64,000 nucleotides of DNA. Origin: Candidatus Avimonas faecium. Its GTDB lineage: Bacteria; Bacillota; Clostridia; Oscillospirales; Acutalibacteraceae. The DNA lies in NCBI GenBank assembly GCA_904419005.1, contig CAJFQI010000003.1:1-64000 (forward strand). The letters are read 5' to 3'. Below the pieces are notes generated by a model, which did no database searches, was not told where the DNA came from, and was given only the letters and a program-made list of their open reading frames with translations. The position numbers were made by a program, and so were the translations under genes. Below are positions 1 through 64,000 of this stretch, in pieces. Positions within the stretch are counted from its first letter, which is position 1. Each line of letters begins with the position of its first letter.

Positions 1-1291
1 TATAGAAACGCTCAAAAATATGCGGCATTTCCTGGGCAGGGATCCCGCCGCCGGTGTTGCGGATGGCGCAGTAAACCCGGCCCTCCCTTTTCTCAATATG
101 CAGCGAGAGGGTCCCGCCTACATCAATGAACTTCACCGCGTTGTCCACCAGGTTGTAAATCACCTGGCCGAGCAGGTCGTAATCCGCGCTGACCTCCACC
201 CGCGGGCAGTCCTCCAGCCCCTGCACGGTGATCTCCTTTTCCTCAATCCGCTTTTCAAACGAGAGAAGGACCGTGCAGGCCTGTTCGGTCAGGTCATAGC
301 GGACCGGCTTCAGGTGCAGTTCCCCATTGTCAATGCGGGAAAGGTCGAGCATCGACTTGACCAGGCGGGAAAGGCGCTTAACTTCGTCCGAGACGATCTT
401 CAGGTAATGCTCCCGCTTTTCCTCCGGGATGGTGCCGTCCAGGATCCCGTCAATGAAGCCGGCGATGGTGGTCATCGGGGTTTTCAGCTCATGGGAGACA
501 TTGGCCACAAAGCTGCGGCGCATCCCTTCAACCGAGGAGAGGGAAACCGCCATATTGTTTAAGGAAGCGGCCAGCTCCGCTACCTCGTCCTTGCCGTGGA
601 CGGGGATGCGGTAGCTGAAATCCCCCATGCCGAAACTGCGGGTAGCCGCCGCCATCTGCCGCAGGGGGCGCACCATCCGGTAGGTCATGATATACAGGGC
701 GATGAAGGTCAGGGTCAGCACGCCCAGCGCAGAGAGGAAAAACACCTGCAAATTGTTCATCAGGTATTCGCTCAGCCCGGCGGCGGAGGTGGAGAGGAAG
801 ACATAGCCGAGCCTTACCTGCACGTCTTCCAGGATAATCGGCGCCCCGGCGGTGTACTGGCGGCTGGCATAAAACCCGCCCAGCTGCCCGACCTCAAAAA
901 AGCAGGAGCCGTCCATCTTGTCCAGGACGGCTGCGGACAGGACGGCCGGTTCCCCGGTCAAAATGGGATCGGAGCAGAGGACCACCTCCCCGTCGTTGTC
1001 GACTACCAGCACGGTGGCGTCAATGGCGTCCGCCATCATGCTCAGGTAGGGGGAAAGGCGGGTACCCAGGATATTGTACTGGTTGGCGTTGCTCTCGTCC
1101 TGCACCGTGTGCTGCGCGGTCATTTCCGCCAGGGTCAGGGTGTTTTCCTCAAGCAGGTTCCGCTTCTCCTCCACCCAGTATTGGGTGGAAAACAGCATCT
1201 GCATGAGCCCCATGGCGGCAAAGCTGATCACGATGATCAGCGACATGACCGTAAAATATTTGGTAAAAATACTTTTGAACAACCCTGTCAC
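1..1291 (-). CDS. Sensor histidine kinase (HAMP + HisKA + HATPase), C-terminus truncated by window start
   Basis: Minus-strand translation from a GTG at 1291: VTGLFKSIFTKYFTVMSLIIVISF... with HAMP-like MTYRMVRPLRQMAAATRSFGMGDFSYRI, H-box SFVANVSHELKTPMTTIAGFIDGIL, N-box LVDNAVKF. Not in the ORF track because it has no stop in the window. Confidence 0.93.
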   Translation of the reverse strand, partial: MTGLFKSIFTKYFTVMSLIIVISFAAMGLMQMLFSTQYWVEEKRNLLEENTLTLAEMTAQHTVQDESNANQYNILGTRLSPYLSMMADAIDATVLVVDNDGEVVLCSDPILTGEPAVLSAAVLDKMDGSCFFEVGQLGGFYASRQYTAGAPIILEDVQVRLGYVFLSTSAAGLSEYLMNNLQVFFLSALGVLTLTFIALYIMTYRMVRPLRQMAAATRSFGMGDFSYRIPVHGKDEVAELAASLNNMAVSLSSVEGMRRSFVANVSHELKTPMTTIAGFIDGILDGTIPEEKREHYLKIVSDEVKRLSRLVKSMLDLSRIDNGELHLKPVRYDLTEQACTVLLSFEKRIEEKEITVQGLEDCPRVEVSADYDLLGQVIYNLVDNAVKFIDVGGTLSLHIEKREGRVYCAIRNTGGGIPAQEMPHIFERFY

Positions 1292-1366
1292 ATCCTTTGG
1301 CCCGGGGCGGCGCGGCAAAAGGGCCCGCATACCGGGCGGGCCTGCCGGCTGCGCGCCAGACGGCGC

Positions 1367-2074
1367 TTATTTTTCGGGCGGCGTCTGGTCGTGGACCTCG
1401 AATTTGTACCCTACGCCCCAGACGGTTTTCAGCGTCCACTGGTCGGACACGCCGTCCAGCTTCTCGCGCAGCCGCTTGATATGGACGTCGACCGTGCGGC
1501 TGTCCCCGTAATACTCAAAGCCCCATACTTCGTCCAGGAGCTGGTCGCGGGTGTACACCCGGTTCGGGTTGCTGGCGAGGTGGTAAATCAGCTCCATCTC
1601 CTTGGGCGGGGTGTCGATCTGCTTGCCGCGCACCCGCAGCTCGTAATTCTCCATGTTGATGTACAGCCCGTCGTAGCTGACCTCTTTGGTCTTTTTCTGG
1701 TCCTGGGCGCCGCTGCGCCGCAGCACTGCCTTGACCCGCGCGACGACCTCCTTGGCCTCAAAGGGCTTGACCACATAGTCGTCCGCGCCGAGCTCCAGCC
1801 CCAGCACCTTGTCAAAGACTTCGCCCTTGGCGGTCAGCATGATGATGGGGCAGGAGGACTTTTTCCGGATTTCCCGGCAAACCTGCCACCCGTCCAGCTG
1901 GGGCATCATGATATCAAGCAGCATCAGGTCGGGCTTCTCACGGTCAAACATTTCAAGGGCTTGGGCGCCGTTGCCGGCGATGCAGACCTCGTATCCCTCT
2001 TTTTCCAGATAAAGCCGCAACAGCTCACAGATGTTGCCGTCATCGTCTACGACCATAATTTTTCCGTTTGCCAT
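1367..2074 (-). CDS. OmpR/PhoB-family response regulator
   Basis: 235 aa; KIMVVDDDGNICELLRLYLEKEGY receiver, DLMLLDIMMP, winged-helix VYTRDQLLDEVWGFEYYGDSRTVDVHIKRLREKL; AAGGAGG upstream. Confidence 0.96.
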   Translation of the reverse strand: MANGKIMVVDDDGNICELLRLYLEKEGYEVCIAGNGAQALEMFDREKPDLMLLDIMMPQLDGWQVCREIRKKSSCPIIMLTAKGEVFDKVLGLELGADDYVVKPFEAKEVVARVKAVLRRSGAQDQKKTKEVSYDGLYINMENYELRVRGKQIDTPPKEMELIYHLASNPNRVYTRDQLLDEVWGFEYYGDSRTVDVHIKRLREKLDGVSDQWTLKTVWGVGYKFEVHDQTPPEK

Positions 2075-2287
2075 GCCGCATAACCTCCTTGGCTTTTCGT
2101 GGCGCGTCTTTTACGCCTCTTTCCTTTATTTTAGCAGACTTTCCGGCGGGTGTATGAACAGTCTTTGAAGTTTCAACAATTCCGCCCCGATCCGTGGAAA
2201 AGAATCCCGCCCTGGCGCATATTCGGTTCCGCAAAAGCCCATACTAGGACCGAAAACCGCGGAGGATCCTCCGCTGAGGAGAAAGGA

Positions 2288-2839
2288 ATGGTCGAACGCA
2301 TGGAATTCAAGGGGAGCCGCACCGAAGCCAACCTGATGGCCGCCTTTGCCGGCGAGAGCCAGGCGCGCAACAAATACACCTTTTACGCCGCCCAGGCCCG
2401 CAAGGACGGGTATATCCAGATTGCCAACATCTTCAACGAGACCGCCAACAACGAAAAGGAGCACGCCGAGCTCTGGTTCAAGCGGCTCAAGGGCGGCACG
2501 ATTCCCAGCACGCCCGAAAACCTTGCCGACGCCGCCGCGGGCGAGCATTACGAATGGGTCGAGATGTATAAGGGGTTCGCCGAGGTGGCCAAGGAGGAGG
2601 GCTTCCAGGACATTGCCGCGGTGTTTGAGCTGGTGGCCTCGGTGGAAAAGGAGCACGAGGAGCGCTACCGCAAGCTGCTGGACAATATTGAAAGCGGCAA
2701 GGTGTTCAAGCGGGAGCAGGGGACCCTCTGGGTCTGCCTCAACTGCGGCTATGTATACTGCGGGGAGGTGCCCCCGCAGGAGTGCCCGGCCTGCCGCCAT
2801 CCGCAGGCGTATTTCCAGATGAAGCCGGACAATTATTAA
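2288..2839 (+). CDS. Rubrerythrin
   Basis: [34 protein letters not shown]...; EKEHEERY diiron motif and C-terminal rubredoxin [27 protein letters not shown]. Start chosen after GAGGAGAAAGGA. Confidence 0.95.
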
Positions 2840-2932
2840 ACGGCAGCGGGCCGGAAGGCGCGCAAACAGGCACACAGCAGAAAGGCCGGGCGGGGCTTTC
2901 CTTCCGCCCGGAGCGAAAGGGAGGAGCAGCCG

Positions 2933-3103
2933 ATGCAGCCTAATCCGAACAGCCGGAAAGGCCGGAAGGCCGAGTCAGATAAATCCCGCGCCCGCACCAT
3001 GCAGGAGCAGGGGAGGGGGGCTATCCCCTCCGACGTGCTGGGCAGCTATACGGGGACGCCGGAGCAGGGGGAGCAGCCGGAGCAGGACGCCGACGATCTG
3101 TAA
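2933..3103 (+). CDS. Small acidic protein (56 aa), conserved-looking DVLGSYTGTPEQ...DADDL
   Basis: MQPNPNSRKGRKAESDKSRARTMQEQGRGAIPSDVLGSYTGTPEQGEQPEQDADDL*; preceded by AGGGAGGAG; absent from ORF track because of size. Confidence 0.6.
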   Translation: MQPNPNSRKGRKAESDKSRARTMQEQGRGAIPSDVLGSYTGTPEQGEQPEQDADDL

Positions 3104-3156
3104 CCGGCTCCCTTGCGCCCGCCGGCGGGACCGATGCGCCGGGAGAAGGGAAACAG

Positions 3157-3197
3157 AAAGCAGGAGGGCCGGGCATTTGCCCGGCCCTCCTGCTTTT
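3157..3197 (+). terminator. Rho-independent terminator-like hairpin
   Basis: aaagcaggagggccgggc-attt-gcccggccctcctgctttt, long perfect stem plus T tract. Confidence 0.85.
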
Positions 3198-3387
3198 ATC
3201 AGCCGGAAAGGCGGCCGTCCAACAAGGCGGCACCCTCTGCACCGCCCTCCGTCAAAGGGGGGCGGCCCTGCGCGGGCACCCCGGCCCTGCCGGCCGCCGG
3301 AAGGGGGAACCGCCTGTACAGCGCCGCCGGTTTTCCCCCGCGCCGGGAGGCTTTGCCGTCTCCCGCTTTTCGCGGCCGGGCGGGGGA

Positions 3388-6300
3388 TCACCAGACCGGT
3401 GCGACCAGCCGGTGCGAGGAGCTGGCGGTGATCGAGAAATAATGGCTGAGGATCCGCTTATAATCCCAATTTTCGTATTTGGCGTACCCGGCGGCCCCCA
3501 GCTGGCTGAGTCCCACGCAGTGCCCATTGCCCCGCGTGCGGATCGTGACCGTTTCCCCGTCGTCCGAGACGGTAAAGGCGGGGGAGCGCAGCCCCAGGGC
3601 GGCGAAAAGCCGCCCGCCGGTAAGCTGCCTGGACACGCCGCTTTTGTCCACATAGGTAATGCTGAGCGACAGGGGATAGGTTTCATAGGGATCCCAGCGC
3701 GTAACCTCCACCGTGTCGCCGAAGGCTACCTCCGGGTCGTATCCCGCATCCGAGCCGCGCAGGTAGGCCGCGATTTCCTCGGCGAGCTCCTCCCGCGTGC
3801 CGGTGTAGGAAACCCTCTCCCATACCTGGCTGGAATCCAGCTCCCGGATGGTTTTTTCGTTATCGTATTTGCTGACGACGCCGCTGTAGGGCAGCTTGAG
3901 GACGTTGACATACTGGTTATCCGCCGTTGCGCCGGGGGAGAAGGCAAAATACGGCGTGTAGACGGGGCTGCCGTTGGAAAGGATTTTGATCCCCGCCACC
4001 TCGCCGACCGCGTCGTAGATCGCCCGGTCGTTGGCGTTGGAAAGGTCCAGCGGTTTCAGGGACATTTCGGGGATGGCCTTTTCCACTTGATTGGAATAGA
4101 GGATCGTGGTGTATGCGGCGATCGCCTGCGCCTTTTGGGCCTGCATATACCCCTCGGTCCCCGGGGTGCCGAAGGTGAAGGATTTGCCCAGTTCGGTTTT
4201 CACAATCCGCGCCAGCAGCATCTGCAGCTCTTCCCGGCTGTCCGGCTCGATCTTGACGCCGGTCGTTGTGTCAATCACCCGGCAATACTGCAGATAATAG
4301 CTTTCCTGCCGCGAACCGGCGAGCACCGGCGGAACGGCACCGTCCGGCTCCGTCGGCGGGGACGTGGTCGAGGTTGTCCCGGTGGAGCCGTTCGTATCCG
4401 TGGCCGTGCCGCTGTCGGTGGAGGTTGTTGTCGGCCGTTCGGTCGTTGTAGAGGTAGACCCGCTGGAGGAAGAAGAGGGCCGGGAGGTATCCGGGGCCGT
4501 GGTGCTTTCGGTGGTGGTGCCCGAAGCCGGCGCGGAGGACGGCAGCTCGGACACCGGCTCGGTCAAGGTGGTGGAGACCCCGCTCTCCGAGCTGGAAGAA
4601 GTCTCGTCAAGCGGGTCGGTGCCGCGGGTAATGGCCGATCCGCCCAGGTGGCTGGCTGAGGTGCTGTCGGCGGCAGAGGACTGCCCCTTCCAGCCGCCCG
4701 GCATGACGGCGCTGCTGTTGTAGGTGACGCCGCCCAGATCGGCCGTCTCGCTTTCCCCGTCCCGCACCTGGCGGGCCGCAACCACCAGGTAGGCGCCGTC
4801 AAACCCGGCGACGTCCGAAAAGGGGGTGGCGAGCAGCAGCAGGGAATCCCCCTCCTGGATATCCACCACCCCGTCGGGGTAGGAATACAGCGACCGGACG
4901 CGGATCCCGCCGGCAAAGCCCAAAAAGTCGGTTTCATCCGCAAAGGTATTGCGGGTGAAGTCGAAGTCGCCGCCCTTGGGTGAAGCGGCCACCATAACCG
5001 AAAAAATTTTCCATTTGGCATTCCGGTACAAGGTATTCATCTCTATCACCGGATGGCTCCGCAGGAAGCTTAGATCGTTGTAATAATTGGTCAGGTCGGA
5101 GAACATCTGCCCGCCGCCTGCGTTATTGCCGTAGATCACCAGCGACCGGTTGACCGAGTCGGCGGAAACCAGCGCCGCACTGGTATCAAAATACGGGACG
5201 CCGTAGATGGAATACTGCCGGTCAAAATTGTGGCTGCGGTAAAAGTTCTGGCTGTCTCCCCGCATTACCGGGTAGTTGATATTGGTCCCTTCAATTTTCA
5301 GCCAGCCCCGCACGTCGCTGTTGCGCGCGTACAGCGCGTTGAACTGGGAAAGCATTCCGTCCGGCGCGTATGCCAGCTCGCTTTCAATCACAGAGGGGTT
5401 GTCGACATCGTACAGCTCGGTCAGCTGGTTATACAGCCTTTGGTTGTTCAGCGGCTGGAATACATACAGGTACAGCACGGTTGCCGCCATGGCGATCAGC
5501 AGGAGGAACACGGCCAAGATCGCGCATTTGCGCACGATCTCCCCCCGCCCGTCCCCCTTCCAGGGGAAGACGGCCCGCAGGAAGTGCTTCCTGCGGGGCG
5601 GCGCCACGGCAGCCTCTGGGATTTCGGCCGGCGCGGGCTCGGCGGGGGAAAGGAGGGGTTCCCCGCCCGCCATGACGGTGGGCAGCGCCTCGAGGTACCG
5701 GCGCACGAGGTCGAGCGCGTGGGAAACGGCGAGGTACCGGACATATTCCCGGTCAACCGCGCCCTCCTTGGTGTCAATCTTTTTGACCCAGACCCGCTTT
5801 TCATCCGCCAGGGCGACGTATACCGTCCCGACGGGCTTGCCTTCGCTGGTGTCCGGCCCGGCCACGCCGGTGATGCCTACCCCAAGCTGCGCGCTGCCCA
5901 CCCGGCGGGCCCCCACCGCCATAGCCCGGGCGGTTTCGGGGCTGACCGCCCCATAGCGTTCCAGCGTTTCGTTGGGGACGCCCAGGACGTTGTGCTTGAT
6001 CTCCTTGGAATAGGCGGCAATGCCGCATTCAAAAACGGAGGAAACGCCGGCCACCTCGGTCAGGCGGCTGGACAGCAGGCCCGCGGTACAGGATTCCGCC
6101 GTAGCGATCTTCATCTGCTTGTCCAGCAGCAGGGCGACGACCGCCTTTTGCAGGCTCCCGACGTCGACGCCGTAGACGTTGACCCCCAGCCGGCGGCAGA
6201 TTTCGTCTACCACCGGCGCGCACAGCGCGAGCGCGTCGGCCCGGTTCGCGGCATGGGCCGTGACCCGCAGGATTGCCTCCCCGTCCTTGGCGTACAGGGC

Positions 6301-6918
6301 GACGTTGGGGTTGGCCTCGCTCATCAGGTCGGCCAGCCGTTCGGTCAGCACGGCCTCCGTCAGGCCGAACACCCCTACGGTGCGGGAGACGATCGTCCCG
6401 CCTGCACAGTTTGAGAGGTATGGGGCCACATAGTCGCTGAACATCGGCATCAGCTCCCGCGGCTCCCCGGGCAGGAGGAAAATCTGCTGCCCGTACCGGC
6501 TGACCGCGCAGCCGGGGGCGGTGCCGTGGTCGTTGGGGAAGACCGCTGCGCCGCGGGGGAGACGGGCCTGCTTTTCCGCATCGGGCGGCAGGGGGCGGCA
6601 GGTGTTGACAAAATACTCCTTGATCCGCTCGTAGCTGTCCTCATGCAGCTCAAGGGGCAGGGAAAGCTCCTGCGACACCACCTCAAGGACGCTGCCGCCC
6701 TGCTCCTGCCCGAGCCCGCCGGCCAGGACCACCAGGTCGCTCCGGCCCAGGGCGAGCCGCAGCGCCTGCCGCACGGAGGCCTCGTCGGCCCCCACGGCGG
6801 AAACCTGCGTCACCTCAATGCCGAAGGCAGCCAGCTCATGGGACAGGAACTGGCCGCTGGTATTGGCCGTGCTGCCGAGAACCAGCCCGGCGCCTACGGT
6901 GATGATTTCTGCATTCAT
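3388..6918 (-). CDS. CinA (COG1058 + NMN deamidase-like) - TM - degenerate class B sortase - Ser/Thr-rich linker - SpoIID/LytB domain fusion
   Basis: Single ORF; start MNAEIITVGAGLVLGSTANTSGQFLS at 6918 preceded by GGAGGAG. CinA-C motif ATAESCTAGLLSSRL...GITGVAGPDTSEGKPVGTVY; TM KCAILAVFLLLIAMAATVLYLYVF; sortase-like LNNQRLYNQLTELYD...VIYGNN...LLATPFSDVAGFDGAYLVVAAR; linker; SpoIID IVKTELG...AQKAQAIAAYTTI and RGNGHCVGLSQLGAAGYAKYENWDYKRILSHYF. Confidence 0.9.
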   Translation of the reverse strand: MNAEIITVGAGLVLGSTANTSGQFLSHELAAFGIEVTQVSAVGADEASVRQALRLALGRSDLVVLAGGLGQEQGGSVLEVVSQELSLPLELHEDSYERIKEYFVNTCRPLPPDAEKQARLPRGAAVFPNDHGTAPGCAVSRYGQQIFLLPGEPRELMPMFSDYVAPYLSNCAGGTIVSRTVGVFGLTEAVLTERLADLMSEANPNVALYAKDGEAILRVTAHAANRADALALCAPVVDEICRRLGVNVYGVDVGSLQKAVVALLLDKQMKIATAESCTAGLLSSRLTEVAGVSSVFECGIAAYSKEIKHNVLGVPNETLERYGAVSPETARAMAVGARRVGSAQLGVGITGVAGPDTSEGKPVGTVYVALADEKRVWVKKIDTKEGAVDREYVRYLAVSHALDLVRRYLEALPTVMAGGEPLLSPAEPAPAEIPEAAVAPPRRKHFLRAVFPWKGDGRGEIVRKCAILAVFLLLIAMAATVLYLYVFQPLNNQRLYNQLTELYDVDNPSVIESELAYAPDGMLSQFNALYARNSDVRGWLKIEGTNINYPVMRGDSQNFYRSHNFDRQYSIYGVPYFDTSAALVSADSVNRSLVIYGNNAGGGQMFSDLTNYYNDLSFLRSHPVIEMNTLYRNAKWKIFSVMVAASPKGGDFDFTRNTFADETDFLGFAGGIRVRSLYSYPDGVVDIQEGDSLLLLATPFSDVAGFDGAYLVVAARQVRDGESETADLGGVTYNSSAVMPGGWKGQSSAADSTSASHLGGSAITRGTDPLDETSSSSESGVSTTLTEPVSELPSSAPASGTTTESTTAPDTSRPSSSSSGSTSTTTERPTTTSTDSGTATDTNGSTGTTSTTSPPTEPDGAVPPVLAGSRQESYYLQYCRVIDTTTGVKIEPDSREELQMLLARIVKTELGKSFTFGTPGTEGYMQAQKAQAIAAYTTILYSNQVEKAIPEMSLKPLDLSNANDRAIYDAVGEVAGIKILSNGSPVYTPYFAFSPGATADNQYVNVLKLPYSGVVSKYDNEKTIRELDSSQVWERVSYTGTREELAEEIAAYLRGSDAGYDPEVAFGDTVEVTRWDPYETYPLSLSITYVDKSGVSRQLTGGRLFAALGLRSPAFTVSDDGETVTIRTRGNGHCVGLSQLGAAGYAKYENWDYKRILSHYFSITASSSHRLVAPVW

Positions 6919-7033
6919 GCGTGAACTCCTCCTGCCGCCCTTCCGGGTTTTCCCGGCCCGGGGCGGTCTGCCATGCAAAAACAGGGATGCGCGCCGGCGC
7001 TTTTCCCGGCGCGGCTGCCTGCCGAAAAACGAA

Positions 7034-8212
7034 TCAAATCAAGCGGCGGCGGACGTTTTGAACCGCTTCGCTGATCAGAGCCTCGGCGTCCAGGGCCGCT
7101 TCCGCTTCCAACACCTTCGCCAGCTTGGGGCGGGTGCGGGGATGGCGGGGGGTGAAGACGGTGCAGCAGTCCTCATAGGGCTGGATGGAGATATCAAAGG
7201 TGTCAATCCGGCGGGACACGGCGATGATTTCCTCTTTATCCATGCCGATGAGGGGGCGGAAAACCGGCAGCCCGGCGGCCGCGTCGGTACAGGCCAGGGC
7301 GGGGATGGTCTGGCTGGCCACCTGCCCCACGCTCTCGCCGGTGATCAGGGCGCCGCAGTCCTCCGCCTGCCCGATTTGGGTGGCGATGCGCATCATGAAC
7401 CGGCGCATGATGATGGTGAACAGATCCTCCGGGCAGCTGCGCTGGATCTCCTCCTGGATCCGGGTGAAGGGGACGATATGCAGGTCGATATGCCCCGCGT
7501 AGGCGGCGACCTTTTCCAGCAGGGCGATCACCTTGCCCTCGGCCCGCTCGCTGGTATAGGGCGGGGAAGCGAAATGGATGCCGCACAGCTCCACCCCCCG
7601 CTTGGCCATCATGTAGCCCGCCACCGGGGAGTCGATCCCCCCCGAGATCAGCAGCCCGGCCCGGCCGGCGGAGCCCACCGGCATCCCGCCCGCGCCCGGG
7701 AGCTGCCGGGCGTGGATATACGCGCCGAAGTCCCGGATTTCCACCATCACCAGCAGCTCGGGATGGTGGACGTCGACCGTCAGGTGGGGGTATTTCTCCA
7801 GCAGGTAGCCGCCTGCCTGCTCGCAGATCGCCGGGGACTGGAGCGGGAAGGCTTTGTCGCTCCGCTTGGCCTCCACCTTGAAGGTTTTGGCGGCCAGCAG
7901 GTCGTCCCGCAGGTAGGAGGCGGCGGCTTCGCAGATCGCGCCGATCTCTTTTTCCACGACGCAGGCGCGGCTGAAGGCCGCGATGCCGAAGACCTTGGCC
8001 ACCCGGTCGCAGGCCTCGTCCATATCAAAGGCCGGGCCCTCCGGCTCCACATAAATGGCGGACTGCGCCTTGCGCAGCGTGCAGGGGCCGAGCGGCCGCA
8101 GGCGGTACCGCAGGTTTTTCATCAGGATGGCCTCAAAGGTGCCGCGGTTCAGGCCCTTCAGGGCCAGCTCCCCGGTTTTGATCAGCAGGATTTCACGGGC
8201 AGATGGGTTCAT
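7034..8212 (-). CDS. thiI: tRNA 4-thiouridine synthase ThiI
   Basis: MNPSAREILLIKTGELALKGLNRGTFEAILMKNLRYRL; THUMP region; SGGIDSPVAGYMMAKRG PP-loop; ITGESVGQVASQT. Longer upstream part of ORF 7034..8773 overlaps the sortase tail out of frame. Confidence 0.97.
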   Translation of the reverse strand: MNPSAREILLIKTGELALKGLNRGTFEAILMKNLRYRLRPLGPCTLRKAQSAIYVEPEGPAFDMDEACDRVAKVFGIAAFSRACVVEKEIGAICEAAASYLRDDLLAAKTFKVEAKRSDKAFPLQSPAICEQAGGYLLEKYPHLTVDVHHPELLVMVEIRDFGAYIHARQLPGAGGMPVGSAGRAGLLISGGIDSPVAGYMMAKRGVELCGIHFASPPYTSERAEGKVIALLEKVAAYAGHIDLHIVPFTRIQEEIQRSCPEDLFTIIMRRFMMRIATQIGQAEDCGALITGESVGQVASQTIPALACTDAAAGLPVFRPLIGMDKEEIIAVSRRIDTFDISIQPYEDCCTVFTPRHPRTRPKLAKVLEAEAALDAEALISEAVQNVRRRLI

Positions 8213-8267
8213 AATCAGACAAGCCTTTCGGATTAAATTTGAACAAGGGACGGCCGGCCCGGGATGC

Positions 8268-9899
8268 TTACGCCGCGGCCGGATCGTCGGTTTCCGGCCC
8301 GCCCCCGCTTTCGGGCGGCGGCGCGGTGGTGTCCTCCGGCTCCGCCGGTTCGCTCGGCTCCGGCTCGGAGGGCGGCTCCGTCGTGTCCTCCGGCGGCGGG
8401 CTGACCGTGGTGGTTGTGGTGCTCGTCGTCGGGGGAAGGGTGGTCGTGGTGGTCGTAGTCGTTGCGGAGGCCGGCGGCTGGATGGTCGTGGTGGTCGTTG
8501 GCGGCGGCACAATGATCGGGGAGGTCTGGGAAGCGGTCGCCGTGCTGGTCGTGGTGGTTGTGGTCGTGGTATAGGGGGTGGTGGTGCCGGTCGCCCCGCT
8601 GTTCGGGATTGTGTAATCGCCGGTATAGAAGGGGTGCAGCTCGAGATCCTGGTTGATATACCAGGCCTGCGGCATGATAACGTCCTCGTTTTTGACGATG
8701 GAATAGACGTTGACCTCGGCGCTTTCGCCCTCCCGCACCTTGCGGGCGACCACCACGCAGCGGCCGTCCTCAAATTTTGCGCCGCTGGGGGCGGTGCAGG
8801 TGGAGAGGATCAGCAGCTCGTCCTCGGCGGCCACGTCGACATCCCCGTAATCAAACAGGGAGCGGGCGCGGATGTTGGCCACAAAATCCAGGAAATCGGC
8901 GTCCCCCGCAAACGCGGTGCGCAGGTAATCAAAGTAGGGGCCATCCTCGGCCCGGGTGTTGAGCAGCATGACGGCGAACACCTTGTACTGGGAGCGCTCA
9001 TACAGCGTATCCAGGCTGATCACCGGCGCGGAGCGGGCGTAGCTGAGCCCGTAGGTGGTGTTCAAAAAATTGTTGAGCCTGGCGAACATATGCCCGCTGG
9101 CCATATTGTGGCCGTAGACAATCAGCGCCTTGTTCTCGGAATCCGGCGAGTCGATGTGGTTGCGCTGGTCAAAGAAGAGGGCGCCGTCCTTATGCTCGGC
9201 CTTTTGAAAGTTGTGGGTTAAGTAGTAGCTGTTGTCGCCGGAATACATGACGGGGTAGTCGATATCCAGCCAGCTCCCGTCGGCATCGGCGTAGGTCATC
9301 CAGCCCCGGATGTCGGAATTCTGGGCATACAGCGCCTTAAAGGCGTCCATAATCCCCTCCGGGTAATTGGAGGGGTCGTAATCGGCAGGGGGGGCGACCG
9401 GGTTGTCGGGGTCGTAATCCTGCCGCACCTTCTCATAGCTGATCTCGCCGATCGCCGGCTGGATCACCATGTCGTTGACGATATAGGAGGCGGAGACGAT
9501 GAGGGTGATCAGCGCCACCATGAACACGCATTTGCGGACGATTTCCAGCCCGGAATCCCCCCGGTGGGGGACAAAGCCGCCCAGGAAATAGAGCACGCGG
9601 TCCACAAAGCGGCGGGGGCCGGAGCGGGGATCGGGCGTTTCCGGGGCGGGGGCCTCCTCCGGCGCCGAAGCGTCCGGCCCGGGAGCCGCCGGCTCGGGCG
9701 CAGCCGGGCCCTCGGGAGAGGGAGCGCCGTCCGGGTCCTCTTGTCCCTGCGGGGAGGGCTGCGCCGCGCGGGCCGCCCGGGCGCGCAGGATTTCATCCAG
9801 CGTGATATCCGCTTCGTCCCGGGGCGGCGTGTCCGGGCGCCCTTCGGGGGCGGGGACGCCCTCCGGCGTCCTTTTTCCCTCTTGCGGAGAGTTTGCCAT
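8268..9899 (-). CDS. Class B sortase with intact catalytic motifs, long cytosolic Pro/Ala-rich N-terminus and Thr/Pro-rich C-terminal tail
   Basis: VIYGHNMASGHMF (His), LLILSTCTAPSGAKFEDGRCVVVAR (Cys, Arg); TM VFMVALITLIVSASYIV; tail TTTTTTTTSTATASQTS...PPPTTTTT. Start MANSPQEG after GAAAGGA. Confidence 0.93.
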   Translation of the reverse strand: MANSPQEGKRTPEGVPAPEGRPDTPPRDEADITLDEILRARAARAAQPSPQGQEDPDGAPSPEGPAAPEPAAPGPDASAPEEAPAPETPDPRSGPRRFVDRVLYFLGGFVPHRGDSGLEIVRKCVFMVALITLIVSASYIVNDMVIQPAIGEISYEKVRQDYDPDNPVAPPADYDPSNYPEGIMDAFKALYAQNSDIRGWMTYADADGSWLDIDYPVMYSGDNSYYLTHNFQKAEHKDGALFFDQRNHIDSPDSENKALIVYGHNMASGHMFARLNNFLNTTYGLSYARSAPVISLDTLYERSQYKVFAVMLLNTRAEDGPYFDYLRTAFAGDADFLDFVANIRARSLFDYGDVDVAAEDELLILSTCTAPSGAKFEDGRCVVVARKVREGESAEVNVYSIVKNEDVIMPQAWYINQDLELHPFYTGDYTIPNSGATGTTTPYTTTTTTTTSTATASQTSPIIVPPPTTTTTIQPPASATTTTTTTTLPPTTSTTTTTVSPPPEDTTEPPSEPEPSEPAEPEDTTAPPPESGGGPETDDPAAA

Positions 9900-9951
9900 G
9901 GGGATCCTTCCTTTCTGCCGCCGAGGCAAGCGGCGGGGCAGGCGATGGGGG

Positions 9952-11091
9952 TTATCGTGTGCGCCGGATCAGGGTGGCGGCGGCGTCGCGCAGGGCGTCA
10001 AGGAGCCGGTCCACCTCCTGCGGCGTGGTGGTATGCGTAAAGCTGACCCGCAGGGCGGAGTCGATCCGCGGGGCGGGCAGGCCGAGCGCGGTCAGCACCG
10101 GGCTCTTTTTGCCCTTGGAGCAGGCCGAGCCGCTTGAGACAAAGACGCCGCGCTCCGCCAGGAAGTGCAGGAGGGTTTCGCTGCGGATCCCCGGCGCCGA
10201 CAGGTTGAGGATGTACGGGACGGCGCCCTCCGGGGAATTGACGGTAAAGCCGTCCAGCCCGGCCAGGCCGTCGGTCAGCTGCTGATGCAGGCGGAGGTAA
10301 AGCGCCTCCTGCTCGTCAAACGGAGGCAGCGCCTCCGCCGCCGCGCCGAAGGCGGCGTGCAGGGGGACGGCCTCGGTGCCGGGGCGCAGCCCACGCTCCT
10401 GGCCGCCGCCGAAGACGCGGGGCAGCAGGCGCACCCCCTTGCGGATATATAAGGCGCCCGAGCCTTTCGGCCCGTGGATTTTGTGGGCGCTGACCGTCAT
10501 CAGGTCAAGATCCCACCGTGCCGCGCGCAAAGGCAGCTTACCGGCCGCCTGCACCGCGTCGCAGTGCAGCAGCGCGCCGGGGGCGGCCCTGCGGACGGCG
10601 GGCGCCATCTGCTCGACAGGGAAACGGGCGCCGGTTTCGTTGTTGACCATCATGATGCTGACCAGGACGGTGTCCGGCCGGCAGGCGGCGGCGATTTGCG
10701 CCGCGCTCAGCGTCCCGTCCGGGCCGGGAAGCAGGCGGGTAATCTCCCACCCCTGGCGCTCCAGCTCGCCGCAGGCGGCGGCGACTGAGGCGTGCTCCAC
10801 CGCTGTGGTGACGATGTGGCGGCCGGCCCGCTTTTTGGCCTCCGCCGCCCCGAACAGGGCGAGGTTGTTGGCCTCCGTCCCGCCGGAGGTAAAGACGATT
10901 TCTTCCGGCCGGCAGCCGATCAGGCGGGCCACCTTCTGCCGGGCGGCGTCCAGCTCCCGCTCCGCCGCCGCGCCCAGCGAGTGGAGGGACGACGGGTTGC
11001 CGAAGCAGGAGGTCATCATTTCCAGCGCCTTCTCCGCGGCCTGCGGGCAGACCCGGGTGGTGGCGCTGTTGTCCAGATAAGCGATGTCCAA
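9952..11091 (-). CDS. Cysteine desulfurase (NifS/IscS family)
   Basis: MDIAYLDNSATTRVCPQAAEKALEMM; VFTSGGTEANNLAL; SAHKIHGPKGSGALYIRKG (PLP Lys); SSGSACSKG (Cys loop). Confidence 0.97.
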   Translation of the reverse strand: MDIAYLDNSATTRVCPQAAEKALEMMTSCFGNPSSLHSLGAAAERELDAARQKVARLIGCRPEEIVFTSGGTEANNLALFGAAEAKKRAGRHIVTTAVEHASVAAACGELERQGWEITRLLPGPDGTLSAAQIAAACRPDTVLVSIMMVNNETGARFPVEQMAPAVRRAAPGALLHCDAVQAAGKLPLRAARWDLDLMTVSAHKIHGPKGSGALYIRKGVRLLPRVFGGGQERGLRPGTEAVPLHAAFGAAAEALPPFDEQEALYLRLHQQLTDGLAGLDGFTVNSPEGAVPYILNLSAPGIRSETLLHFLAERGVFVSSGSACSKGKKSPVLTALGLPAPRIDSALRVSFTHTTTPQEVDRLLDALRDAAATLIRRTR

Positions 11092-11200
11092 GCCGGTCCC
11101 TCCTGCAAATGTGCTGTGCCTTAGTATACGCCGCTGCCTGGCGGAACAACGGGCGGCGCGGCCTTGGGGATGCCGGCGGCTGTGTATACGTTGACACTTT

Positions 11201-11229
11201 ATTATATACTATATTTTTTCCCCTGACAA
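11201..11229 (-). promoter_or_regulatory. Sigma-A-type promoter reading toward the cysteine desulfurase gene
   Basis: Minus strand TTGTCA-N17-TATAAT (-35 at 11224-11229, -10 at 11201-11206). Confidence 0.7.
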
Positions 11230-11325
11230 CCGCCTTTTTGAAGGGGGTTGTCTCAACCGCCTTTTTGAAGGGGGTTGTCTCAACCGCCTTTTTGAAGGGG
11301 GTTGTCTCAACCGCCTTTTTGAAGG
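11228..11325. repeat. 27-bp tandem repeat, three full units plus a partial
   Basis: AACCGCCTTTTTGAAGGGGGTTGTCTC repeated identically at 11228, 11255, 11282, then truncated at 11309; each unit can fold CAACC-g-CCTT-tttg-AAGG-g-GGTTG. Confidence 0.97.
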
Positions 11326-11573
11326 TACGCCGCAAGCGCAAAATGCCGCGGCCTTTTTGCCTGGCCTTTTGCCTTCCTCCCCGCCGCCGGCGGCCGGCCC
11401 CGCGATAGTTGACAAAGCTGTAATCAATTGGGGCGGAAGGTTTCAGAAGTGTAATCCTATTGTAACCAAAATGGGTGGTTTTCTCGGCCCCGGCAGGATA
11501 CAATGAAGACAGTAAGACGTTAGCCTGCCAAAAGGGCCGGCTCTACCAAGACACGGAAAAGGAGTGACCGTCA

Positions 11574-12020
11574 ATGAAGCAGGCGACCAAGCAGAAAAAA
11601 TGGCTTTCCATTGGGCTGCCGGCTATGATCCTTCTCGGGATGATGAGCCTGACGGTCGCCGCCTCTGCCGAGGAGAACGGGTACTGGACCACCCGTGTGG
11701 ACGGGCAGGGCAATACCGTGCAGGTTTTTGTCTATACCGAACCGGTGGAATGGGAGGTCGTGGACGACCCCTCGCTGGGCCGGTGCGGGATGGACAGCGC
11801 CCCGCCCTCGGCGGAACCGGAGACGGTGGCGGCGGTGGAGACGGCGGAGCCCCGTCTGGCGGCCCCGGCGGAGGAGGCTGGCGCGGTCCCTGCCGCCGGT
11901 ATAGCCCAGGCGGGCAGCGAGGCGGGGGCGCCCTCTCCGGAGCAGCCGCTTTACCTGATCGCGGCGGTGGGCCTGGTCGTCCTCGCCGGGCTGGGATATG
12001 CGCTGTACAAAGCGGTATAG
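11574..12020 (+). CDS. Small secreted/membrane protein (signal peptide and C-terminal TM)
   Basis: MKQATKQKKWLSIGLPAMILLGMMSLTVAASAEENGYW...PLYLIAAVGLVVLAGLGYALYKAV; AAAAGGAG RBS. Confidence 0.75.
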   Translation: MKQATKQKKWLSIGLPAMILLGMMSLTVAASAEENGYWTTRVDGQGNTVQVFVYTEPVEWEVVDDPSLGRCGMDSAPPSAEPETVAAVETAEPRLAAPAEEAGAVPAAGIAQAGSEAGAPSPEQPLYLIAAVGLVVLAGLGYALYKAV

Positions 12021-12065
12021 CCCGGCCGGTGCGGACAGCCGAACCACAAGAAAGGACCGGAAACG

Positions 12066-12206
12066 ATGAAAGCTTGTTTTAAAGGAATGATGAAAATCGG
12101 CGGGGTCCTCCTGCTCTGCGCGGCAGCCCTTATGGGGACGCGCTGCCTGCTTGAGCGCTGCCTATTGGGCGGCAACGGGCCGATGAGCGAGGACTTTGAG
12201 GAATAA
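12066..12206 (+). CDS. 46-aa membrane peptide
   Basis: MKACFKGMMKIGGVLLLCAAALMGTRCLLERCLLGGNGPMSEDFEE*; preceded by AAAGGA; 45 bp after the previous gene. Confidence 0.55.
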   Translation: MKACFKGMMKIGGVLLLCAAALMGTRCLLERCLLGGNGPMSEDFEE

Positions 12207-12310
12207 GCCCGGAGACGCCCGGCACGCCGGCTGTTTTCTGTATGGCAATGCCTTCTCTCTTATTTCTTCTTCTTTTTTGCATAGGCAGCCTTTCCGCTGC
12301 CCTCCTCCCT

Positions 12311-12357
12311 GCGAAAGGGAAAACGCACGGCGGCCCGCCGTGCGTTTTCCCTTTCGC
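12311..12357. terminator. Terminator-like perfect palindrome (23-bp arms)
   Basis: gcgaaagggaaaacgcacggcgg-c-ccgccgtgcgttttccctttcgc followed by ttttt. Confidence 0.75.
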
Positions 12358-12625
12358 TTTTTCCGATGCCATCCTCGGCGCGCCGGCATTCCGGATTCCG
12401 GCCTTCCCCGCAAGAGGCGGGGCTGCTTTCGGCCGGCGGGGTATTCCGCGGGGATGCCGGGAAGCGTTTGGGGGCATGGCGCTTCATCCCTTGGTTTCGC
12501 CGCCGGTCAGAACCGAGGGGGCTTTGGCCGCCTTGGTGGGTTTCCCCGTGCGGCGGCCGCGGAGCCGATGGAGGCGGCTCCCTTTCCCTTTTTCGCTTTT
12601 TCCCGTTCCTTTCCCCCTCTTTCCC

Positions 12626-12654
12626 TTGACGGCGGGCGGCGGCGCCGGTAAAAT
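12626..12654 (+). promoter_or_regulatory. Candidate promoter for DUF1015 gene
   Basis: TTGACG-N17-TAAAAT. Confidence 0.5.
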
Positions 12655-12825
12655 AGGAGAGAGTTATTGCCCGATCTCCCAGCCCGCATCCCTCTATACG
12701 GCGGCCCGGCCGCGGCGGAGGGAGTGCGCGGGCGGCAGGCGGACAGACGGAAATCCCCGGCCGCTTTCCGGCGGCGGCGGCACGGGGGATCGGATGGATG
12801 GGCCGTCGGGGAAAAGGAGTTTGCC

Positions 12826-14136
12826 ATGGCTGAAATCCGACCCTTCCGCGCGCTGCGCTTTACGCCGGCGGCGGGCAGCATACAGGAGCTGGTCTGCCCC
12901 CCCTACGACATCATCAGCGAGGCCCAGCGGCAGGCGTACATCGCCCGCAACCCGCACAACATCATCCGGCTGGAGCTGCCCCGCGACGGCGCCGACCCCT
13001 ACCAGGAGGCGGGGGACACCCTGCGCCGTTGGATTGCCGAGGGGATCCTGCGTCAGGACGACCGGCCCGCGCTGTATGTGTACGAGATCGAATTTTCGGT
13101 GGACGGCCCCAGCGATTTGAGCGGGATGGCCGGCGGCCGCCGCAGCGTGATGGGCCTGGTGGGCCTGGTCAAGCTGGAGGAATTCGAAAAGGGGATCATC
13201 CTCCCGCACGAGGAGACCCTGTCCAAGGCCAAGGCCGACCGCTTTAATCTGATGAAGGCGACCAACTGCAATTTCAGCGATATCTACGCGCTGTATATGG
13301 ATGACGGCGGGGAAGAAGAGGCGCTGGATATCCTGGCGCTGGTTTCCCGGGAGCAGCCGGTGACCGAGCTGACCGACGAGGATGGGCTCGTCCACCGGCT
13401 CTGGGCCCTGACCGACGAGGGCGTGATCGCCAAAATCCAGGCCCATCTGGCGGATACCAAGCTGTATATCGCGGACGGGCATCACCGGTATGAGACCGCC
13501 TTGAACTACCGCAACTACCTGCGGGGGCAGGGAGTGCCGGAAGGGACGGCGGCGGATTACGTCATGATGATGATGGTCGAGATGAGCCATCCGGGCCTGG
13601 TGGTGTTCCCCACCCACCGTCTGGTGCGCGGCCTGGCGGCCTTTGACGCCGAGGCGGTGCTGACGGCCTGTGAGCCGTATTTCGACCTGGTGCGCGGCCT
13701 GGCCGTACCGCACCTTGACGAGGCCCTTGAGCACGCCTACCGGGAGGGCCGGCACGCGTTCGGCCTGTATACCGGGGGCGAAACCTTCACCCTGCTGACC
13801 CTGCGCGACCCGGCGGTAATGGACGGGCTGCTGCCGGGGCTGTCCCCGGCTTCCCGGGCGCTCGATGTGACTATCCTGCACACCCTGGTGCTCGAGCGGC
13901 TGATGGGGATTGACAAGGAGAACATGGCCAACCAGACCAATCTGTCCTATACCCGCGACCTGAAGGAAGCGCTGGACGGGGTGCGGCAGGGGCAGTTCCA
14001 GTGCGCGTTCCTGTTAAACCCCACTCGTGTTTCCGAGATCCGGGACGTAGCCTCGGCAGGGGAGAAGATGCCGCAGAAATCCACCTATTTCTATCCCAAG
14101 CTGATTACCGGCCTGACCATGAACAAGCTGGATTAA
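12826..14136 (+). CDS. DUF1015 family protein
   Basis: MAEIRPFRALRFTPAAGSIQELVCPPYDIISEAQRQAYIARNPHNIIRLELP; IADGHHRYETALNYR; AAAAGGAG RBS. Confidence 0.92.
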   Translation: MAEIRPFRALRFTPAAGSIQELVCPPYDIISEAQRQAYIARNPHNIIRLELPRDGADPYQEAGDTLRRWIAEGILRQDDRPALYVYEIEFSVDGPSDLSGMAGGRRSVMGLVGLVKLEEFEKGIILPHEETLSKAKADRFNLMKATNCNFSDIYALYMDDGGEEEALDILALVSREQPVTELTDEDGLVHRLWALTDEGVIAKIQAHLADTKLYIADGHHRYETALNYRNYLRGQGVPEGTAADYVMMMMVEMSHPGLVVFPTHRLVRGLAAFDAEAVLTACEPYFDLVRGLAVPHLDEALEHAYREGRHAFGLYTGGETFTLLTLRDPAVMDGLLPGLSPASRALDVTILHTLVLERLMGIDKENMANQTNLSYTRDLKEALDGVRQGQFQCAFLLNPTRVSEIRDVASAGEKMPQKSTYFYPKLITGLTMNKLD

Positions 14137-14194
14137 CGGGGCCGCTCCCCAGGATGGACGGGCTCCGGAACCGGGGCCTTCTCCTATGCGAAGG

Positions 14195-14235
14195 AAGGGG
14201 TGCTGCAAAACGATCGCTTTGCAGCGCCCCTTTTG
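14195..14235. terminator. Intrinsic terminator-like hairpin
   Basis: aaggggtgctgcaaa-acgatcgc-tttgcagcgcccctttt (one mismatch). Confidence 0.7.
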
Positions 14236-14288
14236 GCTTTATTCCTCGCGATAGGGCCGGCCGCTGATCCCGGCCGCCCCGAGACGGC

Positions 14289-14879
14289 TCACCAGCGCGT
14301 TTTAGGCTTTGCCGGCTGCTTTCTCCTTTTGGCCAGCGCTGCCTTCAGCACAAAAAAGCAAAGCAGCGCGCCGCAGACATTCAAAAGGATATCCAACATT
14401 TCTACGGTTCTAAACGAATAGCCGATTACTACATTCCCTACGAATTGGAGGAATTCAATCCCGCAGGAAACGCCCAGAGACAACGCCAAAAATTTTCCCC
14501 AACGATAGCTTGGCTTCTTTAATAATAGAAAGACCGCCATTGGCATGAATAAGCAGAAATTTCCTCCGATTAAGCCGACGAAGTGGCGAGGGGAGTCGAT
14601 GCCGCGCATGGAATCGAAGGGGTTCCATAGGATTTCCCGGGATACCCATTCCATTTTTGCAGTCCAATCGTCCGGATAGGGCTGCAGCACAATCGGTATG
14701 GTTAAAAAGAAAAGAAAGCTGGCATACAAAAAAACAAAGAGATAAAAAATCGTATCCCGCAGGCTTTTTTTACCTATAAAGGGCAGCGCTGCCGCAAAAG
14801 CCAGCACGCCGATCCATAAAGAATCTATGATAGAAATGTGCAGCGTTGCACCAATGAAGGAGTCAAATAAAATGTACAT
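14289..14879 (-). CDS. VanZ-like family membrane protein
   Basis: 196 aa, several TMs; FLFFLTIPIVLQ, NPFDSMRG, GGNFCLFMPMAVFL, LSLGVSCGIEFLQF, RTVEMLDILLNVCGALL. Confidence 0.85.
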   Translation of the reverse strand: MYILFDSFIGATLHISIIDSLWIGVLAFAAALPFIGKKSLRDTIFYLFVFLYASFLFFLTIPIVLQPYPDDWTAKMEWVSREILWNPFDSMRGIDSPRHFVGLIGGNFCLFMPMAVFLLLKKPSYRWGKFLALSLGVSCGIEFLQFVGNVVIGYSFRTVEMLDILLNVCGALLCFFVLKAALAKRRKQPAKPKTRW

Positions 14880-15045
14880 GGAGTCACCGTCCGCTTTCCG
14901 CCCCGCATACCTGGCATGTCATTGTTCATTCCTCCTCCGGCACACTGTCGGCATTGTCTTGGCTTTCCTCCACCCTATCGTAACACGGCGCGGCAGCGGC
15001 GGCAAGCCTTTTCCGCGTTTAGCGGGACGGTGTGCTTGGCAACGT

Positions 15046-15075
15046 TTGACAACACCCCCTGGTTTCGGCTATAAT
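15046..15075 (+). promoter_or_regulatory. Candidate sigma-A promoter
   Basis: TTGACA-N18-TATAAT. Confidence 0.7.
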
Positions 15076-15205
15076 AAATAAATACTTATCCAATGGGGCG
15101 GCCAATTCTACGGCAAAAGCGACGAGAACCGCCCCCAAAGCCACGAAACCGACTGCGGGCAGGCCGCACGGTGCGTACCCCCGCAAAGAAAAGGAGGATT
15201 TGCCT

Positions 15206-16600
15206 ATGGCCAGCATGAAGCCTAAACTCAACGAGAAATCCGGGCTGTTGGAGCTCGGTTTCCAGTTTACCGATGTCAAGGAGCCGAACCTGTTCCGGAA
15301 TATGTACCCGTATAACGATATCCCCAAGCTGATTTTTAACCAACGGATTGTGCCGATGAACCTGCCGAAGGATATCTTTATCACCGACACCACCTTCCGC
15401 GACGGGCAGCAGGCCCGTTCGCCCTACACCGTGCAGGAGATCTGCGACATCTTCACCCTGCTGCACAAGCTCGACAACGGCAGCGGCATCATCCGCCAGA
15501 CCGAATTCTTCCTGTATTCCCAAAAGGACAAGGAAGCGGTGGAGCGCTGCCGGGAGCTGGGGTATGATTTCCCGCAGATCACCTCCTGGATCCGCGCCAA
15601 AAAAGAGGATTTCGCGATCGTCAAGGAGATGGGGCTCAAGGAAACCGGCATCCTGGTCTCCTGCTCGGACTACCACATCTTCAAAAAGATGAAGTGGACC
15701 CGGTCGGAGGCGCTGAAAAATTACCTTGAGGTCGTGGACGCCGCCCTGTGCGAGGGCATCGTCCCCCGCTGCCATTTTGAGGACATCACCCGCGCCGATT
15801 TCTTCGGCTTCGTCCTCCCCTTCGCGGAAAAGCTGATGGAGATGGCCCGGGACAGCGGTATCCCGATCAAGATCCGCGCCTGCGATACGCTGGGATTGGG
15901 GTCTTCAATCCCCGGCGTGGTCCTGCCCCGCAGCGTCCAGCAGATTATGTACGGGCTGACCAACTATTCCGGCGTGCCCTCCGAGCAGCTTGAGTGGCAC
16001 GGCCACAACGATTTCTACAACGCGGTGCCCAACGCCGTAACGGCCTGGCTGTACGGCTGCTCCTCGGTCAACACTTCCCTGCTGGGCATTGGGGAGCGCA
16101 CCGGCAACACGCCGCTGGAGGCCATGGTGATCGAATACTGCCAGCTCAAGGGCAACAACGGCGGGATGAACCTCAAGGCGATCACCGAAATCGCCGAGTA
16201 TTTTGAAAACGAGCAGCATTTTGAAATCCCGCCCCGCACGCCGTTTGTTGGCCGCGCCTTCAACGCGACCCGCGCCGGCATCCACGCCGACGGCCTGATG
16301 AAGGACGAGGAGATCTACAACATCTTCAACACCACCGATATCCTGGGCCGCCCGCCCATCGTGGTGGTGGACGCCCATTCGGGCGCGGCCGGCATCGCCG
16401 CCTGGATCAACACCTACTTTATGCTTGACGAGGAGAACAAGGTGGCCAAGCAGGATCCCGGCATCCAGAAGATCAAGGAATGGATTGACGCGGAATATGC
16501 GGGAGGCCGCACCACCGTCATCGGCGACGCGGAGATGGAGCAGCAGGTCAAGCAGCATCTGCCCCGCCTTCTTACCATCCGGGAGAGCCGGTCGGAATAA
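15206..16600 (+). CDS. HMGL-like acyltransferase of the 2-isopropylmalate/homocitrate/Re-citrate synthase group
   Basis: FITDTTFRDGQQARSPYTVQEICDIF; CHFEDITRADFFGFVLPF; LEWHGHNDFYNAVPNAVTAWLYG; LLGIGERTGNTPLEAMV; AAGGAGG RBS. Confidence 0.85.
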   Translation: MASMKPKLNEKSGLLELGFQFTDVKEPNLFRNMYPYNDIPKLIFNQRIVPMNLPKDIFITDTTFRDGQQARSPYTVQEICDIFTLLHKLDNGSGIIRQTEFFLYSQKDKEAVERCRELGYDFPQITSWIRAKKEDFAIVKEMGLKETGILVSCSDYHIFKKMKWTRSEALKNYLEVVDAALCEGIVPRCHFEDITRADFFGFVLPFAEKLMEMARDSGIPIKIRACDTLGLGSSIPGVVLPRSVQQIMYGLTNYSGVPSEQLEWHGHNDFYNAVPNAVTAWLYGCSSVNTSLLGIGERTGNTPLEAMVIEYCQLKGNNGGMNLKAITEIAEYFENEQHFEIPPRTPFVGRAFNATRAGIHADGLMKDEEIYNIFNTTDILGRPPIVVVDAHSGAAGIAAWINTYFMLDEENKVAKQDPGIQKIKEWIDAEYAGGRTTVIGDAEMEQQVKQHLPRLLTIRESRSE

Positions 16601-16631
16601 ACAACAGGGGCGGAAAGTCTCCCTGCCGTGC

Positions 16632-16669
16632 AAAAAGCGGGAATGGCATACGGCCATTCCCGCTTTTGT
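16632..16669 (+). terminator. Intrinsic terminator-like hairpin
   Basis: aaaaagcgggaatggc-ata-cggccattcccgctttt. Confidence 0.8.
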
Positions 16670-16702
16670 TGCACGGTCCATTTTCAGCACAGGAGAAGCG
16701 TG

Positions 16703-18772
16703 TTACGGCAGCAGCTCGCCCTCCGGCGTGGGGGCGGTGCCGGCGTCCTTGGTTTCGAAATAGGCGTCAAGCATGGCTTTGGCCACCGCGGTAGAGGGAC
16801 GGGAGGTGCCGTTTTCCAAAACCACGGCGATTGCCACCTCGGGGTCGTCATAGGGGGCGTAGCCGATGAAGGTGCCATGGTCGGAGCCGCCGTTGCCGGC
16901 CTCCGCGGTGCCGGTTTTCCCTGCCGCGGCGTAGGAGGCGTTGCGAAAAGCCCACATCGCGGTGCCGTCGGTCATCACCTGGCGCATCCCCTGCCGGACG
17001 GCATCAATCGCGGTCTGGGAAAACTCCGCCGTCGCGGCGACCTCCGGTTCCACCGGGGTTTCCACGCCGTCGTAGCTGATCACGCTCTGCACCAGGTGGG
17101 TCTTGTACCGCACGCCGTTATTGGCGATGGTCATCGCATATGCCGCCAGCTGGATCGGGGTGAAGGAGTTGTCCGACTGGCCGATGGCCGCGGAACAGGT
17201 GTCGCCGGGGTTCCAAGCGAGCCCCAGCGTCTGGCGGTAGGCCGGGCCGGCCAGGATGCCCTCGGCTTCGCCCACCTCAATGCCGGTCTTTTGCCCCAGG
17301 CCGTAGAGGGCGCTGTATTCGTTCATCTTTTCAATCCCGAGCATCCGCCCCACGTCGTAGAAAAACACGTTGCAGGATTCCTGCAGGGCGTAGACGACGT
17401 TGGCGCGGCCGTGGATGCCCATACAGGTCGGGGCATAGCCGCTGTCCGCATAATAGGTATAGGTGCCGGTGCGCTTGCCCAGCGCCGGGGTACAGCTGAC
17501 CGGCCGGCTGTCCGGGGTGATGATCCCCTCGGTCAAGGCGGCAAGTGCTACGCCGGGCTTCATGGTCGAGCCGATAGCAAAGGTTCCGTTGAGCGCCCGG
17601 TTGAAGAGCGGCTTATCCGGGTCGTTGATGAGCTCGTTGTAATCGGCGTTGTAGGTCGAGAGGTTATAATTCGGCCAGGTGGCGCATACCAGCACCCCGC
17701 CGGTCTTGACGTCCAGCATGACGACGGCGCCGCTGCGCACATCCTGCCCGCTGCTGCCCTCCGCCTGGGCCCGCAGGGTGGCGATCTGGTCGGCCAGCGT
17801 ATCCTGCGCGGTCTTCTGTAAGCTGGAATCCAGCGTCAGCACCACGGTATCCCCGGGGACGGGCGAGGTGGTTACCGTCTTTTCCGTTACATTGCCCTCG
17901 GAGTCCTTGCGGGTGGTGCTGACCCCGTCCTCGCCCCGCAGGGCGTCCTCCATCGCGGCTTCAATCCCGCTTTTGCCCACGATGTCGTTGAGCTGGTAGC
18001 CCTTTTCCTTGAGCTCCTCGTATTCCTCCGCGTAAATCGGGCCGACCGTGCCGATCAGGTGGGAGGCGATCTCCCCGCTTACATATTCCCGCACCGGGGT
18101 GGTCTGGACGTTGACGCCGGGAAAGCGGTTGCTGTTTTCCAGGATCCAGTTATAGGTATCCTCCGAAATATCGGAGGAAAAGGTGAAGGGGTTTCGCAGG
18201 GAAAATTCCCGCAGCTCCATCTCGTACCGCACCCCCGCGATGGTGCGCTGCTCCTCCTGGCTGAAGCCTTCCAGCTTGTACCGCTCAATCAGCGCATCCA
18301 TGCACTGTTCCGCCGTGGCGTACTCCGCCATGCGCAGCTTGCTTTTGAGCGTGGCGATGCTGCTGTCCCGGCCGTCCACAAATTCATACGGCGCTTTGCC
18401 GGTGATCGGCAGGGAGTCGCTCCATTCTTCCCCGTTTTGGGTCAGCAGGTCGGTCAGCGACTGGATGATGGTATTCTGCTGCCGCTCTTCCTCGTCGCTG
18501 CTTCCGCGGGGGAAAAAGTCGTAGTCGAACACGACGGAAAAGCTGGTGCGGTTGACAGCCAGCGGGCGCATATAGCGGTCAAGGATCTCCCCGCGGGAGG
18601 CGGAGATGGGCACCTCTGTGGAGGCGCTGCGGCTGGCCAGGTCGGCGTACTCGTCGCCGTCAACGATCTGGATCTGGAAAAGGCGCACCGAATAGCCGCC
18701 GAAAATCAGCGCGATAGCGGCGGCCAAGGCGACGGCGCGCCGGCGGGTAATGCCACGGTTGGAACGTTCCAT
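16703..18772 (-). CDS. mrdA: Penicillin-binding protein 2 (transpeptidase, elongasome)
   Basis: MERSNRGITRRRAVALAAAIALIFGGYSVRLFQIQI; GSTMKPGVAL (SxxK), ESCNVFFYDVG (SxN), AAGKTGTAEAG (KTG). Confidence 0.95.
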   Translation of the reverse strand: MERSNRGITRRRAVALAAAIALIFGGYSVRLFQIQIVDGDEYADLASRSASTEVPISASRGEILDRYMRPLAVNRTSFSVVFDYDFFPRGSSDEEERQQNTIIQSLTDLLTQNGEEWSDSLPITGKAPYEFVDGRDSSIATLKSKLRMAEYATAEQCMDALIERYKLEGFSQEEQRTIAGVRYEMELREFSLRNPFTFSSDISEDTYNWILENSNRFPGVNVQTTPVREYVSGEIASHLIGTVGPIYAEEYEELKEKGYQLNDIVGKSGIEAAMEDALRGEDGVSTTRKDSEGNVTEKTVTTSPVPGDTVVLTLDSSLQKTAQDTLADQIATLRAQAEGSSGQDVRSGAVVMLDVKTGGVLVCATWPNYNLSTYNADYNELINDPDKPLFNRALNGTFAIGSTMKPGVALAALTEGIITPDSRPVSCTPALGKRTGTYTYYADSGYAPTCMGIHGRANVVYALQESCNVFFYDVGRMLGIEKMNEYSALYGLGQKTGIEVGEAEGILAGPAYRQTLGLAWNPGDTCSAAIGQSDNSFTPIQLAAYAMTIANNGVRYKTHLVQSVISYDGVETPVEPEVAATAEFSQTAIDAVRQGMRQVMTDGTAMWAFRNASYAAAGKTGTAEAGNGGSDHGTFIGYAPYDDPEVAIAVVLENGTSRPSTAVAKAMLDAYFETKDAGTAPTPEGELLP

Positions 18773-18890
18773 GCTTCAATCCCTTTCAAAGCCGGGGGTG
18801 GAGGTGCGAATAGGTGCGGATAAGCGGCCGCGTTTCCCCGCAGGGGCAGGCCGCGTTCTGCCCAGGGCGCCGCAGCGCCCAAAGCAAGGG

Positions 18891-19008
18891 AGGAACGCCC
18901 CACGTTCCAAATCCTCGCTACGAGAGGAGGAACGCCCCGCGTTCCAAGTCCTCACATAAGAGGGAAAAACGCGAAGCGTTTTTCTGGAGGAACGCCCCGC
19001 GTTCCTCC
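18891..19008. repeat. Cluster of short palindromic repeats GGAACGCCCCGCGTTCC (3 copies) plus GAAAAACGCGAAGCGTTTTTC
   Basis: aggaacgccccacgttcc (18891), aggaacgccccgcgttcc (18928), ggaggaacgccccgcgttcctcc (18986), gaaaaacgcgaagcgtttttc (18963). Confidence 0.85.
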
Positions 19009-19559
19009 TATTCTCTGCGCCGCAGCAGCCGGGAAATCCCGTAAACCGCCCCATAGAGCAGCGGAGAGAGCACCAGAGTATACACGGCGTTGGGGAGGAG
19101 AAGGTGCAGCAGGACATACGCCGGTTCCGCCTGCGACACCAGGATATGATTGAAAAACAGGTCCAGGATCCCCTGAATGGCCAGCGTGCCGGCAATCAGC
19201 ATCAAAAAGGAAAGCAGGTTGTTGCGCATCAGCAGCTGGATCAGCAGCCCGGCCGCACAGCAAAGAGCCATAAGGATCAGCGCGTTGAAGCCCAGCAGCC
19301 GGTCGGAAAACAGGTCCCAGAGCAGCCCGGCCGCCACCCCGGCGGCGGCGCCGCCCACCGGCCCTTCGCACATGGCGATCGCTACTGCCAGAGGGATCAG
19401 GAGCACCGGGCGCCCTCCCGCAATTTCCGGGAAAAGGCGGGGCGCCGACTGCAAAAGCAGCGCCAGCAGGAGGATCAGTCCGTAAGCCGTCCATTTCAGA
19501 TAGCGGTGCCCGAGCTTGGGCATGGGGTTGTGCGAACCGATGGGTTCGTTGTCCGGCAT
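19008..19559 (-). CDS. mreD: Rod shape-determining protein MreD
   Basis: 183 aa polytopic protein following mreC; PVLLIPLAVAIAMCEGPVGGAAAGVAAGLLWDL. Confidence 0.88.
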   Translation of the reverse strand: MPDNEPIGSHNPMPKLGHRYLKWTAYGLILLLALLLQSAPRLFPEIAGGRPVLLIPLAVAIAMCEGPVGGAAAGVAAGLLWDLFSDRLLGFNALILMALCCAAGLLIQLLMRNNLLSFLMLIAGTLAIQGILDLFFNHILVSQAEPAYVLLHLLLPNAVYTLVLSPLLYGAVYGISRLLRRRE

Positions 19560-19597
19560 GGCTGCGCCTCCTTTCCAGGCCGGCTGCCCGGCCGCGC

Positions 19598-20470
19598 TTA
19601 TTCTTCCGCGTTTTCTCCCTGCCCGTCAAAGGAAATGATGATGAAGACGTCGGACAGGTTTTTCAGGTCGGCGAACGGCTCAATGACGGCGTACATGGTC
19701 AGCGCATCCGATTCCGGCTGGATTTCCTGGATGGTGCCGATGAGCAGCCCTTCGGGGTAAATGCCGCCCCTGCCGGACGTGACCACATAATCCCCGGTCG
19801 CCGCGCCGCTGTCCCGGGAGAGGAGGTTCAGCCGCAGCCGCCCCTCCTGCGCCAGCGAGGCGGAGCCGCCGGTGACCCCGCCGCTGCGGGTGCGGCTGAC
19901 GTAGGCGCTCACTTGGGTGGCCGGGTCAAGGATGGTGCGCACCTTCGCATAATTGAGCCCGACCTCATATACCACCCCAACCAGCCCGTCCGGCGTGATC
20001 ACCGGGTCGTCGGCCTTGACGCCCTCAAGGGAGCCGGCGTCAATAGTAAAGTTGCCGTATTTATCCGCCGGGTCCATCGCGATGACCCGCCCGTCCGCAA
20101 ACTGGTAGTCGGGGTTCTGTTCCTTTAGCTCGAGGAATTCACGGTACAGCTCGTTTTGGCGGCGCAGCTCATCCGCCTCCACCTGGTTTTGGCGCAGCTC
20201 GTTGACCTCGCTTTGCAGGCGCTCGTTTTCCTCCCGCAGCGCATTGGAGTCGGTGAAAATCCCGATAAAGCTGTTGAAGCCGTCGGAAACCGTGGTGGCC
20301 AGGGACTGCAGGGGGGTGACGACCGCGCCGGTGATGGTGGCCGGGATAGTGGACACGCCGCCGGTGGACGCGGCGTAGATCATAATGCCGATCAGGAAGA
20401 GCGCCACCACGACCAGGGCCTTGAACGCCACGCTTTTCAGAAATTCTTTCACGGGGTCCCTCCTAACCAC
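19598..20470 (-). CDS. mreC: Rod shape-determining protein MreC
   Basis: N-terminal TM, coiled coil NALREENERLQSEVNELRQNQ, GLVGVVYEVGLNYAKVRTILDPATQVSAYVSRT. Confidence 0.95.
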   Translation of the reverse strand: MVRRDPVKEFLKSVAFKALVVVALFLIGIMIYAASTGGVSTIPATITGAVVTPLQSLATTVSDGFNSFIGIFTDSNALREENERLQSEVNELRQNQVEADELRRQNELYREFLELKEQNPDYQFADGRVIAMDPADKYGNFTIDAGSLEGVKADDPVITPDGLVGVVYEVGLNYAKVRTILDPATQVSAYVSRTRSGGVTGGSASLAQEGRLRLNLLSRDSGAATGDYVVTSGRGGIYPEGLLIGTIQEIQPESDALTMYAVIEPFADLKNLSDVFIIISFDGQGENAEE

Positions 20471-20606
20471 CCATCATACAGGGGGAATATGTCTTTCCGG
20501 TCAAGGAAAAGAAAGAATCCGCGGCTTTTCGCCCACCGCCCTCTCCGGGTAGGGCGGGTACGAGAAAGCCCCGCGCCCGCGGTTGGCGGAGGCGGGGCGG
20601 GATCCC

Positions 20607-21617
20607 TTACCGGGAATGCTTGGCGCGCAGGTCGCTGATCATGCCGCGGTCAAGGCATTTGCCCGTGCCGTTGACCACGCAGTCCAGCGGATCCTCCGCG
20701 ATATGCACCGGCATACCGGTCTCGCGGTTGATCAGCACGTCCAGCCCGCGCAGGAGCGCGCCGCCGCCGGTGAGCATGATGCCGTTGTCAATGATATCGG
20801 CCGACAGCTCCGGCGGGGTGTTTTCCAGCGTCGAGCGGATCGCGTCAACGATCGAACCGACCGGGTCGGCCAGGGCCTCGCGGATCTCCTCAGAGGAAAC
20901 GGTGATATTCTTGGGCAGGCCGTCCAGGAGGTTGCGGCCCTTGACCTCCATGGTGGTTTCCTCCTGGCCGGGGAAGGCGGAGCCGATGCTGATCTTGATG
21001 TTTTCCGCCGTGCGCTCGCCGATCAGCAGGTTGTATTTTTTCTTGATGTACGAAACGATCGCCTCGTCAAAATCGTCCCCCGCGGTGCGGACCGAGCAGG
21101 AGGTCACGATGTCGTCCAGCGAGATAACCGCCACCTCCGAGGTGCCGCCGCCGATATCAACCACCATGCAGCCGGCCGCGTCGCCGACCCGCAGGCCCGC
21201 CCCAATGGCCGCGGCCATCGGCTCCACAATCAACTCCACGTCCTTGGCGCCGGCGCTGCGCGCAGCCTCGTCCACCGCCCGGCGTTCCACCTCGGTCACG
21301 CCCGAGGGGATGCATACCATCACGCGGGGGCGGCTGAAGATCGACGAGTGGGTGGTTTTGCGGATGAAATGCTTGAGCATCTCCGCCGTCACGTCAAAAT
21401 CCGCGATCACGCCGTCCTTGAGGGGGCGCATGGCGGAGATCGAGCCAGGGGTGCGGCCGATCATCTCCTTAGCTTCGGTGCCGACCGCCATGACCGTGTC
21501 GGTTTTGACGTCTACGGCAACCACCGACGGCTCGCGCATGACGATCCCTTTGCCCTTGACGTAGACCAGGGTGTTGGCGGTGCCCAAGTCGATGCCGATA
21601 TCGCGGTTAAAAAACAT
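20607..21617 (-). CDS. mreB: Rod shape-determining protein MreB/Mbl
   Basis: [61 protein letters not shown]. Confidence 0.97.
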
Positions 21618-21874
21618 ATGGCTTTCTTCCTTTCCTCATAAGCGGCAAAAACTGGAGGCGCCGCGTGTTTTCCTTGCGTGTCCGCACTGGCAATATCCCC
21701 TCTGCCCGCTTGCCCAAAGAAGGGGGAAGCGGGACAGCGAAAGTTTTGGCGGAAATAGGGAGGTTTATGCATCGCGACAGGAAGATTCTCCCATCACCAA
21801 AGGGCGCGGCTGCCCGCCCGCGCAAAGCCCTTGAGGGCGGCCGGCCCTGGAAAGCGACACTATGACAAGTATTT

Positions 21875-21903
21875 ATTATATACTGCCGCGGCGTTTTGTA
21901 CAA
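21875..21903 (-). promoter_or_regulatory. Candidate promoter for mreBCD operon
   Basis: Minus strand TTGTAC-N17-TATAAT. Confidence 0.6.
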
Positions 21904-21991
21904 CCGGGTTTTGCTGAAAATTTTCTTAAGCTTCCCGTTCCGTTTCTAGTGGAAATTGGGAAAAAACGGATGACACCCTCCGCGGGCCGGC

Positions 21992-22588
21992 TCATTCCTC
22001 CGGCAGCCCTTGGAGGAAACGCCACAGCCGTCCGCCCGGCAGCCCCATCACGGTGTAGAAATCACCTTCAATGCCCCGGATGTTGCGCAGGCCGGCGCCC
22101 TGGATGCCGTAGGCGCCCGCCTTGTCCATCGGTTCCCCGGTGGCGACGTATTCGTCGATCTCGCGGGGGGAGAGAGGATAAAAGGAGACCCTGGCGCTGT
22201 CGGCAAAGCCCTTTCCCTCCGGCGGGCAGCCCGGCCCGAACAGCCAGACGCCCGTGTATACCGTATGGGAGCGCCCCTGCAGGAGGCGGAGCATCCGCCG
22301 GGCGTCCTCCGCATCCCGCGGCTTGCCCAGCACCAGCCCGTCCACCGACACCACCGTGTCGGCGCCGAGCACCGTCCGGCCGGGGAAGCGGGAAGCGACC
22401 TCCGCCGCCTTGCCCCGCGCCACCGCGCAGACCGCTTGGTCCAAGGGCAGGCGCGGGTCAATCGCCGGTTCGCTGCCGGCGGGAGCCGTCTCAAACGGCA
22501 GGCCGAGCAGGGTGAGGATCTCCCGGCGGCGGGGGGAGGCGGAGGCCAGCACCAGGGGCAGGTTTAAGCAAGCGGGGGAAGATTCCAT
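21992..22588 (-). CDS. maf: Maf-like nucleotide pyrophosphatase
   Basis: LPLVLASASPRRREILTLLGLPFE; VLGADTVVSVDGLVLGKP; GIQGAGLRNIRGIEGDFYTVMGLP. Confidence 0.95.
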   Translation of the reverse strand: MESSPACLNLPLVLASASPRRREILTLLGLPFETAPAGSEPAIDPRLPLDQAVCAVARGKAAEVASRFPGRTVLGADTVVSVDGLVLGKPRDAEDARRMLRLLQGRSHTVYTGVWLFGPGCPPEGKGFADSARVSFYPLSPREIDEYVATGEPMDKAGAYGIQGAGLRNIRGIEGDFYTVMGLPGGRLWRFLQGLPEE

Positions 22589-22774
22589 AGGGGACCGTCC
22601 TTTCGGGAAGGGATTTTCCGGCTCCTTCGCCGGCAGCAGGGGAAATCGGCGGCGGCCCGCACCTGCCGTGAGCGATCCGCGCGGCGTAGGGGGTTGCTTT
22701 TTCTCGGCGGGGAAGCCCGCGCCGGAGCCGGGAGCTTTTGCCGGCCAAGTCTGCACCTGCGGCGAGCTTCGCGT

Positions 22775-23035
22775 TCAGCGCACCTTTTTGTACAGCAGCA
22801 GGGCGGCGGCGATAAACAGCACCTGAAGGACGTTGACCTGCATATGAAAGGAAAAACTCAGATCGATGATCGCGAGGTCGAGCCGGCCCAAGTCGAAGCC
22901 GATCGACTCCCCCCAGGTCAGCCATTTCAAAAAGCCAATGTCCTTGGTCAGCGTCCCGACAAGGGCCGAGAGCACGATGGCCGCCAGGACCAGAAAAACC
23001 AGGATGAGGGTGTTTTTCGCCTTGCTCATTGTCAT
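22775..23035 (-). CDS. DUF4321-type small membrane protein
   Basis: 86 aa: AALVGTLTKDIGFLKWLTWGESIGFDL...; adjacency to maf/mreB. Confidence 0.75.
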   Translation of the reverse strand: MTMSKAKNTLILVFLVLAAIVLSALVGTLTKDIGFLKWLTWGESIGFDLGRLDLAIIDLSFSFHMQVNVLQVLFIAAALLLYKKVR

Positions 23036-23198
23036 ACTTCTCCTTTGGGCACCCTCCGGCCTCCGGAGCCGTTTCGGCCTCCGGGAGCCGGAGGGTTTTG
23101 TTTATCCTTGGGGCGGCATTCCGTCCGCGCCCCGGCATAAAGCCGACACGGGCGGAAACGGAGGGGGCTGCTCTGCCGCCGGCCCGTGCCCGTGCTGG

Positions 23199-23648
23199 TT
23201 ACCGCCGGCCGGTGGAGCCGAAGCCCCCGTCCCCGCGGGCGGTCTTTTCCAGCTCCGCCACCTCTTCAACGGCGGGCAGCAGCACCGGCGCGATCACAAG
23301 CTGGGCGATCCGCTCCCCCGGTTCGATGGTGTAGGGCTCGTCCGACAGGTTGATCATCCCCACCCGCAGCTCGCCGGTATAGTCGCTGTCGATGACGCCG
23401 ACGCAGTTGGAAAGGGTCAGCCCGTGCTTGGTGGCCAGCCCGCTGCGGGCATAGACCAGCCCTACCGTCTCCGGCGAGGGCAGGCCAATGGCGATGCCGG
23501 TCGGCACGCCGGCCCGCTGCCCGGGAAGGATGGTCAGCGGCGCGTCGAGCAGGGCGTAAAGGTCCATCCCGGCGCTGCCTGGGGTGGCGCGGGTCGGCAG
23601 CACCGCCCGTGGGTCCAGCTTTTTGATTTTCAGGGTGAGATCGGCCAT
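23199..23648 (-). CDS. dut: dUTP diphosphatase
   Basis: PTRATPGSAGMDLYAL; YARSGLATKHGL; GVIDSDYTGELRV; GERIAQLVI; DGGFGSTGR. Confidence 0.97.
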   Translation of the reverse strand: MADLTLKIKKLDPRAVLPTRATPGSAGMDLYALLDAPLTILPGQRAGVPTGIAIGLPSPETVGLVYARSGLATKHGLTLSNCVGVIDSDYTGELRVGMINLSDEPYTIEPGERIAQLVIAPVLLPAVEEVAELEKTARGDGGFGSTGRR

Positions 23649-23825
23649 GGGAAACCTCCTGTATCGTATGATCCAAGGTGTTCAAAACGGTCGCTGAGGC
23701 AAAGCGGCCCGCCCGCGCCCCCTTTCCCAAGCGGGGGGCGGCTGGGGAGCCGGCACGGGCTTCCCGGGCGGTTCTGGAAGGCGAGGATGCCCGGCGGGAC
23801 AAGCGGAAGGGGCTCCGCAAACGCG

Positions 23826-25976
23826 TTATTCCACGCCCCGCCGGTACAGCCCGCGGGTAAAGCCGGCGGGAGGGCTGCCCCCCTGCCGGTAGTCCCGCAG
23901 GACGGCGGCCGCCTGTTCCGGCGTTTCGTCGGTGAAATGCAGCAGCAGGAAATCCAGCCGCGGCAGCTCCGGCAGGCGGTCGGCCAGGTAGAGCGGGGCG
24001 GAGTTCAGCAGCTCCGCGCACCCGTCCGCGCCGGGCCCGCCTTCGCAGGCGACGGGGAAACGGACCCCCTTGCGGTCAACCAGCGCCCCCCGCCCTCCGC
24101 AGGCGGCGCAGCCGGCGGCCGCCCGGTATGGGCAGCTGCGCATCAGCATCAGCGGCTGCCGCCCGTAGGCGAGAAGCCCGGCCGGCAGGGGGGAGGAACG
24201 GACGAAATCCATCTGGCGGAAGGTGAGCTCCTGCGAGAGCACGGCGGCGCGGACACCTCTTTCTGCCAGCACATGCAGGCTGCCGGCGTTGAACACGTTC
24301 ATCCCGAAGCCGGCCAGCGGGGCCAGTCCCGCGCCGCGCGCCGGCTCCAGCGCCCCGATGTTGCCGCACAGTGCAAAGCGCGCCCCGGCCTCCGCCGCCC
24401 GCCGGCACAGCGCGGTAATCTCCTCCTCCCGCCCGAAGAGGCCGCGGGGAAGCTCGACCCCCACCGGCAGGCGGCCCGCCCAGGCGCGCAGGACGTCCTC
24501 GGCGGTGTGCAGCGGGAGGATCAGCGCGTCGGCGTCCAAGCCCGCCGGCGCCTGCCCCGCCTCCGCAAAGCGGGCGACTAGGGCGGGCCGGGCGGGAAAA
24601 GGGCGGCCCGGCGCGGTTTCTTTTGGGATGCGTCCCCGGTCAAAGGGCACCGGAGACGGGGCGGCCCGCTGGGCCAGCAGCCCGCCCAGCACCTGCCGCC
24701 GCAGGGCGTTGAGGGCGGCGGCGGGAACGGTCAGACCCTCCTGCAAATCGCAGGTGACGGCGGCCCGGAAGGGGGTGCCTCCCGTTTTTTGGAGCTGCGC
24801 CGCCGCCCGTTCCGCATCAAGCGGGCGATGGATGGCCGGCTCGGGCGCCGGCCCTTCCGCCTCGGCCGTGTGCCCCTGCCCGTCGTCGGCAGTCAGCCGC
24901 AGCGGCTGGCCGGCCCGCATGGTTAGCTTCATAGAAACCGGTACGCGGGGCGCCTCCTTTTCATACAGGCGTTCCAGCCGCCCCAGCACCGGCGCGGCGG
25001 CGGTGACATCCTCCTTGCGGCGGACGCCGAACATCCCCGCCCCGCGGCGGCCGGTATAGTAACCATCCGTAAAACCAGAACGGGAAAATACGGATTGTAA
25101 ATCATCAACCAACTGACGGATTTCGGTTTCCGGCCGGCCGTCCCGGGCCGCGGCATAGGCGGCCGTGGCGGCGGCGACGTATTCGGGCCGTTTCATCCGT
25201 CCTTCGATTTTCAAGGAACAGACCCCGAGGGCGGCCAGCTCCCCCACCTGTTCCCGCAGGGAGAGGTCGCGCAGGGATAGGGCGGCTTCCCCCTCCCCGG
25301 CCGGGCGTTCCCGCCCTCCGCGGCAGGGAGCGAAGGGGAGGCGGCAGGGCTGGGCGCACAGGCCGCGGTTGCCGCTCCGCCCGCCGAGCATGGCGGACAG
25401 CAGGCATTGGCCGGAAACGCACATGCACAGCGCGCCGTGGACAAAAATTTCCAGTTCCGCGCCCTGCCCGGCACAGGCGGCGATTTCCGCCTTGGACATT
25501 TCCCGCGCCAGCACCACCCGGGAGAAGCCGAGGGCGGCCAGCTCCCGCACCCCGGCGGGGGTATGGCAGGACAGCTGGGTGGAGGCGTGCAGCGGCATGT
25601 CCGGCGCGGCGGCGTGTACGGCCCGCGCCAGCCCGAGGTCCTGCACGATCAGCGCGTCCACGCCCAGGGCACAGACCTCCTCGGCCAAGGCCAGGGCGGC
25701 GGGCAGCTCGTCCTGGCGGACCAGGGTGTTGAGGGTGAAATGCACCTTGGCCCCCCGGGCATGACAAAAGGCCACCGCCTCCCGCAAGGAGGCGGCGTCA
25801 AAATTGTGGGCGTTGCGGCGGGCGTTGAACCCGCCGCCCCCCAGATATACCGCGTCCGCGCCGCAGCGGACGGCGGCGGTCAGAGCCTGCATGGAGCCCG
25901 CCGGGGCCAGGATCTCCAGGCCCGGCGTCCCCGCGGGCGGCCCTTTTATAGCGAAGGGCCCCTGCTGCTTGCCCAC
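23826..25976 (-). CDS. Peptidase U32 family protein (with DUF3656-like region)
   Basis: LEILAPAGSMQALTAAVRCGADAVYLGG; ELEIFVHGALCMCVSGQCLLSAMLGGRSGNRGLCAQPCR; SLKIEGRMKRPEYVA. Confidence 0.93.
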   Translation of the reverse strand: MGKQQGPFAIKGPPAGTPGLEILAPAGSMQALTAAVRCGADAVYLGGGGFNARRNAHNFDAASLREAVAFCHARGAKVHFTLNTLVRQDELPAALALAEEVCALGVDALIVQDLGLARAVHAAAPDMPLHASTQLSCHTPAGVRELAALGFSRVVLAREMSKAEIAACAGQGAELEIFVHGALCMCVSGQCLLSAMLGGRSGNRGLCAQPCRLPFAPCRGGRERPAGEGEAALSLRDLSLREQVGELAALGVCSLKIEGRMKRPEYVAAATAAYAAARDGRPETEIRQLVDDLQSVFSRSGFTDGYYTGRRGAGMFGVRRKEDVTAAAPVLGRLERLYEKEAPRVPVSMKLTMRAGQPLRLTADDGQGHTAEAEGPAPEPAIHRPLDAERAAAQLQKTGGTPFRAAVTCDLQEGLTVPAAALNALRRQVLGGLLAQRAAPSPVPFDRGRIPKETAPGRPFPARPALVARFAEAGQAPAGLDADALILPLHTAEDVLRAWAGRLPVGVELPRGLFGREEEITALCRRAAEAGARFALCGNIGALEPARGAGLAPLAGFGMNVFNAGSLHVLAERGVRAAVLSQELTFRQMDFVRSSPLPAGLLAYGRQPLMLMRSCPYRAAAGCAACGGRGALVDRKGVRFPVACEGGPGADGCAELLNSAPLYLADRLPELPRLDFLLLHFTDETPEQAAAVLRDYRQGGSPPAGFTRGLYRRGVE

Positions 25977-25979
25977 GGC

Positions 25980-26357
25980 CTATTTTTCCTGCCCGCCCAC
26001 CGGGTAGCCGGGGACGTATTTTTTGCGCAGGTCGTTCAGCTCCCGGCGCAGCCGTTCGGCTTCCCGCCGGGCTTCGTCCGCTTCGGAGCGGGCGCGGGCG
26101 TTGTCGCTGAGGTATTCCTTGATCTGGCTGCGCAGGTTGTCCGCCGAGGCGTTGGCCTTGCGGGCCTCGTCCTGTACCGTGATGGCGGTCAGCACCGCCG
26201 CCATGGTGGTGGAAACGCGGGGGTCGTTGTTCATCAGCGCCCGCATCGAGCGGTCCAGCTCCGCGCCGAGTTCCAGCACATAGGACTCCGGCTCGTCGGA
26301 GGCGATGATGTATTCGGTCCCGCAGATATCAAGTTTGACACGGTGTTTTGCGGCCAT
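25980..26357 (-). CDS. zapA: Cell division protein ZapA
   Basis: HRVKLDICGTEYIIASDEPESYVLELGAELDRSM...; 125 aa with coiled coil. Confidence 0.85.
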   Translation of the reverse strand: MAAKHRVKLDICGTEYIIASDEPESYVLELGAELDRSMRALMNNDPRVSTTMAAVLTAITVQDEARKANASADNLRSQIKEYLSDNARARSEADEARREAERLRRELNDLRKKYVPGYPVGGQEK

Positions 26358-26580
26358 AGCAATCGGCTCCTTCCGTTGACGGTAAAGGACGGTTCCGGCG
26401 GGGAAGGCGCGGCATCGCCCGCCGAAAGCGCCGGCAGGCGCCGTCTGCGGGAGCTTACGCGGCTTTTTCCCTTTTCCGGCCGGCTTCGCCCCTTGGTTTC
26501 TTTGTTACCATTTTATATCTTCCATTATAATCTACCCTGCGCTAAAAATCTACCCCGCCGCACAGGGTTTCCCCCAAAAA

Positions 26581-29500
26581 TTACAGCCCGTTTTCTATCC
26601 GGACGCTGCTCCCGCGGGGGGAACGGCTGACCACGATTTTTTTATCAATCCTCTCCTTGAGCTCCTGTACGTGGGAGATGATCCCCACCAGCCGGTCGGT
26701 CCCCGCCAGGGAAAGCAGGGTGGCGATCGCGGCGTCAAGGCTTTCCGCATCAAGCGAGCCGAAGCCCTCGTCCACGAACATGGTGTCCACCGTCACGCCG
26801 CCCGCCTGCTGCTGGATCACGTCGGACAGGCCGAGGGCCAGCGCCAGGGAGGCCTTGAAGCTCTCCCCGCCCGACAGGGTTTTGACGTGCCGCGCCTTGC
26901 CGGTGTAGTGGTCGAACACCCCGAGGTCGAGCCCCCGGTCCGTCAGGGATTCCTGGAAATCGTTGCGCACCAGCTCAAACCGGCCGTGGGTCATTTTTTC
27001 CAGCCGCCGGTTGGCCTGCCGCAGGATGCGGTCGAAGTAGACGGCCTGGACCGCCGTCTCAAGCTGGAGCTTCTTTTTGCCCTTGATCATCCCGTTGGCG
27101 GCGTCCGAGAGGGAGCGCAGGCAGAGCAGGCCCTTTTCCAGCTCTTCGGTTTCCGCCAGCTTTTCGGAAAGCTCCTTTTCAATCCGCCGGTTCCCATCCA
27201 GCCGGGAGCGCAGGGCGGCGGCCTGCTCCCACTGCCGGGCCGCCCGGCCCTCGCAGTCGGATAGGGCCGCTGCGGCCTGCCCGGCGTCGCCGTCCCGGCC
27301 GGCGGTTTCCGCTTGCAGCCGGCGGACGGCCTCCTGCCAGGCCTCCCGTTCGGAGAGCAGGCGCTCCCGCTCTGCCCGGCGGGCCTGGAGCTCCTCGGGC
27401 GGGCACATGGCGGCGGCCGCCGCTTCCTCCCCGTCAAAGCCGGCCTCCATGCAGTGCCGGCGGTAGCTTTGCGTCAGCTCCTGCTCCTCCCGGCGGGCGG
27501 CGAGGGCGGTGTCCCGGCCCTGCGCGGCCAGGGAGGCGGCGCTTTCCGCCTCCCGCTCGGCCTGCTGGCACTGTGCGCGGCGGGCCTCCCGTTCGGCGTC
27601 CAGCTGCGCCAGAAGGCGGGCAAGCTCCTCCGCCCGCTCCCGCGCCTGGGCGGGAGAAAGCGTGCCGGCGGGCAGGGAGGCGGCCAGCGCCTCCTGCTCC
27701 GTCCGGGCGGCGGTGAGGGCGGCGGCCTGCCCGGCCTTTTCCTGCCGGAGGGCGTCCCGCTTCTGCTGAGCGCCGCGGCAGTCCTGCTCCCGCTGGGCCA
27801 GCAGGGCGGGCAGCTCCCGCCGGCGCTGTGCCTGCCGCTCGGCCTCCTGCCGCTGCGCCCGGAGGGCCTGCTCCTCTTCCGCCAGCGCCCGACGGGCCGC
27901 TTTGGCGGCGCAGAGAAGGGCGGCCGGCTCCCCCTCTGCCGGGAGGCCGGCCTCTTCGGCCCGCTGCCGGAGCGCCGTCCGCGCGGCATCCCTGGCGGTT
28001 CGCTGCTTTTCCAGCGCGCCGCTTGCCGCCATGCAGCGCTCGTTTTCGGCGTCCCGTGCGGCCTTGAGCCGGTCCAGCACGTCCCGGCCGGGTGCGGACG
28101 GCGGCAGGGGGGCGGGGGAGGGATGCTCCCGCGCGCCGCAGACCGGGCAGGGCTCCCCGGGCTGGAGCCGTGCGGCCAGCAGCCCTGCCTGCGCGTGGAA
28201 AAACAGGGCTTCCGCCCGGTCGTATTCCTTCTTGGCGGCGGCATAGGCCGCGGCGGCGCGGGCGAAGGCATCCTGCGCGCCGGCCAGGGCTGTTTCTTCC
28301 TCTTCACAGGTGCGGGCCGAGGCGGTGAGCCCGTCGAGCGCCCGGCCGCGGCGCTCCGCTTCCTCAAGGCGGCCGTCCAGCCGGGCGAGCAGGGCCTCCG
28401 CCCCTTCAAGGGCCCGGTATTCCTCCTGCCCCTGCTGGTGGAGCGCCTGTGCGGCGTTCAGCCGTTCGTCGGCGCGGGCCAGCTCGTCCGCGAGGGCGCC
28501 GAGGGCCTTTTCCATTTCATCGGCCGCCCGCGCCTGCTCGGCCAGGCGGTCGTACTGCGGCAGCAGGAGGGAAAGGGAAGACTGCTCCTGTTCGAGGGCG
28601 CGCCGGCGGGGCTCCGCTTCCTCCGAAGCTTTCCAATTTTCGGCGGCGCGCTCCCGCGCGGCCTGCGCCTGCTCCTGCCGCCGGGCCAGGGAGCCGGCCT
28701 GCTCTTCCGTCTGGTCCGCCCGGCTCCGCGCGCTTTGCAGCAGGGCGCGCTCCGCCGCGAGGGCCTGCGCCCGTTCGGCCAGCTGCAGGGACGCCTCAAG
28801 CTCCGCCGCCTGGGCGGCCTGCTCCTGCCGCTGCCCTTCCTCGGCGCGCAGGCGGGCGAGCTTCTCCCGCTTTTTGGCGGTTTCCTGCGCTTCGGCCAGG
28901 CGGACGGTCAGGCGCCGCCGTTCCTCGTCCAGCGCCCCCAGCCCGCCGTCCAGCTCCCGGAGCCGGCCGGCGTCCCGGCGGTTTTGCTCCCGCAGGGCGT
29001 CCCGCACCGCGGGGACGCCGAAGGGGCCGTCCTTTTCCAGCGCCGCCACCGCCTCTTTCAGGGCGGATGGGGAGGGACCCGGCTCGTCCGGCGCGGAGGC
29101 TTGCCCTGTTTCCGCTGAAGCCGCCCCGCCGTCCGCGTCCGCCTCACCGATCCGGATGCGGCGGCAGTTGTCGAGCAGGTGGGTGCGGGCGGCCGCCAGC
29201 GCGCCTCCCTGCTCCTTTGTCCGGGCAGCCAGCTCCTGCTGGATGCGGCGGTAAATGCCGGTGTCAAAAATCCGGCGGAAAATTTCGGCCCGTTCGTCGC
29301 TGCCGGCCAGCAGCAGGCGGAGGAATTCCCCCTGCGCAAGCATACAGATCTGGCTGAACTGCCGGTGGTTCAGCCGGAGCAGCTCCTCTATGCAGCGGGT
29401 GACCTCGCCCACCTTGGCGACCACCCGGCCGTCCGGGTAGGTCAGCTCCGCCGCGGCAGGCTGGCGGGTCGTCCCTTCCCCCCGCCGCTTGGGGCGGGCG

Positions 29501-29793
29501 TATTCGGGGCTGCGGCGGACAAGGTACCGCTGCCCCCGGTGCTCAAAGGCCAGGGAGACGAAGGTTTCGGCCTCGGGGGGCGCAAAGTCGCTGCGCAGCC
29601 CCTCCCCGCCCCGGCGGCTGCCGCTGGCTTCCCCAAACAGCGCGTAGGAGATGCCGTCAAAAATGGTGGTTTTCCCGGCGCCGGTGTCCCCGGTGATCAG
29701 GAAGAGCCCCCGCCCGCCCAGCTTGGTAAAATCCACCTCGCAGCGCCCGGCATAAGGGCCGAACGCGCTCATGGTAAGCAAAATCGGTTTCAC
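26581..29793 (-). CDS. sbcC: Exonuclease SbcC (Rad50-like SMC ATPase)
   Basis: MKPILLTMSAFGPYAGRCEVDFTKL; ITGDTGAGKTTIFDGISYALFG; CPVCGAREHP zinc hook; TLSGGESFKASLALALGLSD; FVDEGFGSLD. GTG start after GGAAAGG. Confidence 0.96.
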   Translation of the reverse strand: MKPILLTMSAFGPYAGRCEVDFTKLGGRGLFLITGDTGAGKTTIFDGISYALFGEASGSRRGGEGLRSDFAPPEAETFVSLAFEHRGQRYLVRRSPEYARPKRRGEGTTRQPAAAELTYPDGRVVAKVGEVTRCIEELLRLNHRQFSQICMLAQGEFLRLLLAGSDERAEIFRRIFDTGIYRRIQQELAARTKEQGGALAAARTHLLDNCRRIRIGEADADGGAASAETGQASAPDEPGPSPSALKEAVAALEKDGPFGVPAVRDALREQNRRDAGRLRELDGGLGALDEERRRLTVRLAEAQETAKKREKLARLRAEEGQRQEQAAQAAELEASLQLAERAQALAAERALLQSARSRADQTEEQAGSLARRQEQAQAARERAAENWKASEEAEPRRRALEQEQSSLSLLLPQYDRLAEQARAADEMEKALGALADELARADERLNAAQALHQQGQEEYRALEGAEALLARLDGRLEEAERRGRALDGLTASARTCEEEETALAGAQDAFARAAAAYAAAKKEYDRAEALFFHAQAGLLAARLQPGEPCPVCGAREHPSPAPLPPSAPGRDVLDRLKAARDAENERCMAASGALEKQRTARDAARTALRQRAEEAGLPAEGEPAALLCAAKAARRALAEEEQALRAQRQEAERQAQRRRELPALLAQREQDCRGAQQKRDALRQEKAGQAAALTAARTEQEALAASLPAGTLSPAQARERAEELARLLAQLDAEREARRAQCQQAEREAESAASLAAQGRDTALAARREEQELTQSYRRHCMEAGFDGEEAAAAAMCPPEELQARRAERERLLSEREAWQEAVRRLQAETAGRDGDAGQAAAALSDCEGRAARQWEQAAALRSRLDGNRRIEKELSEKLAETEELEKGLLCLRSLSDAANGMIKGKKKLQLETAVQAVYFDRILRQANRRLEKMTHGRFELVRNDFQESLTDRGLDLGVFDHYTGKARHVKTLSGGESFKASLALALGLSDVIQQQAGGVTVDTMFVDEGFGSLDAESLDAAIATLLSLAGTDRLVGIISHVQELKERIDKKIVVSRSPRGSSVRIENGL

Positions 29794-29829
29794 AGTCCGC
29801 TTCCTTTCCAATCCTGTTGGGGGAGTGGC

Positions 29830-31017
29830 CTACGCGTCCTCCCGCGCCTTTTCAATCACCTGCCGCAGGACCGCCCGCTGCCCGTCGGACAGCGGCTCCC
29901 CGGTCACCTGCCGGAAGAATTCTGCAAACAGCTCCTCCTCGCTTTTTCGGGCGAGGGGGTCGGCTTCGGCCTCTTCGCCGGCCGGCTCCCGGGATGGGGG
30001 CGCCAGCTCGACGTGCAGGAGGTTGGGGTATACGGTGCGCAGCCTCTCAGCGGGGTCGAGCACCGCCTCGTCGGTCAGCACCGCGTAGATATAATCCTCC
30101 CGCTGAGGGCCGGCGCTCTGCTTGGCGGCGGCCAGCAGGTCGTCCAGCCGCCCCCGGATCTGCCGCAGCTCCCGCCGGGGCGCCAGGGGCAGAAGCTCGA
30201 CGGCGGTATCCCCCTTGGGGCCGAGGGTCACGAGCGGCACGCTCTTGGCATGGCGGGCCTCCGAGAGGGAGTATTTGAGCGGGGAGCCGGCGTACCGCAC
30301 CGTATCCCGCCCCATCCGCTGGGCGCGGTGCAGGTGCCCCAGCGCCACGTAGTCGAACCCGTCAAAGCAGGAGACGTCCACATTGTCGCTGCCGCCGACC
30401 ATCACGGTGTCCGATTCGCACAGCTCCGGGCCCTGCCCGCCCGCGCTGACAAACTGGTGGGCCACCAGGACATGCCGCTCCTGCGGAGGGCACTCTTGCA
30501 GAGAGCACTCTTGCAGAGGGTGCTCCCGCGGAGGCAGGGGGGGCGCCGCCAGCGCAGCCCGCACCGCCTCTTCGGTAGTGGAGGCGGCGCAGCCCAGGCG
30601 GGCGTTGACCATCGCCGGCCGCAGGAAGGGCAGGAGGGTAAAGCAGACCGGGCCGTATTCGTCGGACAGCGTCACCCGGCGGACCTTCCCGTCGTACTGC
30701 CCGGCAATATAAACCCCCTGCCCGGCAAAAAGCCGGCTGCCGAATTCCAGCCGCTCGGGGGAATCGTGGTTGCCCGAAACGGCCAGGACGGGGATCCCCC
30801 GCTCGCCGAGCCCGCTTAGGAAGTCGTCGAGCAGCTCGACCGCCTCTGCCGGGGGGATGGAGCGGTCGTACACGTCCCCCGCGATCAACACCCCGTCCAC
30901 CTTGTGCCGGTCGGCGAGGGACAATATTTCCTTTAATATGTACCGTTGGTCCTCCAGCATTGGGGCCTCAAGCACGCATTTCCCCAGATGGAGGTCGGCA
31001 AGGTGAAGCAGACGCAT
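29830..31017 (-). CDS. sbcD: Exonuclease SbcD (Mre11-like)
   Basis: MRLLHLADLHLGK; IAGDVYDRSIPPAEAVELLDDFL; VSGNHDSPERLEFGS; YVALGHLHRAQ. Confidence 0.96.
   Translation of the reverse strand: MRLLHLADLHLGKCVLEAPMLEDQRYILKEILSLADRHKVDGVLIAGDVYDRSIPPAEAVELLDDFLSGLGERGIPVLAVSGNHDSPERLEFGSRLFAGQGVYIAGQYDGKVRRVTLSDEYGPVCFTLLPFLRPAMVNARLGCAASTTEEAVRAALAAPPLPPREHPLQECSLQECPPQERHVLVAHQFVSAGGQGPELCESDTVMVGGSDNVDVSCFDGFDYVALGHLHRAQRMGRDTVRYAGSPLKYSLSEARHAKSVPLVTLGPKGDTAVELLPLAPRRELRQIRGRLDDLLAAAKQSAGPQREDYIYAVLTDEAVLDPAERLRTVYPNLLHVELAPPSREPAGEEAEADPLARKSEEELFAEFFRQVTGEPLSDGQRAVLRQVIEKAREDA
30471..30530. repeat. Intragenic 15-bp tandem repeat in sbcD
   Basis: gagggcactcttgca / gagagcactcttgca / gagggtgctcccgcg; encodes EHPLQECSLQECPPQERH. 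Confidence 0.8.
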
Positions 31018-31166
31018 GAAAAGCCTCCCTGCGGCCCCGCCTTCCGCCGGGGCCCCTTTCTTTTGGCTTTTAGTATACCGTATCCGCGGGCAAAAAGCCA
31101 GACCGCGGCTTTATCGGTCCCGCCCCAGCCTGCGGAGGCATAGCGCCGGCGCCCAGAAACTCAGCG

Positions 31167-31195
31167 TTGCAATGGCATACGCACGATGCTATAAT
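31167..31195 (+). promoter_or_regulatory. Candidate extended -10 promoter for the Gld-like ABC operon leader
   Basis: TTGCAA-N17-TATAAT with TGC immediately before the -10. Confidence 0.7.
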
Positions 31196-31213
31196 ATACA
31201 GGTTGAGAAAAAC

Positions 31214-31275
31214 TAGGCAAGGAGACAATACAAAGCGGCGTGAAAAGCAGGGATGCCGGGATTGCCCCTTGCCTA
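31214..31275 (+). ncRNA. Candidate structured 5' leader element
   Basis: Nested pairings TAGGCAAGG/CCTTGCCTA, CAAT/ATTG, CGGC/GCCG, plus alternative partner TTGCCTA at 31284-31290. Confidence 0.35.
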
Positions 31276-31475
31276 TTGGGGGTTTGCCTAAGAATCACAC
31301 GATGGACACAGAAGATTTAAAGACCGTTTACAAATCGGCGGGACGTCTCCGGTACAATACAATAGAGACTTTACGGTTGCCCTGCGGGGGACCGTACGGG
31401 GCAGCCCGGACCGCCGGGACGCCGGGGCTTCGCCTGCGGCGGTTACTTTGAAAACGCAGGAGGGAAAGCGAAAAC

Positions 31476-32447
31476 ATGATTGAGGTAAAAAACCTGACGA
31501 AGCGATATGGCGGCCACCTGGCCGTCAACGATATCAGCTTCTCGGTGGATGAAGGGGAGGTCGTCGGCTTCTTGGGGCCGAACGGCGCGGGAAAGTCCAC
31601 CACCATGAACATCCTGACCGGCTACCTGTCGGCCAGCAGCGGCATGGCCAAGATCAACGGCTTTGATATTTTGGAGAAGCCGAACCAGGCCAAGGCCAGC
31701 ATCGGCTACCTGCCGGAGCAGCCGCCGCTGTATCTTGATATGACGGTGCGGGAATATCTGGATTTCATGTACGACCTGAAAAAATGCACCCTCAACCGCG
31801 GGACGCATATTGCGGAGATCTGCCGGCTGGTGAAAATCGAGAACGTGTACGGCCGGCTGATCAAGAACCTGTCCAAGGGCTACCGCCAGCGCGTCGGCCT
31901 GGCCCAGGCGCTGATCGGCAACCCGCCGGTACTGATCCTGGACGAGCCGACCGTCGGCCTTGACCCGAACCAGATCATTGAGATCCGCACCCTGATCAAA
32001 AACCTGGGCAAGCACCATACCGTCATCCTATCCTCCCACATCCTGCAGGAGATTGAGGCGGTCTGCGACCGGATTATCATCATCAACCAGGGGGTACTCG
32101 TGGCGGACGACACCGCGGCCAACCTGACCCGGAGGTATTCCAGCGACCGGCGCCTGCTCCTGCGGGTCGCAGGCGGGGAGGAAGACGTGCTGCACCTGCT
32201 CGAACGCGTCCCGGGGGTGGAGAACGCGGTTTCGCTCGGCGAAAAGGAACCGGGCGTCTTCGAATTTGCCATTACCCCGGCGGAGGGGCAGGACGTCCGG
32301 CGGGAGATCTCCAGCCGCCTGGCCAGCCGCAACTGGATTATCATGGGGATGCGGTCTATGGAAATGACCCTGGAAGACGTGTTCGTGGCCCTGACCCGCG
32401 AAAACCTGTCGGCGGCCCGGAAACATAAGAAAGGAGGGCGCGCCTGA
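31476..32447 (+). CDS. ABC transporter ATP-binding protein (GldA-like)
   Basis: MIEVKNLTKRYGGHLAVNDISF; GFLGPNGAGKSTTMNIL; LSKGYRQRVGLAQALIGNPPVLILDEPTVGLDPNQ. Confidence 0.95.
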   Translation: MIEVKNLTKRYGGHLAVNDISFSVDEGEVVGFLGPNGAGKSTTMNILTGYLSASSGMAKINGFDILEKPNQAKASIGYLPEQPPLYLDMTVREYLDFMYDLKKCTLNRGTHIAEICRLVKIENVYGRLIKNLSKGYRQRVGLAQALIGNPPVLILDEPTVGLDPNQIIEIRTLIKNLGKHHTVILSSHILQEIEAVCDRIIIINQGVLVADDTAANLTRRYSSDRRLLLRVAGGEEDVLHLLERVPGVENAVSLGEKEPGVFEFAITPAEGQDVRREISSRLASRNWIIMGMRSMEMTLEDVFVALTRENLSAARKHKKGGRA

Positions 32448-33154
32448 TGGGTGCCGTATTCAAAAAGGAATTCAAGTCGTTTTTCACCTCCCCGGTCGGT
32501 TACATCCTGCTGGCGGTCATGACCTGCGCGTCCGGATTTTTCTTTTATGTGTTCAATGTGTTTAACTACAGCGCCGACCTGTCATATACGTTCAGCAACC
32601 TGTTTACGGTCGTGCTGCTGATCCTGCCGATCCTGACCATGAGGCTGTTCAGCGAGGAGAAAAGGCAGAAGACCGACCAGGCGCTGCTGACCTCGCCGGC
32701 CAGCCTGACCGGCATTGTGCTCGGCAAATTTTTTGCCGCGCTGCTGATGTTTGTGCTTTCGCTGGTGATCCTGCTGGTGTTCGCCGTAGTCATCGCCTTC
32801 CAGGTCACCCCGTCGTGGAGCGTGATTATCGGCAACTTCCTGGGCCTGATCCTGGTAGGCGGCCTGGTGATCTCGATCGGCCTGCTGATCTCAAGCCTGA
32901 CCGAAAGCCAGCTCATTGCGGCGATCGGCACGCTGGGCATCTCGGTGGCGCTGATCATGATGGACAGCCTTTCCACGATCTTTTCAAGCATCCCGGCGGT
33001 GGGCACGGTGATCGATTTCCTGTCCGTCTCCCAGAAGTATACCGAATTCACCAGCGGGATCCTGAATTATGCTTACGTGATCTTTTTCCTGAGCATGCAG
33101 GCGCTGTTCGTGTTCCTGACCGTCCGCGTGCTGGACCGCAAGAGATGGAGCTGA
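32447..33154 (+). CDS. ABC transporter permease (GldF-like, ABC-2 type)
   Basis: MGAVFKKEFKSFFTSPVGYILLAVMTCASGFFF; RLFSEEKRQKTDQALLTSP; 6 TMs; start overlaps preceding stop. Confidence 0.92.
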   Translation: MGAVFKKEFKSFFTSPVGYILLAVMTCASGFFFYVFNVFNYSADLSYTFSNLFTVVLLILPILTMRLFSEEKRQKTDQALLTSPASLTGIVLGKFFAALLMFVLSLVILLVFAVVIAFQVTPSWSVIIGNFLGLILVGGLVISIGLLISSLTESQLIAAIGTLGISVALIMMDSLSTIFSSIPAVGTVIDFLSVSQKYTEFTSGILNYAYVIFFLSMQALFVFLTVRVLDRKRWS

Positions 33155-33221
33155 GCAGGCCGCTCGTCCCGGCCGCAGGGCCGGGAGATGCCGCGCATTG
33201 CCCACCAATTCGGAAAGGAGC

Positions 33222-35039
33222 ATGAGCTTGAAAAACGAAAATACGCCGGAGCGGGAGGAGCTGCGGGACAGCGACTCCCTGCCGGAAACGGAGAATAAAG
33301 ACACCCAGGCCGCGCCGGCGGCCGCCGAAGAGGCCGCCGGCGCCCCCGCCCCCTCGGAGGAAGCCGCGCAGGAGACGCCTGCGGAAAATCCCGCCGCACA
33401 GGAGGCCGAGGCGGCAGAGGATCTGGCCGCCGAAGAGCCGGCCGGGGAAAACGCCGGCGAAGAAGCCCCCGACGGGGCGGACGGCGAGGACCCGAAGGAC
33501 AAAAAGAAAAAGAGCCGGAAGGAGCGGGTTAAAAAGGACACCCGCAAGCTGCGCTACGGCGGGATCGCCACCGCCCTGACGGTGGTGGTGATCGCCGTGG
33601 TCGTCCTGGTCAACGTGGTGGCGAATATCCTCAACGAACGGTTCCCGATCAACCTTGACCTGACGGCGGATAAGCTCTTCACCCTGGGCGATGAAAGCCG
33701 GGAGATCGTCAGCAGTGTCGATAAGGACGTGGAGATCGTCGTCTTCGCGGAGGAAAGCACGCTCGCCAACTCGTCGACCGATGGTACGGGCGCGATCCTC
33801 AAGCAGCTGCACGAGCTGCTCGGCCTGTACCAGTCCTACTCGGGCGGGAAAATCGACGTCACCTATGTCGACCTCAACAGCGATCCCACCCTGATGACCC
33901 GGTACAGCGAGTACGAGGTCACCTCCTACGACGTGCTGTTCCTCTGCGGCGACCGGCATCAGAAGATCAGCATGAACGACATGTTCACCTACGACGAAAC
34001 CTCGTATTATTACTATGGCACGCTGAATGTCACGGCTTCCAAGGTGGAGCAGATGATGGCTTCCAACCTGATGATGGTGACCTCCGACGAAACGCCGCAG
34101 GTCCTGTTCCTGACCGGCCACGGGGAGGACGCCTATGCGACGTCCGGCCTGAAGGCGCTGCTTGAGGTCAACAATTACGAGCCCGTCGACCTGGATATTA
34201 CCGGGTCGGAGGAGTACAGCGACGAAGCGGTGATGGCGTTCATCGTCGCGCCGGAGGACGATTACAGCGACAGCGAGATTGAGGCCCTGCGCACCTGGCT
34301 GGACAACGGCGGCAAGCGCGGCCGCCATCTGATGGTGCTGGTCAATTACGCGGCCAGCTGCCCGAACCTGTATGAGTTCCTGAGCGTGGAGTACGGCCTT
34401 GAGGTCACCGACAACCTGGTGCAGGAAACCGACGCCAACCGCGTGTATCAGATGAGCGCCTCCTATGTGTACGGGGATGTCGGCTCCAGCGATTACCTGG
34501 CCGATATTGCCGGCTCCCGCGTGCTGATGCCGATCACTCGGCAGATCCTGCCCACCGCCGGCACCGACACCAACAGCTCGCTATTCAACACCTCGTTGCT
34601 CACCTTCCCGGAGAGCGCCAAGCTGGTCCGGATGGCGGACGCGATCAAGGATCCGGACAATCCGGACCAGGAAGCGCCGGAACCTTTTGATGCAGACGAA
34701 TACCCGATTGTGGGCGGCGCTATGGCCACCAGCTGGATCTACGACAGCGACAACAACCGGATTGAGACCAACGTGATCGTGCTGGGCAGCAGCGCGATGG
34801 CCTATGAAACGATTACCGGCATGAGCACGGTGGAAAACGAAGCGTTCCTGCTGGGCCTGACCAACGGGATCACCGGCAACGAGAACCCGGTGGATATCTC
34901 CAACAAGCCGCTCCAGCAGACCTCGCTGGAATTCACCACCGCGCAGCAGAACATCTTCTTCTTTGTGTTTGTGGTTGCGGTTCCCCTCGTGATCCTGATC
35001 GTGTGCCTGGTGGTCTTCCTCAGGAGGAGGCGTCTATGA
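33222..35039 (+). CDS. GldG-like auxiliary ABC component with acidic N-terminal extension
   Basis: TM FRYGGIATALTVVVIAVVVLVNVVANILNERFPINLDLTADKLFTLGDESREIV; C-terminal TM + RRRR; GGAAAGGAG RBS. Confidence 0.9.
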   Translation: MSLKNENTPEREELRDSDSLPETENKDTQAAPAAAEEAAGAPAPSEEAAQETPAENPAAQEAEAAEDLAAEEPAGENAGEEAPDGADGEDPKDKKKKSRKERVKKDTRKLRYGGIATALTVVVIAVVVLVNVVANILNERFPINLDLTADKLFTLGDESREIVSSVDKDVEIVVFAEESTLANSSTDGTGAILKQLHELLGLYQSYSGGKIDVTYVDLNSDPTLMTRYSEYEVTSYDVLFLCGDRHQKISMNDMFTYDETSYYYYGTLNVTASKVEQMMASNLMMVTSDETPQVLFLTGHGEDAYATSGLKALLEVNNYEPVDLDITGSEEYSDEAVMAFIVAPEDDYSDSEIEALRTWLDNGGKRGRHLMVLVNYAASCPNLYEFLSVEYGLEVTDNLVQETDANRVYQMSASYVYGDVGSSDYLADIAGSRVLMPITRQILPTAGTDTNSSLFNTSLLTFPESAKLVRMADAIKDPDNPDQEAPEPFDADEYPIVGGAMATSWIYDSDNNRIETNVIVLGSSAMAYETITGMSTVENEAFLLGLTNGITGNENPVDISNKPLQQTSLEFTTAQQNIFFFVFVVAVPLVILIVCLVVFLRRRRL

Positions 35040-36559
35040 GCAAGCAGATCCGTACGTTACTCATCGCTGGGGTGGCCGTCCTCGTGCTGGTCGCCCTGCT
35101 GCTGGGCCTTCTCTTCCTCCTGCCGGGCGGGGAGGAGGAAGAGGAGTCCTCTTCCTCCAGCGATACGTCGATTACCCTGCTTGATAAATCGACCGACGAA
35201 AACGGCGATACCGTCAGCGACCCCGTCAGCCAGGCGGTGGTCAGCCAGGGCGGCGCCTCTTACACCATCGCCCCCGACGAGGAGGGCGAGATGCGGGTCG
35301 TGGGCTTTGACGACCTGCCGGTGAACACTTCGGCCGTCAGTGCCATGTCCAGAAGCTTTGCTACGATCGCCGCAACCCGCAAGGTGGCGGATACCTCCGA
35401 AAACGAAGCGGACTTCGGCTTGGACGAGCCGCAGGCGACCGCGGAAATCACCTACGCCGACGGCACGGTGGCCACGGCCGAGCTGGGTGACGAGACCCCG
35501 CTTGAGGACGGCTACTATTTCCGCCTGAGCACGCAGGAGGGGATCTATATCGTAGGTACCACCCTGGGCAGCCGGATGCTGGATAAGGCGGAAGCCTATG
35601 TCGGCACCTCGCTGATCGTCGCCCCCTCAACCAGGGAGGACGACGAGAACGGCCAGGCGGTGGTATACGGGATGAGCCTGAGCGGCGCCGTCCGCTCGTC
35701 CAAGCCCTTCTCCGTACGCCTTTATGAAGAGGGCGACCCGGCAAGCCTGAGCAGCTTCGGCTATGTGATCGACTCCCCGAGCATGGCGGGCGTCAGCCAG
35801 AATCAGGATGTGCAGTCCCTGTTTTCCAGCGCCACCTCCCTCAGCGCGGCGGGCACCGAAAAGGCCCATCCCACGTCGGAGGATCTGGCGGAATACGGCC
35901 TGGATAACCCGTACTCGGTGTGCGAGCTGACCCTGGCCATCCAGAGCAGCAGCACCGACGAGGACGACAACACGGTCATCATCTACTACAACAAGACCAA
36001 GCACACCATCCGGCTGGGGGATAAAAACGACGACGGCTATTATTACGCCCTGGTTGACGATTACGACGCGGTGTTCCTGGTGAGCGCTTCCTCCGTGCCG
36101 TGGGCGGAGGCGCAGTATGCGGATGTCGTCAACACCTTCCTGTTCTCCAACAACATTGTCGACGTGGCGTCGATTAGCCTGACGGCGGACGGGAAAGAAA
36201 CCACCTTTGAGCTCGAGCATTTCCCGGATGCGGAAAGCAACGACGAGAAGCTGACCGTCACGGTCAACGGCACCGTCTACCCGACCGGCGATTTCCGTTC
36301 CCTGTACCAGGTGTTTATGCAGGTGGAGCGGTATGGGGAGACCGACGAGACTCCCGCCGGGGATCCGGATGTGGTGTTTACCGTCAACCTGAGCGATGAC
36401 AGCACCCCGGATGTGGTGGCCAGGTTCTATAAGCAGAGCGCCAGCGTGTATATCTGCGCGATAGAAGGCGGCGACACCTATACCGTCAAGGCCAGCGACG
36501 TGCAGAACATGCTTACCCAGGTGCAGCGGTATCTCAACGGGGAAGAGGTAGACAACTGA
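35036..36559 (+). CDS. DUF4340 domain protein
   Basis: MSKQIRTLLIAGVAVLVLVALLLGLLFLL; SFATIAATRKVADTSENEADFGLDEP; 4-bp ATGA overlap with GldG-like gene. Confidence 0.88.
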   Translation: MSKQIRTLLIAGVAVLVLVALLLGLLFLLPGGEEEEESSSSSDTSITLLDKSTDENGDTVSDPVSQAVVSQGGASYTIAPDEEGEMRVVGFDDLPVNTSAVSAMSRSFATIAATRKVADTSENEADFGLDEPQATAEITYADGTVATAELGDETPLEDGYYFRLSTQEGIYIVGTTLGSRMLDKAEAYVGTSLIVAPSTREDDENGQAVVYGMSLSGAVRSSKPFSVRLYEEGDPASLSSFGYVIDSPSMAGVSQNQDVQSLFSSATSLSAAGTEKAHPTSEDLAEYGLDNPYSVCELTLAIQSSSTDEDDNTVIIYYNKTKHTIRLGDKNDDGYYYALVDDYDAVFLVSASSVPWAEAQYADVVNTFLFSNNIVDVASISLTADGKETTFELEHFPDAESNDEKLTVTVNGTVYPTGDFRSLYQVFMQVERYGETDETPAGDPDVVFTVNLSDDSTPDVVARFYKQSASVYICAIEGGDTYTVKASDVQNMLTQVQRYLNGEEVDN

Positions 36560-36616
36560 CCCTATCCCCGCCCGGCGCCGGGGATATCCCGCCGGCTGCC
36601 GCATGTTGTAAAGCAC

Positions 36617-36656
36617 AAAAGGCCCCCTCTTTTGCCTTGGCAAAAGAGGGGGCCTT
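36617..36656 (+). terminator. Intrinsic terminator-like hairpin
   Basis: aaaaggccccctcttttgcc-tt-ggcaaaagagggggcctttg. Confidence 0.85.
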
Positions 36657-36893
36657 TGCGGTCCGGCGGCCCGGAACAGGACTAGCGCTTCTTATGCCGC
36701 GGCGCGCTTTCCGCGCTCTGCGGCCGATAGAGGACTAGCCGATGGGGAACGGGCCTTTCTCCTGAGCGGAGGCGCACCGCGCATCCCTTCGGTGAGTCGG
36801 CTTGCGCACAGTCCGGCCGCCCTTTCCCCGCGCAGGGGATGTGTGCCTCCTCCCTTGGCGGCTTCTCCATGTGTTCCGGCGGCCCCAGGATCG

Positions 36894-37736
36894 TTATCGC
36901 GCCGGCGCGGTCGGCTCCTTGTTTACCTGCTTGCGGTAGCAAAAGACGTCTTTACCGAAGCTGCCGACATAGTGCCTTTCCTGCCAGCCGCGGCGGAGCA
37001 GTTCCCCGTTCCGCATTATGTCGCGCTCCGAATCCCCGGGGCAGTCTAGCAGCCAGCCCCCCGGCCGGCAGACCCGGGTCAGCTCCGCGATTTCCCGGTC
37101 GAAATCGTCGCCGACGACATGACCGGACATCACCACGTCAAAGGTGTCGTCCGGAAAGGGCAAGGCGTCCGCAAAGCCGTCCAAAACCCGGACGTTGCGG
37201 ATCCCCTGCTGCTGGGCCTTGTCGCGCATAAATTCCCGGAGCGTCCCTACCGGCTCGCTCGCATACACCCAGGCGGCCTTTTCCGCGGCGGCAAACGCCA
37301 GGCGGCCGGAGCCGGCCCCGACGTCAAGGACGATCTTCCCCGTGAGGTCTGCCAATTCAAACAGGCGCTGCTTATCCCATCCCCGGATAAAGTCGCAGTG
37401 CTCCGCCATTTCCTCCGGCGTGGTATAGATCGTAAAATCCTCCACGCCGAGCAGGACGTACTTTTCGGCTTCCCGGACCTGTCGGGCACCGGCGTCCGCG
37501 GGGGCGCCGCGGACCAGTTCCCGCACCTGCGGCGCGCATTCCGGGCATCGGCGGGCGAGGTACCACGCGACGGCAGGGTTTGCCTTGAGCGCAATCCCCA
37601 TGCACGCCCGCCATTTGTCCTTATCGTCGCCCCATCCGCCCCAGCGGAGCATCAAGCGGATCTGAAACCGTTCCAAGAGAAGGCAACTGTTGAACGAATA
37701 GGCCTCCGGGTCAATCCAATGCAAAGATAACGGCAT
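36894..37736 (-). CDS. Class I SAM-dependent methyltransferase
   Basis: GKIVLDVGAGSGRLAFAAAEKAAWVYASEP; LPFPDDTFDVVMSGHVVGDD; ELTRVCRPGGWLLDCPG. Confidence 0.9.
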   Translation of the reverse strand: MPLSLHWIDPEAYSFNSCLLLERFQIRLMLRWGGWGDDKDKWRACMGIALKANPAVAWYLARRCPECAPQVRELVRGAPADAGARQVREAEKYVLLGVEDFTIYTTPEEMAEHCDFIRGWDKQRLFELADLTGKIVLDVGAGSGRLAFAAAEKAAWVYASEPVGTLREFMRDKAQQQGIRNVRVLDGFADALPFPDDTFDVVMSGHVVGDDFDREIAELTRVCRPGGWLLDCPGDSERDIMRNGELLRRGWQERHYVGSFGKDVFCYRKQVNKEPTAPAR

Positions 37737-37760
37737 ACAATCCTCCGGCTTTCTGGAGGG

Positions 37761-37817
37761 CTATTTTCTGTCCGCCCTCCTTACGATGGTTTTGACGGTC
37801 AGGACCGCGTATTTCAT
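37761..37817 (-). CDS. Candidate 18-aa leader peptide upstream of the methyltransferase
   Basis: ATG...TAG: MKYAVLTVKTIVRRADRK*; followed by CCCTCC-agaaagcc-GGAGG over the methyltransferase SD. Confidence 0.35.
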   Translation of the reverse strand: MKYAVLTVKTIVRRADRK

Positions 37818-38260
37818 CTTCAACACCCTTTCTATACAAGATTACGCGGGTATGCGGGGCGCTTTACGGCGCGCCCGCGGCATCCGCTAGGCAATTATAC
37901 CGCGAATACGATAAAAAAGAAAGTAATATAATAATTTTTTATGCATTTTATTACAAAAACGGCGCATAGCTTCGACTCCCCGATGGAGCGCATGGGCCAA
38001 GGAGGCCGGCCCTCCGAAAAGGAGCGGGCGCCCGCTCCCCCGATCATCCCCGGTTCCCCGCCCGAAAAAGCCGCCGGAGGGTTGCGCAAAGAGGGGCGGG
38101 CGGGATATAATAAGCGGTATACAAAATGCCCCTGGATCGCCGCCGCCCTGTCCGAGCGGAACCGGCGGAGAGAGGCAAGCGCGCCGCGGCGGGTGCGGGC
38201 ACAGGCCGGAGGCTCCGGACGAAAAGGGAAAATGCCGAAAAGGGCAGAAAAACACAGGGG

Positions 38261-38300
38261 CACAGAGAAGCACAAAGAAGCACAAAGAAGTACAGAGAAG
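38261..38300. repeat. 10-bp tandem repeat, 4 units
   Basis: cacagagaag cacaaagaag cacaaagaag tacagagaag. Confidence 0.85.
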
Positions 38301-38390
38301 CGCCGGGGCCCGCAAGGGGGCGGAAGGCTCGCGCCGAGCCTTTCCTGCGGAGCGGCATGGAAAACGGAAAAAGACAGGGGAGAAAAGCCG

Positions 38391-39518
38391 ATGAAGGTAT
38401 TGATGGTCCCGTCCTGGTACCCGACGCCGGGCGCGCCGCTGCTGGGCACGTTTTATAAGGAGCAGGCGGAGGCGCTGGCCGAGCGCGGGGTGGAGATGGC
38501 GGTCGCCCATGTCAGCGTGGGCGGGGACTTCCGCCCCTCCCACAACGGTATCCGGCGGCAGGAGGTCAACGGGGTGCTGGCCTATGTCTACACCCGTCCC
38601 AACCTCACCCCCCGCTGGGAGGGGGGGCGCTGCTGGCAGCGTACCCGGATGCTCGAGGCGCTCTACCGGCGGATTGAGAGGGAATGGGGGCGGCCGGACG
38701 TGGTCAACCTGCGCTCCTCCCTGCACGGGTACGAGGCCATGGCCCTCTGCCGCCGGCACGGCCTGCCCCTCTTTTTTATGGAGCATTCCTCCTATGTCTT
38801 AACCGAGCCGGCGGACAGCCCGGCGGTGCGGCGGCTCCACGCGGTCATGAAGGCCGCCCGGGTCAACGCCTGCGTCAGCAGCGCCCTGCAAAGGGTGATG
38901 GAGCCCGCGGGCGAAACCCGCGTCATCCCCGACCCCGTGGACGGGCGCGCCTTTTATCCCAAGGAGACCCCGCCGCGGGAGGCGTTCACCTTCCGGGCGA
39001 TGGGCCAGCTCCGGCCGATCAAGGGGTACGACACCCTGATCCGCGCGTTTGCCCTGCTGAAAAAGCGGAGCGCCCGCCCCCTGCGGCTGGAGATCGCCGG
39101 CGCGGGCGGGATGCGGGAAAGCCTGCAGGCGCAGATTGACGAGGCGAGGCTCGGCGGGGACTGCCGCCTGGTCGGGACGGTCCCCCGGGAGCAGGCGGTG
39201 GATTTCATGAACGGGTGCGACTGCTTTGTCTGCTCCTCCCGGGTGGAGACGCTCTCCTGCGTGCTCAACGAAGCGGCGGCCTGCGGCAAGCCGGTCATCA
39301 GCACCCGCTGCGGCGGCCCGCTGGATATCGTGACCGAGGAGACCGGCCTGCTCGTCCCGGTGGACGACCCCGGGGCCATGGCGGACGCCATGCAAAGGAT
39401 GACCGAAACCGCGGCGTCGTATGACCCGGCCCGCATCCGCGCCCAGACTCTGGAACGCTTTGGGCGGGATACCGTGTGCGAGCGGCTGATCGCCGCCTGC
39501 CGGGATGCGGCCCGCTGA
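38391..39518 (+). CDS. Glycosyltransferase family 4
   Basis: MKVLMVPSWYPTPGAPLLGTFYKEQAEAL; IPDPVDGRAFYP; GQLRPIKGYDTLIRAFALL; SRVETLSCVLNEAAACGKPVISTRCGGP. Confidence 0.93.
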   Translation: MKVLMVPSWYPTPGAPLLGTFYKEQAEALAERGVEMAVAHVSVGGDFRPSHNGIRRQEVNGVLAYVYTRPNLTPRWEGGRCWQRTRMLEALYRRIEREWGRPDVVNLRSSLHGYEAMALCRRHGLPLFFMEHSSYVLTEPADSPAVRRLHAVMKAARVNACVSSALQRVMEPAGETRVIPDPVDGRAFYPKETPPREAFTFRAMGQLRPIKGYDTLIRAFALLKKRSARPLRLEIAGAGGMRESLQAQIDEARLGGDCRLVGTVPREQAVDFMNGCDCFVCSSRVETLSCVLNEAAACGKPVISTRCGGPLDIVTEETGLLVPVDDPGAMADAMQRMTETAASYDPARIRAQTLERFGRDTVCERLIAACRDAAR

Positions 39519-39633
39519 TTTTTCCCGGCCCGTAGGCATATACATGCCGTGGGAGGGCCGCCGCCCCGCCGGCAAGGCCCGGCGCGGCCATAGAGGTTCC
39601 TTACCATATTCATTGAAAAAGGAGTCGGTGACG

Positions 39634-40500
39634 ATGCCGCAGACGTTTTCGCGTCCCCCTCTTCCGCCGAGCCGGGTAATGACCCCCCATCCCGGCGAGG
39701 TCCCGTATTACTCCTTCCCCGCATTTGACGCGCTGCCGTTTGTCCGGCACGGCTTTTCCACCCGCCTGGGCGGGGTGAGCCGCGGGGACTGCGAGAGCAT
39801 GAACCTCAGCTACAGCCGGGGGGACGACCCCGCCGCCGTGCGGGAGAATTTTGAACGCTTCTGCGGCGCGATCGGCGTCAAGGCCGAAAACGTCGTGGTT
39901 TCGGCGCAGGAGCACCATATTAACCTGTACAACGCGACTGCGGCCGACCGCGGCCGGGGCGTGACCCGCCCCAAGGGATATGCCGATGTGGACGGCCTGC
40001 TGACCGACGAGCCGGACGTGGTGCTCTGCACCCAGTATGCCGACTGCGTCCCCCTCTTTTTCCTGGATCCCGTGCGCCGGGTGGTTGCGACCTCCCACGC
40101 GGGCTGGAAGGGGACGGCGGCCCGGATCGGCGCCGTAACGGTGGAGCGGATGGCCGCGGATTACGGCTGCCGGCGGGAGGATATCCTGGCGGCGGTCGGG
40201 CCTTCGATCGGCCCCTGCTGCTTTGAGGTGGACGCCCCGGTCTGGGAGGTGTTTGCCGCGATGGCCGAGTTTGCCCCGGACGGCGCTCCTGCCTGCGGGC
40301 GGGAGGACGGCGGCGGCAAATACCACGTCGATTTGTGGGAGATGAACCGGCGGATCCTCTGCGCCGCCGGGGTGCGCCCGGAGAAGATTGCCGTGACCGA
40401 CCTGTGCACCCGCTGCCATCCGGACGTCTTTTGGTCCCACCGGGCCACCGGCGGCCGGCGGGGGAACCTCGGGGCCTTCCTCTCCCTGACCCAGCGCTGA
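39634..40500 (+). CDS. pgeF: Multicopper polyphenol oxidase/PgeF (YfiH) family protein
   Basis: RHGFSTRLGGVSRGDCESMNLS; QEHHINLYNATA; CTQYADCVPLFFLDPVRRVVATSHAGWKGTAARIG; GPSIGPCCFEV. Confidence 0.94.
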   Translation: MPQTFSRPPLPPSRVMTPHPGEVPYYSFPAFDALPFVRHGFSTRLGGVSRGDCESMNLSYSRGDDPAAVRENFERFCGAIGVKAENVVVSAQEHHINLYNATAADRGRGVTRPKGYADVDGLLTDEPDVVLCTQYADCVPLFFLDPVRRVVATSHAGWKGTAARIGAVTVERMAADYGCRREDILAAVGPSIGPCCFEVDAPVWEVFAAMAEFAPDGAPACGREDGGGKYHVDLWEMNRRILCAAGVRPEKIAVTDLCTRCHPDVFWSHRATGGRRGNLGAFLSLTQR

Positions 40501-40577
40501 GAGGCGCCCCGCCGCTGTCCCCTCTTTTGCATAGGGGGCGGGAGCAGGATGCAAATATCGCAGGAAGGTGGGAATGG

Positions 40578-41579
40578 ATGATGCCTTACCGCTTGGCGGA
40601 TATGCTTTTGTATTTTTTCCTCTACAGCTTTTTCGGCTGGGTGATGGAAACGGTCCTCTGTTCCGTTCGGGAACGCCGCTTCGTCAACCGCGGCTTCCTG
40701 AACGGGCCGGTCTGCCCGATCTACGGTTGCGGCGTGCTGCTGATGCTGCTGGCCCTGGTGCCGGTCCGCAACGCCATCCCCCATCCGCTCGCCGCGCTGC
40801 CGGTGGTGTACGTCCTCGGCACGGCCCTGGCGTCGGCGGTGGAATACGTCACCTCCTGGGCGATGGAAAAGCTGTTCCACGCCCGCTGGTGGGATTATTC
40901 GCATTTCCGTTTTAACCTCAACGGACGGATCTGCCTGCTCATCTCCCTGATTTGGGGGGCGCTGGCGACGGGGTTCCTCTACCTGGTGCAGCCGCTGCTT
41001 GAGCGGCTGGTCGCCTGGCTGTATGGCTGCGCCGGCTGGCTGCCCGGCCTGCTGGCAGGAATTTTTGCCCTGGTGTTTGTGGTGGATCTGGCGGTTTCGG
41101 TCCGCGTCGCCCGGGCGATCGGCAACAAGCTGGAGCAGCTGGAGAAGTGGAGCGAGCTCATCCGCGCCCACCTGGAAAGCCTCGAGCTGCCGTCCAAGCA
41201 GGCGGTGCTGGATAAGCTGGAGTCGGCTTACGCCCGGTATGCGGAGCACAGCGCCCGCCGTGCGCAGGAACGGCGGGAGCGCATTGCCGAGTGGCGCGCC
41301 CTGCCGGAGGAGGACTTCCGCCGCCGCTTGGCCGACACTGCCGCCGAGCTGAAAAAACGCAGGGAGAACGCGATCGCCGGGACACGGGCGCTCCAGCGCC
41401 GGATGCTCCGTGCCTTCCCGCATCTGAGCCGGCGGGGCAGGGCGGCGGCCCGCAACCTGTTTGAGGATGAGGGGCGTTTGCAGGCAAAGGCGGACACACT
41501 GGAACCCGGCGGATGCGGGGACAGCGCGGCCGGACCGCCTGAGAAAAAGGAGCCGGCGGAATGCGGGAAGCGTTCCTGA
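40578..41579 (+). CDS. Putative ABC-transporter type IV (CmpB-like) membrane protein
   Basis: MMPYRLADMLLYFFLYSFFGWVMETVLCSVRERRFVNRGFLNGPVCPIYGCG; EYVTSWAMEKLFHARWWDYS. Confidence 0.85.
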   Translation: MMPYRLADMLLYFFLYSFFGWVMETVLCSVRERRFVNRGFLNGPVCPIYGCGVLLMLLALVPVRNAIPHPLAALPVVYVLGTALASAVEYVTSWAMEKLFHARWWDYSHFRFNLNGRICLLISLIWGALATGFLYLVQPLLERLVAWLYGCAGWLPGLLAGIFALVFVVDLAVSVRVARAIGNKLEQLEKWSELIRAHLESLELPSKQAVLDKLESAYARYAEHSARRAQERRERIAEWRALPEEDFRRRLADTAAELKKRRENAIAGTRALQRRMLRAFPHLSRRGRAAARNLFEDEGRLQAKADTLEPGGCGDSAAGPPEKKEPAECGKRS

Positions 41580-41803
41580 TGGACGTTTAGAGGCATCCGG
41601 AGGCGAAAAGCAATACAGGAAGGGGAAACAAAGCCGGGCGGGTCAGAAAATGCGGCAGGCTTTGCCGGAAACGGCGGCGCCCGGGAAGGACATGGCTCTC
41701 CCTGGCGCCGCTTTGAAAAAAGCGTCTTAGCCGTTTCCGTTTTACTGCCAAACCGGCGGCATGAGAAAGCGGGATTGCCCCAGGGCATACAGGAGAGACA
41801 GCG

Positions 41804-42352
41804 ATGATTTTTGAAACCGAACGCTTGCTGTTCCGGGAGATGACGCAAAGCGATTTTCAGGATTTGGCCGAAATTCTGCAAAACCCGAAGGTAATGTATG
41901 CTTATGAGCATCTTTTCTCCGAACAGGACGTCCAGGAATGGCTTGACCGGCAGATCGGGAGATACCGGAAATACGGCTTTGGCCTGTGGGCTGTTCAATT
42001 AAAGGCTTCCAATGCAATGATCGGGCAGGCGGGGCTTACCATGCAGCCGTATAAGGATACGGAAGTGCTGGAAATCGGCTATTTGCTAAAGGAAGGCTTC
42101 TGGCATTGCGGATACGCAAGGGAGGCCGCTTGCGGCTGCAAAAAATATGCGTTTGAGCGGTTGAACGCCGATACCGTGTATGCGATCATTAAGGCGGATA
42201 ACGCCCCCTCTATCAAGGTGGCGGAAAGCATAGGCATGAAGAAGGAAGCGGAATTTTTCACCCGCTATTACCATGGGGACAGGCTCCATTTCCTTTATTC
42301 TGCCCATAGGGAAAGCCCCGCCTTGCAAGCGGGGCCCAATCCCTCCCTATAA
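41804..42352 (+). CDS. GNAT N-acetyltransferase (RimJ/RimL-like)
   Basis: MIFETERLLFREMTQSDFQDLAEIL; IGYLLKEGFWHCGYAREAACGCKKYAF; NAPSIKVAESIGMKKEAEF. Confidence 0.93.
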   Translation: MIFETERLLFREMTQSDFQDLAEILQNPKVMYAYEHLFSEQDVQEWLDRQIGRYRKYGFGLWAVQLKASNAMIGQAGLTMQPYKDTEVLEIGYLLKEGFWHCGYAREAACGCKKYAFERLNADTVYAIIKADNAPSIKVAESIGMKKEAEFFTRYYHGDRLHFLYSAHRESPALQAGPNPSL

Positions 42353-42394
42353 ACGAAAAAGCGTGCCCGCGGCGCGTTTGCCGGGACGTATGAT

Positions 42395-43210
42395 TTACAG
42401 CTCCCGGATCCAGCGGGAGGCCCAATCCGGCCAGCCGGCGCAGGCGGGGATGGCCGTCCCGGTTTCCTCGGTCGCCAGGGCGAGGCCGTGGCAGCCGTGG
42501 GGCAGGAGATGCACCTCTGCCGGGATATTCTGCCGCCGCAGCGCGGCGGCCAGAAGGAGGGAATTTTCCACCGGCACGGCATCGTCGTCCCAGGTGTGCC
42601 AAAGGAAGGCGGGCGGGGTGTCCGCCGTCACCTGCTTTTCCAGGCTGACCAGTTCCAGGCACTCCTCGTACCGCTCCCCCAGCAGGCTTTGGAAGGAGCC
42701 GCGGTGGGCGAATTCCCCGGAGGTGATCACCGGGTAGCCGAGGACCATGCCGTTGGGCCGGATGTCCGCCGGCGAAAGCCCCAAAGGGCTGGTGAGGAGC
42801 TTCCGGTTCCAGAACATCCCCAGGCTCCCCGCCAGATGGCCTCCGGCGGAGAAGCCGCAGACGACGATTTTGTCTGGGTCAATCCTCCATTCCGGCGCAC
42901 GGCGGCGGACCAGCGCGACGGCACTGGCCAATTCCAGCTGCGGGCCGGGGAAGACCGCCTGCCCGGCGACGGAATAGTGCAGGACGAAGCATTGGAAGCC
43001 CTCCTGAAGGAAGCGCAGGGCCACCCCTTCCCCTTCCCGGTCGGAGAGCGTCTGATAGCCGCCGCCGGGGCAGATCACTACGGCGGGCCGCGGCGGGCTG
43101 GGCAGCTCCCAGTAGGGGGAGCGCAGGTAAGCGTACAGGCAGGGGGAACCCGTGCCGTGTATCCCGGCGCGGGAATAGTCGACGGTGAGCGCGATCTTTT
43201 CATACTGCAT
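42395..43210 (-). CDS. Alpha/beta hydrolase (esterase/lipase-like)
   Basis: RPAVVICPGGGYQTLSDREGE; IVVCGFSAGGHLAGSLG (GxSxG); HTWDDDAVPVENS; LPHGCHGLAL. Confidence 0.92.
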   Translation of the reverse strand: MQYEKIALTVDYSRAGIHGTGSPCLYAYLRSPYWELPSPPRPAVVICPGGGYQTLSDREGEGVALRFLQEGFQCFVLHYSVAGQAVFPGPQLELASAVALVRRRAPEWRIDPDKIVVCGFSAGGHLAGSLGMFWNRKLLTSPLGLSPADIRPNGMVLGYPVITSGEFAHRGSFQSLLGERYEECLELVSLEKQVTADTPPAFLWHTWDDDAVPVENSLLLAAALRRQNIPAEVHLLPHGCHGLALATEETGTAIPACAGWPDWASRWIREL

Positions 43211-43681
43211 GGGGAAGCCTCCTTTGGCGGAGCAGGCGGCCCGCGCCGATTTTTCTCGTATCACTTCCTTATTAGTATAGCGGGGAAAAGGGGAAAAGGA
43301 AAGCGGTTTCCGGGCTTCTTTTGGTATTTTCCCCTCTTTTACAGGCCCTTCCGGATGCCGGACTTGCCCCGGCGGAGAGGGCAGGCTGAAAGCGGAAAAC
43401 GCCGTGCGGGGCTTTGCCCGTTCCGGAGGGCGATGGAGCCGGTTAGGCCGGTGGCCTTTAGCTGTCCCGGTGAACCGCCCGCCAAGCGGTAAAATGCACG
43501 GAATAAGGGGGAAGGGGATATGGCGCGGATGACATCGGAGGAAACGGATCCGTGGGATTTGGCGGCGGAAAGATATCGGTCGGGGCACTCCGCCTGAAGC
43601 GCCGCAAACCGGTTTTCGCGTCCTCCCGCCCGTTTGCGGGGGAGCCTCCTCCCGTTCCCGCTTATCCCGCCGGATTCCCTC

Positions 43682-43735
43682 TTGACAAATGCCGACAAAT
43701 GCAGTATAATTGGTGTAAAGAAAAAAACTTTACAC
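43682..43735 (+). promoter_or_regulatory. Consensus promoter plus perfect inverted repeat at the start-site region of ylxM-ffh
   Basis: TTGACA-N17-TATAAT (43682-43710) then GTGTAAAG-aaaaaaa-CTTTACAC (43713-43735). Confidence 0.85.
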
Positions 43736-43772
43736 TTTAAGGGGCGGCCCGCGGCATAAAGAGGGTGGACAA

Positions 43773-44138
43773 ATGGCGAAAAACCTGGAAATTTCTTTGC
43801 TCTTTGATTTTTACGGCGATATGCTGACCGACAAGCAGCGGGACGCGGTGGAGCTGTATTACAACGACGACCTCTCCTTGGCGGAAATTGCCGAAAACGA
43901 GGGCATCACCCGCCAGGGCGTCCGGGACGCGATCAAGCGGGCGGAGGCGCAGCTTCTGGAAATGGAGGAGCGGCTCGGCCTGGCCCGCCGCTTCCGCAGC
44001 ATGCGGGAGGGGCTGGAGTCCATCCGCCAGGCCGCCCGGGATATTGAGGAGCTGAACGCCCGGTTCGGCTACTCCCGCGAGATCGAAGAGAAGGCGCAGG
44101 CCATCCAGGAGCTTTCCGGGCGGCTCAGCGAGGAGTGA
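43773..44138 (+). CDS. ylxM: YlxM/p13-like UPF0122 HTH protein
   Basis: LEISLLFDFYGDMLTDKQRDAVELYYNDDLSLAEIAENEGITRQGVRDAIKRAEAQL; followed by ffh. Confidence 0.95.
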   Translation: MAKNLEISLLFDFYGDMLTDKQRDAVELYYNDDLSLAEIAENEGITRQGVRDAIKRAEAQLLEMEERLGLARRFRSMREGLESIRQAARDIEELNARFGYSREIEEKAQAIQELSGRLSEE

Positions 44139-44191
44139 ACCGGCCGCCGGCGCGCGCCGCATATGATTTTCAGTGATAAAGGGGACTTACC

Positions 44192-45559
44192 GTGGCTTTT
44201 GAAGGGCTTTCCGACAAGCTTTCCGCCGCCTTTAAACGGCTGCGTTCCAAGGGGAAATTGTCCGAATTGGACGTCAAGGAAGCGATGCGCGAGGTGCGCC
44301 TCGCCCTTTTGGAGGCCGACGTCAACTATAAGGTGGCCAAGGATTTTACCAAAACCGTAACCGAGCGGGCGGTCGGCGCCCAGGTGATGGAGAGCCTCAC
44401 CCCCGCCCAGATGGTCGTCAAGATCGTCAACGAGGAGCTGACCGCCCTCATGGGCGGGCAGGCGGAACGGCTGGCGACAGCCAGCCATCCCCCCTGCATC
44501 GTGATGATGTGCGGCCTGCAGGGCGCGGGCAAAACGACCCATACCGGCAAGCTGGGGCGGATGCTCAAGTCCCAGGGCCACCGGCCGTTGCTGGTTGCCT
44601 GCGACATCTACCGGCCCGCCGCCATCCAGCAGCTGCAGGTGGTGGGGGAAAAGGCGGGCGTCCCGGTCTTTGAGATGGGGACGGCCAACCCAGTGGAGAT
44701 CGCCAAAAAGGCGGTCGCCCACGCCCGCGACCACGGCAACGACTACGTTTTGCTCGACACCGCCGGCCGGCTGCATATTGACGAGCAGCTGATGGACGAG
44801 CTTAAGAATATCAAGGCGGCCGTTTCCCCGCAGGAAATCCTGCTGGTGGTGGACGCAATGACCGGCCAGGACGCGGTCAACGCCGCTTCGGCGTTTGACC
44901 AAGCGCTGGGCATCACCGGCGTGATGCTGACCAAGCTCGACGGCGACACCCGCGGCGGCGCGGCGCTTTCGATCCGGGCGGTGACCGGCAAGCCCATCAA
45001 GTTTGCCGGCGTCGGCGAAAAGCTGGACGAGCTGGAGGTTTTCCATCCTGAGCGGATGGCCTCCCGCATCCTGGGGATGGGGGACGTGCTCTCCCTGATT
45101 GAGAAGGCGGAGCAGCAGATCGACCGCAGGCAGGCTGAAGAGCTAGCCCGCAAGATGCAGGAAAACAAGTTTGACCTTAACGATATGCTTGACCAATTTG
45201 CCCAGATCAAGAAGATGGGCAACCTCAAAAGCATGCTCGGCATGCTGCCCGGGATAGGCAAGCAGCTGCAGGATGTCGATATTGACGAGCGGCAGTTTGA
45301 CCGGGTGGAAGCAATCATCCTGTCAATGACCCCGGCCGAGCGGGAAAAGCCCGATATCCTCAACCCCTCCCGCAAGCGGCGGATCGCCGCCGGCTCCGGC
45401 ATGAAGGTCGAGGATGTGAACCGCCTGATCAAGCAGTACGACGCCATGCGTCAGATGATGAAGCAGGTCAAGGGCTTCGGCAAGGGCAAGAAGAAGCTGC
45501 GGGGGCTGCCGAAAATGCCGTCTATGCCCCCGATGCCCCCGCGGGGCGGCCGTTTTTGA
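44192..45559 (+). CDS. ffh: Signal recognition particle protein Ffh
   Basis: [65 protein letters not shown]; Met-rich M domain. Confidence 0.98.
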
Positions 45560-45627
45560 ATTCTGCCATAAGGTTCCCCTTACTGGTTGAATATATTTTA
45601 AAAGATGAAATTGTTGGAGGTACAGAC

Positions 45628-45867
45628 ATGGCTGTCAAAATCAGACTGCGCCGCATGGGCGCGAAGAAGAACCCGTTTTACCGCATTGTTGTCGCGGATT
45701 CCCGGTATCCCCGCGACGGCCGCTTCATTGAGGAGATCGGCTATTACAACCCGCAGACCGAGCCGGCGGAGATCAAGGTAGACGCCGAGAAGGCGCAGAA
45801 GTGGATGGCCAACGGCGCGCAGCCGACCGATACCGTCAAGGTCCTGCTCAAGAAAGCGGGCGTCTAA
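45628..45867 (+). CDS. rpsP: 30S ribosomal protein S16
   Basis: [52 protein letters not shown]. Confidence 0.98.
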
Positions 45868-45944
45868 GGCCGGGATCCGGCTTACAGGGTTTATCCGGAT
45901 GGGGGCTTTCCCGTCATCCAGCTTTTAGAAGGGGGTTAAATGCC

Positions 45945-46178
45945 ATGAAAGAACTTTTGGTGTCCATCGCCAAGGGGCTTGTGGAAGATCCCGACGCCGT
46001 CGTCGTGGAACAGGACGAGCCCGCCGAAGACGGAACCATTGTGTTCCACCTGCATGTTGCGCCCGACGATATGGGCCGCGTCATCGGCAAGCAGGGCCGC
46101 ATCGCGAAAGCGATCCGCACCGTCATGCGCGCCGCCGCGACCCGCCAGGAAGCCCGCGTTTCGGTGGAAATCGACTGA
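45945..46178 (+). CDS. khpA: KH-domain RNA-binding protein KhpA
   Basis: MKELLVSIAKGLVEDPDAVVVEQ...DMGRVIGKQGRIAKAIRTVMRAAA (GxxG KH motif). Confidence 0.95.
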   Translation: MKELLVSIAKGLVEDPDAVVVEQDEPAEDGTIVFHLHVAPDDMGRVIGKQGRIAKAIRTVMRAAATRQEARVSVEID

Positions 46179-46220
46179 TTCCGCCGCGCGGCTCCCGGCC
46201 TCGGGGAACTTCCCTCCATG

Positions 46221-46257
46221 CAAAAATCCCGGACGATGCGTCGCCTGGGATTTTTTT
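46221..46257 (+). terminator. Intrinsic terminator
   Basis: aaaaatccc-g-gacg-atg-cgtc-gcct-gggattttttt. Confidence 0.8.
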
Positions 46258-46468
46258 ATTCCCGTGCGCCGGGCGGGGAGGCACAGCTTCTTCGGGCGGG
46301 GGATGGGATGCGGTGGAACCGGGCCGGGGCTTGCCGTAGTGCCGGCGGCGCGGTATTCGTCGGCATAGGAACTGCCGGACAGGGCGGGGCCTAACAAGGC
46401 TTTCCCCCATCCGGCGGCCTTCCGCCCCTGCACCGTGAGAAAAGGCGATTGCCGAAGGAGGAGTCATT

Positions 46469-47521
46469 ATGACCCTGCAGGAACTGAAAATCCGCCAAAT
46501 GACCAATCAATATTTGGTCGCCCCATCGGATATGCGCACGGTGGCCCGCGATCTCTGCGGGATTCAAGCGCAGTTTATGGCCAACGCCCTGCATTCCCTC
46601 CGGATCCGCTGCACGGATTATGACGAAGACGCCGCCAAAAACTTCCTGGTCAAAAATTGGACTATCCGGGGCACTGTCCACGTTTTTGACCAAGAAGACC
46701 TGCCGCTGTTCCTGCATTGCGGAAACGGCGAAGATTACAGGCGGGACGAGTGGAACGGGTATACGTTTTGGGATCAAAAGGGCCAATGGGCCTTAACGCC
46801 GGAGCGGCAGAAATTTTTTGCCGCTGTTATCCGGGAATCACTGGAGGAAGGGCCGCGGACAAGGGACGAGTTGAAAGACCTTTGCCGGCGGCAGGGGATG
46901 ACCGAGCCGGAGGAAAGCGGGATGTTTGACCCCTGGGGCGGCGGTATCCGCGAGCTGTGTGAACGCGGGTTCCTAAACTATGTCGTTCAGGAGAAAAAAG
47001 CGTACTGCCTGGCGCCCCCGTTTTCCCCTATCCCAAAAGAGGAAGCGGAGCTGGAGATCGCGAGGCGGTATTTTACCAACATCGCGCCGGCGACCATCCA
47101 TGACGCTATGTATTTTTTCCGGGTATCCGCCGCGCAGGTCAAAGCCTGGCTGTCCCGGCTGCCGGTAGTATCCGCTCCGTGCGAAGGCAAGACCTATTAT
47201 TATATTGACAACGGGAAATCCTATGCCCACGATATGCCCCGATGCCTGTTCCTGGCAGGGTTTGACCAGCTGCTGCTGGGGTATGAAAAGAAGGAGAGCC
47301 TGTACCTGAAGCCGGAACACCGAAGGGCGGTTTTTAACCTCGCCGGTATCGTGATGCCCTCCCTCCTGCTGGACGGGCAGGTGGCCGGCAAATGGAAAAA
47401 GAAGGGCCGCAGGCTGCTTATAGAGCTGTTTGCGCCGGTCGGCCGGAAAGGACGCACCCGCATTCGGCAGAAGGCGGAGGAACTCTGGAAGGACCTTTCC
47501 GGCATAGAATTCACGGAATAA
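46469..47521 (+). CDS. Winged-helix DNA-binding domain protein (PF06224; AlkZ/YcaQ-like)
   Basis: QMTNQYLVAPSDMRTVARDLCGIQAQFMANALHSLRIR; NWTIRGTVHVFDQEDLPLF. Confidence 0.85.
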   Translation: MTLQELKIRQMTNQYLVAPSDMRTVARDLCGIQAQFMANALHSLRIRCTDYDEDAAKNFLVKNWTIRGTVHVFDQEDLPLFLHCGNGEDYRRDEWNGYTFWDQKGQWALTPERQKFFAAVIRESLEEGPRTRDELKDLCRRQGMTEPEESGMFDPWGGGIRELCERGFLNYVVQEKKAYCLAPPFSPIPKEEAELEIARRYFTNIAPATIHDAMYFFRVSAAQVKAWLSRLPVVSAPCEGKTYYYIDNGKSYAHDMPRCLFLAGFDQLLLGYEKKESLYLKPEHRRAVFNLAGIVMPSLLLDGQVAGKWKKKGRRLLIELFAPVGRKGRTRIRQKAEELWKDLSGIEFTE

Positions 47522-47685
47522 AGCATAGAAAAAGCAAGGGAGACGGCGGCTTCTATACCATCCCCCTCACACCGGCATATTGGCGGACAGGCCGGCGCGG
47601 GGAATCCGCTGCACTTTCCCGATGTATCCGGCGACCGAGGCTTCCGGCTTGGCGGAGGGAGCGGCCGCCGCCGAAGGAGGAGAGG

Positions 47686-48138
47686 ATGATGCCTACTATT
47701 GAGAGGGTTACGCCGGGCAATTATCCCCTGTTTGACGCCATGGTCTGCTGGCGGGATACCGGCACGGAGCGGCCGCCGTCCCGCGCGCCGGTGTCCCCGG
47801 CGGTCCGGCGGGAGCTGGCGAACCCCAACCTGTTTGTTTACGCCGCCTTGGCGCAGGGCCGCTATGTGGGCTGGATCTCGCTGGTCTATCTGCCGAAGGT
47901 GGGGAAATGGAACGGCCGCGGGCATATCCATGTCGACGAGCTGTGGGTGGCGCCCTCCTACCGCCGCCGGGGGATCGCCAAGGCGCTGATGGCGAAGGCC
48001 GACGAGCTCCGGGAGGAATGCGGCGCGGCGGGGATCCGGCTGTATGTCGGCGCCCAAAACCCGGCGGCGCAGAAGCTGTATGCGGCCTGCGGCTACCGGA
48101 CGGGCGAGGCAGCCTATTTTATGGAGAAGACGCGATGA
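47686..48138 (+). CDS. GNAT N-acetyltransferase
   Basis: GRGHIHVDELWVAPSYRRRGIAKALMAKADELREECGAAGIRLYVGAQNPAAQKLYAACGYR; GAAGGAGGA RBS. Confidence 0.93.
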   Translation: MMPTIERVTPGNYPLFDAMVCWRDTGTERPPSRAPVSPAVRRELANPNLFVYAALAQGRYVGWISLVYLPKVGKWNGRGHIHVDELWVAPSYRRRGIAKALMAKADELREECGAAGIRLYVGAQNPAAQKLYAACGYRTGEAAYFMEKTR

Positions 48139-48629
48139 AAACCTTATATCTGATCGGCGGCCCCATGGGGGTGGGGAAAACCGCCGTGTGCCAATGCCTC
48201 AAGCGGATGCTCCCGAACAGCGTTTTCCTGGACGGCGATTGGTGCTGGGATGCGGACCCCTTCCAGGTAACGCCCGAAACCAAGCGGATGGTGCAGGACA
48301 ATATCGTTTACCTGCTGAACAGCTTCCTGCACTGCTCTGCGTATGAAAATGTCCTTTTCTGCTGGGTGATGCACGAGCAGGCAATCCTTGACCGCCTGCT
48401 GCAGCGCCTGGACACCGCGGGCTGCGCGGTCAAGGCGGTTTCCCTGCTCTGCGACGAAGCCGCCCTCCGGGAGAGGCTTGGCGGCGATATCCGCCGCGGC
48501 CTCCGCCGCGCGGACGTGCTGGAGAGAAGCCTGGCCCGGCTTCCGCTGTATCCGCGCCTCGCAACCATCAAAATTGAGACGTCCGGCAAAAGCGTGCGGG
48601 CCGTTGCCGAGGAAATCGCTGCGCTCTAA
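48135..48629 (+). CDS. P-loop AAA/nucleotide kinase-like protein
   Basis: MKTLYLIGGPMGVGKTAVCQCLKRMLP Walker A; overlaps upstream GNAT stop. Confidence 0.82.
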   Translation: MKTLYLIGGPMGVGKTAVCQCLKRMLPNSVFLDGDWCWDADPFQVTPETKRMVQDNIVYLLNSFLHCSAYENVLFCWVMHEQAILDRLLQRLDTAGCAVKAVSLLCDEAALRERLGGDIRRGLRRADVLERSLARLPLYPRLATIKIETSGKSVRAVAEEIAAL

Positions 48630-48697
48630 GGCCGGATGCCCGCTCTGCGCCCGCCGGCGCCCGGGCCGGAATCCCCTTTGAGCCCGTTGAGGGACAC

Positions 48698-48733
48698 CGA
48701 AAAACGCCGCCCGTGACCGGGCGGCGTTTTTCG
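48698..48733. terminator. Bidirectional terminator between convergent genes
   Basis: cgaaaaacgccgcccg-tgac-cgggcggcgtttttcg. Confidence 0.85.
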
Positions 48734-48745
48734 GATCGGCGTCCT

Positions 48746-49999
48746 TTACGCTTTCAGGCGGAAGAGGTCGCGCAGCCTCAGGCGGGAGCCGTAGTGCAGG
48801 ACGGAAGCGGAGTATAGGCGGATTGACAGCAGGGAAACCAAAACAATCGCCACCACCAGCAGCAGCAGGGAGATCAGGATGTCGCCGGTGGGCACCGTTT
48901 CGTTCAGCAGCCGGAACGGCATGATGAAGGGGGAGGTGAAGGGGATGTAGGTCACAATCCGCTTCATCCCGCTGTCCGGCATCAGCACCACCATATACGC
49001 CGCGTAGAAGCAGACCAGGCTGAGCAGCACCGCCGGCATCATCGCGGAGTTCAGGTCCTCCGCCCGGCTGACCATCGCGCCGCAGACCGAATTGACCATC
49101 GCAAACAGCGCATACCCCAGCAGGAAGTAGAGCAGCACCAGCAGCCCGGCGGACAAGGGGAAGGAGGAGATCGCCAGCGGCATCCCGCCGATGGTGAAAT
49201 CCGCCGGCACCATCAGGGTAAAGCAGGCGGCGCCCACCGCCAGGAACAGCCCAAGCTGGCAGAGACCGAGCGCCCCCATCCCCAGGCATTTCCCGATCAG
49301 GATGCGGGAGGGCTTGGCCGAAACCACCAGCGTTTCCATCACGCGGGAGGTCTTTTCCGATGCGACCGACATCGCCACGCCGTAGCCGTAGTAATATACG
49401 GCAAAGAACATGATGACCACCAGGAGGATCCCCAGCACATAGCCGGAGAGGTCCATCTTGCCCACCGACACCTGCTCCACCGGCAGGTCGGACAGCGCGA
49501 TCTGGGTGATGTCAGCCGAAACGCCCGCCTGCGCCAAAGCGTTTGACACAAACAGCGCGCGCAGGGTTTCCGAGACGGCGGAGGCGTCCAGCCCGCTCAT
49601 GAAATCCGCGGTGTAGAGGCGGACCTGCGGCAGGCCGCCTTCCCCAGGGGCGATTTCCAGGACGCTGACGCTTTTATCGTCCAGCATGGTTTGCTTGTAT
49701 TCGTCCAGCTTGGCCGGCTCCCCGTCCCGGAAGTCGACCGTGGGCAGGGCGGCGGCCAGCGCCTCCTTGGCGCCGGGGATGACGCCGTCGGCGTCCAGCA
49801 GGTAGCATACCAAATCCTTGCTCACCGTGCCGGAGCCGGACGCGCCTTGCCCGCCGTCCTCCTCCTGCCCGCCGGTCAGCGCCGGGAGGGCGCAGGCGAC
49901 GACGATCAGCGCCACCACCAGCAGGGTGGTCAGGATAAACGCCCTTTTGCGGATGTTGTCCTTAAAGGTAAAGCGAAAAACCGCGAGTATCTCTTTCAT
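48746..49999 (-). CDS. ABC-2 type transporter permease (NatB-like)
   Basis: MKEILAVFRFTFKDNIRKRAFILTTLLVVALIVV; SEKTSRVMETLVVSAKPSRILIGKCLGMGALGLCQLG. Confidence 0.93.
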   Translation of the reverse strand: MKEILAVFRFTFKDNIRKRAFILTTLLVVALIVVACALPALTGGQEEDGGQGASGSGTVSKDLVCYLLDADGVIPGAKEALAAALPTVDFRDGEPAKLDEYKQTMLDDKSVSVLEIAPGEGGLPQVRLYTADFMSGLDASAVSETLRALFVSNALAQAGVSADITQIALSDLPVEQVSVGKMDLSGYVLGILLVVIMFFAVYYYGYGVAMSVASEKTSRVMETLVVSAKPSRILIGKCLGMGALGLCQLGLFLAVGAACFTLMVPADFTIGGMPLAISSFPLSAGLLVLLYFLLGYALFAMVNSVCGAMVSRAEDLNSAMMPAVLLSLVCFYAAYMVVLMPDSGMKRIVTYIPFTSPFIMPFRLLNETVPTGDILISLLLLVVAIVLVSLLSIRLYSASVLHYGSRLRLRDLFRLKA

Positions 50000-50892
50000 T
50001 GCGCCGCCTCCACTTTTTCCACGAAGATCTCATGCAGCGAGGGTTCCCGGATGGCGTACCGGTCGGGGAAAACGCCGCTTTCCACCAGCTCCGCCAGGAA
50101 GGCGTGGGCGGCCTCGTCCCCCGGGATCTTGAATTCGTATCCCTCCGCTGTTTTTTCCAGCAGCCGCAGCCCGTGCTTTTCCGCCAGCGGCAGGATGTCC
50201 TGCCCGCAGGCCAGGGACAGATTGGTATGGCCGTATCCGGCTTTGATCAGCCGCAGGTTGCCTTGCAGGACGGTTTTCCCCCGGCTTAGGATGACCAGGT
50301 CGCGGCAGTATTCCTCAACGGTCGCCATCTGGTGGCTGGACATGACGATGTACCGCCCGCCCGCAATCAGCTCGGCCAGCACGCTCTTGAAAACGTCGAC
50401 GTTGATCGGGTCCAGCCCGCTGAACGGCTCGTCCAGGAAGATAAGCTCCGGGTCGTGCAGGACGGTGGCGATCAGCTGGATTTTCTGCTGGTTGCCTTTG
50501 GAAAGCTTTTCGGCCAGCGTACCGCGGTGCTCCGCCATTTCAAGCCGCTTCAGCCAGCGGTCGGCGGCGTCGGCGGCGGCACGGCGGGACATCCCCCGCA
50601 GCTCGCCGAAATAGACCAGCTGGTCTATGACCCGGACCTTGGGGTAGATCCCCCGTTCCTCCGGCATATAGCCGAAGCGGACGGTATGGCGGTTCAGCGG
50701 GCCGCCGTTCCAGGTGATTTCCCCCTCGTCCTTGTCTGTGACGCCCAGGATCATCCGGATGGTGGTGGTCTTGCCCGCGCCGTTGGTGCCGATCAGGCCG
50801 AACACGCCCGGCTCCGCAATCTCAAAGCTGAGGTCGTCCACCGCTTTTTTGTCCCCAAAGGATTTGCTGACATGACGTACCGAGAGTCCCAT
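49996..50892 (-). CDS. ABC transporter ATP-binding protein (NatA-like)
   Basis: MGLSVRHVSKSFGDKKAVDDLSFEI; GLIGTNGAGKTTTIRMILG; LSKGNQQKIQLIATVLHDPELIFLDEPFSGLDPINV. Confidence 0.95.
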   Translation of the reverse strand: MGLSVRHVSKSFGDKKAVDDLSFEIAEPGVFGLIGTNGAGKTTTIRMILGVTDKDEGEITWNGGPLNRHTVRFGYMPEERGIYPKVRVIDQLVYFGELRGMSRRAAADAADRWLKRLEMAEHRGTLAEKLSKGNQQKIQLIATVLHDPELIFLDEPFSGLDPINVDVFKSVLAELIAGGRYIVMSSHQMATVEEYCRDLVILSRGKTVLQGNLRLIKAGYGHTNLSLACGQDILPLAEKHGLRLLEKTAEGYEFKIPGDEAAHAFLAELVESGVFPDRYAIREPSLHEIFVEKVEAAQ

Positions 50893-50954
50893 CGCGCTCT
50901 CACAGCCCCTTTCCGGAGCCGCCGGCCTTTGCACCCGGCGGTAATTCCGGCGAT

Positions 50955-50983
50955 AGTATAGCACGGCGGGACAGCCTTGACAA
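50955..50983 (-). promoter_or_regulatory. Candidate promoter for ABC-2 exporter operon
   Basis: Minus strand TTGTCA-N17-TATACT with TGC extension. Confidence 0.65.
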
Positions 50984-51103
50984 TCAAGATTTTCTTAAGA
51001 ATGCGTTAGATTTCCTTTCCTCAATCAAAAATAGAAAGAAATACCATTTTTGGCCGTCAAGCGATTGACCCTGCCAGGCTATGCAGGATTCGGGGGAATC
51101 CGC

Positions 51104-51132
51104 TTGCGCCTGGGCAGGGGAGGTGGTACAAT
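51104..51132 (+). promoter_or_regulatory. Candidate promoter for LbetaH protein gene
   Basis: TTGCGC-N17-TACAAT. Confidence 0.5.
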
Positions 51133-51242
51133 AGCGGCATAAAGCCGCCGGCCGGCAGGAAGCCCGTCACCCGAGGAAAGGCCCGCCGGCCTGGAAAGGC
51201 GTCCTATAAAGGCCGGCGCAAAAACGAAAGGGGTTTCCATTC

Positions 51243-51920
51243 ATGAGCAAATTGATCCAAGTGCTGACGCCGTCCGCGCTGTTTGAGCCGGGCCATACCC
51301 TGGCCGGGCCGCTCCTGGCGTCGGTGGAATATCCATGGGAGGCGCTGGCCGGCATCCGGGAATTCATCCGCGCCCTGGGGCCGTCCCTGCCGGCGGAGGA
51401 ATACGACTCCCCGAAGCCGGGCGTGTGGGTGCATAAAACCGCCAAGGTCATGCCGTCCGCCTTCCTGGGGGACGATGTGATCATCGGCCCCGAAACAGAG
51501 GTGCGCCACGGCGCGTTCATCCGGGGCAGCGCCCTGGTCGGGGCCGGCGCGGTGGTCGGCAACTCCACTGAGCTGAAAAACGTCCTGCTGTTTGATAAGG
51601 TGCAGGTCCCCCATTACAATTATGTCGGGGATTCGATCCTGGGCTATAGAGCGCACATGGGGGCGGGGTCCATTACCTCGAATGTCAAGAGCGACAAGAC
51701 CCTGGTCACCGTTTCCTGCAACGGCGAGCGGGTGGGCACCGGCCTTAAGAAATTCGGCGCGATCCTGGGCGACAATGTGGAGGTCGGCTGCGGCTCGGTG
51801 CTCAACCCCGGCTCGGTGGTCGGGCCGGGAAGCCAGATCTACCCGCTGTCAATGGTGCGTGGCTATATCCCCGCCGGCAGCATCTATAAGAAGCAGGGGG
51901 AAGTGGTCTCCAAGCGGTAG
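51243..51920 (+). CDS. Left-handed beta-helix (GlmU C-terminal-like) protein
   Basis: VWVHKTAKVMPSAFLGDDVIIGPETEVRHGAFIRGSALVGAGAVVGNSTELKNVLLFD; hexapeptide repeats. Confidence 0.88.
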   Translation: MSKLIQVLTPSALFEPGHTLAGPLLASVEYPWEALAGIREFIRALGPSLPAEEYDSPKPGVWVHKTAKVMPSAFLGDDVIIGPETEVRHGAFIRGSALVGAGAVVGNSTELKNVLLFDKVQVPHYNYVGDSILGYRAHMGAGSITSNVKSDKTLVTVSCNGERVGTGLKKFGAILGDNVEVGCGSVLNPGSVVGPGSQIYPLSMVRGYIPAGSIYKKQGEVVSKR

Positions 51921-52007
51921 GTGCATCAATATACAAATTGTATATCTCTGTCGTAATTTGACGAATAGTCTATAATTTGACTCGACATGACGTGCAAAAT
52001 CCGCGGG

Positions 52008-52040
52008 AAAAGGCGTGGGAGCTAGGCTCCCACGCCTTTT
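52008..52040. terminator. Bidirectional terminator-like hairpin
   Basis: aaaaggcgtgggagc-tag-gctcccacgcctttt. Confidence 0.8.
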
Positions 52041-52175
52041 GGCTTCTTATTGCCGCGGTGTGCCCCGGCTCAACGGGGAGGGGCAACGCCCTGCCCCCCC
52101 TTTTCCCGGCGTTGGGGAGGCTGCGGGAAAGGGGCCGGTCGTCCGAGCCGCCGGCAATGCGGGCCCGCCGTTGCT

Positions 52176-53273
52176 TCATCCGGACGGGGCGGCTTCGTTC
52201 GGGGCGGATGCCGCCGCGGAGGAGGGGCCGGGCACGGCGGGGTCGCGGATATTGTACACCCGGTGGTAATCCTTGGTGGCCTCGTCCTTGACGACGGTGG
52301 AGCGGTTGCGGTAAAGCAGCCGGACCAAGGGGTATACGTCGATCCAGATTTCGTTGTTGCCCTCCTTCTGCGATTCGTCGAAAATCAACTGGAGCCCAAA
52401 GTGCAGGTGGGGCTGCTCAATGTTGTTGACGTTTTCGGCTGTGCTGTAGCCGGTCCGCCCTAGATAGCCGATAACATCTCCTGGTTGTACAATAGATCCG
52501 ATTTTCAACTCTTTGTTGTACGGAAAATCCTTGCGGAGATGGGCATAATAATAGTAACGCTTGTTGTCAAAGCTGCGGATGCCGATCCGCCAGCCGCCGT
52601 ATTGGTTCCAGCCCAGCGCTTCCACCGTCCCGCCTTCCACGGCGATAATCGGGGTGCCGACCGCGCCCATCAGGTCGTGCCCAAGGTGCTTGCGCTTGAA
52701 GCCGTAGTCCCGGCTGCTGCCGAAATCGTCAAAATCGGTGTAGGGGTAATTGCGGGCGATGGGCGAAAACCCCTTCAGCCCATACCGCGCCTCCCAGCGC
52801 TTGCCGCCCGGCGCGGTTTCGTCCGGTACCTCGATTTCGTAATTCCCCACCAGGCCGCCTAGGACGGCGGAATAGGCCTCGTAATAGTAATCGTAGTATT
52901 CCAGCCCTTGGGTCAGTTCTTCCATAGCGGTTCCTTCCTGCAGCGCCTGCACCGTTTTATCCAGGCTGCCGGCCGCATAGGATTTCCAGTTGTTTCCGTT
53001 TTTGGAGGCAGCGTAAGCCAGCAGCTCAATCCAGCTGACGGGGAAATCGGTTTCGTGGGAGGCGATATCCAGATCCAGCGCATGGCTGAGCAGCTCGTAG
53101 GGGACGTCAAAGTCCACCCATCGGATATATTCTTCCTGCGGATCGCCGCCGTCCCCGGTGTTGGCAGCGGCGCTTTGGGCATAAGCCAGGCCGCCGGCGA
53201 CCAGCAGCGCCAGCGCCGCCAGCAGCGCGGCCGCCGCCCGCGCCGCGTGCTTTCGTCTGATCACGATTACCAT
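52176..53273 (-). CDS. M23 family metallopeptidase (secreted/membrane)
   Basis: N-terminal TM; HLGHDLMGAVGTPIIAVEGGTVEALGWNQYGG; YYYAHL; QPHLHFGLQL. Confidence 0.93.
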   Translation of the reverse strand: MVIVIRRKHAARAAAALLAALALLVAGGLAYAQSAAANTGDGGDPQEEYIRWVDFDVPYELLSHALDLDIASHETDFPVSWIELLAYAASKNGNNWKSYAAGSLDKTVQALQEGTAMEELTQGLEYYDYYYEAYSAVLGGLVGNYEIEVPDETAPGGKRWEARYGLKGFSPIARNYPYTDFDDFGSSRDYGFKRKHLGHDLMGAVGTPIIAVEGGTVEALGWNQYGGWRIGIRSFDNKRYYYYAHLRKDFPYNKELKIGSIVQPGDVIGYLGRTGYSTAENVNNIEQPHLHFGLQLIFDESQKEGNNEIWIDVYPLVRLLYRNRSTVVKDEATKDYHRVYNIRDPAVPGPSSAAASAPNEAAPSG

Positions 53274-53464
53274 GCTCCTCCCGCCTTTCTAATGCAATAT
53301 ATGAAACGGGGACGGGCGGCATGACGGGCAAAGCCGCGGCGGCCCTGCCAATTCCCGCCGTGAGAAATTTCCGGCGCGTTTGCCGGGCGGGCGGCATATG
53401 CTATAGCGGGACGGCGTCGCGGGCTGTCCCGGATTGCCGTCCGACCTTGAAGCGCGCAAGGAGG

Positions 53465-54178
53465 ATGGTGCCATTGTGGCATTTCGGAACGATGTTGGTT
53501 TCCCTCGCGGTGGGGACGGCGCTGTCCCAGACGGCGCCGCTGACGCATATCGGCGATATTGCCGTCAGCCCGGTTACCCAAAGGGTGGAAGCCGAATCCA
53601 TGGCGTTTGACGGAACCCATCCGCGTTTTTCCGGCATTGGTGACGCAGCCGCCCAAAAGCGGCTGAATGCACAGATGGCGGAATGGGAAAAAGAGGCGCT
53701 TGCACGCACGAAAGCCGCCGCGGTGACCATGCGGAACGACGACCGGTCGGAGCAACGGAAAGCCGAGGGCGTGTTTTCCTATGAAGTCAAGCGCAACAGC
53801 GGCGGCGTGGTTTCCTTGCTGTTCAGCGAATACCAGTACGCCGGCGGAGCGAATGGGCTGGACGTCAAAACCGGGCTGACCTTCTTTACCGACAGCGGCA
53901 GCCTCCTGAAGCTGCCCGGGCTGTTTTCCAACAGCGAAGAGGGGCTGCGCCAGGTCAACGCCTTGATCCGGGTGCAGCTCAGGGAGCGGGGCCTGGAGCC
54001 CCAGCTCCTGGCTTCGGATCCGGAGGTGGGACGGGATGCGCCGTTTTATCTGACCGATACCGCGCTGGTGATTGTCGTGCCGGAGCTGACCTGGTTCCCG
54101 CACGTCCTGGGTACGGTGGAGTTCTCCCTCCCGTTTTCGCAGTTTTCCAGCTGCCTGCGGGCCGAATTCCAATCGTAG
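53465..54178 (+). CDS. DUF3298/DUF4163-type extracytoplasmic protein
   Basis: FSYEVKRNSGGVVSLLFSEYQYAGGANGLDVKTGLTFFTDSGSLLKLPGLF...FYLTDTALVIVVPE; start uncertain. Confidence 0.75.
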   Translation: MVPLWHFGTMLVSLAVGTALSQTAPLTHIGDIAVSPVTQRVEAESMAFDGTHPRFSGIGDAAAQKRLNAQMAEWEKEALARTKAAAVTMRNDDRSEQRKAEGVFSYEVKRNSGGVVSLLFSEYQYAGGANGLDVKTGLTFFTDSGSLLKLPGLFSNSEEGLRQVNALIRVQLRERGLEPQLLASDPEVGRDAPFYLTDTALVIVVPELTWFPHVLGTVEFSLPFSQFSSCLRAEFQS

Positions 54179-54184
54179 CCAAAA

Positions 54185-54227
54185 AGCACAAGCCGGAGGG
54201 ACGGAACCCGTCCCTCCGGCTTGTGCT
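54185..54227. terminator. Bidirectional terminator-like hairpin
   Basis: agcacaagccggagggacg-gaacc-cgtccctccggcttgtgct. Confidence 0.85.
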
Positions 54228-54248
54228 TGCTTCTGCGCGAAAGGCCTC

Positions 54249-55418
54249 TTACGGCCGCTTGGTAAAAATGGTTTCCCGCACCCGGGTGCGGCTGGAGTAA
54301 TACACGCTCAGCGCCACCCCGATGCCGAGGAACAGGGTGCCCACTGAGCTCCCCCCCCGGCTGAAAAAGGGGAGGGTGATGCCGATTACCGGCAGAAGGC
54401 GGAGGTTCATCCCCAGGTTGATCAAGGACTGGAAGCCGATCATCGCCATAAGCCCCGCGCACAACAGCGTCCCCTGAAAGTCCCGCGCCCCCAGCGCGTC
54501 CCGCAGCAGGACAAGCACGATGCCCAACAGCAGGAGCAGCAGCACGGTCGCGCCGATAAAGCCGAATTCCTCCCCGGCCACGGTAAAGATAAAGTCGTTG
54601 TTGCGCGCGTAGAGGGTGTAGCCTCCGATATTCCCCCCTTGCAGGAACCCGAGGCCCGACAGCTGCCCCGAGCCGAGGGCGGTCAGCCCGAGATACTGCT
54701 GCCATCCCTCCTGGTCCTTGTACTGGTCAATGAAGATCAGGCTTAAGAACCGGGCCTTTTTATCGTCGCCGAGAAAATTCCAAACCACGGGGACCATCGC
54801 GGTGCCGCCGATCAGGGCGATCAGGAAATAGATGGGGCGCAGGCCGGCCACCAGCATCATCGAAACAAAGATGCAGATAAACACCAGCGCGGTGCCGTCG
54901 TCCCCCTGCAAAAAGACCAGCCCGATGGGGATCAGCCCATGCACCCCCAGCAGGAAGACGGTCCGCAGCTCGTTGATATGCTCCCTTACCCTGCTCAGAT
55001 GATGGGCGAAGGAGATGATAAAGGTGATCTTCATCAGCTCGGCCGGCTGGAACGTGACATACCGTCCCCCGCCGACCGGGATGCCGAGCCAGGCGGTATC
55101 GTCGGTGCCGCCGACGTTGAGGCCCAGCCCCACCAGCGTCAGCAGCACCAGCAAAACCGCAACGCCCGATAGGATCGGCCAGGCGCGGCAGATTAGGTCG
55201 TAATCGATTTTGGAGATGATGATGGCGGCAATCAGCCCCGCCGCGCAGGCGGCGACCTGGATCAGGTAGTCGCTGGCGCCGAGCCCCGCCGTTTTGGCAG
55301 TCGAGTAAACCAGCAGGCAGCCGTAAGCCGCCGCCGCCGTGCAAAGCGTCAGGAGCAGCCAGTCCGTATACCGTATATAATTGGAAATGCCGGCTCGTAT
55401 TTTTTTTATCAGTCCCAA
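54249..55418 (-). CDS. rodA: FtsW/RodA/SpoVE family glycosyltransferase, RodA-like
   Basis: MGLIKKIRAGISNYIRYTDWLLLTL; FQPAELMKITFIISFAHHL; LPFFSRGGSSVGTLFLGIGVALSV. Confidence 0.92.
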   Translation of the reverse strand: MGLIKKIRAGISNYIRYTDWLLLTLCTAAAAYGCLLVYSTAKTAGLGASDYLIQVAACAAGLIAAIIISKIDYDLICRAWPILSGVAVLLVLLTLVGLGLNVGGTDDTAWLGIPVGGGRYVTFQPAELMKITFIISFAHHLSRVREHINELRTVFLLGVHGLIPIGLVFLQGDDGTALVFICIFVSMMLVAGLRPIYFLIALIGGTAMVPVVWNFLGDDKKARFLSLIFIDQYKDQEGWQQYLGLTALGSGQLSGLGFLQGGNIGGYTLYARNNDFIFTVAGEEFGFIGATVLLLLLLGIVLVLLRDALGARDFQGTLLCAGLMAMIGFQSLINLGMNLRLLPVIGITLPFFSRGGSSVGTLFLGIGVALSVYYSSRTRVRETIFTKRP

Positions 55419-55468
55419 GGGGCGTACCGGTCCTTCCTGCGATGGCGTTTCTGAAAGATAACGTGCTT

Positions 55469-55497
55469 ATTATACCTTGTTTTTCCAAGCTTCGCAA
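55469..55497 (-). promoter_or_regulatory. Candidate promoter for rodA-like gene
   Basis: Minus strand TTGCGA-N17-TATAAT. Confidence 0.6.
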
Positions 55498-55721
55498 GAT
55501 TCCGTCTTTTAAGATTCCATGAAGTATGCTATACTTACCGATGACAGCCTTGCCTGCGCGGCGGGGGAACCTTGTCCCCCTATTTCAGTATGGACACAAT
55601 CCCGCCGATATGCACGGGGCGGGCGGAAATCCGCTGAAATTGGGCGGGATCTCCGGCCCGGCCGGGGCAAAATCTTTCCCATGCCGCGCGGCGTCCTGGA
55701 GGATAGGAAGGCGGACAGACA

Positions 55722-56279
55722 ATGAAACTGCTGTTTCTCATCGGCAACACGGCGGTCGGGAAGATGACCGTCGGGCAGGAATTGATGAAGAGGACGGGCC
55801 TGCGCCTGTTTCACAACCACATGACCATCGAACTGGTCCTTGAGGTGTTCGGCGGGTTTCGTGCCGGCGCGGTCCGGAGGCTGCGGGACGTTATTTTTGA
55901 GGAATTTGCGGCTTCCGGCGGCTACGGCCTGATTTTTACCTATATGTGGGCGTTTGACGATCCGTCGGACTGGGAGTATGTGGAGCACGTCAAGGAGATC
56001 TTCCGGCAGAAAGATCCGGACACGGAATTTTATTACGCGGAGCTGGTGGCCCCCCAAGCCGTCCGCCTGCAAAGGAACGCGACGGAGAACCGGCTCCGGC
56101 ATAAAGCCTCCAAACGGGACATAGAGGCGTCCAACCGCCGGCTGCTCGCCGACGACGAATGTGCCCGGTGTGAAAGCCGGGAGGGGGAGATCCCGTTTGA
56201 CAATTATATCCGAATAGACAATTCCCGCCTTTCGCCGCAGGACACGGCCAGGCAGATCCAGGAACGCTTTGGCCTTTAA
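55722..56279 (+). CDS. P-loop AAA/kinase-like protein
   Basis: MKLLFLIGNTAVGKMTVGQELMKRTGLRLFHNHMTIELVLEVF Walker A. Confidence 0.82.
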   Translation: MKLLFLIGNTAVGKMTVGQELMKRTGLRLFHNHMTIELVLEVFGGFRAGAVRRLRDVIFEEFAASGGYGLIFTYMWAFDDPSDWEYVEHVKEIFRQKDPDTEFYYAELVAPQAVRLQRNATENRLRHKASKRDIEASNRRLLADDECARCESREGEIPFDNYIRIDNSRLSPQDTARQIQERFGL

Positions 56280-56353
56280 CGGCGTAGGCGGCGGGCAGGC
56301 GCGCCAACGAGCCGGAGGAGCTCCGGCGGGAACAGACAGGGAGGGGCTGGAAC

Positions 56354-56782
56354 ATGACGGAACGGATCACCAATTCCCCGGAGGAAACGCAGGAGCTGGG
56401 CGCTTCGTTTGCCCCGCTGGTGGCGTCGGGCGGGGTCATCGCCCTGTTCGGCGGCATGGGGATGGGGAAGACCGCCTTTGTCCGCGGCTTAGCGGCGGGC
56501 CTGGGCTTGGACGCCGAGGTATCAAGCCCCACCTTCGCCCTGGTCAACGATTACGGCGGGCGCCCGCCCCTGGTGCATTTTGACATGTACCGCGTCACCG
56601 GCTGGGAGGATCTGTATTCGACCGGTTTTTTTGATTATCTTGACGCCGGGGCGATCCTGGTCATTGAGTGGAGCGAGAACATTGAAGCCGCGCTGCCGGC
56701 GGACGCCATCCGGGTGTATTTTTCCCGCTTGGGCGAGTCGCAGCGCCGCATCCGCTGGCAGGCCCCGGCGCGCTCCGTATAG
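56354..56782 (+). CDS. tsaE: tRNA t6A biosynthesis ATPase TsaE
   Basis: VIALFGGMGMGKTAFVRGLAAGLG; VSSPTFALVNDYGGRPPLVHFDMYRV; LVIEWSENIEAALP. Confidence 0.95.
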   Translation: MTERITNSPEETQELGASFAPLVASGGVIALFGGMGMGKTAFVRGLAAGLGLDAEVSSPTFALVNDYGGRPPLVHFDMYRVTGWEDLYSTGFFDYLDAGAILVIEWSENIEAALPADAIRVYFSRLGESQRRIRWQAPARSV

Positions 56783-56855
56783 AGGGCGGCCTGGCGGCAG
56801 GCCCGGCGCGTCAAGGCGGCAGAGCCGGGCATAGGAAAGGACGGAACATTAAGAT

Positions 56856-58242
<1,387 letters not shown>

Positions 58243-58334
58243 ACGCCGCCTAGCCCGGACGCGGGCGCGGCATCCGCCCGCCGCAGAGCCTGGCCCTGCG
58301 GCGGTTTTTGTATTTTCTGTTTTGGGAGATGGCT

Positions 58335-59132
58335 ATGAAGCGCAACCATTGGACGGCGGCCCTGCTGAGCGTGGCCGCGGCGGCGGGCGCCGCCTATTTT
58401 GTGGCGGAAAACCGGCGGGTGGAATCGCCGGAAATCCCAGTGCCCCTCCCCGGCCTGCCGGGCGGGATGGAGGGCCTGCGGATCGCTCACCTGTCCGACC
58501 TGCATTTCCCGCACTGCGCCCGCCCGCCGCGGGAACTGGCGGCCCTGGTGCGGCGGCTGCACCCCGATCTGATCGTGCTGACCGGCGACCTGATAGACCG
58601 GGCGGACACCTTTTCCCCGGCGGTGCTGGCGGAAACCGGCCGCCGGCTGGCCGCCGTCGCCCCCTGCTATGCCATTCCCGGCAACCACGAGTTCCGGGCC
58701 GGCCTGGTCAAGGAGTGGACGGCGCTGCTGACGGGCGCCGGGGTGCGGGTGCTCGGCGAGGAGTGGGTATGCCTGACCCGGCGGGGAGGCTCCCTCTGGC
58801 TGGGCGGCTTGCCCTACGGGCGGCCGATCCCGCCGCCGGAGGAGGGCTGCCGGCTGGTCCTCTCCCATTATCCCGAGAATTTCCCGGCCTACGCGGCCAG
58901 GGGGTACGACCTGGTGCTGACCGGCCATGCCCACGGCGGGCAGTTCCGCTTCGGCGGCCGGGGGCTGTATTCCCCGGGGGAGGGGCTGTTCCCGCGGTAT
59001 ACCAGCGGCCTATACGCTTTGGGGGGCAGCCGCATGGTGGTCAGCCGGGGCCTGCGCAGCGGCTGGATGCCTCCCCGGCTGGGAAACCCGCCCCACCTCC
59101 CGGTGGTGGTGCTTACAGGGCAGAGAGGTTAG
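58335..59132 (+). CDS. Metallophosphoesterase (YkuE/YaeI-like)
   Basis: RIAHLSDLHFP; LTGDLIDRADTF; AIPGNHEFRAGL; LTGHAHGGQFR. Confidence 0.94.
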   Translation: MKRNHWTAALLSVAAAAGAAYFVAENRRVESPEIPVPLPGLPGGMEGLRIAHLSDLHFPHCARPPRELAALVRRLHPDLIVLTGDLIDRADTFSPAVLAETGRRLAAVAPCYAIPGNHEFRAGLVKEWTALLTGAGVRVLGEEWVCLTRRGGSLWLGGLPYGRPIPPPEEGCRLVLSHYPENFPAYAARGYDLVLTGHAHGGQFRFGGRGLYSPGEGLFPRYTSGLYALGGSRMVVSRGLRSGWMPPRLGNPPHLPVVVLTGQRG

Positions 59133-59224
59133 CCCGCCGGGGACAGGGCGCCGTCTTTGGGTGGGCGCATGCCCTGGGGCGGGAGGGGATTTCCGAAGAG
59201 AAAAGCGGAAGAGGAGGAGAGCGC

Positions 59225-59998
59225 ATGAAATACCTTTGCCCATCCTGCGGCGCATTGAATGAAGAGGATGCGGCGTTCTGCACGGGCTGCGGCATGGCCC
59301 TGCGCGCGGACGCCCAGCAGCGCCGGCAGCAGATCGAGCGGCGGCTGCGGGGGGAGGAGCCGCCCATAGGGCAGCCCGTTTCCCCGCCGGCGGCACCCCG
59401 CCCGGAAGAGCTGACGGGCTTTGAAAGCCTGCCCGCCCCGGCTGCGGAGGAAGCGGTCCCCGTCCCGGCGGAGGGGGAGCGTCCCTCCGCCCCGCCGCTC
59501 CGCCGTAAGCGCCGGCGGGGGCTTTGGATCGGCGGGGTTGCGGCACTGATCCTGGCAGTTGCGGCGGTCAGCACCGGGTTGGCTGTCTCCCGGTACAACG
59601 CCGCGCCCGAGCGGGTGATTGAGAAGCTGGAGATGGCGATCAACACTCAGGACGCCGACCTGTTCTGGAGCGTGGGGGACACGGAAAGTTTTTTGGAGAG
59701 CTACAGCCTTTCGGACGAACTGCCTGATCCCGTTTGGAAGACGGTCCCGTGCCATGCCGAGTTCCGGGTGATCGATGTACTGGAGGGAAAGCATCATCGC
59801 TACGCCACGGGTTTTGTGGAGTGGATGGTCGTTGAGGATGACGGTCAGCCGCTGGAATGGGATGAAAACAGCCCTTATTACGGGACGACCGCGCTGCAAT
59901 TTATTCGTCAGGATGGCCGCTGGCTGGTAGACAATTATTTTTTATTTGTCCTGTTGAATGTGCCGGCGCAAAACGCAAGATATGATCTCCTGATATAA
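59225..59998 (+). CDS. Zinc-ribbon membrane protein
   Basis: MKYLCPSCGALNEEDAAFCTGCGMAL; TM LWIGGVAALILAVAAVSTGLAVS. Confidence 0.85.
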   Translation: MKYLCPSCGALNEEDAAFCTGCGMALRADAQQRRQQIERRLRGEEPPIGQPVSPPAAPRPEELTGFESLPAPAAEEAVPVPAEGERPSAPPLRRKRRRGLWIGGVAALILAVAAVSTGLAVSRYNAAPERVIEKLEMAINTQDADLFWSVGDTESFLESYSLSDELPDPVWKTVPCHAEFRVIDVLEGKHHRYATGFVEWMVVEDDGQPLEWDENSPYYGTTALQFIRQDGRWLVDNYFLFVLLNVPAQNARYDLLI

Positions 59999-60043
59999 AG
60001 GCCGGTTTTTGTCCCGCGGGTTTCCGGCGCCTTTGAGCAGCGG

Positions 60044-60078
60044 AAAGGCCGTGCCGCTTGATAGGCGGCACGGCCTTT
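60044..60078. terminator. Terminator-like hairpin between convergent genes
   Basis: aaaggccgtgccgc-ttgatag-gcggcacggccttttg. Confidence 0.8.
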
Positions 60079-60098
60079 TGTATGCCCAAGAGCTGTAA

Positions 60099-61115
60099 CT
60101 ATTCCTCAAACCCGCGGGGGTTGTTCGACTGCCAGCGCCAGGAGTCGCGGCACATATCGTCTATCCCGTGGACGGCCTTCCAGCCCAGCACCCGCTCCGC
60201 CTTGGAGGGGTCGGAGTAGCAGGTGGCGATATCGCCGGCCCGGCGGGGCGCGATGACGTAGGGGATGGTGACGCCGCTGGCCTTTTCAAACGCATGCACC
60301 AGGTCGAGCACGCTGTAGCCGATGCCGGTGCCGAGGTTGAACACCTCCGCGCCGGTGTGCCCCAGCGCATAGTCGACCGCCTTGACATGGCCGGCCGCCA
60401 GGTCGACCACATGGATATAATCCCGTACGCCGGTGCCGTCGTGGGTGTCGTAATCGTCGCCGAAAACCGACAGCTTCGGGAGCTTGCCGATCGCGACCTG
60501 GGTGATGTAGGGCATCAGGTTGTTGGGGATGCCGTTCGGGTCCTCCCCGATCCGGCCGCTTTCGTGCGCGCCGATGGGGTTGAAGTAGCGGAGCAGCACC
60601 ACCGACCAGTCCTTGTCGGAGACGCAGACATCCTTCAGGATTTCCTCAATCACATATTTGGTGCGGCCGTACGGGTTGGTGACCGCGCCGGTGGGCATGT
60701 CCTCCCGGAGGGGGGAGGGGTTGTTCATCCCGTACACCGTGGCGGAGGAGCTGAACACCATCCGCTTGCAGCCGGCCTGCGCCATCACCTGGCAAAGGGT
60801 GACCGTGCCCCCGACGTTGTTGTCGTAGTATTCCAGAGGCTTCTGCACCGATTCCCCGACCGCTTTCAAGCCGGCGAAATGGATAACCGCATCAATGCTC
60901 TGCTCATGGAAAATGCGGCGCAGCCCGTCGGCGTCGCGGATATCGCATTCGTAAAACGGGAAGTCCCGGCCCGCCAGCTCCCGGGTGCGGCGCAAGGCTT
61001 CTGGCTTGGAATTGTAGAAGTTGTCCAAAACAACCACGTCGTAGCCGGCCTTTACCATTTCAATGACCGTATGGCTGCCGATATATCCGCAGCCGCCCGT
61101 AATTAGTATTGCCAT
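60099..61115 (-). CDS. galE: UDP-glucose 4-epimerase
   Basis: MAILITGGCGYIGSHTVIEMVKAGYDVVVLDNFYNS; VFSSSATVYG; NPYGRTKYVIEEIL; RRAGDIATCYSDPSKAERVLGW. Confidence 0.97.
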   Translation of the reverse strand: MAILITGGCGYIGSHTVIEMVKAGYDVVVLDNFYNSKPEALRRTRELAGRDFPFYECDIRDADGLRRIFHEQSIDAVIHFAGLKAVGESVQKPLEYYDNNVGGTVTLCQVMAQAGCKRMVFSSSATVYGMNNPSPLREDMPTGAVTNPYGRTKYVIEEILKDVCVSDKDWSVVLLRYFNPIGAHESGRIGEDPNGIPNNLMPYITQVAIGKLPKLSVFGDDYDTHDGTGVRDYIHVVDLAAGHVKAVDYALGHTGAEVFNLGTGIGYSVLDLVHAFEKASGVTIPYVIAPRRAGDIATCYSDPSKAERVLGWKAVHGIDDMCRDSWRWQSNNPRGFEE

Positions 61116-61211
61116 TTCGACTCCTCCTTAGTATAATAGAAAATTATGGGGTTGCGTTAGAGGGCCTGCCGCAGGATTTGCCGGGTCGGGGCCTCTGGGT
61201 TCCTAACCCCT

Positions 61212-61239
61212 ATTATACCGAAGAAACGGATGCAAACAA
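61212..61239 (-). promoter_or_regulatory. Candidate promoter for galE
   Basis: Minus strand TTGTTT-N16-TATAAT. Confidence 0.45.
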
Positions 61240-61368
61240 TGGAAAGTTGTTGCATTTTGCGGCCCTTGCGGATACAGACGGGCAAAAATACGGTATTTTT
61301 GGCCGGATGCTTCCGCCGCCGTGGGGAAAGATAGAAAAAAACCGCTGGAAAGGACGGTTTTCCGTTTT

Positions 61369-62301
61369 ATGAAGCAGAAAGAGCAGACGCCTTCGCTGGT
61401 CATTATGGCCGCCGGGATGGGGAGCCGCTTCGGCGGCCTGAAGCAGGTCGCGCCGGTCGGCCCGTCGGGGGAAAGGATCATCGACTATTCCGTTTACGAC
61501 GCTTTGGCGGCCGGCTTTTCCCGCATTGTGTTTGTCATCAAGCGAGAAATGGAGGAAACCTTTCGGGAGGACATCGGCGGCCGGATTGCCCGGCACGCCG
61601 ACGTGGCCTATGTCCATCAGGAGCTGGACGCCCTTCCGAACGGCTTTGCCGTGCCGCCGGGGCGGGTCAAGCCCTGGGGGACGGGGCACGCCGTCCTGTG
61701 CTGCCGGAACGCGGTGCCGGGGCCCTTCGCCGTCATCAACGCGGACGATTACTATGGGCGGGACAGCTATTCCCTGCTGTACCGCTTCCTGACCGGGCCC
61801 AAGCCGGAGGATTCCAAGCTCCACCTGGCCATGGCGGGATATGTGCTGGAAAATACGCTGACCGAAAACGGCTATGTTTCCCGCGGCGTCTGCGAGGTGG
61901 ACGGCCAGGGCTACCTGCGCGGGCTGACGGAGCGCACCCATATCGAGCTGCGGGACGGCCGGGCCATGTATACCGAGGACGAAGGGGCCTCCTGGCATGC
62001 GCTGCCGGCCGGCTGCCAGGTGTCGATGAACTGCTGGGCGTTCCCGGCGGGGATGATGGACCGGCTGCAGGACGGCTTTGTGCAGTTCCTTTCCTCTGAA
62101 ATGGATCCGCTGAAATCCGAGTTTTACCTTCCCTCCGCGGTAGACAGCCTGGTCAAGGCGGGCCAGGCGGACGTGCGGGTGCTGAAGACCCGCGACCGCT
62201 GGTATGGCATGACCTACCGGCAGGACTGCGAAAAGGTGGCCGGCGCCATCCGCGCGCTTGTTGGCCAGGGGATTTATCCGGAAAGGTTGTGGGCGGAATG
62301 A
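61369..62301 (+). CDS. NTP transferase (sugar-1-phosphate nucleotidyltransferase-like)
   Basis: PSLVIMAAGMGSRFGGLKQVAPVGPSGERIIDYSVYDAL; GTGHAVLCCRNAVPGPFAVINADDYYG. Confidence 0.9.
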   Translation: MKQKEQTPSLVIMAAGMGSRFGGLKQVAPVGPSGERIIDYSVYDALAAGFSRIVFVIKREMEETFREDIGGRIARHADVAYVHQELDALPNGFAVPPGRVKPWGTGHAVLCCRNAVPGPFAVINADDYYGRDSYSLLYRFLTGPKPEDSKLHLAMAGYVLENTLTENGYVSRGVCEVDGQGYLRGLTERTHIELRDGRAMYTEDEGASWHALPAGCQVSMNCWAFPAGMMDRLQDGFVQFLSSEMDPLKSEFYLPSAVDSLVKAGQADVRVLKTRDRWYGMTYRQDCEKVAGAIRALVGQGIYPERLWAE

Positions 62302-63467
62302 TCGCAGCGGAAAAAGTGGCGGCCTTGTTTGCCTTTGACGGGCAGGTGCGGGATATCCGGCCCTTTGGCTGCGGCCATATCAACGATACCTACTGCGTGT
62401 ACTGCGAGCGGGAGGACGGACAGCCGGTGCGGTATATCCTGCAGCGGATCAACCACCATGTGTTCAAGAACGTCTCCCAGCTGATGGAAAACGTGTTCAA
62501 CGTGACCGAATACCTCCGCCGGGCGGTAATCGCCGAGGGCGGCGACCCGCAGCGGGAGTGCCTGCTGATCATCTGCACCAAAAAGGGCGCCATGGACTAT
62601 ATTGACGGCGAGGGATACTGCTGGCGGGCGTTCAATTTCATTGAAAACGCTGTCAGCTACGAGAGCGCCGGCAGCGGGGAGCGCTTTTACTACTCCGGCT
62701 GCGCGTTCGGGAAATTCCAGCGGCTGCTGGCGGATTACCCCTCCGAAACGCTGCACGAGACGATCCCCCACTTCCACGACACCCCCGTCCGGTACGAAGC
62801 CTTTGAAAAGGCGGTGGCCGAGGACCGCTCCGGCCGGGCGCACGAGGTGCAGGAGGAAATCGCCTTCATCCGAGCCCGCCGCCCGATGATGTCGGTGCTG
62901 ACCGATATGCTCGCCCGCGGGGAGCTGCCGCTGCGGGTGACCCACAACGATACCAAGCTCAACAACGTGATGCTTGACGATACGGAGGGCAAGCCGGTCT
63001 GCGTGGTGGATCTTGACACTGTGATGCCGGGGCTGTCCCTCTACGATTTCGGGGACAGCATCCGCTTCGGCGCCAACCCTGCCGCCGAGGATGAGCGGGA
63101 CCTGTCCAAGGTGTACTGTGACCTGGACCTTTTCGCCCAGTATACCAAGGGGTATCTGGAGGAATGCGGCACGATGCTCACGCCGAACGAGATCCGTCTC
63201 CTGGCGTTTTCCGCCCGCCTGCTGACGCTGGAGTGCGGGATGCGCTTTTTAACCGACCACCTTGACGGGGACGTGTATTTCAAGATCCACCGCGAGGGGC
63301 ATAATCTTGATCGCTGCCGCACCCAGCTGAAGCTGGTGGAGGATATGGAAGGCAAGGCGGAGCAGATGGAGGAGATCGTCCGCCGCTATGCCGGCGCCCT
63401 ATGCCGGGCCGATGGATCCACCGCGGGAGGCCGCGGGCCGCAGCGCCCGCTTCTCTATATAGAATAA
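62298..63467 (+). CDS. Aminoglycoside-phosphotransferase-fold sugar kinase (NahK-like)
   Basis: GCGHINDTYCVYCE; YILQRINHHVFKNVSQLMENVFNVTEYLR; LRVTHNDTKLNNVMLD; CVVDLDTVMPGLSLYDFGDSIRFG; overlaps previous stop by ATGA. Confidence 0.88.
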   Translation: MIAAEKVAALFAFDGQVRDIRPFGCGHINDTYCVYCEREDGQPVRYILQRINHHVFKNVSQLMENVFNVTEYLRRAVIAEGGDPQRECLLIICTKKGAMDYIDGEGYCWRAFNFIENAVSYESAGSGERFYYSGCAFGKFQRLLADYPSETLHETIPHFHDTPVRYEAFEKAVAEDRSGRAHEVQEEIAFIRARRPMMSVLTDMLARGELPLRVTHNDTKLNNVMLDDTEGKPVCVVDLDTVMPGLSLYDFGDSIRFGANPAAEDERDLSKVYCDLDLFAQYTKGYLEECGTMLTPNEIRLLAFSARLLTLECGMRFLTDHLDGDVYFKIHREGHNLDRCRTQLKLVEDMEGKAEQMEEIVRRYAGALCRADGSTAGGRGPQRPLLYIE

Positions 63468-63556
63468 GGATAAATAGCGCGGCGGGGCCGGCGTCTCGGC
63501 CGGAGGGGAAAGCCGGGGCGCTGGGCAGAAGCCGGATGCGTCCGGCTGCGCCGCAT

Positions 63557-63598
63557 CCGCCGGCCTGCCGAAGGGCGCGCCCTTCGGCAGGCCGGCGG
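63557..63598. repeat. Perfect 42-bp palindrome (21-bp arms) just upstream of DEAD-box helicase
   Basis: ccgccggcctgccgaagggcg|cgcccttcggcaggccggcgg; no T tract. Confidence 0.9.
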
Positions 63599-63622
63599 GA
63601 AGGGAAAGGACAACGATCATCA

Positions 63623-64000
63623 ATGGCCAATGAAATCACAAGCTTTGCCGAGCTGGATTTAAGCCCGGAAATTTTGCGCGCGGTGGAACGCATGGGCTTC
63701 TCCGCGCCCACGCCGGTCCAGGCGCAGACCATCCCCCTGATGCTGGACGGCCGGGACGTCATCGCCAAGGCGCCTACCGGCACGGGGAAAACCTGCGCGT
63801 TCGGCATCCCGATTATTGAATGCCTGGATCCGGCGCTCACCGACCCGCAGGCGGTCATCGTCTGCCCGACCAGGGAGCTTTGCGTCCAGATCGCGGAGGA
63901 GCTGCGCCAGCTGACGGTGTACCGGCCGGATATCCGCATCGCGGCGGTATACGGCGGGCAGCCGATCGCCCGGCAGCTGGCCGTGCTCAAGAAAAACCCG
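63623..64000 (+). CDS. DEAD-box RNA helicase, truncated by window end
   Basis: MANEITSFAELDLSPEILRAVERMGFSAPTPVQAQTIPLMLDGRDVIAKAPTGTGKTCAFGIPIIE (Q motif, Walker A); VICPTRELCVQIAEEL. Confidence 0.96.
   Translation, partial: MANEITSFAELDLSPEILRAVERMGFSAPTPVQAQTIPLMLDGRDVIAKAPTGTGKTCAFGIPIIECLDPALTDPQAVIVCPTRELCVQIAEELRQLTVYRPDIRIAAVYGGQPIARQLAVLKKNP

Follow-up and report, generated by a model that had tools for sequence, protein, structure and literature searches.

A sortase domain that has lost its whole catalytic triad is carried, between a CinA protein and a SpoIID-like domain, by one gene of Candidatus Avimonas faecium. The gene lies in a stretch of 64,000 nucleotides (hereafter the window) of a 95%-complete draft genome in 107 contigs. 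Judged from its sequence, the domain belongs by ancestry to the SrtB family and by its defining residues is no sortase enzyme. The most probable reading, though a tentative one, is that of an anciently fixed pseudosortase, serving as a membrane-proximal positioning module for a SpoIID glycan cutter near the active sortase.

The fusion gene (3388..6918, complementary strand, as are all window features below) is one open frame of 1176 amino acids, and AGGAGG precedes its ATG start. Matches to CinA (NF001813, E 2.5e-122), SrtB (TIGR03064, E 3.9e-30) and SpoIID/LytB (TIGR02669, E 1.6e-18) all fall within this frame. The CinA part (5689..6918, residues 1-410) is full-length, with MoCF, KH and PncC domains (Pfam PF00994, PF18146 and PF02464), and passes the NF001813 equivalog cut-off with 408.8 bits vs 379. 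It is followed by a single transmembrane helix (5461..5526), read from the sequence as the hydrophobic stretch CAILAVFLLLIAMAATVLYLYV preceded by basic residues. The predicted topology has the N-terminus inside, which would make the CinA part cytoplasmic. The pseudosortase (4741..5460, about residues 487-726) is extracytoplasmic and of class B sortase fold, all of its PDB sequence matches being SrtB. A Ser/Thr-rich linker (roughly 4234..4740), probably disordered and taking in the end of the sortase C-terminal segment, leads to the SpoIID/LytB-like domain of the lytic transglycosylase family (3391..4233, TIGR02669), the parts of which stand in normal order. Genus relatives encode the same CinA-sortase-SpoIID fusion. 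At one locus (L013, G011:C92) it is divided into two overlapping frames within CinA, of 420 and 889 amino acids, probably through a frameshift or an assembly error. The genes of the window cluster are transcribed in the order cysteine desulfurase of IscS/NifS type (9952..11091), intact class B sortase (8268..9899), tRNA 4-thiouridine synthase ThiI (7034..8212), fusion. ThiI, between both sortase genes, and the desulfurase are conserved neighbours with functions assigned by resemblance.

The catalytic triad consists of His116, Cys209 and Arg217 in C. difficile SrtB (PMC5118464) and of H140, C233 and R243 in B. anthracis SrtB (PMC11987632). The original prediction, made from the window alone, had placed Asn and Pro at the His and Cys positions. 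Both codons, AAT at 5125..5127 and CCC at 4822..4824, are confirmed and align with the catalytic His and Cys both in the paralogue and in the solved SrtB enzymes. The motif of the paralogue itself had been misread as VIYGHN; the actual sequence is ALIVYGHNMASGHMF. The Arg of VVxAR (CGC, 4771..4773) is retained, as had been proposed, and its supposed catalytic role is ruled out by alignment to the C. difficile and B. anthracis enzymes, where it falls opposite K249 of the latter. Alignment to both sets the catalytic Arg at 'GAY-LVVAAR', that is, at a Tyr in the window (TAC, 4789..4791). The true Arg ('GAR-LVV') is present in most orthologues, and the nearest relative has Gln. The window pseudosortase lacks the full His-Cys-Arg triad, with Asn, Pro and Tyr in its place. 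There is no Cys in the extracellular sortase domain, the sole nearby one being at the start of the transmembrane helix, and an ectodomain without Cys makes a rearranged thiol active site impossible. An alternative Cys/His active site is thereby ruled out. Such a pair, or orthologues keeping His and Cys, had been named beforehand as observations that would speak against the prediction; no pair is present, and the orthologues lack both residues. There is strong support for the proposed lack of transpeptidase function, all the more since the catalytic Arg is lost besides His and Cys; the window domain is expected to be without transpeptidase activity.

The comparison of 76 sortases gave 55 that keep the His, 21 that lack both His and Cys, and no intermediates. 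Where their sequences extend over the Cys and Arg positions, the 55 retain these residues as well. Both residues are absent from all 12 genus members sampled, the His being replaced by Asn, Ser or Lys and the Cys by Pro, Asp, Ser, Asn, Gly or Glu. They are also absent from four relatives, namely the same fusion in genome G034, a CinA-fused copy (L039) and, from G028 and Clostridiales bacterium 43-6, proteins joining a sortase to SpoIID. As the loss is common to all 12 members, both a sequencing error and a mutation confined to one strain are ruled out; these orthologues also speak against a recent mutation, which is rejected. The His and Cys columns were left out of the alignment for the maximum-likelihood tree, in which these 16 dead sortases form one clade (support 98/84); its sister group consists of intact sortases from the same genus and from close relatives (99/84). 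Five further dead sortases (L113, L118, L125, L127 and L145) lie outside it. The tree requires at least six changes of state, five of them forced by well-supported branches, the exact number of losses being made unsure by long branches such as L113. A single origin for all 21 dead sortases is rejected by the AU test (p 5.6e-51). The further losses, in the same thiI-cinA-sortase neighbourhood, are independent and mostly without decay of the remaining parts.

Pairwise dN/dS within the genus, for the pairs measured, is 0.09-0.28 in the dead domain vs 0.08-0.22 in the intact paralogue, so the dead domain is retained by selection and is not decaying. Conservation within the dead clade is uneven, the GxxGQMF segment and the VVxAR Arg being nearly fixed. 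Loss of catalytic residues with fold and selection kept across species marks a pseudoenzyme, and all of this is observed here. One of the copies outside the clade (L145:3648-6344, genome G244) is a diverged CinA fused to a sortase with the triad changed to Ser-Pro-Tyr; the same genome has a second, intact cinA elsewhere (L144). This dead sortase reaches 170 bits, where the cut-off of the class B sortase model is 153.75, and would therefore be annotated as active, which is a warning for annotation.

The AlphaFold2 model of the pseudosortase, obtained with a 41-row alignment, has pLDDT 90.2 and pTM 0.89. The best 19 PDB matches returned by Foldseek are all class B sortases, headed by 2oqw (E 1.2e-19, target-normalised TM 0.89). 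The predicted fold is the SrtB beta-barrel with its N-terminal helix. In the model of the whole ectodomain, pLDDT of the linker is below 50 over most of its length, pTM is 0.46, and no confident packing of the sortase and SpoIID domains is seen. The model suggests that the domains are joined by a flexible, disordered tether.

Mutating L106 (L106A), Y191, S231 or R243 abolishes the activity of B. anthracis SrtB (PMC11987632). All four positions are changed in the window: Arg (CGC, 5236..5238) stands at L106, in the pocket for the sorting-motif Pro; Phe (TTC, 4957..4959) and Ala (GCC, 4828..4830) at the P4 pocket positions Y191 and S231; and Tyr at R243. The Leu that packs on the motif Pro is found in 53 of the 54 active sortases compared. 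Of the 16 dead-clade members, 15 have a polar or charged residue there, and L039 alone has Leu. Y191 is kept in 13 of these 16, S231 in 11 and R243 in 12. With its pocket residues changed, the window protein is unlikely to bind canonical xPxTG motifs, and the NPxT-type peptides earlier suggested as a ligand are disfavoured. For all relatives taken together, xPxTG binding is less clearly disfavoured than for the window protein and may still occur.

The intact paralogue has the complete His-Cys-Arg triad, an N-terminal transmembrane segment and a Thr-rich C-terminal tail. It and the pseudosortase are the only two SrtB homologues found in the genome. Their TIGR03064 scores are 140.2 and 104.9 bits, respectively, both below the SrtB equivalog cut-off of 153.75. 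Most genomes with a dead sortase encode an intact one in the same cluster, and at some loci (L118, L131) no intact sortase stands beside the dead one. The own genome encodes anchor proteins of xPxTG type with the motifs NPDTG, SPSTG, MPKTG and VPETG (L192 C16, L196 C1, L197 C28, L199 C18), which are plausible clients of the live sortase. A simple scan detected no cell-wall sorting signals within the 64-kb window. The anchor motifs are varied, though just one intact SrtB was found in the genome.

The catalytic Glu of C. difficile SpoIID is E101 (PMC6221140). The fused domain of the window retains the aligned Glu (4192..4194), invariant in 15/15 fusions, and a profile of 15 fused ectodomains matches C. 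difficile SpoIID (5txu, E 1e-38). The window domain fails TIGR02669 with 67.6 bits vs a cut-off of 83.3, while the related fusions L112 and L050 pass with 134.7 and 137.2 bits; in the conserved motif the window has GHC, not GHG. Because of the score and of this change, the predicted glycan-cutting activity of the window domain, derived from the one catalytic Glu, is probable but uncertain. A separate canonical SpoIID (351-aa frame, G000:C27) and SpoIIP are encoded elsewhere in the genome, so the fused domain is probably not the sporulation enzyme. Among linked loci, sortases fused to SpoIID are dead in 15/15 cases, and most of the linked sortases that are not part of such a fusion are intact. 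In five relatives (L115:6142-8535, L117:2497-4878, L127:9696-11096, L128:3805-6129 and L130:1475-3883) the SpoIID domain is seemingly circularly permuted: the GYGHGVGMSQ segment (profile about 210-265), normally C-terminal, precedes the catalytic half (about 5-215). An apparent dockerin-like repeat, GDANMDGVVTASDARYVLR, was noted by eye in the L127 protein.

ThiI adjoins cinA in 65 of the 80 relative loci examined, and a sortase is present in the cluster at 30 of the 80, either encoded separately or, in 14, fused to CinA. SpoIID genes occur at 10 of the 30 loci with a sortase vs none of the 50 without, an association that is partly a matter of selection, as the first 20 of the 80 loci were picked as matches to the fusion. 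Several relatives have a SpoIID protein with a degenerate CinA-like N-terminus adjoining an intact CinA gene, and profile comparison supports the degenerate CinA (99%, E 3e-18; 96.7%, E 3.7e-10). Degenerate CinA-like domains without GGLGPT and AESCTAG were seen in L112:4431-7370, L113:3729-6650, L050:2185-4848, L115, L117, L125, L126, L127, L128 and L118:5841-6806, encoded next to an intact CinA or a PncC-type protein. With degenerate CinA and dead sortases both found at these loci, dead versions of both recur. Four of the relatives (L115, L117, L128 and L130) encode a related membrane protein with the order degenerate CinA, transmembrane helix, linker and SpoIID, without a sortase domain.

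According to the preferred reading, the fusion would span the membrane, CinA lying on the inner side and both the pseudosortase and the SpoIID domain on the outer. The pseudosortase would hold the glycan-cutting domain near the membrane on its flexible Ser/Thr tether, at the position where the active sortase of the cluster may work on the wall. Its contact would most likely be this active sortase or a peptidoglycan component, not xPxTG motifs. The binding or scaffold role originally proposed for the domain is a fair inference from the confident SrtB fold and the purifying selection; the NPxT-type ligand proposed with it is the part given up. The SrtB fold, the loss of the triad with no Cys left in the ectodomain, the clade, the dN/dS values, the SpoIID Glu, the finding that all linked sortases fused to SpoIID are dead, the intact sortase in the cluster, the anchor proteins in a genome with just these two SrtB homologues, the partly selected restriction of SpoIID genes to loci with a sortase, and the tether all speak for a positioning module. 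Against it stand the lack of confident packing (pTM 0.46), the prediction of SpoIID activity from one residue and the possibility that selection acts on folding alone. A wider reading, which we hold with rather low confidence, is that the thiI-cinA-linked clusters of this bacterial order encode a membrane-spanning wall-remodelling complex of live and dead CinA and sortase. It would contain live CinA and live sortase together with a chain that has a dead CinA and/or sortase and carries the SpoIID cutter; the dead sortase would dock and couple anchoring to local glycan cutting, and CinA would give metabolic or regulatory input.

The domain might instead be a passive spacer, a folded stalk left from an ancestral sortase-SpoIID partnership that binds nothing and is kept since misfolding would harm the fusion. 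The four relatives without a sortase domain show it to be dispensable in related proteins, but the uneven conservation, in which GxxGQMF and the Arg of VVxAR hardly vary across the clade, and the repeated appearance of dead sortases in the same neighbourhood, the rest of them mostly undecayed, leave a passive stalk rather improbable. By analogy with other pseudoenzymes, the dead sortase could also pair with the active one of the cluster as a heteromer and switch or aim it. Active and dead paralogues share a cluster in most genomes with the dead one, and their clades are sisters; the dead sortases of L118 and L131, which no intact one adjoins, count against such a partnership, and we regard it as unlikely. 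Still less likely is a chaperone or decoy for sorting signals that would bind xPxT motifs without cutting them, as has been proposed for SipA in pilus assembly. SipA is a dead signal peptidase of streptococcal pilus loci, which require it alongside a class B sortase to assemble the pilus; its active site is dead and its cleft kept (PMC4049620). In favour of such a role, the genome encodes anchor proteins, and 12 of the 16 clade members keep the catalytic Arg, the residue that positions the peptide. The Leu of the Pro pocket, however, is lost in 15 of 16, and the window residues at L106, Y191, S231 and R243 are all changed (PMC11987632). Other chemistry by the replacing residues (Asn, Ser or Lys and Pro, Asp, Asn, Gly, Glu, Thr or Ser) is very improbable: Asn is the commonest replacement of His, but the replacements vary freely between close species, and the nucleophile is replaced by Pro or Gly in some. 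That the loss is recent damage or an artefact of sequencing or assembly, conceivable in a draft genome of 107 contigs, has a negligible probability given that the same loss in 12/12 genus genomes comes with differing residues, that complete fusion copies are open frames of 1139-1265 aa and that dN/dS is well below 1.

Sortases are studied as drug targets and as protein-ligation tools and, to our knowledge, the sortase fold has been taken as an enzyme wherever found. An ancient clade without the triad, together with repeated further losses in one neighbourhood, suggests that the fold has a job beyond catalysis. Since one small cluster holds both an active and a dead sortase, what the dead one does can be tested directly. 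Dead sortases are pseudoenzymes, which are a known kind; this fusion is absent from the literature searched, as nothing relevant on pseudosortases or CinA-sortase fusions came up in the open-licence PMC papers, and it may be described elsewhere.

Compared with known systems, the pseudosortase resembles the SrtB enzymes of B. anthracis (2oqw), S. aureus (4lfd) and C. difficile (5gyj) in fold, N-terminal membrane helix, length and overall sequence. It differs from them in lacking His, Cys, Arg and the Pro and P4 pocket residues and in being fused to CinA and SpoIID. CinA, or nicotinamide-nucleotide amidase, is usually a stand-alone cytoplasmic protein, whereas in the fusion it is held at the membrane and joined to wall enzymes. 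The C-terminal domain shares the catalytic Glu and the GHxVGxSQ motif with SpoIID lytic transglycosylases (C. difficile 5txu and 5i1t; also 4rwr) and, unlike sporulation SpoIID, is anchored through a pseudosortase. The surroundings of the fusion contained no recognisable pilus locus. SipA belongs to another enzyme family and has kept its peptide cleft; the fusion has an altered sorting-motif pocket and does not share the conserved substrate cleft without catalysis. SipA may nonetheless be regarded, by analogy, as the closest functional precedent: both are secretion-pathway pseudoenzymes encoded with a class B sortase, in which the catalytic residues have been replaced and the fold has been kept.
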